From a virus: a stretch of DNA of 33,209 nt. Below, one piece after another: positions 1-33,209 of this stretch. The position numbers and the translations under genes were made by a program. The stretch covers positions 1-33,209 of the IMG/VR virus record IMGVR_UViG_3300009788_000228; one strand, given 5' to 3'. How positions within the stretch are numbered: the first letter of the stretch is position 1; every line of letters starts with the position of its first letter. The notes beneath the pieces were generated by a model that was not told the DNA's origin, did no database searches, and saw only the letters and a program-made list of their open reading frames with translations.

Positions 1-126
1 CTCGATGACACGCCTATCCAGCACATGTATACGGTGAAATGCACTATTTGTGGGCGCACACCAATCAGGGGAGTTACCTACGCTAAGCTATTAAGTCTAT
101 TGGAGGAGGAAAAGCAGTGGAGATAA
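1..126 (+). CDS. C-terminal end of a small zinc-ribbon-like protein (partial)
   Basis: The reading frame is open from base 1 and stops with TAA at 124-126, leaving the last 41 residues of a protein that begins outside the window. It holds one CxxC pair (CTIC, residues 14-17 of the fragment) followed by a basic, helical tail ending LLEEEKQWR. One CxxC pair suggests half of a zinc-binding site whose other half lies upstream. It overlaps the next gene by 10 bases, so the two are probably translationally coupled. The family cannot be told from this fragment. Confidence 0.5.
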   Translation, partial: LDDTPIQHMYTVKCTICGRTPIRGVTYAKLLSLLEEEKQWR

Positions 127-665
127 AGGATATTTCAATCGGTCTAATCAATCCAGCGGAGTACAACCCGCGCAAAGACCTACAGCCTGGTGACCCAGAC
201 TACGACAAGTTGGTGAAGTCACTGGAAGAGTTCGACTTGGTTGAGCCTCTAATCTGGAACGAGAAGACCGGCAACCTTGTGGGCGGTCACCAACGCCTCA
301 AGATATTGCAGGCTCGGGGCGACGAGGTAGTGACCGTTAGTATCGTTAGCCTGACAGTGGAGAAGGAGAAGGCACTCAACCTCGCTCTAAACAAGATAGG
401 GGGCGGCTGGGATATCCCGAAACTCACAGACTTGCTTACAGAGCTTGAGGTGAAGCTGCCGGATGTAGAGGTGACGGGCTTTGACACGAAGGAGATACAA
501 AAGCTCACTGCCCAGTTCAACCAGAGCATGTTGCCTGGTGGTGGGGCCGAACCCTCACCGGACGACTCGGTGATTCTTACATTTGCGGTCGCTGACTTTG
601 ACGCTGTACGGGAAGACCTCTTTGAATTGCTCGAAAAGTATGAAATAGAGGCGGATATCGGCTAA
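117..665 (+). CDS. ParB-like N-terminal domain protein
   Basis: A 182-residue protein starting at GTG 117 behind a strong GGAGGAGGA site. The N-terminal half matches the ParB/sulfiredoxin-like domain: IxxIxPAEYNPR (residues 7-19), a helix 'LVKSLEEFDLVEPLIWN' and the GGHQR box (56-60), which corresponds to the nucleotide-binding GxHRR motif. The rest is helical, with an acidic C-terminus. In phages such domains often stand next to terminase genes or are fused to DNA methyltransferases; here the next gene is a Mom-like DNA-modification enzyme, starting one base into this stop codon (TAATG). A role in DNA modification or its regulation is inference. There is no ParB-type helix-turn-helix, so plasmid-style partition is unlikely. 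Confidence 0.8.
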   Translation: MEIKDISIGLINPAEYNPRKDLQPGDPDYDKLVKSLEEFDLVEPLIWNEKTGNLVGGHQRLKILQARGDEVVTVSIVSLTVEKEKALNLALNKIGGGWDIPKLTDLLTELEVKLPDVEVTGFDTKEIQKLTAQFNQSMLPGGGAEPSPDDSVILTFAVADFDAVREDLFELLEKYEIEADIG

Positions 666-1447
666 TGGGACAGACTTTTAGGGAGAAAGCGTCAAATAAG
701 GCGTATCAGCGCCAAATACGGGAGCAAATCGCCGCAGACCCGTCGAAAGCGGACGTTGCCCCCCGTCCAAGCGGTGAACCTCACCTTAAATCAGCGAAAG
801 TGAGGCAGACCACCCGTAAAGTGGCCCAGAAAATCATTTTGCACTACGAATGGCTTGGTACACTACCTATTTGCCGTACATACTACGGTATATTCTTCGA
901 TAAGTACTACTGCGGTGGTGTTTGCTGCTTTGGTAGCCCGGCTGGGAACCGGGTAGCGGAGCAATTGGGGGTTGACCAGCGAGAGATGGCCTACCTTGCC
1001 CGCGGTGCATGTACCCATTGGACACCGAAGGGCACGGGAAGCAAGCTCATTTCTTACTCATTGAAGATGGAGAAAAAGAAAGGCCGCAAAATAGCGATAG
1101 CCTACTCGGACACCGATGCAGGCGAAATAGGAACCCTATATCAAGCGACCAATTGGATTTGTATAGGGAAGGGCGGGCGTACCACTCAGCTCATACATCC
1201 AAACGGCAAAATTTACGACCAGAAGATTATACACGACACGAAGATTAACAAATGCCCGAACCTATCGTGGAGCCAACTACGGCAAAAGTTCCTTGCAGCC
1301 GGTTGGAAGGAGAACCGAACCAACCTCAAGTGGCGGTACGTTTATGTTCTTGCGACTGGCAAGGAGCGGGAGCGGATTATGACATACGTGAAACCGCTCA
1401 CCGTTGAGTATCCGAAGCGGAAGATTGATAGTAAGGGTGGCAAGTGA
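665..1447 (+). CDS. mom: Mom-like DNA modification protein (GNAT-fold)
   Basis: A 260-residue protein resembling phage Mu Mom, which modifies adenine in phage DNA to a carbamoylmethyl form that resists host restriction. The family pattern is visible: a basic N-terminal segment, 'IILHYEWLGTLP' (residues 57-68, conserved His60-Tyr61), 'YYGIFFDKYYCGGVCCFG' forming paired beta-strands, and 'AYSDTDAGEIGTLYQATNW' (146-164), typical of Mom/GNAT-like proteins. The C-terminus (residues 210-260) is basic and could contact DNA. ATG 665 overlaps the ParB-like stop codon and has no good ribosome site of its own, so it is probably translated by coupling. In Mu, mom is tightly controlled by Com and Dam; no com homologue is visible here. 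Family assignment is fairly firm; the exact chemistry is inferred. Confidence 0.72.
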   Translation: MGQTFREKASNKAYQRQIREQIAADPSKADVAPRPSGEPHLKSAKVRQTTRKVAQKIILHYEWLGTLPICRTYYGIFFDKYYCGGVCCFGSPAGNRVAEQLGVDQREMAYLARGACTHWTPKGTGSKLISYSLKMEKKKGRKIAIAYSDTDAGEIGTLYQATNWICIGKGGRTTQLIHPNGKIYDQKIIHDTKINKCPNLSWSQLRQKFLAAGWKENRTNLKWRYVYVLATGKERERIMTYVKPLTVEYPKRKIDSKGGK

Positions 1448-1453
1448 TATAAT
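1425..1453 (+). promoter_or_regulatory. Promoter before the terminase operon
   Basis: TTGATA (1425-1430), 17 bp spacer, then perfect TATAAT (1448-1453): the strongest sigma70/sigmaA-type match at this end of the window. It lies across the end of the mom-like gene. Transcription would start near 1460, at the first base of a tRNA-like folded leader. Confidence 0.7.
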
Positions 1454-1460
1454 AGTATTC

Positions 1461-1527
1461 GCGTCTAGCTAATAGCAGCAGCTTGGTTTCCAGCTAAGTG
1501 AGGCGGTGCGGTTCCGACCTGGACGCT
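1461..1527 (+). ncRNA. tRNA-like folded leader, possibly a degenerate tRNA-Gly(UCC)
   Basis: The 67-base segment can fold with GCGTCTA (1461-1467) pairing to TGGACGC (1520-1526), seven pairs with one G-U. A 5-bp stem CTTGG/CTAAG (1482-1486 with 1494-1498) closes a seven-base loop TTTCCAG laid out like an anticodon loop (T33, UCC at 34-36, A37). A short GCT/AGC arm sits where the D arm belongs, and GGTTCCGACC resembles a T loop with one extra base. The T arm does not form five clean pairs, so this may be a decayed tRNA or a structured 5' leader. It begins just where the upstream promoter would start transcription. Confidence 0.35.
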
Positions 1528-1577
1528 CTATGAACTTAAAAGCAAGCATAACGTGTCTGTCCAACGCAAGGGCTACT

Positions 1578-2012
1578 GTGGCCTTGTGCATGGTTCCCTA
1601 TAAGCTCACACCGCAAGTACAAGAAGCTATCACTACTCCGCTGGCAGCTGGGTGTACGCGCTCAGCCGCGTTCGGAGCGGCAGGAATCGGACGGCGAACA
1701 TTTTACGACTGGATGAAAGGTGTCCCGAAGTTCAGGAAGGCGGTCGAAGACGCGGAGGCGAACGCTCGACTCGCTATTGAGTCTCGCTTAGCTACTCTGG
1801 CTGTCGAGGGCGACCGATTTGCTATCATGTATTATCTACAGAATCGCTATCCCGAGGACTGGAAAGATACCCGTAACTTCAAGGTTGACCAGAACATTGC
1901 TATAGACGATAAGCGGAAGGCAGAGGCCACCGACGACGAAATTATGAACATGTTGGAAGCAGAGGGTATCGACTGCTCACAGTTCAGGAGCGACGACGAT
2001 GAATCTGAGTGA
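1578..2012 (+). CDS. terS: Terminase small subunit
   Basis: The small packaging subunit binds phage DNA and delivers it to the large motor subunit. With the start proposed here the protein has about 144 residues. Near the N-terminus is a helix-turn-helix of the TerS type ('AGCTRSAAFGAAGIGRRTFYDWMKG' in outline: helix, turn at GIGRRTF, recognition helix), followed by a long helical oligomerisation region (KAVEDAEANARLAIESRL) and an acidic tail. The frame is open from GTG 1506, but that region is a structured leader with no ribosome site. GTG 1578 has AAGGG five bases upstream and is preferred; ATG 1590 is an alternative. It overlaps the large subunit by 14 bases, the usual TerS-TerL arrangement. 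Confidence 0.75.
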   Translation: MALCMVPYKLTPQVQEAITTPLAAGCTRSAAFGAAGIGRRTFYDWMKGVPKFRKAVEDAEANARLAIESRLATLAVEGDRFAIMYYLQNRYPEDWKDTRNFKVDQNIAIDDKRKAEATDDEIMNMLEAEGIDCSQFRSDDDESE

Positions 2013-3513
2013 AAAACAAAAACAGCAAAAGATAACGGAGTATAAGCGGGAACTGTTGAACCGCAGGGCATGTAGACAAACGCCGGTTCAGTATGCAGAG
2101 ACCCGCTTTCCGTATAAGTACTGGCAAATCCAACAAGAGATTATAGAAGCTTGTTTCAATAACCCCTTTGTAACCGTAAAGTCCTGTCACGCGAGCGGTA
2201 AGACATTTCTCGCGGCGACCGTTGTTCTGCTTTTCCTCCAGGGCTACGTTCCCTCCAAAGTTATGACAACGGCAACAACTAATAATCAGATAGAGAATTT
2301 ATTGTGGGCTGAAATCAATACACAGTTCGCTAAAGCGAATCCACCCTACCCTTGGATATGGCGGGTGCTTACTAAAGGGCTTAAAATCGCCCCTGACCAC
2401 TTTGCGCTGGGGTTTGCATCGGATGACGAGATAAACTTTCAGGGATTCCACTCTTTGAACTTTCTCTTGGTTGCCGATGAAGCTGCCGGTATCCCAATGC
2501 CCGTCTTTGATGCGCTCTCCACACTGATGACTGGTGAGCATTCGAGGATGCTACTGATATCCAACCCAGATTCACTTACCGGCTACTTCTTCCACTCACA
2601 TGAAATGGCTCACTTCAAAAAATTCACAATCAGCGCGTTCGATACCCCGAACTTTCTGGAGATGGGTATAACAATGGACGATATACGGACTGGAGACTGG
2701 GAAGGCAAGCTCGAAGGTAAGAAAGTGCCCTTCCCGGCGCTCATTCACCCAGCATGGGTCGGTAGAAAGTACATCGAGTGGGGCGGAGAGAGCAATCCCC
2801 TCTTCATAGCCAAGGTATTTGGTGAGTTCCCGACCGGCGCGGTCGATTCCCTTATCCCCCTTGACAAAATCATACAAGCTCAGAAGAGGAACGGCTCGAC
2901 ACACGGCACAAATCAGTGGGGGCTTGACGTTGCACGGCTGGGACGCGATAGCTCAATTCTGAGATACCGCCGCGGCGAGCGACTAGAGATTACAAAAGAG
3001 TTCCATAAATTTGACTTGGTGAGTTTGACCGAATGGGCTGGAGATATTATACGCAGAGTTGACCCCTCAGCCCCGGTCGCTGTAGATGCGGTTGGTATTG
3101 GAGCGGGAGTTGCCGATATGTTACGGATACAGAAAAAGCTCAACGTCTTCGAGTATACAGGGAACGGAAAGAGTGGGGATGACGACTGTGCCAATCAGCG
3201 GTCGGAGTTCTACTGGCATCTCAGAAAAATTTACGTGAACGACAAGATAGCCGCGAACATTGACGAGGAAACAAAAGAGGAGTTATGCGCTACCAAGTAC
3301 AACATTATCAACGGCAAGGTGAGGGTGCTAAAGAAAGACCAGATAAAGAAAGAGATTGGGCGCTCTCCCGATAAGGCTGACGGCTTAATGCTGGTCTACG
3401 CGCCGATTGACAACATGACCGCAGTTAATGATATAATAGTGCCAGGCGGCTCAAAGAGACAGCCAAAGGAAGTCGCTAATGAACAGATAGACTATTGGTA
3501 TCCAGCTAACTAA
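1999..3513 (+). CDS. terL: Terminase large subunit
   Basis: A 504-residue DNA packaging motor: an ATPase pulls DNA into the prohead and a nuclease cuts concatemers. The Walker A motif is SCHASGKT (residues 62-69), Walker B is FLLVADE (155-161, Asp160-Glu161), and LLISNPDS (185-192) fits the coupling motif. The RNase H-like nuclease half carries GLDVARLGRDSS (Asp310, Asp317), VDAVGIGAG (Asp363) and SPDKADG (Asp458/Asp461), the expected acidic metal ligands. Length is normal for HK97/T4-like terminases and nothing appears missing. It begins inside terS, so the two are coupled. Confidence 0.95.
   Translation: MNLSEKQKQQKITEYKRELLNRRACRQTPVQYAETRFPYKYWQIQQEIIEACFNNPFVTVKSCHASGKTFLAATVVLLFLQGYVPSKVMTTATTNNQIENLLWAEINTQFAKANPPYPWIWRVLTKGLKIAPDHFALGFASDDEINFQGFHSLNFLLVADEAAGIPMPVFDALSTLMTGEHSRMLLISNPDSLTGYFFHSHEMAHFKKFTISAFDTPNFLEMGITMDDIRTGDWEGKLEGKKVPFPALIHPAWVGRKYIEWGGESNPLFIAKVFGEFPTGAVDSLIPLDKIIQAQKRNGSTHGTNQWGLDVARLGRDSSILRYRRGERLEITKEFHKFDLVSLTEWAGDIIRRVDPSAPVAVDAVGIGAGVADMLRIQKKLNVFEYTGNGKSGDDDCANQRSEFYWHLRKIYVNDKIAANIDEETKEELCATKYNIINGKVRVLKKDQIKKEIGRSPDKADGLMLVYAPIDNMTAVNDIIVPGGSKRQPKEVANEQIDYWYPAN
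3407..3437 (+). promoter_or_regulatory. Possible promoter inside the end of terL
   Basis: A perfect TTGACA (3407-3412) and a perfect TATAAT (3432-3437), separated by 19 bp, longer than the optimal 17. The -10 region shares the 12-base string TGATATAATAGT with the promoter at 1448-1453 except for its first flank. It would serve the two small genes and the tRNAs downstream. The wide spacer lowers confidence. Confidence 0.4.
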
Positions 3514-3524
3514 GGAGGTTTACA

Positions 3525-3719
3525 ATGAACTGGTACATAGCATGGCTCAAGTCGGTTTTACCACAAGCGGGCGCTCAACGAATAACAGTAGGCGAGAAGT
3601 GTACAGCCTGTGGAGGCAACAAGCAGGTAAGTCGAATAGCCATTCACAAAATCGAAGGCCCGATGGGAGCGCTCTATCTTTGTGAAGCTTGCATAGAGGG
3701 CATAAAAACAATGGTTTAA
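3525..3719 (+). CDS. Small protein with two CxxC pairs (zinc-ribbon-like)
   Basis: A 64-residue protein behind a strong TAAGGAGG site. It has CTAC (residues 26-29) and CEAC (53-56), a spacing that fits one four-cysteine zinc site, with a short hydrophobic N-terminal helix (MNWYIAWLKSVL). The layout resembles a zinc ribbon with little else attached. No catalytic motif is visible. Small zinc proteins near terminase often act as DNA-binding or assembly accessory factors, but no function can be assigned here. It is followed after 12 bases by the HNH-like gene. Confidence 0.65.
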   Translation: MNWYIAWLKSVLPQAGAQRITVGEKCTACGGNKQVSRIAIHKIEGPMGALYLCEACIEGIKTMV

Positions 3720-3731
3720 GAAAGGGGAGGT

Positions 3732-4031
3732 ATGGGTAAGAAGAAACCTACCCAAGACGTTGTAGGACGGCGAAGAGCTAAGCAAGGGCGAAGACGCTGG
3801 CTCACGAACTACAAGGAAACGCTCAAGTGTAAGATTTGTAATTTCTCGTTTAAGGGACGACCGGAGTGTTGCGACTTTCATCACACGCCGAAACCAGCAT
3901 CACGGCCCCACGCTTTATATGTCGCTACTAGTACGAGCGATAAGGCACTTCATGCAGAGTTAAAGAAGTGCATCCCTGTTTGCGCCAATTGTCACCGTAC
4001 TGTACACAAGAAGAAGAAGAAAAAGAAATGA
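3732..4031 (+). CDS. HNH endonuclease-like protein
   Basis: A 99-residue basic protein with the HNH arrangement: CKIC (Cys33, Cys36), CCDFHH (residues 46-51, His50/His51 as the first catalytic pair) and CANCHRTVH (84-92), where the cysteines complete the structural zinc site and His88/His92 complete the beta-beta-alpha metal site. The terminus is seven consecutive lysines. HNH proteins next to terminase are common in HK97-type phages and can be required for packaging cleavage. A free-standing homing nuclease is the alternative, but its position beside terL favours a packaging role. The stop codon shares two bases with the tRNA-Trp gene. Confidence 0.8.
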   Translation: MGKKKPTQDVVGRRRAKQGRRRWLTNYKETLKCKICNFSFKGRPECCDFHHTPKPASRPHALYVATSTSDKALHAELKKCIPVCANCHRTVHKKKKKKK

Positions 4032-4097
4032 GTCTGTTGGTGGGCCGGGCAGGAGTCTCCAAAATTCCAGCAGAGGGTTCAATCCCTTCCAGGCTCG
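4030..4097 (+). tRNA. tRNA-Trp (anticodon CCA)
   Basis: The acceptor stem GAGTCTG (4030-4036) pairs with CAGGCTC (4090-4096), with one G-U. The anticodon stem GGAGT/ATTCC closes the loop CTCCAAA, giving anticodon CCA with T33 and A37. The T arm is GAGGG-TTCAATC-CCTTC. At 68 bases it is short and the D arm is reduced: only a 4-bp TTGG/CCGG pairing with two G-U pairs is available. It overlaps the HNH stop codon by two bases. Confidence 0.72.
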
Positions 4098-4103
4098 CTA
4101 TAT

Positions 4104-4174
4104 TCTAGGTTCGTCTAATGGTAGGACGCTGGACTTTGAATCCGGTAACGTTGGTTCGACCCCAGCACCTAGAA
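4104..4174 (+). tRNA. tRNA-Gln (anticodon TTG)
   Basis: The full cloverleaf is visible: acceptor TCTAGGT/ACCTAGA, D arm GTCT-AATGGTA-GGAC, anticodon arm CTGGA-CTTTGAA-TCCGG with anticodon TTG, and T arm GTTGG-TTCGACC-CCAGC, with discriminator A. It starts six bases after tRNA-Trp. It decodes CAA. Confidence 0.92.
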
Positions 4175-4178
4175 CAAG

Positions 4179-4234
4179 TGCTTGGTACACGCGCCTATCC
4201 TCCAGGGGAAAGTTGGCGAAGCGGCTACCAAGCA
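4179..4234 (+). repeat. 9-bp inverted repeat and 5' tRNA-half remnant between tRNAs
   Basis: TGCTTGGTA (4179-4187) is perfectly complementary to TACCAAGCA (4226-4234), enclosing 38 bases. The inner part 4205-4233 (GGGGAAA, then TTGG-CGAAGCGGCTA-CCAA, then GC) reads like the acceptor and D arm of a tRNA-Tyr or tRNA-Ser type gene that ends where the anticodon arm should begin. It may be a broken tRNA gene or a processing hairpin. Confidence 0.4.
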
Positions 4235-4238
4235 TTGT

Positions 4239-4313
4239 GCCACATTAGCTCAGACCCGGCAGAGCATCCGCCTTGTAAGCGGAAGGTCGCAGGTTCGATG
4301 CCTGCATGTGGCC
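4239..4313 (+). tRNA. tRNA-Thr (anticodon TGT)
   Basis: A complete cloverleaf: acceptor GCCACAT/ATGTGGC, D arm GCTC/GAGC, anticodon arm TCCGC-CTTGTAA-GCGGA with anticodon TGT, and T arm GCAGG-TTCGATG-CCTGC. The base after the acceptor stem is C, unusual for a threonine discriminator. It decodes ACA. A promoter-like TAGACA begins four bases after it. Confidence 0.93.
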
Positions 4314-4316
4314 CAA

Positions 4317-4346
4317 TAGACAGGCGACAAGTATTTGTGATATACT
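4317..4346 (+). promoter_or_regulatory. Promoter before the portal gene
   Basis: TAGACA (4317-4322), 18 bp, TATACT (4341-4346). The -35 hexamer is the same as those at 7690 and 18475. Transcription would start near 4353, giving a leader of about 30 bases that carries the AAAGGAG ribosome site (4368-4374) of the portal gene. Confidence 0.55.
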
Positions 4347-4382
4347 TACGCTTAGTGATATGACTATAAAGGAGCTGTCCAA

Positions 4383-5828
4383 GTGGGCCTTCTTGACAAA
4401 GTTAATAAGTGGTTCAATCGAAAGAAAGAAACCAAAGCCACCAGGCTGCAAAATCCTGGGGGTTTGTCAATTCCGTTATCAAATACCAGAGATGGGCAAG
4501 CAAAGAGTCTCCGAGTAGACTTTCTCTCTATCACAAAATGGGCCTACCGAGGCAACGAGCTTGTACACTCTTGTATGGATGAAAGAAGCCGGGCACTCAA
4601 GGAGGCTCCTCTTAAAATATTTGACGAAAAAGCGGATGAATGGGATGAAGACAACCCCGTCGAACTTTTGATGCGAAACCCAAACGCATTCCGCGACGAG
4701 GCCGAACTGCTTGAGACTATTGAGCAACACCTAGCACTTACCGGCAACGCTTTTGTTCGCAAAGTTAGAGACACAAGTGGCAGGGTGCGAGAACTCTGGA
4801 CAATGCAACCCCACCTAGTCAAAATCGTTCCAAGCGCTACAACCTTCATCTCCCACTACATATACACGGTTGATTCCGTAGAATACCCACTTCCAGTAGA
4901 GGATGTAGTCCATCTGTTATATATCGACCCAGCGGATGACTACTATGGAATATCTCCACTGGTAGCAGCTGCCAAGCGCATTGATGCAGACAGCGAACTT
5001 GGGACGTTTACCAAGCAGCTGCTCTTGAACATGGCAGTCACTAGTGGTTGTTTTGTTACCGACAAGAAGCTCAACCCAGAAGAGCGAGCGATTATGGAAG
5101 ACAAAATGGCGAGTCGTTATGTCGGCGCGATACGCGCTGGTCTCCCGATGGTTCTTTCGCACGGCATGAAGTGGGAACAGACCTCTATGACGATGAAAGA
5201 TTTAGAGGTTGGTAACTTGGCCGCTATTGTAGAGAGTCGTATTTGCTTGGCTCTCCACGTACCAGCCATTGTCGTTGGGGCCAAGGTCGGCCTCGACCGC
5301 TCGACGTTTACCAATGTCAGAGAAGCACGGGAATACATGTATGAAAACACAATCGCCCCCGAGTGGCAAATGATAGCAGACAAACTCGGCGGTGCGTTGC
5401 TTCTAGACTTCGGATATACCAAAGGGAACTTGAGAGCTAGGTTCGATACTTCACAGATTAAAGCTCTCCAAGAGTCCGAGCAAGCACTTTGGGACAGGAT
5501 ACGCCAAGCGGATTCTCTCTCACTTATCGAGAAGCGGCTCAAGCTGGGTTATAAGAAAGAATCGAACGGTGCTGTCTTTATAGATGCCAACAAAGTGGCA
5601 GCTAACCTTGAGACCGGCGAGATGCAACCACGGGTACAAGAAATAGAGGCGGGTGTCAAGAAATCACAGAACCTAGAAGATGGCGGAAAGACAGCCGAAG
5701 CTGACACTGGCCCTAAGAAAGCGGCCCCCAAACCAGAACAGGAAGCGAAAACTAGCATAGACGGCGACTATATTGATGACGATGATTCCGATGCCTCGCG
5801 GAGCCTAAGTAAAAAAAAACTGAAATAA
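4383..5828 (+). CDS. Portal protein (HK97 family)
   Basis: A 481-residue protein forming the ring at the capsid vertex through which DNA enters and leaves and to which the connector and tail attach. HK97-type features include LVHSCMDERSRALKEAPLKI (residues 60-79), HLALTGNAFV (116-125), DVVHLLYIDP (174-183) followed by YGISPL (188-193), and a long C-terminal helix. The last 70 residues are charged and low in complexity. It starts at GTG 4383 with AAAGGAG eight bases upstream. The end is unusual: a run of nine A at 5811-5819 lies three codons before the stop, and the following gene is open in the -1 frame straight through this point, so part of the ribosomes may make a portal-MuF fusion. Confidence 0.93.
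   Translation: MGLLDKVNKWFNRKKETKATRLQNPGGLSIPLSNTRDGQAKSLRVDFLSITKWAYRGNELVHSCMDERSRALKEAPLKIFDEKADEWDEDNPVELLMRNPNAFRDEAELLETIEQHLALTGNAFVRKVRDTSGRVRELWTMQPHLVKIVPSATTFISHYIYTVDSVEYPLPVEDVVHLLYIDPADDYYGISPLVAAAKRIDADSELGTFTKQLLLNMAVTSGCFVTDKKLNPEERAIMEDKMASRYVGAIRAGLPMVLSHGMKWEQTSMTMKDLEVGNLAAIVESRICLALHVPAIVVGAKVGLDRSTFTNVREAREYMYENTIAPEWQMIADKLGGALLLDFGYTKGNLRARFDTSQIKALQESEQALWDRIRQADSLSLIEKRLKLGYKKESNGAVFIDANKVAANLETGEMQPRVQEIEAGVKKSQNLEDGGKTAEADTGPKKAAPKPEQEAKTSIDGDYIDDDDSDASRSLSKKKLK
5800..5820 (+). promoter_or_regulatory. Candidate -1 frameshift site linking portal to MuF
   Basis: The run A9 then C (5811-5820) contains A AAA AAA in the portal reading phase at 5813-5819, a slippery heptamer of the dnaX kind. 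GGAG (5800-5803) lies nine bases upstream of it, a spacing at which Shine-Dalgarno-like sites stimulate -1 slippage. After slippage the ribosome reads 32 sense codons (5819-5914) and continues into the MuF gene. Transcriptional slippage on A9, or a one-base assembly error in the homopolymer, would give the same fusion. Confidence 0.5.
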
Positions 5829-5914
5829 AGGCACTGGACTCTATCCCCACTATCGAGCAAAGAAAACTCCTGCTTGAGAAACTAGTCAATAATGAAGAGA
5901 CCCACGTTAAGGTT

Positions 5915-7516
5915 ATGACAGCGGCAGCTGCTCACATGTTTGGCGAGATGGCAGAGGAGTTTCGCCTTTATTTGAACCAAGAGGGAATCAAGGGCTACGA
6001 TATCAAAGCACAAATCACTGGCATTCGTAAACTCCGACCGCATATAGAGCAGATAGTCAAGCGCAATATGCAGGCCAACATCACGGACGTAATCAAAGAA
6101 GGTGCAGAGGGAACGCGCTCAGTGGTGGGCACATCTTTTGGATTGACAAATGACGAGGCTGTGAAGTTCGCTAGTGAACACACATCCGCCCTCGCAGGGG
6201 AGATAGCAGAGAACTCCGTGGAAACCGTAAGAGAGGTCATCACAGACGGAATCAAGAACGGTCGGCCAGTTAAAGAGACTCGAAAGCTCTTGGAAGAGCG
6301 GTTTGCCGATTGGGGCGCTGACAGAGCAGAGATGGTAGCACGTACCGAGACACTTAGAGCAGCCAACATGGGTTCGCTTGAAGTCTTGAAGAAGGGCGGT
6401 GTTGATTATAAGCAGTTTATAGCCGCCCCAGACGCTTGTGGTACTTGCTTGGCTATACACGAACAGGTCTATAGACTCAAGGATACCTTTCTTGCTAAAG
6501 GAGACAGCCTTAATACGGCTACTGAGACATTCAAAAACGGCTACATGTCTATGCCAGCGCCACCCATCCACCCGAGATGCCGTTGTACTATCGGCGGAGT
6601 TCCTGGCAGCATGGTTGACGAGCGAAGTTATATGACCGTGAAGTCGGGCAAAAAGAGCGCGGATGGCATAAACGAAGTAATGGGTATGTTTGGCGAGCTA
6701 GACCCTGCCAGAGAGTTTAGTCACATGAGGAATGGGCTTAGAGACACGGTAATCACTCGAACGGTTGAAAATGGAACCGCCGAAATAACCATACGGCGTT
6801 ACGGAGACAGAATGAGCGTTTTCTTGAAAGACATGGGAACCTCTGTCCCAACTGCCGAAAACTGGGCCGGAGAGGTAGGACAGCTTGCATATGGTGACCT
6901 CCACACTTGGTTGCCTGATGCCCAAGGAGCAGGCAATGTCAGCATTCGTCTTTTAGCTGGTGACTCTGGTAGTCTGGTCTCCTTATCATCGAAAGCAGTA
7001 GCAGAACCAACCGTCTTTACATTTTCAGATGCAGCCAGCAAAGCAGCATGGGTAGATAAGTTTGGCAGCATAGCGGAAGCGTACCCAGAACCCACCAAGC
7101 TGCTTACACTGGTTAAAGATGAAAAGTTCGCGCTAAAGTATAGCAACAATGTGGCAGAAACCTATCCGACAGGAAGCAAAGAGGCCATACGCTTTAATAG
7201 CAACTTTACACGGGCCAAATTAGATAGGGAATATGCCAAAGCGTATAGAGATGGGTATACGACCATAAGGAATGCTGATGAAGCAGCTACCCATGAGTTC
7301 GGGCATGTGGTTCACACGTACCTAGAGAACCAGGGGATTGATTACACTAATCTAAGACAACCAGGAGAGAAAGTTATAAGTGACTACGCCACAAGAAACC
7401 ATAATGAATATTTTGCGGAACTGTTTACTAAATTCCACGAACAGGGTTTTGATGAAAGCAGAAAAGACATGCGAGAACTGAAATTTGTACTACAAGCAGG
7501 AGGCTTGATACCATGA
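5915..7516 (+). CDS. MuF-type head protein with C-terminal zincin metallopeptidase domain
   Basis: Counted from ATG 5915 the protein has 533 residues. Residues 1-230 are the MuF (phage Mu gpF/SPP1 gp7-like) domain: a long helical part, ARTE (142-145), CGTC (175-178) and HPRCRC (219-224). MuF proteins sit at the portal and can enter the cell with the DNA. The C-terminal part (about 240-533) ends with HEFGHVVH (460-467) and NEYFAELF (497-504), the HExxH plus downstream glutamate arrangement of zincins, closest in outline to anthrax lethal factor; Glu498 or Glu502 would be the third ligand. ATG 5915 has only AAGG two bases upstream. The same frame is open back to 5813 with protein-like sequence but no ATG, GTG or TTG, so the true N-terminus probably comes from frameshifting out of the portal gene. 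Confidence 0.8.
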   Translation: MTAAAAHMFGEMAEEFRLYLNQEGIKGYDIKAQITGIRKLRPHIEQIVKRNMQANITDVIKEGAEGTRSVVGTSFGLTNDEAVKFASEHTSALAGEIAENSVETVREVITDGIKNGRPVKETRKLLEERFADWGADRAEMVARTETLRAANMGSLEVLKKGGVDYKQFIAAPDACGTCLAIHEQVYRLKDTFLAKGDSLNTATETFKNGYMSMPAPPIHPRCRCTIGGVPGSMVDERSYMTVKSGKKSADGINEVMGMFGELDPAREFSHMRNGLRDTVITRTVENGTAEITIRRYGDRMSVFLKDMGTSVPTAENWAGEVGQLAYGDLHTWLPDAQGAGNVSIRLLAGDSGSLVSLSSKAVAEPTVFTFSDAASKAAWVDKFGSIAEAYPEPTKLLTLVKDEKFALKYSNNVAETYPTGSKEAIRFNSNFTRAKLDREYAKAYRDGYTTIRNADEAATHEFGHVVHTYLENQGIDYTNLRQPGEKVISDYATRNHNEYFAELFTKFHEQGFDESRKDMRELKFVLQAGGLIP

Positions 7517-7692
7517 TGACTCTACCGCCCAAATGTTTAGAGTGCAAGCATTTCCACCACTTGCCAACGACTCCCAGAACGTGTGAAGCTTTTCCAGAAG
7601 GGATACCACAGGAGATTTACTTTGAGGGAGCCGACCACACGAAACCCATAAAAGGGGATGGTGGAATTACGTTTGAGCAGGCAGAAGAATAG
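7513..7692 (+). CDS. Small Cys/His-rich conserved phage protein
   Basis: A 59-residue protein starting with an ATGA overlap on the MuF stop codon. It contains CLEC (residues 8-11), KHFHH (12-16), Cys24 in the phrase CEAFPEGIP (24-32), and His42 before KPIKGDGGITFE. This Cys-x2-Cys...Cys...AFPxGIP...H...GDxGIxF layout recurs in short proteins found beside MuF genes in phages, and the Cys/His set suggests one zinc. Its role is unknown. The TAG stop (7690-7692) doubles as the first three bases of the -35 box of the next promoter. Confidence 0.7.
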   Translation: MMTLPPKCLECKHFHHLPTTPRTCEAFPEGIPQEIYFEGADHTKPIKGDGGITFEQAEE

Positions 7693-7718
7693 ACAATAAC
7701 CGCCAGCTATGATAAAAT
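7690..7718 (+). promoter_or_regulatory. Promoter before the protease-capsid genes
   Basis: TAGACA (7690-7695), 17 bp, TAAAAT (7713-7718). The predicted start of transcription near 7725 is only about three bases before the GTG at 7728, so the transcript would be almost leaderless unless ATG 7737 is used. Confidence 0.55.
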
Positions 7719-7727
7719 ACGAAACGG

Positions 7728-8666
7728 GTGAACTATATGCTTGACTACATACAAACTGAATTAGAGATTAAAGCATTCGACGGTAAACAGAGAACCTTCG
7801 ATGCAGTTGCTGCTGGTATTGGGAACGTAGATAACGGTGGTGACGTTTTCGCGCCTGGTGCGTTTAAGCGTTCGATAGGTGGGGCAGTCAAAGCAGGCAA
7901 GGTCAAGTTCTTAGATGCCCACCCCTACAAGTATCCAGGGATACCAAGCACCAAGTATGTGCTAGGAAAAATCATGGCAGCTTACGAACTGGAAGACAAG
8001 CTTGTGGTTCGTATCTTTGTAAGCGACACGGCAGACGGCACCGATTTACTGACAAAAATTCAGGACGGCGTGATTGATGCGCTGTCCGTAGGCTACATAG
8101 CAGTCCAACAACATTTTGAAGAAATTGATGAAAAGGTTGTACGTGTTCTTGAGGAGGTGAAACTGATGGAAGTAAGCGCTGTTATTTGGGGGATGAACGA
8201 TAGAGCCACCATTGACGCTCTGAGCGTGAAAGAGCAAGCCGAGAAAGCAGGCGCAGAGATTAAGGGCTTAACCTACGGGGCGACTCTTAACGAGGAGACC
8301 GCGCAGGATGCGCTCTGGAAATCGAATCAGACGTTCAACGAAACGCTCGCCGACATCCTTAAAGATGATTCGGTTGAAGAGAAGGCACCGCTACTCCAGA
8401 AGGCACTTGACGATTACAAGGGCGCACTATCGACTCTCTTAGGTCTGGAAGACGCTAAGTTGACAGGCAACGACAATGAGTTTATAATCAGGGCGAACGA
8501 ACCGCTAAATGCACTTCTTGAAGGAGCGCAGGCACACGGCGAGGAAGAGGAGAAAGAAACCAAATCCGAAGCCGTCCCGTCTGAATCCGAAGGAACCCGC
8601 GAAGAGGAGAAACAAATTGCTCTGACTGAAAGGGTAACCAACCTACGAATTGACAGGTTGAGATAA
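7728..8666 (+). CDS. Prohead protease with C-terminal scaffold-like extension
   Basis: A 312-residue serine protease of the HK97/herpesvirus assemblin type (U35), which trims scaffold and capsid protein inside the prohead. Residues 1-165 form the protease: the typical start 'FDAVAAGIGNVDNGGDVFAPGAF' in outline (24-46), His65 in LDAHP, Ser120 in DALSVGY (118-123) and LMEVSAV (146-152) with Glu148. Residues 175-312 are helical and acidic (EEEEKETKSE), as in protease-scaffold fusions. GTG 7728 has no upstream ribosome site; ATG 7737 is the alternative start. The capsid gene follows after 23 bases, the standard order. Confidence 0.9.
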   Translation: MNYMLDYIQTELEIKAFDGKQRTFDAVAAGIGNVDNGGDVFAPGAFKRSIGGAVKAGKVKFLDAHPYKYPGIPSTKYVLGKIMAAYELEDKLVVRIFVSDTADGTDLLTKIQDGVIDALSVGYIAVQQHFEEIDEKVVRVLEEVKLMEVSAVIWGMNDRATIDALSVKEQAEKAGAEIKGLTYGATLNEETAQDALWKSNQTFNETLADILKDDSVEEKAPLLQKALDDYKGALSTLLGLEDAKLTGNDNEFIIRANEPLNALLEGAQAHGEEEEKETKSEAVPSESEGTREEEKQIALTERVTNLRIDRLR

Positions 8667-8689
8667 CAAGAAAGGAGTGCAAAAACCTA

Positions 8690-10036
8690 ATGGATTACAA
8701 AGAGAAAATTGACGCTCTGAACAAGGACATTACCAAGGCGGCTGACGAGGCCAAGGTGATAATGGACGAGTTTAGTGGGAAGGCAATGCCAGAGGCGAAA
8801 GCTGATGCTGTTGATAAGCTCTGTGTAGAGGCTGAGGATATGCAGGTAGAGGTCAAGCGGTACGAGAAGTTGCTTGGCATCGACGAGCATACCCGCAAGC
8901 TAGATATGCGCGTCCCTCACAAAGAGGGCAAAGAGCCGAAGAATCCCGCAGAGGGCGAAGAGGAAGAGATTAAAGACGACCCCATAGTTGGTCACATCAC
9001 AATCGGTCGTATGTACACCCTTGCGAAAGAGTATGCAGACGGGAAGAGGCAGAGCTTTCAAGGCTCCTCGCCGATGACAAAGATGGAAGCCAAGGATGGG
9101 CTTGTTGCGATTACAAAGAGCCAGCTTGAGGAGATTAAAGCCTCTGATGTTACGACATCAATTGCTGGTGACCTGATTCGCAACGACCGAGTTGGCGAAA
9201 TCATCCGAGAGGAAGACCGTCCGCTCCGTGTTCGCGGTCTGCTCACCGTTGGTGGGACAGGCAGTGACACAATCGAGTACCTGGAAGAGACATTTGACAG
9301 CCAGGCCGCTGGCGTACCCGAAGTTTTCCAAGGCGAGGCTACCAAGCCGAAGTCTGACATTCGGTACGAAGAGAAGACCGCTGTTGTGAAGCAAATCGCC
9401 CATTACATCCGAGTTTCTAACAAGATGATGGAAGATGCGCCGCAGCTACAGTTGGCAATCGACTCCCGCCTGTCCTATGGACTGGACAAAGAGGAGGAAG
9501 ACCAGCTGCTCTGGGGAACTGGTGCGAGCAATGACTTGACCGGCATTCTTAACACAGTCGGTATTCAAGACTATGCGACCGCTATCCACGCCGTTCGCGG
9601 TGACGATACGGACGATACCTTGCTTGACAAGATTCGTCGGTCACGTACAAATGTCGAACTTGAGTTTCTCGAAGCTTCCGGTGTGGTTCTCCACCCGCTA
9701 GACTTTGAGGAAATCGAGCTGTTGAAGGGCACTGACAAACGCTACCTGTGGGTAACCGTTCCGGCTGGTGGGGGTACAAGAGTATGGCGACTCCCTGTAG
9801 TAGAGACCGTAGCTGTTGCAAGTCCCGCTGGCACTGGCGAACGTCATTGCTTAGTAGGCGCTTTCAAGATGGGCGCGGCAATCTTTGACCGCACCGGCAC
9901 GAACATCGAAATTGGTTATGCCAATGACGACTTCATAACGAACTATAAGCGAGTCCGAGCTGAGAAACGTTTGGCGCTCATAGTTTGGAGACCGGCTGCT
10001 TTCATCGACATCAAGACAGAAGATGCCGCAAGCTAA
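8690..10036 (+). CDS. Major capsid protein (HK97 fold)
   Basis: A 448-residue shell protein. Residues 1-70 are a helical coiled-coil segment like the HK97 delta domain, followed by an acidic linker (80-97) that the upstream protease probably removes. The core has DLIRNDRVGEIIREEDRPLR (161-180), the beta-rich stretch SDTIEYLEETF (192-202), WGTGASNDLTGIL (275-287) and VVLHPLDFEEIELLKGTDKR, all usual for HK97-type capsids. ATG 8690 has AAAGGAG (8671-8677) 12 bases upstream, a slightly long spacing. A terminator follows, fitting a heavily expressed unit with the protease. Confidence 0.95.
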   Translation: MDYKEKIDALNKDITKAADEAKVIMDEFSGKAMPEAKADAVDKLCVEAEDMQVEVKRYEKLLGIDEHTRKLDMRVPHKEGKEPKNPAEGEEEEIKDDPIVGHITIGRMYTLAKEYADGKRQSFQGSSPMTKMEAKDGLVAITKSQLEEIKASDVTTSIAGDLIRNDRVGEIIREEDRPLRVRGLLTVGGTGSDTIEYLEETFDSQAAGVPEVFQGEATKPKSDIRYEEKTAVVKQIAHYIRVSNKMMEDAPQLQLAIDSRLSYGLDKEEEDQLLWGTGASNDLTGILNTVGIQDYATAIHAVRGDDTDDTLLDKIRRSRTNVELEFLEASGVVLHPLDFEEIELLKGTDKRYLWVTVPAGGGTRVWRLPVVETVAVASPAGTGERHCLVGAFKMGAAIFDRTGTNIEIGYANDDFITNYKRVRAEKRLALIVWRPAAFIDIKTEDAAS

Positions 10037-10082
10037 GTTGAAAACCGAGGCAACGTGTAAAGACCGTTGTAGTTACGCATAA

Positions 10083-10113
10083 GGGGGGCGGGGTAACCCG
10101 CCTCTCTCTTTCT
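10083..10113 (+). terminator. Rho-independent terminator after the capsid gene
   Basis: GGCGGG (10087-10092), loop GTAA, CCCGCC (10097-10102), extendable by G-U and G-C pairs outside, followed by TCTCTCTTTCT. The tail is pyrimidine-rich rather than pure T, so termination may be partial. Confidence 0.65.
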
Positions 10114-10124
10114 AAGGAGAGAAT

Positions 10125-10703
10125 ATGGACAGAGAACGATTTATGGAGCTTGTGGAGCTGACAAAGACAGTAGACGAGCGCCCGAAGGTTCTCAGAGACC
10201 TTATCAGGCGACCAAACTCTTTTCACTACTACAAGCTTTTCGTCCATCTCGGCCAACAGACTCACCCAGAGTTGATTGTCGAGTTGGGAACCAACCAGGG
10301 TGTCGGCGCGTTACACTTCCGCCACGGCACAAAAGATGCGCGAATCATCACCGTCGATATCAAGCGAACGCAAAAGATAGAAGACCGCTTGTTTGCCCAT
10401 AACGTCGAGGGTGTGATTTGTGACGCTACAGAGTACGCGGCACAAGTCGAAGACGGCACGGTTGATATCTGCTTCATAGATGCCAACCACCTGTATGAAG
10501 ATGTAAAGTCAGATACACACGCTTGGTTGCCCAAGATGAAAAAGGGTGGCATTATGCTGTTCGATGACGTTTGGTTGGAAGAGTACCCAGTCGGCGTTAA
10601 GACAGGTATGCGTAGATTCTGGGACGAGCTTGAGGGCGACTTTGAGAAGTTTGAAGTTAAGTACCTCCACCCGTCTGTGAATTTTGGCGTTGTATTGGTA
10701 TGA
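10125..10703 (+). CDS. Class I SAM-dependent methyltransferase
   Basis: A 192-residue Rossmann-fold methyltransferase of the Methyltransf_24/CmcI-like kind. It has VELGTNQGVG (residues 52-61, SAM-binding motif I), TVDIK (76-80, acidic residue for the SAM ribose), FIDANHLYEDVKSD (117-130) and GGIMLFDD (141-148). FIDANHxYExVxxD is typical of methyltransferases encoded in sugar or natural-product clusters, which O-methylate small molecules or sugars. No DNA-methyltransferase motif (DPPY) is present. It opens the glycan cassette and overlaps the next gene (ATGA). The substrate is unknown; a sugar hydroxyl is the best guess from context. Confidence 0.82.
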   Translation: MDRERFMELVELTKTVDERPKVLRDLIRRPNSFHYYKLFVHLGQQTHPELIVELGTNQGVGALHFRHGTKDARIITVDIKRTQKIEDRLFAHNVEGVICDATEYAAQVEDGTVDICFIDANHLYEDVKSDTHAWLPKMKKGGIMLFDDVWLEEYPVGVKTGMRRFWDELEGDFEKFEVKYLHPSVNFGVVLV

Positions 10704-11437
10704 GGCACTTCATTGTCACCCGGTTTCACTACAGCCCAGACCTAAAAGCCGCTAATGCAAAGGGCAAGCAAAACTTTCTTGGCCGAGCTAAGCTGGGGCC
10801 AAAAGGCTATGTGAAACACCGAATAGAGCTGTTCAATCAGTTTACCAAGCCCTCTATTCTGGGACAAACGTGTCAAGACTTCCGCTGGTTGATTCTGGGC
10901 AACCCCGAAGTCGATGTACCAGGCGCTAAATTCTTTGGGGAAGATTGTGACGCTCCTCTGCCCACTACAATGACAACCGCTTACATGGACTTCATCAGAA
11001 ATACCGCAAACGAGGACGAGTTGATTTTGATGACTCGTATAGATAACGACGATATAATGATGCCGACCTACATTGAGCATATGCAGGAACTAGCGACCGA
11101 GCCGGGACTCTATGAGTTCTTGGGCTATCGCTTGGATGTTCGCAACAAAACATTCTACGAGGATACGGTTCATCACGAAGAATGCACATCCCCCTTCACA
11201 ACGCTCGTTTCGAGGGCAGGCGACCTACGGAACGTCTATGAGCGCAACCATACCTGGATGTGGAGATACTATCCGCTTACCATCCTTGAGAGTCGGGAGT
11301 GGGTACAGGTGATTCACAAGAGCAACTGGGTTTTGAACAGATGCAGCACAATCACGACAGCAAGCAAGGGCAAGAAAATTGAGATGCACCCTTACGTTCG
11401 GAGTCTCTGTGGACTTCCGCCTGGTCGTAAGGTATAA
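10700..11437 (+). CDS. Putative rhamnosyltransferase-like glycosyltransferase (GT-A)
   Basis: A 245-residue protein resembling the Rhamno_transf family: an N-terminal strand with FIVTRFHYS (residues 4-12), HRIELFNQFTKPSILGQTCQ (40-59), FRWLILGN (61-68), and the metal-binding motif TRIDNDD (112-118) in place of a DXD motif, followed by YIEHM. These proteins are GT-A-like and transfer a sugar, annotated as rhamnose, to surface polysaccharide or protein. The acceptor is unknown. ATG 10700 overlaps the methyltransferase stop codon, so the two are coupled. A new promoter lies at its 3' end. Confidence 0.75.
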   Translation: MRHFIVTRFHYSPDLKAANAKGKQNFLGRAKLGPKGYVKHRIELFNQFTKPSILGQTCQDFRWLILGNPEVDVPGAKFFGEDCDAPLPTTMTTAYMDFIRNTANEDELILMTRIDNDDIMMPTYIEHMQELATEPGLYEFLGYRLDVRNKTFYEDTVHHEECTSPFTTLVSRAGDLRNVYERNHTWMWRYYPLTILESREWVQVIHKSNWVLNRCSTITTASKGKKIEMHPYVRSLCGLPPGRKV

Positions 11438-11438
11438 T
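11410..11438 (+). promoter_or_regulatory. Promoter before the nucleotide-sugar genes
   Basis: TGGACT (11410-11415), 17 bp, TATAAT (11433-11438), identical in -35, spacer length and -10 to the promoter at 20538. Transcription would start near 11445, leaving a 30-base leader with AGATAGG before ATG 11475. Confidence 0.6.
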
Positions 11439-11474
11439 CAACAGTAATGTACCCAACCAAAGATAGGCGATAAC

Positions 11475-12239
11475 ATGAAAATTCTTATCCAGGGACACGG
11501 CATGGTAGGTAGCACTCTCCATGATGGTCTCGAAGCGCTTGGTCACACAGACTTCACAATCCATGACCCCTACAAGGGGTTCGTTGCATCTCCTGACAGT
11601 CAATCAGTACGGGACGCGGATGTGCTGTTCTATTGTGTTAATGACAAAGATGGCCGAGTTAGTGATGGGACGCTTATCGAAAAGATGGTTGGTAAGCTTG
11701 TCATTATCAAGACGACTATCGAAGTTGGAGAGACCGAGCAGTTACAGAGTATGTATCCCGGCGTGAAGATAGTATTCATGCCCGAGTTCTTACGGGAAGA
11801 CTCGCCGCTCAGTGACTTTCTGAGACCAGACCACATAGTCTTTGGCGCAGTCGATGACGAATATTCCCGCTATGCCAACACGATTCTCTTTACAAACTTA
11901 GAAGGCCCACGCTACTTTGTGGAGCCGAAAGAGGCTGAGCTGATTAAGCTTGTATCGAATGTCTACCCCCTTATCAAGCTTGTATTTTTCAATGAGCTGT
12001 ATGACCTCTGTGAGAAACGGGAGATAGACTACAGCAAGGTAATCGCTCCCCAAAGAGCCAACAAATTCAACAGCGGAAAATATATGGAAATATTTAATAA
12101 AGGAGGAAGGGGCGGCGGTGGAAAGTGCTTGCCGAAAGACCTGGATATCTTGTTACAATCAGATATCGGTCGTGGGTTGCTGACGGCAGCTAAGAAGATA
12201 AACGACAAACTGCTTACTGACTGTCCCAAAACAAGATGA
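11475..12239 (+). CDS. Short UDP-glucose/UDP-ManNAc dehydrogenase-like protein
   Basis: A 254-residue member of the nucleotide-sugar 6-dehydrogenase family, which oxidises the C6 hydroxyl of a UDP-sugar to a carboxylate with NAD. It shows a Rossmann glycine motif GHGMVG (residues 7-12), MPEFLRE (102-108), EAELIKLVSNVY (153-164, Lys158 and Asn162) and GGRGGGGKCLPKD (210-222) with the catalytic Cys218. Full-length relatives have about 400-450 residues; the C-terminal UDP-binding domain is missing. Either it is a compact phage form, or it oxidises a substrate held differently. The next gene is a UDP-GlcNAc 2-epimerase, so UDP-ManNAc is a likely substrate, as for WecC; UDP-glucose remains possible. 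Confidence 0.78.
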   Translation: MKILIQGHGMVGSTLHDGLEALGHTDFTIHDPYKGFVASPDSQSVRDADVLFYCVNDKDGRVSDGTLIEKMVGKLVIIKTTIEVGETEQLQSMYPGVKIVFMPEFLREDSPLSDFLRPDHIVFGAVDDEYSRYANTILFTNLEGPRYFVEPKEAELIKLVSNVYPLIKLVFFNELYDLCEKREIDYSKVIAPQRANKFNSGKYMEIFNKGGRGGGGKCLPKDLDILLQSDIGRGLLTAAKKINDKLLTDCPKTR

Positions 12240-13285
12240 CTACCAAAAAACCCATGAAGGGAAAGAACCTATTCGTTTATGGAACACGGCCAGAGCTTAT
12301 CAAGTTGTACCCAGTTGTGAGAGCAACCGAAGATAAGTACGTGGTCTGTACAGGGCAGCACAAAGAGCTGCTGGACAAAAGCTTGATGACTCCCGACACA
12401 GAGCTTAACCTTATGAAGCCAGGCCAACGGCTGCTCACTACAGTAGATGCCATTATCTGTTACATGTCTTGGATTATCGAGTTCTGCAATCCCGAGCGCG
12501 TGATAGTACAGGGCGACACGGCGACAGCTTACGCTACAGCCATGGTTGCGTTTCACCAGGGAGTCCCGATTGCTCACGTAGAGGCAGGCTTGCGGTCATT
12601 CTGTAGATACGAGCCATGGCCCGAAGAAGTCTACCGCATGTTTATTTCCTCAGTAGCCAATCTACACTTTGCTCCGACGAAGCAAGCAGCGGCCAACCTA
12701 AGACGCTTGATGCCTTACGGAGATGCCAACGAAATTCACATAACTGGCAACACAGTCATTGATGCTGTCAATGAGTTGGCCCCCAAGCATACTCTCGACC
12801 CTACTGTTTTGGTGACGCTCCATAGAAGGAACGCGCCGGTTGGCATGTATTCTGCCGGTATCCTCAAGCTTGCCAGGGAGTTTCCAGAGAAAACGTTTAG
12901 GGTGCTGACACATCCGAACGCTACCGGACAGCAACTCAAGCACGAATTAGAGGGCAAGCAGGGGATTGACCTGCTCGAACCTATGCACTACCTAGAGTTC
13001 CTAAAGGAACTTGCTAGGTGCTATATGGTAATGACGGACAGCGGGGGATTGCAAGAGGAAGCTCCCGCACTAAACAAGCCAGTCATTGTACTCAGAGAGA
13101 AAACCGAACGTCCCGAAGGACTTACTGGCGGAGCCTTTCTTGCACCAGACGCTAACAAGATGGTCGAGGTAGCGCGAATGCTCCTGACAAGCCCCATCCA
13201 CTATATCAACGCTGCCACTGCCAAGAACCCTTACGGTGATGGTCACGCTGGAGAAAAAATAGCCGAGGTGCTGAATCGTGCATGA
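12236..13285 (+). CDS. wecB: UDP-N-acetylglucosamine 2-epimerase
   Basis: A 349-residue GT-B-fold enzyme converting UDP-GlcNAc to UDP-ManNAc. Family motifs are in order: GTRPELIK (residues 16-23), CTGQHKELL (38-46), VQGDTATA (91-98), HVEAGLRS (114-121), WPEEVYR (128-134), HITGNTVIDA, VTLHRRN, LTHPN and MTDSGGLQEEA with the following VLREKTERPEG. The usual PEExNR is PEEVYR here, a change at a conserved Asn beside an otherwise intact active site. Length is normal. ATG 12236 overlaps the dehydrogenase stop codon, so the pair WecB-WecC for UDP-ManNAcA synthesis is suggested. Confidence 0.92.
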   Translation: MTTKKPMKGKNLFVYGTRPELIKLYPVVRATEDKYVVCTGQHKELLDKSLMTPDTELNLMKPGQRLLTTVDAIICYMSWIIEFCNPERVIVQGDTATAYATAMVAFHQGVPIAHVEAGLRSFCRYEPWPEEVYRMFISSVANLHFAPTKQAAANLRRLMPYGDANEIHITGNTVIDAVNELAPKHTLDPTVLVTLHRRNAPVGMYSAGILKLAREFPEKTFRVLTHPNATGQQLKHELEGKQGIDLLEPMHYLEFLKELARCYMVMTDSGGLQEEAPALNKPVIVLREKTERPEGLTGGAFLAPDANKMVEVARMLLTSPIHYINAATAKNPYGDGHAGEKIAEVLNRA

Positions 13286-14708
13286 CCCCGTTTTTTGCTA
13301 TCTACAGCAACACAGTTGGGCGGTTGGTTCTGCCCATAAGTACTTTACGCTTTTACAGGCTCGATACGGTGGAGTCACCCTACGCTCGCCAAGAGCAGTT
13401 GGGGTGATTCAAGATTGGAAGGAAGACGTTCAAAAGCTCAAGCCAGAGCTTATCTTCTGCCGTGGTGATTGGTTAAAATACTACCAACTGCCACGGATGT
13501 ATGGCATCCCCTACGTTTTAATCGAGCAAGACGTTCACAGCCTACGAACCAAGCTCAATGTTCGACAGTTGGCGATTGAAAAAGAGATGTGCGAAAACGC
13601 AGCCGGTGTTATATTCACTAGTGAAGACCACTTGAAATATCTCCGAGAAGACATGCACTACAAAATGGATAATGTGGGGGTTGTTCATCTCCGCCCACTC
13701 AAGCAGATGCTCGCTTGGCATCCAAAGCCCAAGTACCCTGGAGACAAGAACTTAGTCTATGCTGGTGGGCTTGTTAGAACTGGTGGCGGTAACTATGGCT
13801 ACAGAAACTATCGAAGTATTTTCCAAGCTTTTGTGAAAGCAGGTTGGACAGTGCATATCTATGGAAGCAAGAACCAGTATTCTACTGTACGGGAACTTGC
13901 TAAGCCTGAGGGTATAATTGCACACGGTTGGATACCCTACGAAGACTTGCTTCAAGAAATGAGTCAATACACCGCTGGCTTACAAGCGTATGCCAAAGAC
14001 AACGTGAACGCTAGGCAATTCGCATACACCCAGTATTGCCGACCTAACAAGACATGGGATTATCTAGCCGCTGGCATTCCCACAATTGGACTTCATGCAG
14101 GGAACTGTGCTAAAATATACGTTGAAGGTGGCTGGGGTATTACTGTTCCAAACACTAAGCGGTCTACTTTGGAGAAGATTCAACTCCCGAGTTTTCCACC
14201 CGGTTTACGCTTTGAGCAGGTGATGGAGAATGACCTCTCGATAATTGAGAAAGTCATTGCCACGGCACTCAAGGCACAGAAAGCGAAACCGATAACAGTT
14301 GAGAAGGGAGAGGATGACATGCAAGACCAAAATAAGCTCTGGTATCGACTGACTAAGCCGGTGATAGAGAACGGTCGTCTATTGTATGGCAGAGGCAGGC
14401 GGATTCCAAAGACTGAGGCTGTCCGTCTTGGCTTGATTCCAAAGGAAGAGCTTGTAAAAGAGACAATCAAGAAACGTGTCGAGAAGAAAGCAAAGAAAGC
14501 CGCTAAGATAGAAACCAAGCCTTTAGTTGACGAAAAGAAGAAAGGTAGTTTCAAAGAGGCTTTTAAGGATACGGACGTTAAGAAAACAACTAAGCCAAAG
14601 CCCAAGAAGAAGGGCAAAGGCAAGAAGAAAACGAAGAAAGACGAACTCAAAGTGTTGACTACTACGTTGGCACTGATTGAGAAAATCGAAGACAAAAAGG
14701 AGGAATAA
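13278..14708 (+). CDS. GT-B glycosyltransferase fused to a Lys-rich C-terminal domain
   Basis: A 476-residue protein. Residues 1-345 look like a GT4-type glycosyltransferase: KPELIFCRGDWLKYY, an N-terminal half ending with IFTSEDHLKYL, then LVYAGGLVRTGG opening the sugar-nucleotide domain, IYGSKNQYS, GWIPYEDLLQEM and KTWDYLAAGIPTIG near the nucleotide site. Residues 348-476 are different: LWYRLTKPVIENGRLLYG (354-371), a short module, then a long Lys-rich tail. An in-frame ATG at 14319 has AAGGGAGAGG just upstream, so the C-terminal part is probably also made on its own. It starts at GTG 13278 inside the epimerase gene. Acceptor and sugar are unknown. Confidence 0.75.
   Translation: MHDPVFCYLQQHSWAVGSAHKYFTLLQARYGGVTLRSPRAVGVIQDWKEDVQKLKPELIFCRGDWLKYYQLPRMYGIPYVLIEQDVHSLRTKLNVRQLAIEKEMCENAAGVIFTSEDHLKYLREDMHYKMDNVGVVHLRPLKQMLAWHPKPKYPGDKNLVYAGGLVRTGGGNYGYRNYRSIFQAFVKAGWTVHIYGSKNQYSTVRELAKPEGIIAHGWIPYEDLLQEMSQYTAGLQAYAKDNVNARQFAYTQYCRPNKTWDYLAAGIPTIGLHAGNCAKIYVEGGWGITVPNTKRSTLEKIQLPSFPPGLRFEQVMENDLSIIEKVIATALKAQKAKPITVEKGEDDMQDQNKLWYRLTKPVIENGRLLYGRGRRIPKTEAVRLGLIPKEELVKETIKKRVEKKAKKAAKIETKPLVDEKKKGSFKEAFKDTDVKKTTKPKPKKKGKGKKKTKKDELKVLTTTLALIEKIEDKKEE
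14319..14708 (+). CDS. Internal start: 129-residue C-terminal domain of the glycosyltransferase gene
   Basis: ATG 14319 lies in the frame of the glycosyltransferase gene, five bases after AAGGGAGAGG (14304-14313), one of the strongest ribosome sites in the window. The product would start MQDQNKLWYR, contain TKPVIENGRLLYGRGRR and EAVRLGLIPKEEL, then a coiled, very Lys-rich tail. The folded part looks like a small virion protein and has no glycosyltransferase motif. The arrangement suggests two genes joined by loss of a stop codon, or a deliberate fusion that carries the enzyme to the head. Identity unknown. Confidence 0.5.
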   Translation: MQDQNKLWYRLTKPVIENGRLLYGRGRRIPKTEAVRLGLIPKEELVKETIKKRVEKKAKKAAKIETKPLVDEKKKGSFKEAFKDTDVKKTTKPKPKKKGKGKKKTKKDELKVLTTTLALIEKIEDKKEE

Positions 14709-14711
14709 ATC

Positions 14712-15107
14712 ATGGCTGGTTCAAAATCGGACTTCTATGAGAACAAGGTTATTGCACATCTTTTTGAGACTGCCTATACAGCTCCCGACCCGTTGTGGGT
14801 GGCGTTGTACACTGTCGCGCCGACCGATTCAACTACGGGTACAGAGTGTACTGGTGGCTCATATGGTAGAGTATCCGTTGCTCAAGGTGCTGGTTGGACT
14901 TCTGCTGGTAACGCTACAGAGAATGCGGCGGATATTACCTTCCCAGAGGCAACAGGTTCTTGGGGTGAAGTCGTAGCGTTTGCACTGATGGACGCTGAGA
15001 CTGTCGGTAACATGCTCTATTGGGGCGACCTCTCAGCTAGTAAGACCATCAATGATGGCGATACTGCTAAGATTCCTGCGGGTGACCTCGACATTACAGA
15101 GGACTAA
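14712..15107 (+). CDS. Conserved small virion protein (head decoration or fibre type)
   Basis: A 131-residue protein with AAGGAGG ten bases before ATG 14712. The outline is 'YENKVIAHLF', 'PDPLWVALYTVAPTDSTTGTE' with 'YGRVSVAQGAGW', 'NAADITFPEATGSWGEVVAFAL', 'GNMLYWGDLSASKTINDGDTAKIPAGDL'. This pattern (LYVALYTxxPTD...TE...Y.RV...ITFPxAT.SWG...GN.L..G.L...K.V..GD) is a widespread phage protein usually annotated as a tail-fibre or structural protein. It is beta-rich and has no enzyme motif. Its position between head genes and the repeat protein fits a capsid-surface role. The precise role is unknown. Confidence 0.65.
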   Translation: MAGSKSDFYENKVIAHLFETAYTAPDPLWVALYTVAPTDSTTGTECTGGSYGRVSVAQGAGWTSAGNATENAADITFPEATGSWGEVVAFALMDAETVGNMLYWGDLSASKTINDGDTAKIPAGDLDITED

Positions 15108-15110
15108 GTT

Positions 15111-15176
15111 TCTAGCTAGAGACTCAGCAATCTACTAGGGGGCGGGCATCCCATAGCCTGCCCTCTATACTACTTT
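15111..15176 (+). terminator. Terminator-like hairpin and 10-bp palindrome
   Basis: GGGCGGGC (15140-15147) pairs with GCCTGCCC (15156-15163) around an eight-base loop, with one G-U pair, followed by TCTATACTACTTT. The tail is not a clean T run, so this may be a weak terminator or an mRNA processing and stability hairpin. Just upstream, TCTAGCTAGA (15111-15120) is a perfect palindrome that overlaps nothing coding. Confidence 0.5.
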
Positions 15177-15191
15177 AAGGGGGTGAGATAA

Positions 15192-18100
15192 ATGGGTGAA
15201 TTACTAGTACGACCAACAAGCAACGTGTTGGTACATGCGGGTCTTACAGCGAACGGTGACTCTCCCGAGTGGGCATGTGTTGACGAGACAACAAAAGACG
15301 ATGATACTACCTACGTGCGCTCAGATGGTTACGGACAAGAACGTGACTGCTACTACGGTTTCTCGGGTATAAGCGCGTTGCCTGATGGAGCTTCGGTTAC
15401 TAACATAGTAATTCATCAATGGGTTAGACTAGAGCCATCTGGTTCTAGTACAAGTAGACCCCGTTTGTCTATAAAAGTAAATGGCACTAAGTATGCAGAT
15501 AGCACCACGATAACTGGAACCGCTTATCAATACAAAACGAGAACGCTGACTCTAAACCCAAATACCGGCTTAGCTTGGGTGACAGCGGACGTTAAGGGTA
15601 CAGGCGACAACCCAGTTGAGGGAATTGGTAACACTTTGCGCGTTGATAATCATGGGATTCGGGTTACCCAACTGTGGGTAACCATTAACTATCTAACCGT
15701 AGCTGACTTGGGTACTATGAGTTCTGCTGGTGGCTCAACAGCCGGGGCCTCTCTTGAATCAACAACGGAAGTAGCGGGTGTAACTGCTGGTGGTTCAACA
15801 GCTGGAGCTTTGTTGGCTGCTACTCAACCAATGGTTGCTAGCTCAGCTGGAACATGCACGGCTAATGGACATGTGCATTTGTCAATGCCCTTTAGTGGGG
15901 CAGCGGATGGCACTAGTGAAGCTGCCGACACACCGATAAAACTGTCTATGACGTTCAGCGGTTCCTCAGACGGTGTGGCTCTAGCGGGAGCAAGCTTCAA
16001 ATTGAACATGGAACTGGTTGGTGCCACTAACGGCATCTCAATGGCAACGGCTATTGCCAATATAACAAAAACTTGGACAGCTGGCAGTGATGGAGTGTCT
16101 ACAGCCACGGCATTGACTAAATTGCTGATGGAACTTGTCGCCGCAACAGACGGCGTAGCTACAGCTGGGTCGCTCCTTGAGCTGTTAATGCCCTTAGATG
16201 GGTATGCTCACGGTTCTTGCACCACGGATTCGCTCATTAACATACTACGAACATTCGCTGGGGCAACAGACGGACTTTCTACAGCAAGCGCATCTATAGA
16301 AACGCGCACCGAAGTAAGCGGAGCAAGTGACGGTGGCTCAACTGTTGGTGCTTCTCTTGAAACCCGGACAGAGCTTGGCGGTCAATCGAACGGAACTTCC
16401 ACGGCCTCTTGCGATTGGGAATCACGGACTATATTAACAATGGCTAGTGCTGGCACATCTACGGCTGGCGTAACCATGCACCCCATCATTGGACTCACGG
16501 GACAAGCAGACGGTAGTTCTACCGCTGGCGCGTCTATCGAATTGAGCATGAAGTTTGCAGGCGCTTCTGACGGAACTTCGACCGCTGGTATGGCAGTAGA
16601 AGTCGGTCGCTTGATGATACTACGAGTCGTCCCGATTGCCGACATTAGCAACACCGGCCACTTTAATTTTGGGCAACCTACCCCACCAAGCAACTACTGG
16701 TCGAAGCTAGACGAGTTAGAAGAAGGCGGGGATGAAGACGCTAGCTATATAATCCAGACTTCAAGCAATGACCCTGAGTTTATCTATTTTGATATAGCAG
16801 ATATAGATATACGTTCAAACACCCGCTTGCATCATGTGGAAGACCACCATATAGCAAGGGCCTTTGTTGGCGATACCGTTGCCAATACGCTAATTAAAGT
16901 CAACGGTACGTGGTACACATCACACGACCACGTTATAGCGCCTGATGGCTACACTAGCGATATACATGATATAACCATCAACCCAGACACCGGCTTAAAG
17001 TGGACGATTGATGATATTAACGGTGACGGCCCGAATCCCCTAGAGGCGATTGGTGTTGGTGGTTATACGTTTGGCGCTAACATACGCCATTCAACCCTGC
17101 ATTTAGATATCCAGTACTTTCTTGATGACGTTGATATGGCTATGCAGTCGGACGGTAGCTCGACAGCCGGAGCTTTAATGACCCAGACCCACGCTTTGAG
17201 TGGTCAGTCGGACGGCAGTTCTACGGCTGGAGCTTCCTTAACTCAGACCCATGCAATACGTGGACAAGCAGATGGTAACTCGACCGTGGGTGCTGCTATT
17301 GAAACAAGAACAGAGCTAGTTGGAACTAGTGATGGCTTATCAACGGCAGAAGCAAGCATCGAAACGAGAACTGAGCTAGCGGGTGTCAGTAATGGTACAT
17401 CAGCCGTTTCTTGTGACTGGGAATCCACTACGTTGTTGGGTGGGCTGTCAACGGGTAGCAGTACTGGAGCAGTACTTATAGAATTGTCGATGACTTTGGC
17501 CGGTCAAGCTGACGGACTCTCTACTGTGGGAGCGCTCTTAGGCGTTCTAAGAGGTTTAAGTGGGGCTGGTGCTGGTACTTCCACTGCTGGTTCTCTTATT
17601 GAGCGACTCAGAGGTCTTGTGGGCAGTTCTGACGGTTGGAGCAATGCGGGTTCGCGCATTAACGTACTCCGAAAACTCGTTGGAGCGGCGAATGGTACTT
17701 CCATTGTCTCCTGTGATTTGGAGTCCAGAACAGAACTAGTCGGAGCGACTAGCGGTAGTTCAAGCGCCGCCGCCTCTATAAAAAACCAGGCAACTTTTGA
17801 TGGTGCCAGCGCGGGTGTGTCTACTGTAGGTGCCCTAATTGAGACAAGAACACTATTAGCGGGTAGTACGGACGGTGTAAGCACCGCAGGAGTGAGCATA
17901 CTGAGCTTGCTGAGGCTCTTTGAGGGTAACAGTAGTGGGGAGAGTACGGCGGGAGCTTTAATCAAGCTTACAATGGAGCTGAGTGGCGCGTCTAATGGTG
18001 TCGCTACGGTAGCGGGATTGCTTGACCTTCTTGGACAACTGGCAGGCGCAAGTGCTGGAACTTCGACAGCGGAAGCATCCTTTAAGTTGACAATAGGGCT

Positions 18101-18470
18101 TACTGGGGTTGTCAATGGTGCATCGACCACAGATGCTTTAATAAACATAACCCGAAAACTCAGCGGTTTATCGGTTGGAGCTAGTACTGCGGAAGCAGTT
18201 TGCAAAACCCAAAGAAAACTGTCCGGTTCGTCAAACGGTGCCTGTTCCGTTGCTTGCTTACTGACAGCCAAGATAGCTTGTGCAGCAATAACGGCAGGTA
18301 TTTCAACTGCCATAGCAACGCTTGATAAAACACCATACCGACAACAGGGAGACCAGACTATTACGAAATCACAGCCAGGCAGTGAAAGCCACGGGCATAG
18401 CACAGCCGGTAGTGGAACGAGCGAGCGTACTACGCCGGGGTCATCTATCATAATCCTACCCGACGACTGA
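15192..18470 (+). CDS. Giant virion protein of 20-residue Gly-Ser-Thr-Ala repeats
   Basis: A 1092-residue protein. Residues 1-174 form a beta-rich domain (VRPTSNVLVHAGL, LPDGASVTNIVIHQWVRL, LTLNPNTGLAWV, GIRVTQLWVTINY). A related domain returns at about 474-648 (VANTLIKVNGTWYTS, ITINPDTGLKWTIDDI, HSTLHLDIQYF). Each is followed by a block of repeats of 20 residues, about 15 in the first and 20 in the second, with consensus G-x-[SA]-[DN]-G-x-S-T-A-x-A-x-[IL]-x5-L-x. A disordered, Ser/Gly-rich tail ends it. The regularity suggests an elongated beta-solenoid or stalk. No catalytic motif is visible. Head fibre or large tail appendage are the likeliest roles. The preceding glycan genes and the Ser/Thr richness make it a candidate glycosylation target (inference). 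Confidence 0.72.
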   Translation: MGELLVRPTSNVLVHAGLTANGDSPEWACVDETTKDDDTTYVRSDGYGQERDCYYGFSGISALPDGASVTNIVIHQWVRLEPSGSSTSRPRLSIKVNGTKYADSTTITGTAYQYKTRTLTLNPNTGLAWVTADVKGTGDNPVEGIGNTLRVDNHGIRVTQLWVTINYLTVADLGTMSSAGGSTAGASLESTTEVAGVTAGGSTAGALLAATQPMVASSAGTCTANGHVHLSMPFSGAADGTSEAADTPIKLSMTFSGSSDGVALAGASFKLNMELVGATNGISMATAIANITKTWTAGSDGVSTATALTKLLMELVAATDGVATAGSLLELLMPLDGYAHGSCTTDSLINILRTFAGATDGLSTASASIETRTEVSGASDGGSTVGASLETRTELGGQSNGTSTASCDWESRTILTMASAGTSTAGVTMHPIIGLTGQADGSSTAGASIELSMKFAGASDGTSTAGMAVEVGRLMILRVVPIADISNTGHFNFGQPTPPSNYWSKLDELEEGGDEDASYIIQTSSNDPEFIYFDIADIDIRSNTRLHHVEDHHIARAFVGDTVANTLIKVNGTWYTSHDHVIAPDGYTSDIHDITINPDTGLKWTIDDINGDGPNPLEAIGVGGYTFGANIRHSTLHLDIQYFLDDVDMAMQSDGSSTAGALMTQTHALSGQSDGSSTAGASLTQTHAIRGQADGNSTVGAAIETRTELVGTSDGLSTAEASIETRTELAGVSNGTSAVSCDWESTTLLGGLSTGSSTGAVLIELSMTLAGQADGLSTVGALLGVLRGLSGAGAGTSTAGSLIERLRGLVGSSDGWSNAGSRINVLRKLVGAANGTSIVSCDLESRTELVGATSGSSSAAASIKNQATFDGASAGVSTVGALIETRTLLAGSTDGVSTAGVSILSLLRLFEGNSSGESTAGALIKLTMELSGASNGVATVAGLLDLLGQLAGASAGTSTAEASFKLTIGLTGVVNGASTTDALINITRKLSGLSVGASTAEAVCKTQRKLSGSSNGACSVACLLTAKIACAAITAGISTAIATLDKTPYRQQGDQTITKSQPGSESHGHSTAGSGTSERTTPGSSIIILPDD
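15714..16603 (+). repeat. First block of 60-bp (20-codon) tandem repeats
   Basis: About 15 units within the giant protein gene, most exactly 60 bp. Units such as GSSDGVALAG..., GATNGISMAT... and GASDGGSTVG... keep Gly1, Gly5, Ser7 and hydrophobic positions 13 and 19. Synonymous codons differ from unit to unit (STAG is written several ways), so the repeats are old and kept at protein level. Confidence 0.75.
17133..18330 (+). repeat. Second block of 60-bp (20-codon) tandem repeats
   Basis: About 20 units of the same 20-residue consensus, all but one exactly 60 bp (one has 21 codons, GSTDGVSTAG...LRLFE). Some units share variant motifs with the first block, such as STASCDWES there and SAVSCDWES here, which suggests block duplication together with the preceding beta domain. 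Confidence 0.75.
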
Positions 18471-18474
18471 TAGA

Positions 18475-18503
18475 TAGACACCGAGACATAATACAGCTAT
18501 AAT
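18475..18503 (+). promoter_or_regulatory. Promoter before the connector genes
   Basis: TAGACA (18475-18480), 17 bp, TATAAT (18498-18503), starting just after the giant gene's stop codon. Transcription would start near 18510, while ATG is at 18513 and its GGAGGAG site is at 18504-18510. The mRNA would therefore lose most of the ribosome site and be nearly leaderless; read-through transcripts would keep it. Confidence 0.55.
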
Positions 18504-18512
18504 GGAGGAGAA

Positions 18513-19379
18513 ATGGATACTTACTTTACAGGACAGGTGATACGGATATCGGCAGAGTTCCGCGACGATGGCGGAGACCTTGCTGACCCAACGACAGTAG
18601 ATTTTGGCTATCGAGTTGACCAAGCAGCTGCCGTTGCTTTTGTGTACGGGGAAGACGTTGAGCTGGTCAAAGATGCGGTTGGTCAATACTACATTGACAT
18701 TACCCTAGCTACGGCAGGAACGTATGCTTGCCAATTCACGGGTGGTGGAGCAATCGAGAGTACGGTTGAAGACACATTCTTGGTGCTGACTGCGTTGGCT
18801 ACAGCCCCGTTGGTTGAGCTTACGGTTGCCAAGGACTATCTCAGAGTTTCAGGCACAGACGAGGATTCACTTATTCACGCTATGTTGTCAGGGATAGAGG
18901 CAACCATTAAAGAGAACTTGAGCAACTACATAGTGGCCCAAGAAACAAGCGTTTATCTTGACGGGGGCAGAGAGTCTTTGAGATTGCCCCGAGTGCCGGT
19001 CAGTGAAGAGTCAGGCGACGAGATTGTTGTCACCGACGATATCTGGAGCGAGACACTAAGCGCCGAACTGTACCGACTCATTCCGACAACCGGCCAAATT
19101 CTCTATCTACGAGAAGGCGATACGTGGCCGGAAGGGGTCAAGCGTTATCTGGTTACATACACTAGCGGATTCTCTCTCCGTGAGGACTATGCCGAGATTG
19201 TCGAGCGAATCAAGTTGGCAGAGCTGACTTGGTTGGGCGATATCTTCTTCCAGAGAGGTGCGTCTGTAAAGAAGGAAGCTATAGACGAGGTATCCCAGGC
19301 ATACGAAATGACGAAAGACCTACCAAGCAACGTTCGCACACTGCTCCAGGGCTTGCTTGATGTACTATCAGACTTCTAA
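18513..19379 (+). CDS. Head-tail connector (gp6-like) with N-terminal Ig-like domain
   Basis: A 288-residue protein. Residues 1-95 form a beta-sandwich-like domain (YFTGQVIRISAEFRDDGG, VDFGYRV, GQYYIDITLATAGTYACQF), typical of Ig-like phage add-ons. Residues 100-288 match the gp6-like DNA packaging/connector family: LTVAKDYLRVSGTDEDSLIHAML starts the helical part, with a short insert (VYLDGGRESLRLPRVPV), then YTSGF and the C-terminal helices IVERIKLAELTWLGDIFFQR. Such proteins form a ring under the portal. Usual connectors have 90-200 residues, so the Ig-like domain explains the extra length and may decorate the neck. Confidence 0.8.
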   Translation: MDTYFTGQVIRISAEFRDDGGDLADPTTVDFGYRVDQAAAVAFVYGEDVELVKDAVGQYYIDITLATAGTYACQFTGGGAIESTVEDTFLVLTALATAPLVELTVAKDYLRVSGTDEDSLIHAMLSGIEATIKENLSNYIVAQETSVYLDGGRESLRLPRVPVSEESGDEIVVTDDIWSETLSAELYRLIPTTGQILYLREGDTWPEGVKRYLVTYTSGFSLREDYAEIVERIKLAELTWLGDIFFQRGASVKKEAIDEVSQAYEMTKDLPSNVRTLLQGLLDVLSDF

Positions 19380-19390
19380 GGGATGGTTAG

Positions 19391-19723
19391 ATGCTTTTTA
19401 ATAGCAGCATAACAGTCTACCAAAAGACTCAGAGCTTTGAACATGGGGAATCAAACCCCGTGTGGGCAAGCGCTGGGACTTTGTACTGTCATATTAAGTT
19501 TACAGGCAATGAGCAAATGAGCGCTGACAGAAAGAAAGCAATCAGGCGAGCTAGGGTAACTTTCGAGACCTTCCCCGTTGCTTTGACTGCTCGGGACGTT
19601 CTGGCGATTAACGGGGTTGCCTACCACTTGCAGTATACACCGACCCCGCGAGTGGGACTTGGCGGTCGTACTATCTACGAGGTTGATGTGTTGGAAGACT
19701 TCAAGGGAGAGGTAAGCTTATGA
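19391..19723 (+). CDS. Head-tail joining (head closure) protein
   Basis: A 110-residue beta-rich protein of the Phage_H_T_join type (SPP1 gp16/HK97 gp7-like). It begins with SITVYQKT, has GTLYCHIKF, a middle 'RRARVTFET' strand and ends with LQYTPTPRVGLGGRTIYEVDVLE. It seals the DNA exit below the connector. The ribosome site AAGGGATGG precedes ATG 19391. It overlaps the next gene by four bases (ATGA), and its place after the gp6-like connector is the standard order. Confidence 0.85.
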   Translation: MLFNSSITVYQKTQSFEHGESNPVWASAGTLYCHIKFTGNEQMSADRKKAIRRARVTFETFPVALTARDVLAINGVAYHLQYTPTPRVGLGGRTIYEVDVLEDFKGEVSL

Positions 19724-20121
19724 GTACTCGGTGGCAACACGACTATGCGAGCATGGCTATCTTTCGAGTAGACCTAGAGAAACAGCTTAGTAGCCGCTTG
19801 GAAGATGCAGGAGCGTTTGCTGAGACTGCTGTGAAGATGGCGCTCAGTATGCCCGGTGGTGGGCATCTTTATGGGAGCCACCGCTCTTCCGCGCCTGGTC
19901 AAGCACCTTCTGTTTGGACAGGCGACCTACGGGCAAGCATAACGCATACCGTTATCAAAATTGGTATGTTTCTAACGGCGGTTGTTGGCACTGACAAAGA
20001 CTATGCTCCCAAACTTGAATATGGAACAAGCAAGATGGAGCCACGACCCTTTATGCGTGTGACGATAGACAGAATACAACCGATACTTTGGAGAATAATG
20101 GCTGGAGGTAAAGGCAAGTGA
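19720..20121 (+). CDS. HK97 gp10-like neck/tail protein
   Basis: A 133-residue protein with the gp10 outline: an N-terminal helix, then GSHRSSAPGQAPSVWTGDLRASI (residues 48-70), VVGTDKDYAPKLEYGTSKMEPRPFM (about 87-111) and a C-terminal helix. APGxPPxxxTGxLRxSI and YAxxxEYGTxxMxxRPFM are the family hallmarks. It helps join head and tail. It begins in an ATGA overlap and ends in a GTGA overlap with the tail terminator gene. Confidence 0.9.
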   Translation: MSTRWQHDYASMAIFRVDLEKQLSSRLEDAGAFAETAVKMALSMPGGGHLYGSHRSSAPGQAPSVWTGDLRASITHTVIKIGMFLTAVVGTDKDYAPKLEYGTSKMEPRPFMRVTIDRIQPILWRIMAGGKGK

Positions 20122-20534
20122 GTGACCTAAAACAAATAGAGTGGGGCTTGGAGACCCACATAGCTGCCGATGTTACGTTGGCTGCTACGCTCGCTACCTA
20201 TGAAACCAAGCCAGCTATTTTTGCATACACGGCACCCGAAGATGCGGTTCCTCCCTATATCTGCTATTATCCGCTAAGTATATCTGCGGACGACACCTAT
20301 GATACCCGCCAAGATGACGCTATATTTCAGATAAATGTTCACACGTTCAAGATATCAACCGCCTATGACATATACAGCCTACTTGATGACCTGCTCCATC
20401 GGCAAACATTTTCCATCACAGGATATACCAACCTGTTTGTCAAAAGGATACGTGGCATTGGCAGGCTCCAATTGGAAGAGGGAGAAGAAGTCCAGGGACT
20501 TAGCGCTGACTACAAAGTGATGGTGCAAGACTAA
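20118..20534 (+). CDS. Tail terminator/tail completion protein (gp17-like)
   Basis: A 138-residue protein starting at GTG 20118. It has an N-terminal helix, AIFAYTAPEDAVPPYICYYPLS, DDAIFQINVHTF, a helix with YDIYSLLDDLLH, and a C-terminal strand (LSADYKVMVQD). This matches the tail terminator family (HK97 gp10-next gene, lambda gpU/SPP1 gp17-like), which caps the tail tube at the head-proximal end. The position just before the tail tube gene agrees. Confidence 0.82.
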   Translation: MSDLKQIEWGLETHIAADVTLAATLATYETKPAIFAYTAPEDAVPPYICYYPLSISADDTYDTRQDDAIFQINVHTFKISTAYDIYSLLDDLLHRQTFSITGYTNLFVKRIRGIGRLQLEEGEEVQGLSADYKVMVQD

Positions 20535-20537
20535 AAG

Positions 20538-20566
20538 TGGACTCTGCCTCCTATTTATAGTATAAT
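20538..20566 (+). promoter_or_regulatory. Promoter before the tail tube gene
   Basis: TGGACT (20538-20543), 17 bp, TATAAT (20561-20566) in the gap between genes. Transcription would start near 20573, about 34 bases before ATG 20607, with AAAGGA in the leader. A dedicated promoter fits the high demand for tail tube protein. Confidence 0.65.
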
Positions 20567-20606
20567 TACCAAGTGAACGAGTACTTGAAAGAAAGGAATG
20601 ATAGAC

Positions 20607-21008
20607 ATGGCATTCGTAGCAATAGGAACTACTTTTTCGCTGAACGGTACTCCGGTTGCAGAGTTGACGAAGATTGATGGCCCAGCGTGTAAGCGCGACG
20701 ACATTGACATTACCAGTCACGACTCTAGCTATTGGAAAGAATTTCTGCCAGGCTTGATTGAAGCTGGAGAGATTGACTGTGAAGGCAATTATGTTCCCGG
20801 TGATGCGGGTATGGCAGAGGTCATTGATGCGATTTCTAGCGATACAGTCTTGTCCACATTTGCAGTTCAGACACCACAAGGCTACGGTTTTTCTGGTAGC
20901 GGTATCCTGACTGCCTTTAAGGTTTCTCTGCCGTTCGATGACAAGGCAGAGGTAAGCTTTACCTTAAAGATTAGTGGCGAGCTAACATTTGACACAGTAC
21001 TGTCCTAA
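20607..21008 (+). CDS. Major tail (tube) protein
   Basis: About 133 residues, beginning MAFVAIGTTFSLNG. The phrases AELTKIDGPACKRDDIDITSHDSS, LIEAGEIDCEGNY, FAVQTPQGYGFSGSGILTAF and AEVSFTLKISGEL are those of siphovirus tail tube subunits, which stack as hexamers to form the tail. An in-frame ATG at 20598 exists, but AAAGGA (20592-20597) is immediately before it, and is well spaced (nine bases) for ATG 20607, so 20607 is chosen. It has its own promoter and is followed by the chaperone genes. Confidence 0.88.
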   Translation: MAFVAIGTTFSLNGTPVAELTKIDGPACKRDDIDITSHDSSYWKEFLPGLIEAGEIDCEGNYVPGDAGMAEVIDAISSDTVLSTFAVQTPQGYGFSGSGILTAFKVSLPFDDKAEVSFTLKISGELTFDTVLS

Positions 21009-21031
21009 TTGACAACTAAAAGGAGACTATC

Positions 21032-21406
21032 ATGGCTGACAAGCTAGCAAAACTGCGGAAAAAAAGCGTTGAGATAACGGTTGATGAAGAAATCTTTTAT
21101 CTCCGTTATGACCTCAATGCGCTTTGTGAGTTGGAAGACGCTTACGAGAATATCGAAGATGCTTTCAACTTTGAAGAGAACCCGAAGGGAGCGATTGGAA
21201 AGCTCCGTAAGGTATTGTTCGTTGGCTTAAAAGCCAACCATCCAGAGATTACTGAGGCCACGGTTGGCGGTATGTTTACCGTCGAGAACTTGTCTGAGTT
21301 TCAAGACGCTATCGCTAAAGCTATGGATATTGCAATGCCCGAAGGAGATGACGGAAAAAACCCAAAGGCTCCCAAAGACCACCAGCCACCCAAGAAGAAG
21401 GGCTAA
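21032..21406 (+). CDS. Tail assembly chaperone, short form (gpG-like)
   Basis: A 124-residue acidic protein with a beta N-terminus (VEITVDEEIFYLRYDLNALCELED) and helices (FNFEENPKGAIGKLRKVLFVGLK, LSEFQDAIAKAMDIAM). This is the usual make-up of the first tail chaperone between tube and tape measure genes, which coats the tape measure during tail assembly. The end after the slippery site (NPKAPKDHQPPKKKG) is low in complexity, as expected for a tail replaced by frameshifting. RBS AAAGGAG precedes ATG 21032. Confidence 0.85.
   Translation: MADKLAKLRKKSVEITVDEEIFYLRYDLNALCELEDAYENIEDAFNFEENPKGAIGKLRKVLFVGLKANHPEITEATVGGMFTVENLSEFQDAIAKAMDIAMPEGDDGKNPKAPKDHQPPKKKG
21355..21361 (+). promoter_or_regulatory. 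Programmed -1 frameshift site, tail chaperones G/GT
   Basis: The heptamer A AAA AAC sits in the frame of the upstream chaperone gene (codons GGA AAA AAC). AAGGAG (21342-21347) lies eight bases upstream and could stimulate slippage. After a -1 shift the ribosome reads CCC AAA GGC and continues to 21750. Confidence 0.85.
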
Positions 21407-21750
21407 ACTGGTCGTATATTCGGCACAACTACATGATTTTGTGCGAGAAGACAGAGCAGGATTTTTGGGAGGCGAGTTATCGGGAAATCGACATAGCTCT
21501 TTCCGCAGCCATGAAGTTTGAAGAAGAACACACGCTGCCCTTGCTAGCAATTGGCGCTACTTGGGCAGCTGTTCAATACAAGAGCGATAAGATGCTCGAC
21601 TTGGACAAGCTCATGGGTAAGGGAAAAGAAGGCGCAAGCACTGGGCCAATGTCCAAAGCGTCTATGTTAAATGAGGTTGCTAAGTTGGCAGACTTTCAAG
21701 CAGCCAAGAAGAAAAAAGAAAAGGAGGAGGCGGATTTAGAAAGTGCCTGA
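21361..21750 (+). CDS. Tail assembly chaperone extension (T part of GT), made by -1 frameshift
   Basis: The -1 frame is open from the slippery site to TGA 21750 and codes for a Lys-rich linker, then GLNWSYIRHNYMILCEKTEQ, DFWEASYREIDIALSAA, TLPLLAIGATWAAVQYK, and a basic helical end (AAKKKKEKEE). The first ATG in this frame, 21433, has no ribosome site and lies within sequence that continues a recognisable chaperone domain, so it is not an independent gene. The G-T fusion links the chaperone to tail tube and tape measure. The gene overlaps the tape measure start by eight bases. Confidence 0.82.
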   Translation, partial: PKGSQRPPATQEEGLNWSYIRHNYMILCEKTEQDFWEASYREIDIALSAAMKFEEEHTLPLLAIGATWAAVQYKSDKMLDLDKLMGKGKEGASTGPMSKASMLNEVAKLADFQAAKKKKEKEEADLESA

Positions 21751-24700
21751 TGCACATTTAGGAACCCTATGGGTCGATATCATAGCTAGAGATAGCACGT
21801 TTATGACTCAAATGACCAAGGTTGGCAACAAAATGACTGCCTTGGGCATTGCCATGACTAAGAACGTAACTCTACCGATTGCTGTTGCTGGAGCCATTGG
21901 CTACAAAGCGGCAGCTGAGATTGGTAAGGGCTACATGCTTGTCGCTCGACAGCTTGGTATTACTGGCAAGGCACTTGAGAAGTTACAAGTCCGTTTCCGT
22001 AAAGTATGGCGTGATGTACCCGAAGACTCGGAAGTTGTCGCGGGTGTTTTGATTAACGTCGAACAAAGGTTTGATGCCACCGGCAAGGCCGCTGACCGAA
22101 TGACCAAGAAAGTGCTTGATTTCTCACGTATCATGGGTGCTGACCCTGTGGCAGTATCCCGAGAGCTTGGTATGTGGTTTCAACAAAACGCAATCAAGGG
22201 TAAGAAACAAGCGGAAGCTATGGACATGTTGGCGTATGCTGCCCAGAAGTCCGGTATCCCACTTGAGCAACTGATTGGTCACTTATCAAACAACAGCGAG
22301 ATGTTAAAACAGCTCGGGTTCAACACCAAACAACAAATTGCTCTCTTTGCCTCCTTTGAGTCGGCTGGTCTTCGAGCAGAAGACACAACGGACGCTCTCC
22401 GCATGGCGGTTGCCAAAGCTTCTGAGGAAGGGTTCAAAACTGGAGAAGCTGGCTTACGGGCATTCGTCAAACAAATTAAAGAAGCTCCAAACAAGATGGC
22501 GGCTACTAAAGTTGCTATCGAAATCTTCGGTCGTGAAGCTGGGCCGAAACTGGCTGGCGCTATCAGACAGGGCACGTTTGACTTAGATAAGTGGGAGAAG
22601 AAGCTAGAGAAATCTGGTGGGACAGTCAAGAAGACGGCAGATGCTACGATGCAGCTCAGTGACCGCTTCAAGATGCTCGGCAAGAAGATACTTGGTCTCT
22701 TTGAGCCAATCGGCAAGATATTCATTTACGCATTTGAGGACATTATATTACCAGTGCTAGAGAAAGCAGCCAACTACACAGATAAATGGGCTGACTCGAT
22801 GGACAAAGTACCGCGCCCCGTCTTAGCAGCCATAGGCACAATGCTAGTTTTAATTGCCCTTGTTGGCCCCTTGACAACAATACTCGGCTGGCTCGGCAAC
22901 TTTGCTATTCTCAAGTACGGACAGATAGCGGGTGGCATTGCTGCGATATACCAATTTGTATTTCTAAAGACTGCCGCATTGTCTTACGCCGCGGGTATCA
23001 GTATGGGCGTTGCCTTTGGGTTGATTCTTCTAATCATTCTGGCGGTCGCTGCTGCTATCTATGTCGTTATCAAACACTGGGACAAGTTTGCGAAAGTCTT
23101 CCAACCTGTAATCGGCGCTCTGGCGGAACTCTTCAAAACGCTGAAAAAAGCCTTTGGTGAGCTATGGGCTATTCTGAAACCGATGCTTATACCAGCTCTC
23201 AAGAAGCTGGCAATTATCGTTGGAATGATTTTGCTGGGTGCGTTTGGTGCCCTGGCTATCGTTCTCATTCTCCTTATAAATATCATCACGGCTATCATTA
23301 AAACATTTATCGGTCTGGGTAAAGTCATCTATGGTGTCGCTCAAATCATGCGCGGGTTCTTTACAGGCAACGCGGCTCTTATGGCAGAGGGAGTCAAAAA
23401 CATATCAGACGGTGCCAATGAGATAGGCGGCGCTATGAAGGATATGGTTATGAATAGCGGTCGTCAAATTGCCAGTATACTCCAAGCCATGATGGAAGGC
23501 CAAATGGCTATGATGGACGAGTTTATGGACGAGGGCGAGAAGAAGAGCGCTAAAGGGGGCAAGGCAGCTGGTAAAGCGTTTGCACAGTCAGACAACGACG
23601 AGAACAAAAAGGGCCAAAAAAAGAAATACCGCATGTTTGAAGACAGTAATAAAAAGACGAAAGCGCTTGAAGCAAAGGGCGGAAAAGACGCTGGCATGGC
23701 CTACAGGATGGGCTTTGAGGAAGAAGTTAAGAAGAAAGGCTTTGCTGGGGCGATTATCGCTAGAGGTCGAAGACAACAACACCGGCAAGAGCAGTCGGAC
23801 GAGAAGCAACACCAGCGGACTATGGGTGGTATTCGTAAACGTGCCAGAACTAAAGACGTTCAAGAAACAAACGTTCAGGGTGGTTTGATTGGTGCGATAC
23901 TAAGACGCTCACACCGAGCGCACACAGAAGAGGTCAAACGAGGGCATAATAAGCAAGCGTCTGAGACTCGCAGAATACAGGGCGGTATCATAGGCTATCT
24001 ATCGGGTGTTCCTGCTAAGCAAGCATTCGCTATGAAGAGCAATTCGGCACCAATTGTCACTTGCTTAAAACCAGCTTGGGATGCACATGTTCGCGCTACC
24101 CAAAATGCTCACTTGGCGCTTGGTAGATGGCTGTCCGGCATCCCTGAGTTCTACAAAGCAATGATGTTATTGAACGCTCACTTTATAAGAAACATGTTTA
24201 TCGAGCCGGTACGGGCATCGGTTCGTAACTTTAAGAACGTTGTAACGAATTTCAGCGATAACTACTTGGCCAACATACCGCGTTGGTTCAAAAACACTAT
24301 ACTCAAGAACGTTCGCAATATGTGGGAAGCAGGACGAAAGCTTGCCGATGGCATGATAAGGGGATTTATCAATCGTGGCAAGTCTGGTTCTGAAAAGTCA
24401 GGCGGTGACGCTGGTAGGGGTTTGAAGAAGGGTTTCAAGAAAGGCGCAAAAGGCACCGGCAAAGAGGGTAAGAAAGCTGGTCGTAATGCTGGGCGTGGAT
24501 TCAAGCAAGGACTGAATAAGGGAGCCAAGAAGAGCGCTCAACAATTTGGTGGCGCTGTCATTAACTCCATCAAGAAGAAACTGGGAATCAAGTCACCGTC
24601 TAGTGTCTTCCGTGGGATGGGTGTAAACATGCGGGTCGGCCTGCTTGAAGGGCTAGACATGCCTCGCGTCCGTGAAATAATGCGGGAACACTTCAAAGCT

Positions 24701-26269
24701 ATGGTAAGAGAAGATACCAAGATAGTGCTGGCACTCCCTCGTCAGGTTATCAAGATATTCAAACAGTTCAACAAGTGGTTGGCAAGAGTGCCACGTATGC
24801 AACGGAAGGCTATGCTTTCACAAAAAGCACGGCATATATCACACGCGCTCGTTCCAGAATTTACTAAGATGAAAAACAACGTGACCAAAAAAGTCATGGG
24901 TCTCTCCTCTTGGTTAAAAGGCTGGCCAAAACACGCTGCCAACGTACTCAAGCTAAACGCTGGCTACATGGGGGATGCTGGTCGAGTGCTTGCTACCAAA
25001 CTTATCAACGCAGTCAAGAACCGCTTGGGTATTAAGTCACCGTCGAAAGAGTTTGAAAACATTGGCTCCCAGATGATTAGGGGTCTGCTCAAGGGCTTGT
25101 CGTTCGACCAAGTGATGGGAATTATGGAAGCTAACTTTGGGGGCATGAAGGGCTTTGCTCAGAACCTCTTGAGCTTTATGAACGAACACAAACGCTGGGA
25201 ATTTTTGGATTCCTTTCTGGGGATAAGTAACTCAGCTGGATTATACGATGCCCTTTCTAACTACTTGAAACCGAAAGCACCAGGAGGCCCGGCAGCGCCA
25301 CCAGGGGGCGGTGGACAACTTGCTGGTGTCGATTTGGTTCCAGGCCAACCCCTTATGCAAGCACTGTTCGCATGGATAATGGCACAGGTAGGTGGTGGTC
25401 ACTCAATCACTTCTGGTTTCCGACCAGGCGACCCGAGAGACCACGGCAAGGGAATAGCGATTGATATTGCTCCTGGTAGTGATGCGGTTTCTGCTAAAGT
25501 CTCTCAGCTCTTGGGTGGTGCAGATGCTCCATTCACGGGTGTCTTGAACACTCCCCACGGGCAAGCACTGTGGAAAACAAACGTTGGCGGTAATCACTTT
25601 AACCACGTACACTTTGCCCTACGGTCTATCTCTGACTTTATCAGACAGTTAGCGGCTCCTAAACCGCCGCCTGGTGGCGGAGCTGGTGGAGATGTTTGGG
25701 GTCAAATTGCTGCTTACTTCTCGGCTAGAGGACAGGGTGGCGCTCAGCTTGCTCCACTCCATGAGTTGATTAGACGGGAATCGAACTTCAACCCACAAGC
25801 TCAGAACCCGACCTCTACTGCTTGGGGATTGTTTCAGTTCCTAGATATGCACTGGGGGCCAGGCAAGTATCTACCGGCAGGTCGTCAAAGTACATTTCAA
25901 CAACAATTAGAGGGTGGGTTTAGATACATTACCGAACGCTACGGCAACGCAACAAACGCGCTTGCTGCTCACGATAGGCAGAACTGGTATGCTGGTGGTG
26001 GCGCAGTATCGGCTACTCTTCATGCTGGCGAGCGTGTTCTGACCATGCAACAAAATCGTTGGTTCTCGGGCATAGCGAGGCCGCTTGGGGAGGTTGCTCA
26101 AGGTGCCGGAGTAGCGTATAATAAACAACAGAATGTAACGGTTGCCATGCCAGTAGGCACCACGTTCAAGATTACAAACTTGAGAGATGGTATCGTAGAA
26201 GTGGTTGACGAGGGAATACACAAGCACGTTGAGAAAACGATAGCCGTAGATGAATGGAGTGCTAAGTAA
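21743..26269 (+). CDS. Tape measure protein with M15-type peptidase and SLT lysozyme-like domains
   Basis: A 1508-residue protein that sets tail length and is ejected into the cell envelope. It starts at GTG 21743, with GGAGG upstream. Hydrophobic segments at about 359-385, 415-443 and 487-520 are possible membrane-spanning parts. A basic helical central region has two copies of KxxLGIKSPSxxF...GxxxxxGLLxGL. The C-terminus carries two cell-wall enzymes. The LAS/M15 carboxypeptidase-like domain has SGFRPG, HGKGIAID (His1234, Asp1241) and NHVH (His1288/His1290), the complete zinc site. The SLT lytic transglycosylase-like domain has the catalytic Glu1346 in RRESNFNPQAQ, then AWGLFQF. A last 110 residues resemble the usual tape measure C-terminal piece (GGAVSATLHAGERVLTMQQ). 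Confidence 0.9.
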   Translation: MPDAHLGTLWVDIIARDSTFMTQMTKVGNKMTALGIAMTKNVTLPIAVAGAIGYKAAAEIGKGYMLVARQLGITGKALEKLQVRFRKVWRDVPEDSEVVAGVLINVEQRFDATGKAADRMTKKVLDFSRIMGADPVAVSRELGMWFQQNAIKGKKQAEAMDMLAYAAQKSGIPLEQLIGHLSNNSEMLKQLGFNTKQQIALFASFESAGLRAEDTTDALRMAVAKASEEGFKTGEAGLRAFVKQIKEAPNKMAATKVAIEIFGREAGPKLAGAIRQGTFDLDKWEKKLEKSGGTVKKTADATMQLSDRFKMLGKKILGLFEPIGKIFIYAFEDIILPVLEKAANYTDKWADSMDKVPRPVLAAIGTMLVLIALVGPLTTILGWLGNFAILKYGQIAGGIAAIYQFVFLKTAALSYAAGISMGVAFGLILLIILAVAAAIYVVIKHWDKFAKVFQPVIGALAELFKTLKKAFGELWAILKPMLIPALKKLAIIVGMILLGAFGALAIVLILLINIITAIIKTFIGLGKVIYGVAQIMRGFFTGNAALMAEGVKNISDGANEIGGAMKDMVMNSGRQIASILQAMMEGQMAMMDEFMDEGEKKSAKGGKAAGKAFAQSDNDENKKGQKKKYRMFEDSNKKTKALEAKGGKDAGMAYRMGFEEEVKKKGFAGAIIARGRRQQHRQEQSDEKQHQRTMGGIRKRARTKDVQETNVQGGLIGAILRRSHRAHTEEVKRGHNKQASETRRIQGGIIGYLSGVPAKQAFAMKSNSAPIVTCLKPAWDAHVRATQNAHLALGRWLSGIPEFYKAMMLLNAHFIRNMFIEPVRASVRNFKNVVTNFSDNYLANIPRWFKNTILKNVRNMWEAGRKLADGMIRGFINRGKSGSEKSGGDAGRGLKKGFKKGAKGTGKEGKKAGRNAGRGFKQGLNKGAKKSAQQFGGAVINSIKKKLGIKSPSSVFRGMGVNMRVGLLEGLDMPRVREIMREHFKAMVREDTKIVLALPRQVIKIFKQFNKWLARVPRMQRKAMLSQKARHISHALVPEFTKMKNNVTKKVMGLSSWLKGWPKHAANVLKLNAGYMGDAGRVLATKLINAVKNRLGIKSPSKEFENIGSQMIRGLLKGLSFDQVMGIMEANFGGMKGFAQNLLSFMNEHKRWEFLDSFLGISNSAGLYDALSNYLKPKAPGGPAAPPGGGGQLAGVDLVPGQPLMQALFAWIMAQVGGGHSITSGFRPGDPRDHGKGIAIDIAPGSDAVSAKVSQLLGGADAPFTGVLNTPHGQALWKTNVGGNHFNHVHFALRSISDFIRQLAAPKPPPGGGAGGDVWGQIAAYFSARGQGGAQLAPLHELIRRESNFNPQAQNPTSTAWGLFQFLDMHWGPGKYLPAGRQSTFQQQLEGGFRYITERYGNATNALAAHDRQNWYAGGGAVSATLHAGERVLTMQQNRWFSGIARPLGEVAQGAGVAYNKQQNVTVAMPVGTTFKITNLRDGIVEVVDEGIHKHVEKTIAVDEWSAK

Positions 26270-28659
26270 TGCAACGAGCTGGTTGGTCAAATATAACTAT
26301 TGATACATGTGTTAGGCAAGAGTGGCCCAACACAAATTTGAATCAACGCAAATACCTCCAAATGAGGGACACTACAGGCTATCATGCTTTTATCTATCTG
26401 CGCCCAACAAGGCCAGCTGGCACTGCCAACCCCGACAACAAAGTAGTAACAGCTATTTGCCGTCTTACTCAGAAGGGCGCTTGGACTAACTCTGGCAATA
26501 TCTACTTCCAAATGCTTGCTGCTCCGTTTCAAGAGCCGGGGGTTACTTGGAATACAGCACCGAACGTTCGTGGGGAAGCATCTGCCTTAATGTCCTTTGC
26601 CATAACAGGCCAACAAGAGGGCTATAACCATGAGTTCGATTTAGGGCCAATGTTCGACATAGCGGCTGCTTATGGTTGGAAGTACTATGGGTTTCGTATC
26701 TATACAAATATCAACGCTGCCAATCTATATTTTTTCAGTGAGTACGATATCGGAACATCAGTGCCGAGACTTCCGAGAATGTATTGGGAGTGGGGCGTGG
26801 AACCATCTGCCCCGTTTAACTTAGCGCCATCCGATACTCGCTCGCTAACCAAGCCAAGATTTACCGCTAGCTCGGGTGGGAAAGAGGTAGCTGGTATCAG
26901 GATACAGGTTGCGGAGAATGCTCAGTTCTCCCCATCTATTCGAGATGTAAGTGTTGTGCCTGACTATACTGGAGGCACTTGGCCGAAACGTATTGACTAC
27001 AGACCCGGCGCAGAGTTCGCTGCCCTGGATAGTGATAAAACATACTATTGGCGTGTCAACTTTCTAAGTGGTAGTGGTATAAGAAGTCCCTGGTCGAATA
27101 CTATAGAGTTTCGCATAGCTACCAAAGCAGACATAACTATTACTCACGTAGCAGGCGATACTACGTCCGATGTTAGCCCCTTGCTTACTTGGGACTACAT
27201 CCCCGGTGAGGGCGGTCTTCAAACGAAGTACTGGGTAACGGTTGCTAGATACAATGTAGCAGAAGGCAAGTTTGTACCCCCATACTACAGCAACTCACTT
27301 AACAAGTGGGTAGATGGTTGGGGTACAGGCATTGTTACATCTGCCAATGCTTTTGTACAGGTGCCCGACGATGCGCTTGTCATTGGTCAAACCTATGTCC
27401 AAATTGTGCGTTGTTATGATTCTATGGAACGGGACATTGATGCCTTTGACCCGGCATATTCTTTTGATAGAAACGAGTGGCGTATCAATCCAGACCTCAC
27501 TATAACACCCGTGACCGACCTGACGTTGACACAAGAAACGCCCTCTCAAGTATCAGAGCATGGTAACGCACCCATTGTTCACTTGGAATGGGATAAACTA
27601 GCAGCGCCAGATAGATTCAAAATCTATCGAAAAGACCACGACTATGATGACACTGACTGGCGCTTGATAGATAGTGGGCCACCCTCTGACTTCGGTGCTT
27701 GGTATGGCGGAGCTGCTTATCATATGTACGACTTAGCACCTGGCGGTGTCACAAGTGAGTACGCTATTCATGCGGTCGTCAATAATAAAAGCTCGTCTGG
27801 TAGGACACAAAACCCCTACATGAACCAACAACCCTACGATGCTGTCTGGGTGCTTGAGCTAACTGGGGGAGCAGCCTGTACCTTGACACGCGAGAAAGAG
27901 TATGGTGCAGTCGGCGGGTATTATATGCGACAAAACATCACCAACGGTGGTAGTCACCAAGGGCATTGTTATATTATACAGCCCCTCAATGCAGTGCAAG
28001 TCGGCACTACGTTTAAGGCGTATGTACGCGCTAGGTCGCGGGAAGGCAACCGGGTTGCTCAAGCAGTCATCCGAATGACAGGTGCCCCAGGAACCATATA
28101 TGGCTATACTGACTTAGCGCTAACAGAGGAGTGGTCGTCCTATTCTTTCGAGGCGGAGATTACAGACGATACAGGCGTTAGCTTGGTCTTCTATTCGGGC
28201 AACGATACAGACGATGTAGACATAGACTACTTTTATGCCAACATTCAGGGCATGATTGAGACTATCAACGTACCAACCGAAGGCTATTGGCTCATGGCAG
28301 AGGAAGACCACAATCTGATAATACCGTTTACTAAACATGTGACCGTAGCGGACATAGAATATGACGAACTGGGAGAACCCTTTTATCATCCGTTCGGTGG
28401 ACAGTTTAGCGTTGTCCGTACTCCCACAGTAGCTAAAAAGATAACGATAAGCGCCTACATAAGAGCCGAAGAGGGGCTGATTAAAGCACTGGAACAGATG
28501 ATTAAACGAAACCTTATCTGCTCTTTGTCATCCTCTAAGGGTATGATTACTAGAGTGGCACTTGGTAAGAACCCGAAACTGTCAGAGATTAAAGAGCTAC
28601 ACGGCAGACGCTATTATGAAGTACAGGTCACTCTCTATGAAGTAGGCTGGCCGAAGTGA
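26269..28659 (+). CDS. Distal tail/minor tail protein with jelly-roll, FN3-like and CBM-like domains
   Basis: A 796-residue protein whose start overlaps the tape measure stop codon by one base. Residues 1-180 resemble DNRLRE-type jelly-roll domains (YHAFIYLRPTRPAG, AICRLTQKGAW, TWNTAPNVRG). Residues about 185-510 contain FN3-like beta-sandwiches (PSAPFNLAPSD, FRIQVAENAQFSP, KTYYWRVNFLSGSG, YFRWD-like DRFKIYRKD). Residues about 530-690 look like a CBM_4_9-type domain (GGYYMRQNITNGG, TFKAYVRARS, DDVDIDYFYANI). The last 110 residues look like a tail-associated structural domain. It could bind carbohydrate on the cell surface. A distal tail role is inferred from its place between tape measure and hub. 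Confidence 0.7.
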   Translation: MQRAGWSNITIDTCVRQEWPNTNLNQRKYLQMRDTTGYHAFIYLRPTRPAGTANPDNKVVTAICRLTQKGAWTNSGNIYFQMLAAPFQEPGVTWNTAPNVRGEASALMSFAITGQQEGYNHEFDLGPMFDIAAAYGWKYYGFRIYTNINAANLYFFSEYDIGTSVPRLPRMYWEWGVEPSAPFNLAPSDTRSLTKPRFTASSGGKEVAGIRIQVAENAQFSPSIRDVSVVPDYTGGTWPKRIDYRPGAEFAALDSDKTYYWRVNFLSGSGIRSPWSNTIEFRIATKADITITHVAGDTTSDVSPLLTWDYIPGEGGLQTKYWVTVARYNVAEGKFVPPYYSNSLNKWVDGWGTGIVTSANAFVQVPDDALVIGQTYVQIVRCYDSMERDIDAFDPAYSFDRNEWRINPDLTITPVTDLTLTQETPSQVSEHGNAPIVHLEWDKLAAPDRFKIYRKDHDYDDTDWRLIDSGPPSDFGAWYGGAAYHMYDLAPGGVTSEYAIHAVVNNKSSSGRTQNPYMNQQPYDAVWVLELTGGAACTLTREKEYGAVGGYYMRQNITNGGSHQGHCYIIQPLNAVQVGTTFKAYVRARSREGNRVAQAVIRMTGAPGTIYGYTDLALTEEWSSYSFEAEITDDTGVSLVFYSGNDTDDVDIDYFYANIQGMIETINVPTEGYWLMAEEDHNLIIPFTKHVTVADIEYDELGEPFYHPFGGQFSVVRTPTVAKKITISAYIRAEEGLIKALEQMIKRNLICSLSSSKGMITRVALGKNPKLSEIKELHGRRYYEVQVTLYEVGWPK

Positions 28660-29930
28660 TAAACCTATCCCGACAATACGATGACTATATAATGGACAGT
28701 CTGGATGCTGCTCTGATTGCCCCAAATCAACTGATGCGCCCCCGCGTGATGGTCTACGATGGAATTACGGGACAAGTCAAAGAGAAATGGACAGAGTTAA
28801 TCACGGGCTTGGTTACTGTAGATGTAGACAGCGACCCCCACAGACGTTTAGAGATTACAATTGTCAGGCCAAAGACCACTCTCTCACCGGGAGACCTCTG
28901 GCTAAATGACCTTTATCAAGCGTTCTATGAGATATACGTGAAAGAACTAGACTCAGATGCTTATGACCATCAAGACGGCGGCTGGATATCTATTCCGGTA
29001 TTCGCTGGGCTTGTTGTACCGGGAAGCATACGAAAGTCAGAACAAGACTCGTCTATAGTCACAATAACCGCTTTTGGTTTCGAGCAGCGCTATATGTATC
29101 CACTAGGGGTTGTTATGAAAATCCAGAGGGGTGCCAAGCACTCGACGGGTGTACGACAAATCCTTAACAACTATGACTATGAGCTTTGGGGGTCAGGAGA
29201 CCAGTACACATGGCCCCATCCAGGCGAGACAGGCCCACATACGCCAGAAGTACAAACGACCCCTGGACAGCTATTAAAGCCCTTTTACTATGGGTCAGAA
29301 ATTATAGAAGATAATGCCGGTCGTAAAGAGGGTATAGTAATTACCCCTTGGCAAGCCATCAAACGTTTGGCGAACGGGGCAGGCGGATATGTTGCTCGTT
29401 TCGATTCCAATTTTCGATTCCATCTTCATAAGCAGTCCTATTCACCAGTTGCTAAGTTCACAAAGAGTGAGGCTAATGTTATTGGACTGCCAGAAACGAT
29501 TGCGGAGCTGACAAACTTTGTTAATCGAATTGTTGTATGGGGCGCTCAGCCAGAAGGTAAAGCACAGATAAGGGGAGAAGCTACCGCTTATGCTCCTTAC
29601 AGACCAGAAGATTTGAAGTGGCTCATATGTGAGGAATTTTCGGAGAGTGAGGCTACAAGCAAAAAAGCTGCCGATGCTCTAGCAAAAAAACTCTTAAAGG
29701 ACAAGCAGGTAGCCGAGCTTACAATATCGGTTGATACGTTTACAGAGCCGCGCCTGGAAGTGGGAGACTACATACAGGTTGCTAATCCCGGTGGCGACGA
29801 ATACTACACTGTCCCGGCAAAAGCATTTACTATCCCATTAACCACAGATGCAGCACAGTCAATAACCTCTAGCCGGAAAAGGAAAGCACACCGCTTACTG
29901 AATCTGGGAGCAAGGAAGGTGAAACGCTAA
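28656..29930 (+). CDS. Tail hub protein (ReqiPepy6 Gp37-like)
   Basis: A 424-residue protein starting at GTG 28656 in a GTGA overlap. It shows RPRVMVYDGITGQVKEKW, TGLVTVDVDSDPHRRLEITI, FAGLVVPGSIRKSEQDSSIVTITAFGFE, WQAIKRLANGAGGYVARFD, and near the end RLEVGDYIQVANPGG, the oligonucleotide/oligosaccharide-binding-like end of hub proteins. This matches the Gp37-like hub family of Gram-positive siphoviruses, a gp27-type ring at the tail tip. No peptidase motif is visible. The gene ends in a TAATG overlap with the next gene. Confidence 0.75.
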   Translation: MINLSRQYDDYIMDSLDAALIAPNQLMRPRVMVYDGITGQVKEKWTELITGLVTVDVDSDPHRRLEITIVRPKTTLSPGDLWLNDLYQAFYEIYVKELDSDAYDHQDGGWISIPVFAGLVVPGSIRKSEQDSSIVTITAFGFEQRYMYPLGVVMKIQRGAKHSTGVRQILNNYDYELWGSGDQYTWPHPGETGPHTPEVQTTPGQLLKPFYYGSEIIEDNAGRKEGIVITPWQAIKRLANGAGGYVARFDSNFRFHLHKQSYSPVAKFTKSEANVIGLPETIAELTNFVNRIVVWGAQPEGKAQIRGEATAYAPYRPEDLKWLICEEFSESEATSKKAADALAKKLLKDKQVAELTISVDTFTEPRLEVGDYIQVANPGGDEYYTVPAKAFTIPLTTDAAQSITSSRKRKAHRLLNLGARKVKR

Positions 29931-31861
29931 TGAACGGAGTGCTTGTTAATGTCTCGACCCAAATTATAGGAAGCGAGCTATCGCAAAACTATACAGACGG
30001 ACTACAACTGTATGTGGATGATATTTCCATTTTTGGTGACGAGGGAGTATTATCAATAGGAACCATATGGTCAGAGGATAGAGAAGTGACTCCCTACATT
30101 ACAGTCTTTGACACCGACGAGTTTGTGGAGCCTTACTTAGAGCTTGGTGTGGAGCTTGTCAATGACTATACGATAGATGAAAACATAGTCCAGCTATACC
30201 CACTAGTGGAAGTAAAGATGGCAACCACATTCTTGCCCGGTAGTGGAGACATTGAAGTCCCAGTTAGCAGTGGGGTGTGGTCTTTGATAGAGGACGGCAC
30301 CAGAGATGAAACAGAGGGTGAGGTTGTTGTCATAGAAAATGGTATGGTGACTTCTCTTTACGGAGTGCCACCCAGCGTGTCAGGCGATTACATTGCTTTT
30401 CTCGAAGCTGGAAAAATAAGTGCCGGTATCTTAGATGCTGATGAAGTAACCATCAAAAGTCAGAGTAATAACACAGTGCTTGATTCCAACGGAATATCAG
30501 TTACCTCCTCAGTCGATGGCTCGAAGCAGGTTATAATAGACGCTGACGACCCAGACGGTAAGCTTATCAAGATTATAAAGGGAGCGCTTGAGATACGTGA
30601 CAAAGACGAGGCCGTTATAATTGACAAAGATGGTCTGGTTGCTGATGGTATTATCAGGGGCGTTATGCCCGGCTCGAATAACCCTATCGTCAACTCTTCT
30701 TTTGAGCGCTTGGATATTGGAACCAGTGACCCCTCCTACTGGACAAAAGCTGGGTCTACGCCTGCTAATATAACAACTGACGACACCCAACACCGCTACG
30801 GCACACGCTGTTTATATTGTTATCACGACTCTTCAACCGATGCCAAAACCACTCAAACAGTGGCCGTCCAACCGAACACCGACTATGCACTGTCATTCTA
30901 TTGGCGGAGTGACAAGCTTGGTAGTGACCCCATGTTTGGCTCGGGTATAGAGTATGGTGATGCTACTGAGTATGGCGAGGGTTCAGAAGCAGGCGACGGC
31001 GAGCGCGGAACTATCATTCGAGTGATGGACGGTGTGACTGAAAAAGTAACCTCTGAGATGCTATGGGGGTCAAATGAGACATGGGCAAGGGAGATAACAA
31101 CCACGTTCAATACGGGCGCTGCTACTGAGGTGGACATAGAGGTGCTTATTGGGCAAGCTGCCTCGCCAACAGTCGGCAAGTTCTGGCTCGATGCTATACT
31201 GCTCCAAGAGGGAGCCGTTATCCAGCCCTGGAATATATCACTCTTTGATTTTCTTGACCACACATCAGACGAATCAATGCACCGAGAGGCTGCTTACCCC
31301 GTAGGCTCTATCTATATCAACGCGGGGGTTGCCACTAATCCATCTGACCCAGCAATGCTTGGGTTTGGTACTTGGACAGCCTTTGGTCAGGGAAAAGTTT
31401 TGATTGGCCTGGATGCTGGCGGTGATACAGACTTTGATGACTTATCGGATACTGGTGGTGTCAAAGAACACGCTCTGTCAATCGCAGAGCTAGCTACACA
31501 CGGGCATACGCAAGATGCACATGGTCATACTCAGAACAGCCATAACCATACGCAAAACGCGCATACCCATGCGAACACTGCTCACCAACACACGGCAGTC
31601 GTTTATAGTGGAAACGGTAAATACTTATCGCTAAATAGTGGTGGTAGTCAGTATAAATTGACTTGGGCAGCTACAGGACTTACCAACGATGTTAGAACAA
31701 ACACCGTGGGTATAACTATCACAAATGCAACACCCACCAACCAAGCAGAAACAGCGGGCAACCAAACGACCGCAGCTGTCAATCAAACGACAGGTAGTGG
31801 GGATGCTCATACCAACTTGCAACCGTATGTAGTTGTCTACATGTGGAAACGAACCGCTTAA
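29930..31861 (+). CDS. Tail fibre/tip protein with CBM-like and His-rich collar domains
   Basis: A 643-residue protein. Residues 1-230 form a beta-rich start that probably attaches to the hub, with a small helical linker (DSNGISVTSSVDGSKQVIIDADDPDG, typical of fibre shafts). Residues about 255-430 look like a CBM_4_9 domain: NPIVNSSFERLD, YWTKAG, YGTRCLYCYHDSS, YALSFYWRSD. Residues about 460-643 are a receptor-tip domain of the T4 gp12/microcystin-dependent type (YPVGSIYI, MLGFGTWTAFGQGKVLIGLD, LATHGH) with a run of HxH pairs (about residues 524-548) that could bind iron or zinc, ending LQPYVVVYMWKRTA. It likely contacts the host receptor. Confidence 0.78.
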   Translation: MNGVLVNVSTQIIGSELSQNYTDGLQLYVDDISIFGDEGVLSIGTIWSEDREVTPYITVFDTDEFVEPYLELGVELVNDYTIDENIVQLYPLVEVKMATTFLPGSGDIEVPVSSGVWSLIEDGTRDETEGEVVVIENGMVTSLYGVPPSVSGDYIAFLEAGKISAGILDADEVTIKSQSNNTVLDSNGISVTSSVDGSKQVIIDADDPDGKLIKIIKGALEIRDKDEAVIIDKDGLVADGIIRGVMPGSNNPIVNSSFERLDIGTSDPSYWTKAGSTPANITTDDTQHRYGTRCLYCYHDSSTDAKTTQTVAVQPNTDYALSFYWRSDKLGSDPMFGSGIEYGDATEYGEGSEAGDGERGTIIRVMDGVTEKVTSEMLWGSNETWAREITTTFNTGAATEVDIEVLIGQAASPTVGKFWLDAILLQEGAVIQPWNISLFDFLDHTSDESMHREAAYPVGSIYINAGVATNPSDPAMLGFGTWTAFGQGKVLIGLDAGGDTDFDDLSDTGGVKEHALSIAELATHGHTQDAHGHTQNSHNHTQNAHTHANTAHQHTAVVYSGNGKYLSLNSGGSQYKLTWAATGLTNDVRTNTVGITITNATPTNQAETAGNQTTAAVNQTTGSGDAHTNLQPYVVVYMWKRTA

Positions 31862-31873
31862 ATGTGGTATAAT
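31844..31873 (+). promoter_or_regulatory. Promoter before the collar protein gene
   Basis: TGGAAA (31844-31849), 18 bp, TATAAT (31868-31873), with TG one base before the -10 (TGGTATAAT), an extended -10. Transcription would start near 31880, leaving a leader of about 16 bases that includes AGGAGGA. Confidence 0.5.
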
Positions 31874-31895
31874 AAATGATTAGGAGGAGAAACAG

Positions 31896-32603
31896 ATGGC
31901 AGATTTCCCAGGAAGTATAACATCTTTTACACCACAAGTGAATACCGGCTCGCCCGTCATAGATGAATACAGCCTCGATGCGGCGGACGTTAATGACGCT
32001 TATGATGAAATAGAGGCTATTGAAACGGAGCTTGGTATCAATCCAGCCGGTAGTGAAGCAGATGTAGCTGATAGGTTGACTGAGATAGAACTTGGGCGTT
32101 TGCCTATTGGCGCTATCATCATGTGGGGTGGCACGTATGCCTCCATACCAAGCGGGTTCTCAATCTGCAATGGCAGCGGCGGAACGCCAAACCTCCAAGA
32201 TAGATTTATTTGTGCTACAAGTGGTTCAGAGAATCCTGGGACTACGGGCGGAACACACGCGCTTACTCTGGTTACCGCTAATCTGCCCTCTCATAATCAC
32301 ACGGGGGGCAGTAACAGTACAGGCGGTCACTTCCACACTACAGACAGCCAAGGAATCCACAATCATGCAATCAAGAAAGATACCACATTCGCTACGGGAG
32401 TATCAAGAGCTGGCCCCAGACAGGGCGCTAGCAGTGAGTGGTCGGGTGGTGACCCCGTTATGAGCAGTGGTAATCACTCGCACACCACAAGCTCGGCTAG
32501 TAACCATAGTCACGTTATAACGGTTGGTTTTACGGGTAGCGGTACAGCATTCAACAACCGGCCACTGTATTATGAATTGTGCTTTATACAAAGAACATCA
32601 TAA
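31896..32603 (+). CDS. Tail fibre with phage tail collar domain
   Basis: A 235-residue protein. Residues 1-65 are helical and acidic. From about 69 it is the tail collar type: LPIGAIIMWGG, IPSGFSICNGSGGTPNLQDRFI, TTGGTHALTLVTANLPSHNHTGG, HSHTTSSASNHSHV and the C-terminal NNRPLYYELCFIQRTS. HxH pairs at several points suggest metal sites in the trimer axis, as in T4 gp12. Together with the preceding gene it forms the tail tip. The start follows AGGAGGAGA (31882 onwards). Confidence 0.85.
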   Translation: MADFPGSITSFTPQVNTGSPVIDEYSLDAADVNDAYDEIEAIETELGINPAGSEADVADRLTEIELGRLPIGAIIMWGGTYASIPSGFSICNGSGGTPNLQDRFICATSGSENPGTTGGTHALTLVTANLPSHNHTGGSNSTGGHFHTTDSQGIHNHAIKKDTTFATGVSRAGPRQGASSEWSGGDPVMSSGNHSHTTSSASNHSHVITVGFTGSGTAFNNRPLYYELCFIQRTS

Positions 32604-32615
32604 AGGAGAGCAAGC

Positions 32616-32876
32616 ATGGAAAAGGCAAGCGGAAAAGCACCAGTTGAGGTACTAAATGAAGTCATAACGGCAGCGGCGGAATTACTGCCTTCAACTAAGC
32701 AAGCCACTTTTTGGGAAAGCGTAAGCTTAAAATCCGATGAATTGACTGAGCTGGTAGATTCCGCTCGCCAGGACGGGTTCACATTAGGACACGGTGAGGG
32801 GTTTGACGCGGGATACGAAAAAGGATACCATGACGGTCACACAGATAGGGTTGAGGAGGAAACAACTGATGGCTGA
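32616..32876 (+). CDS. Unknown small helical protein with G-x3-G pattern
   Basis: An 86-residue acidic protein with ribosome site AAAGGAGAG before ATG 32616. The first 55 residues are helical (VLNEVITAAAELLPSTKQATFWESVSL). The last part is GFTLGHGEGFDAGYEKGYHDGH, a GxxxGxxxG-like repeat as found in FliH/YscL-type stalks and some small phage proteins. It overlaps the XhlA-like gene by eight bases. No family is recognised; a link to tail tip or lysis is possible from position only. Confidence 0.6.
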   Translation: MEKASGKAPVEVLNEVITAAAELLPSTKQATFWESVSLKSDELTELVDSARQDGFTLGHGEGFDAGYEKGYHDGHTDRVEEETTDG

Positions 32877-33081
32877 GATAACTGTAAAGGAACGAGTCGC
32901 CATCTTGGAGACATACCAAGAGGAAATGGCTAAAGATATCCTTGAGATAAAGACCAACCATCTGCCACATATCGAGCAGAAGCTTGATAGCCTCCGTAAC
33001 TGGATGATGGGAGCTTTGTTTACCGCTCTGTTGTCGTCTGTAGTCCTGACCGTCAACCTAATGATTGGAGCCATAAAGTGA
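32869..33081 (+). CDS. XhlA-like lysis-associated membrane protein
   Basis: A 70-residue protein with an N-terminal coiled coil (ERVAILETYQEEMAKDILEI, then HIEQKLDSLRNWM) and one C-terminal membrane segment (ALFTALLSSVVLTVNLMIGAI, about residues 47-67). This is the layout of haemolysin XhlA, which works with a holin and endolysin in Bacillus and related phages. The preferred start is ATG 32869, 12 bases after GAGGAGGA; an upstream in-frame ATG at 32794 would add residues with no ribosome site. A start of the lysis module is inferred. Confidence 0.7.
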   Translation: MAEITVKERVAILETYQEEMAKDILEIKTNHLPHIEQKLDSLRNWMMGALFTALLSSVVLTVNLMIGAIK

Positions 33082-33209
33082 TTCAAGAACTTCGGGAAAA
33101 ACTTCTCAGCATGTACGCCAATGGCACTGGAGACCAAAAAGAATTTGAGGATACACTTGCTCTATTAGTTGGTTTGTGTATGCTCGACTTTGCTGTCAAC
33201 GCAGAGAGA
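33078..33209 (+). CDS. Start of an unknown protein (cut by window end)
   Basis: GTG 33078 overlaps the XhlA-like stop codon (GTGA). The first 44 residues start with a helix (MIQELREKLLSMYANG), then FEDTLALLVGLCMLDFAV, a hydrophobic stretch. The frame stays open to base 33209. Too little is present to assign a function. Confidence 0.55.
   Translation, partial: MIQELREKLLSMYANGTGDQKEFEDTLALLVGLCMLDFAVNAER

Follow-up and report, generated by a model that had tools for sequence, protein, structure and literature searches.

The question raised by this locus is how a MuF protein is made when its reading frame opens inside the portal gene, in the -1 frame, and lacks a common start codon at its beginning. 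In the window, meaning the whole stretch of viral DNA analysed (33,209 nucleotides), this portal-MuF pair lies upstream of the prohead protease and major capsid genes. The boundary is regarded with high confidence as a programmed slippage site that yields both a free portal and a portal-MuF fusion, the slippage and its rate being inferred. What has been observed is the sequence itself, the phase and conservation of the run, selection on the linker as coding sequence, and the reappearance of such sites in other lineages, where the base frame flips between fused and split. The relevant features are as follows.

4383-5828, + strand: portal gene (HK97-type; PF04860, E=5e-54), GTG start, zero-frame product of 481 aa ending ...SKKKLK
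5800-5803, + strand: GGAG, possible weak Shine-Dalgarno-like stimulator, present in the window, not conserved in relative L002
5811-5819, + strand: A9 slippery run, with the in-phase -1 heptamer A AAA AAA at 5813-5819
5813-7516, + strand: MuF open frame, -1 relative to the portal, 567 residues, PF04233 at 6224-6592
5819-5914, + strand: linker of 32 codons, decoded in the -1 frame alone (omega; alignment with fused relatives)
5826-5828, + strand: TAA, free portal end in the zero frame (read from the sequence)
5915-5917, + strand: first ATG of the MuF frame, inside MuF homology, with a weak Shine-Dalgarno; Met absent in relative L007
7292-7306, + strand: HEFGH motif in the MuF C-terminal part, possible zincin-like metallopeptidase domain (from sequence; Pfam below cut-off)

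Reading frames and linker

The first-pass annotation had described AAA AAA AAA CTG AAA TAA at the portal end, a -1 frame open from 5813 into MuF, a heptamer in the right phase for -1 slippage, and a fusion of about 1044 residues; these elements are all present as described, and the fusion length follows arithmetically (479 + 565 = 1044). The A9 run is separated from the portal TAA by six bases (AGT AAA AAA AAA CTG AAA TAA), while the +1 frame closes at once (AAC TGA, 5818-5823). No other A/T run of at least eight bases exists in the window. On the phrog_2662 profile (717 positions), which represents an HK97-type portal followed by a collinear MuF domain, the window portal covers positions 63-478 and the MuF frame 537-712, as expected of a member of that fusion family.

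The window sequence contains no ATG, GTG or TTG in the -1 frame before 5915, as had been noted for the 32-residue segment. Between the window and L002, linker omega is 0.21 in the -1 frame, the same value as in the adjoining MuF region, and 1.85 in the portal frame. This comparison, of one pair with 11 differences, shows purifying selection on the linker as protein in the -1 frame only, and the alignment with fused relatives agrees with the conserved linker that had been suggested as a check. An omega for the portal core, computed over misaligned codons, was discarded. MuF homology begins near 5849, and ATG 5915 lies 66 nt further in. The poor ribosome site attributed to this ATG is borne out by its weak Shine-Dalgarno pairing (-2.9, against -7.9 at the portal start) but does not discriminate: four of the 12 other scored starts in the window pair as weakly or more weakly, and the weakness is therefore indecisive alone.

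Close relatives and alternatives to programmed slippage

A9 is also found in two further assembled contigs, L002 (89-90% amino acid identity to the window) and L003 (99.97% identical over 13.5 kb and possibly from the same population). Fused genes and a conserved run had likewise been named as things to look for in homologous phages, and both exist: relatives at 77-83% portal identity carry one fused portal-MuF gene with A10 (L007) or A11 (L005, L006) at the same place. In these three, a stop follows the run directly in the -1 frame and within four codons in the +1 frame. From sample 3300024265 came a split gene with A9 as well as a fused gene with A10. A genome-contig search with the window-clade portal gave no match.

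These data bear on three other explanations. Separate synthesis of MuF, from ATG 5915 or from a rare start codon within the linker, is very unlikely. The ATG exists, the linker has CTG, ATA and ATC codons, and weak Shine-Dalgarno pairing is common enough in the window; yet initiation at 5915 would remove 22 residues of MuF homology, the linker upstream of it is selected as protein, its Met is missing in L007, and the fused relatives have no separate MuF start. An internal start at 5915 is accordingly disfavoured. Homopolymer sequencing or assembly error, which the first-pass annotation had ranked as the main alternative, would make the real gene a simple single A10 fusion. Although the length of an A9 run is error-prone and fused relatives exist, this is very unlikely and is rejected because such runs recur: A9 is found in three contigs, one of them a 90% relative, sample 3300024265 holds A9 and A10 each with the matching arrangement, the cultured phages Silence and GBK2 have similar runs (T9) at the portal-MuF junction, and -1 splits at slippery runs occur in four more contig sets (L042, L199, L238 and L139/L144/L145). 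By inference, even an A10 join would match the pattern of the fused relatives and meet TGA at once in the -1 frame. DNA-level phase variation, in which replication slippage would leave A9 and A10 genomes in one population, is improbable without being excluded. It is consistent with the varying run length among close relatives (A9, A10, A11) and with the flipping of the base frame inside portal-tree groups, but A9, the zero-frame stop and the -1 linker are kept across about 10% protein divergence between the window and L002, and the T7, C CCT TTT and G GGT TTT sites found elsewhere are not long runs of such a kind.

Junction runs in other portal-MuF loci

Programmed slippage at the junction was considered more widely in a survey of 196 loci from 241 sequences; the window itself is among them, as are records of named phages and loci that overlap on a single contig. 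Three of the scans were limited to the best 80 of 121, the best 80 of 552 and the best 80 of 177 relatives, and the result is a sample around Silence-type and window-type queries rather than a census. Among the matches listed, 122 non-redundant portal+MuF representatives comprise 58 fused, 34 split in -1 and 30 split in +1 or 0. Twenty of these 122 listed loci have an A/T run of 7-11 at the junction (13/58 fused, 7/34 split -1, 0/30 split +1 or 0); the run is 9-11 long in 17 and T7 in three. Left out of the count were L149 and L187 (fused, A-rich, with junction runs of 7-8 and no early stop in both frames) and L177 (split -1, with A7 beyond the portal stop and an ATG of its own for MuF); their inclusion would give 15/58 and 8/34 among the matches listed. 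A counted slip site is lacking in 45 of the 58 listed fused representatives, so slippage is not a general means of dosing MuF. Junction A/T runs of at least seven are absent in the fused genes of StopSmel, Aussie, Maja, Parageobacillus phage, Kuleana, mu1/6, Roos and FlyingTortilla, and in those of the Exiguobacterium and Anoxybacillus plasmids. The Exiguobacterium plasmid has C CCT TTT instead, as does L049, and in both the -1 frame immediately meets TGA.

Long runs are concentrated at the junction. In the 58 listed fused genes, 11 runs of at least nine lie in the junction and one elsewhere, the junction accounting for 11.3% of fused-gene length (binomial p 4e-10, uncorrected for kinship). 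Synonymous-codon shuffling gives an excess for junction runs of at least nine (11 observed, 2.8 expected) and no clear excess for those of at least seven (15 against 10.6). The runs of L046, L147 and L181 lie within Lys-rich linkers and are weak cases (expected 0.38-0.50 each); for these three and for L020, stopping early in both frames is nothing unusual. Ten loci (L005, L006, L007, L015, L016, L027, L029, L037, L039 and L114) have at most four sense codons to a stop in both frames. For L139, L144 and L145, omega over the 51 bases after A9 is 0.07-0.34 in the -1 frame and 1.8, undefined and 1.0 in the zero frame; these estimates show selection in the -1 frame, and none is visible in the zero frame. 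L214 (C CCT TTT TAG) and L158 (G GGT TTT TAG) have a heptamer directly before the stop, followed by a -1 MuF frame. Possible MuF starts occur soon after the run in L199 and L145, and an ATG precedes the slip site of L214. A genome-contig search with the Silence-type alignment returned two portals from alphaproteobacteria, neither with a MuF match at its locus, and the distant match L246 lacked one as well.

The portal tree omitted five of the 122 representatives as too short, including L114. The 19 junction-run representatives on it form about six groups, requiring six changes (at least five forced) against a shuffled mean of 17.9, and three tree groups contain both fused and -1-split arrangements. 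Judged from sequence, putative slip sites at the junction do recur in other lineages, with the base frame flipping between fused and split.

Ribosome or RNA polymerase

The comparative checks support the frameshift-fusion interpretation of the first-pass annotation, but nothing shows the ribosome rather than RNA polymerase to be responsible. The GGAG it had offered as a possible stimulator is present upstream of A9, yet L002 has GTGG at that position (pairing -1.5, against -5.8 in the window); a conserved Shine-Dalgarno stimulator is ruled out for the window.

Ribosomal -1 frameshifting alone, of the E. coli dnaX or G-GT type, is a tentative but viable source of the fusion. All 20 junction runs among the matches listed have an in-phase heptamer, and the heptamers of L214 and L158 immediately precede the stop. 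In addition, the T7 sites fall below the run length given for RNA-polymerase slippage (more than 8 T; PMC3711429, as far as the available part goes), and their representatives, L037, L039 and L042, have Shine-Dalgarno-like elements among the best 1-5% of positions in their genes. However, every run of at least nine holds an in-phase heptamer, so phase is uninformative for such runs, and T7 runs outside the junction prefer the same phase (4/5); T-run phase was dropped as weak evidence for the ribosome. Shine-Dalgarno-like elements reach the best 5% at only five of the 20 sites (the three T7 sites, L020 and L199), while A10, A11 and T10 sites lack one (percentiles 18-90). No conserved downstream RNA structure was found: the window fold stands at percentile 70, and among the sites examined a low value is seen at L199 alone (percentile 4). 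The closure of both other frames, moreover, fits transcriptional slippage. The latter alone, of the Thermus dnaX type, would add or drop A/U so that mixed mRNAs, translated normally, give both products, and it is a contender rated a little short of an even chance. Most sites consist of 9-11 A or T, nine A's or T's being a known RNA-polymerase slippage site too (PMC5009743, available portion); in 10 fused genes each of the two wrong frames reaches a stop after a few codons; and that portion describes Thermus dnaX as having this layout. It leaves the T7, C CCT TTT and G GGT TTT sites unexplained. For the window, an A/T run of at least nine and wrong frames that stop soon satisfy the criteria for transcriptional slippage; of those for a ribosomal -1 cassette, an in-phase heptamer and a coding downstream frame without a common start ahead of its conserved region are present, and a conserved stimulator (Shine-Dalgarno-like or RNA structure) is lacking. 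As a matter of judgement, transcriptional slippage at the window A9 is put at slightly better than even and ribosomal slippage at slightly worse.

Comparison with known systems

The sources cited here were accessible in part only. Thermus thermophilus dnaX (tau/gamma) likewise has an A/T run of nine and stops in each of the two other frames that give a short product (PMC5009743); unlike the window, it is a DNA polymerase gene whose fused product lies in the DNA frame, whereas in this phage structural gene the DNA frame yields the short product. E. coli dnaX and, in reverse, the two-ORF dnaX of Chlorobi offer fused and two-ORF arrangements around a poly-A site (PMC3711429, PMC5009743), though in a different gene, and no conserved stimulatory structure was found at the portal-MuF sites. 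The tail assembly chaperones G/GT (Xu 2004, cited in PMC6316719) are also phage assembly genes extended by -1 slippage; they belong to the tail rather than the head-portal module, and here the extension is a whole MuF protein and both base frames occur. Nor is the window site in a gene pair immediately ahead of the tape measure, as G/GT would require. Portal-MuF fusion genes with the same domain order are known (phrog_2662, a collinear match, and Arthrobacter Maja; Microbacterium EA3/EA5/EA8/EB phages, PMC7302621), but they are annotated as plain fusions, and the accessible text of PMC7302621 mentions frameshifting only for tail chaperones. In phage A2, -1 slippage produces two forms of the major head protein (Garcia 2004, referenced in PMC10885494), which is the major capsid protein and not portal-MuF. 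No description of portal-MuF slippage was found in the literature searched, most subscription papers being outside its reach.

Proposed mechanism

Under programmed slippage, RNA polymerase may add extra A's on A9 and so change the frame, or the ribosome may slip by -1 on A AAA AAA, or both may occur. Frame-changed reads would give the 1044-residue fusion, and the remaining ones would stop two codons past A9 and give the 481-residue free portal. If both are made, each portal ring would have a limited MuF copy number; if they co-assemble in one mixed ring, the slip rate would set the MuF domains, together with the possible metallopeptidase tail, that each capsid receives. In the absence of protein or RNA data, the occurrence and rate of slippage, a mixed ring and a role in dosing are all inferences. 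The few-copy loading of MuF-type proteins has been ascribed to portal binding, with what sets the number not stated in the portions of the sources available. Whether an unequal portal ring, of mostly plain subunits and a few that bring MuF into the capsid, has evolved separately and recurrently, with the slip site selected and the base frame flipping freely, is evenly balanced. A portal slip site would itself fix MuF number and break portal-ring symmetry, and would imply that some 'portal' annotations conceal two products, or a split MuF gene whose start is wrongly placed. The fusion would carry the possible zincin-like metallopeptidase domain of MuF, Pfam matches to which are below cut-off in the window and stronger in L006; the structure model of fused L006 is poor (mean pLDDT 47.5), with the slip region predicted as coil.

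The portal-MuF junction of the window

The window, a virus record of 33,209 bases, encodes a portal protein followed by MuF (PF04233), the prohead protease and the major capsid protein. A Mom-family DNA-modification gene (665-1447; Pfam PF25680, E=1.6e-23) lies near its left end, and tRNA-Gln (TTG; 4104-4175) and tRNA-Thr (TGT; 4239-4314) directly precede the portal gene. The relevant features are as follows:

4383-5828, + strand, portal gene (Pfam domain match, PF04860)
5811-5819, + strand, run of nine A (A9), from sequence
5813-5819, + strand, slippery heptamer A AAA AAA, from sequence
5813-7516, + strand, -1 open frame encoding MuF, from sequence
7292-7306, + strand, HEFGH motif in the MuF C-terminal region

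The portal gene ends in AGT AAA AAA AAA CTG AAA TAA, and no A/T run other than its A9 reaches eight bases anywhere in the window. The first-pass annotation proposed that -1 frameshifting on this run fuses portal to MuF. The open -1 frame and the absence of ATG, GTG or TTG in it upstream of 5915 are borne out by the sequence and a scan of that frame, and the predicted product of a slip at A AAA AAA has the anticipated 1044 residues, against 481 without a slip (the free portal). The free portal is the outcome of two of the three frames, because the +1 frame also stops immediately (AAC TGA).

The A9 and split arrangement are shared with L002, a close relative (contig, sample 3300009788; proteins 89-90% identical). 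Across codons 5819-5914, which lie upstream of any common start codon, comparison of the two yields an omega of 0.21 for the -1 frame and 1.85 for the zero (portal) frame; MuF itself (5915-6700) also gives 0.21. Although this comparison is small (11 nucleotide differences), a wider protein alignment agrees with it, and the suggested 32-residue linker thus appears conserved. Homology to MuF can be traced from about 5849, before ATG 5915, whose Met is missing from the fused relative L007. Together, these sequence comparisons make it very likely that ribosomes enter this stretch from the portal. The Shine-Dalgarno of ATG 5915 is weak, as first noted, but this is poor evidence alone because 4 of 12 other scored starts are equally weak.

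Fused relatives and assembly error

The fused homologs with an A run at the join that the first-pass annotation had proposed seeking do exist: L005 and L006 (sample 3300028610) and L007 (3300024265), with portals 83%, 79% and 77% identical to that of the window, each encode portal and MuF in one open frame, joined at runs of A11, A11 and A10, respectively. The -1 frame stops directly after the run (TAA, TAA and TGA), and a +1 TAG follows within four codons in all three. In these relatives the fusion is what the DNA frame encodes, and inferred slippage would yield the free portal, the reverse of the window. Sample 3300024265 contains L003, a split gene with A9, as well as the A10 fused gene L007, which argues against a systematic homopolymer error. 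Over 13.5 kb, L003 matches the window at 99.97% identity, possibly because both come from the same population; as a longer contig (IMGVR_UViG_3300024265_001017, 59,520 bases), it offers genome sequence beyond the matches to the window.

Survey of portal-MuF loci

The survey is a sample of 241 sequences, including the window and named phage records; three of the scans behind it were limited to the best 80 of 121, 552 and 177 relatives. It contains 196 loci with both domains and 122 representatives after removal of near-copies: 58 fused, 34 split -1, 26 split +1 and 4 split 0. In this sample, junction A/T runs of 7-11 occur in 13/58 fused and 7/34 split -1 representatives, and in none of the 30 split in other frames, so that all seven split representatives with a run are in -1 (window group A9, L042 T7, L199 T9, L238 A9, L139/L144/L145 A9). 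Possible MuF-frame starts lie shortly downstream of the run in L199 (ATG 4287) and L145 (GTG 3531). Two A-rich fused genes (L149, L187) and the split gene L177, whose run follows the portal stop, were excluded. Fused junctions carry T9 in cultured Bacillus phage Silence and Geobacillus phage GBK2 and A9 in environmental genome MW202444 (ctLpZ231); eight further named fused phages have no junction A/T run of this kind. In L056 and L057, the portal ORF is interrupted by one in-frame stop inside the domain, possibly recoded or an error.

Among the 58 fused genes, 11 runs of at least nine lie within the junction, which makes up 11.3% of length, and a single one lies outside it (p = 4e-10, ignoring kinship). 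Synonymous-codon shuffling predicts 2.8 junctions with such runs (11 observed) and 10.6 with runs of at least seven (15 observed); only long runs therefore stand out by this test. An in-phase heptamer with a -1 stop within one codon occurs at 10/58 fused junctions (including L149, L187 and L224, none counted as slip sites), where the remainder of these genes would predict 2.2. In L006, L007, L015, L016, L027, L029, L039 and L114, the two other frames are both stopped sooner than at 96-99% of random codons (fraction 0.01-0.04); this distance is intermediate in L037 (0.13) and unremarkable in L020, L046, L147 and L181 (0.22-0.30).

Ribosome or RNA polymerase

Runs of A9-A11 and T9-T10 suit RNA polymerase slippage; Thermus dnaX is described as having a run of nine, both other frames stopped and about half full-length product (PMC5009743). 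T7 sites and non-homopolymer heptamers point to the ribosome as the putative agent. The latter comprise C CCT TTT TAG in L214 (where the MuF frame has an upstream ATG), G GGT TTT TAG in L158 (on a long tree branch), and C CCT TTT followed by a -1 TGA at the fused junctions of L049 and L247 (Exiguobacterium plasmid NZ_CP073756.1), which are non-homopolymer versions of the slip site. A Shine-Dalgarno-like element ranks in the best 1-5% of positions in all three T7 representatives; none of that rank accompanies A10, A11 or T10 sites (18-90%), and just two of the twelve A9/T9 representatives have one (L020, 1%; L199, 2%), the window ranking at 14%. The inference is that ribosomal frameshifting operates at the short sites and transcriptional slippage at the long runs, with either or both possible at A9.

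Evolution of the proposed slip site

When the 19 rows labelled as slip sites are mapped on a tree of 117 portals, the label requires 6 changes, of which well-supported branches force at least five; shuffles need 17.9. Its groups are the window clade, L020, L147/L181/L139/L144/L145, eight Silence-type rows (support 91, drawn open), L046 and L238. Three of these, namely the window and L147-L139 clades and the Silence group, contain fused as well as -1-split forms; L199 adjoins L027, and L042 lies amid Silence/GBK2 relatives. Retention of the site despite flips of the base frame is expected if the phage needs both products. For the 51 bases past A9 in L139/L144/L145, omega in the -1 frame is 0.21, 0.34 and 0.07, indicating selection; the corresponding zero-frame values, 1.8, undefined (no synonymous change) and 1.0, show none.

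Novelty and proposed function

Programmed slippage is established in dnaX, in tail chaperone genes and in certain capsid genes. Portal-MuF fusions are likewise known (phrog_2662; PMC7302621); no account of slippage at their boundary was found in the literature searched, as far as those texts were available. PRFect includes VIP2 and MuF-like genes in its list of predicted shifts that lack annotation, and draws attention to VIP2-MuF fusions (PMC10885494). The word "portal" is absent from the main text, in the parts available, of a recoding review and the GeneTack study.

The portal is a ring of twelve subunits. Free portal mixed in the ring with a minority of fusion would let the slip rate set MuF copy number, a proposal that is inferred, not shown; PMC6316719 gives this number as "a few". 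The MuF C-terminal region of L006, corresponding to that bearing HEFGH in the window, has zincin-like metallopeptidase matches just under Pfam cut-offs.
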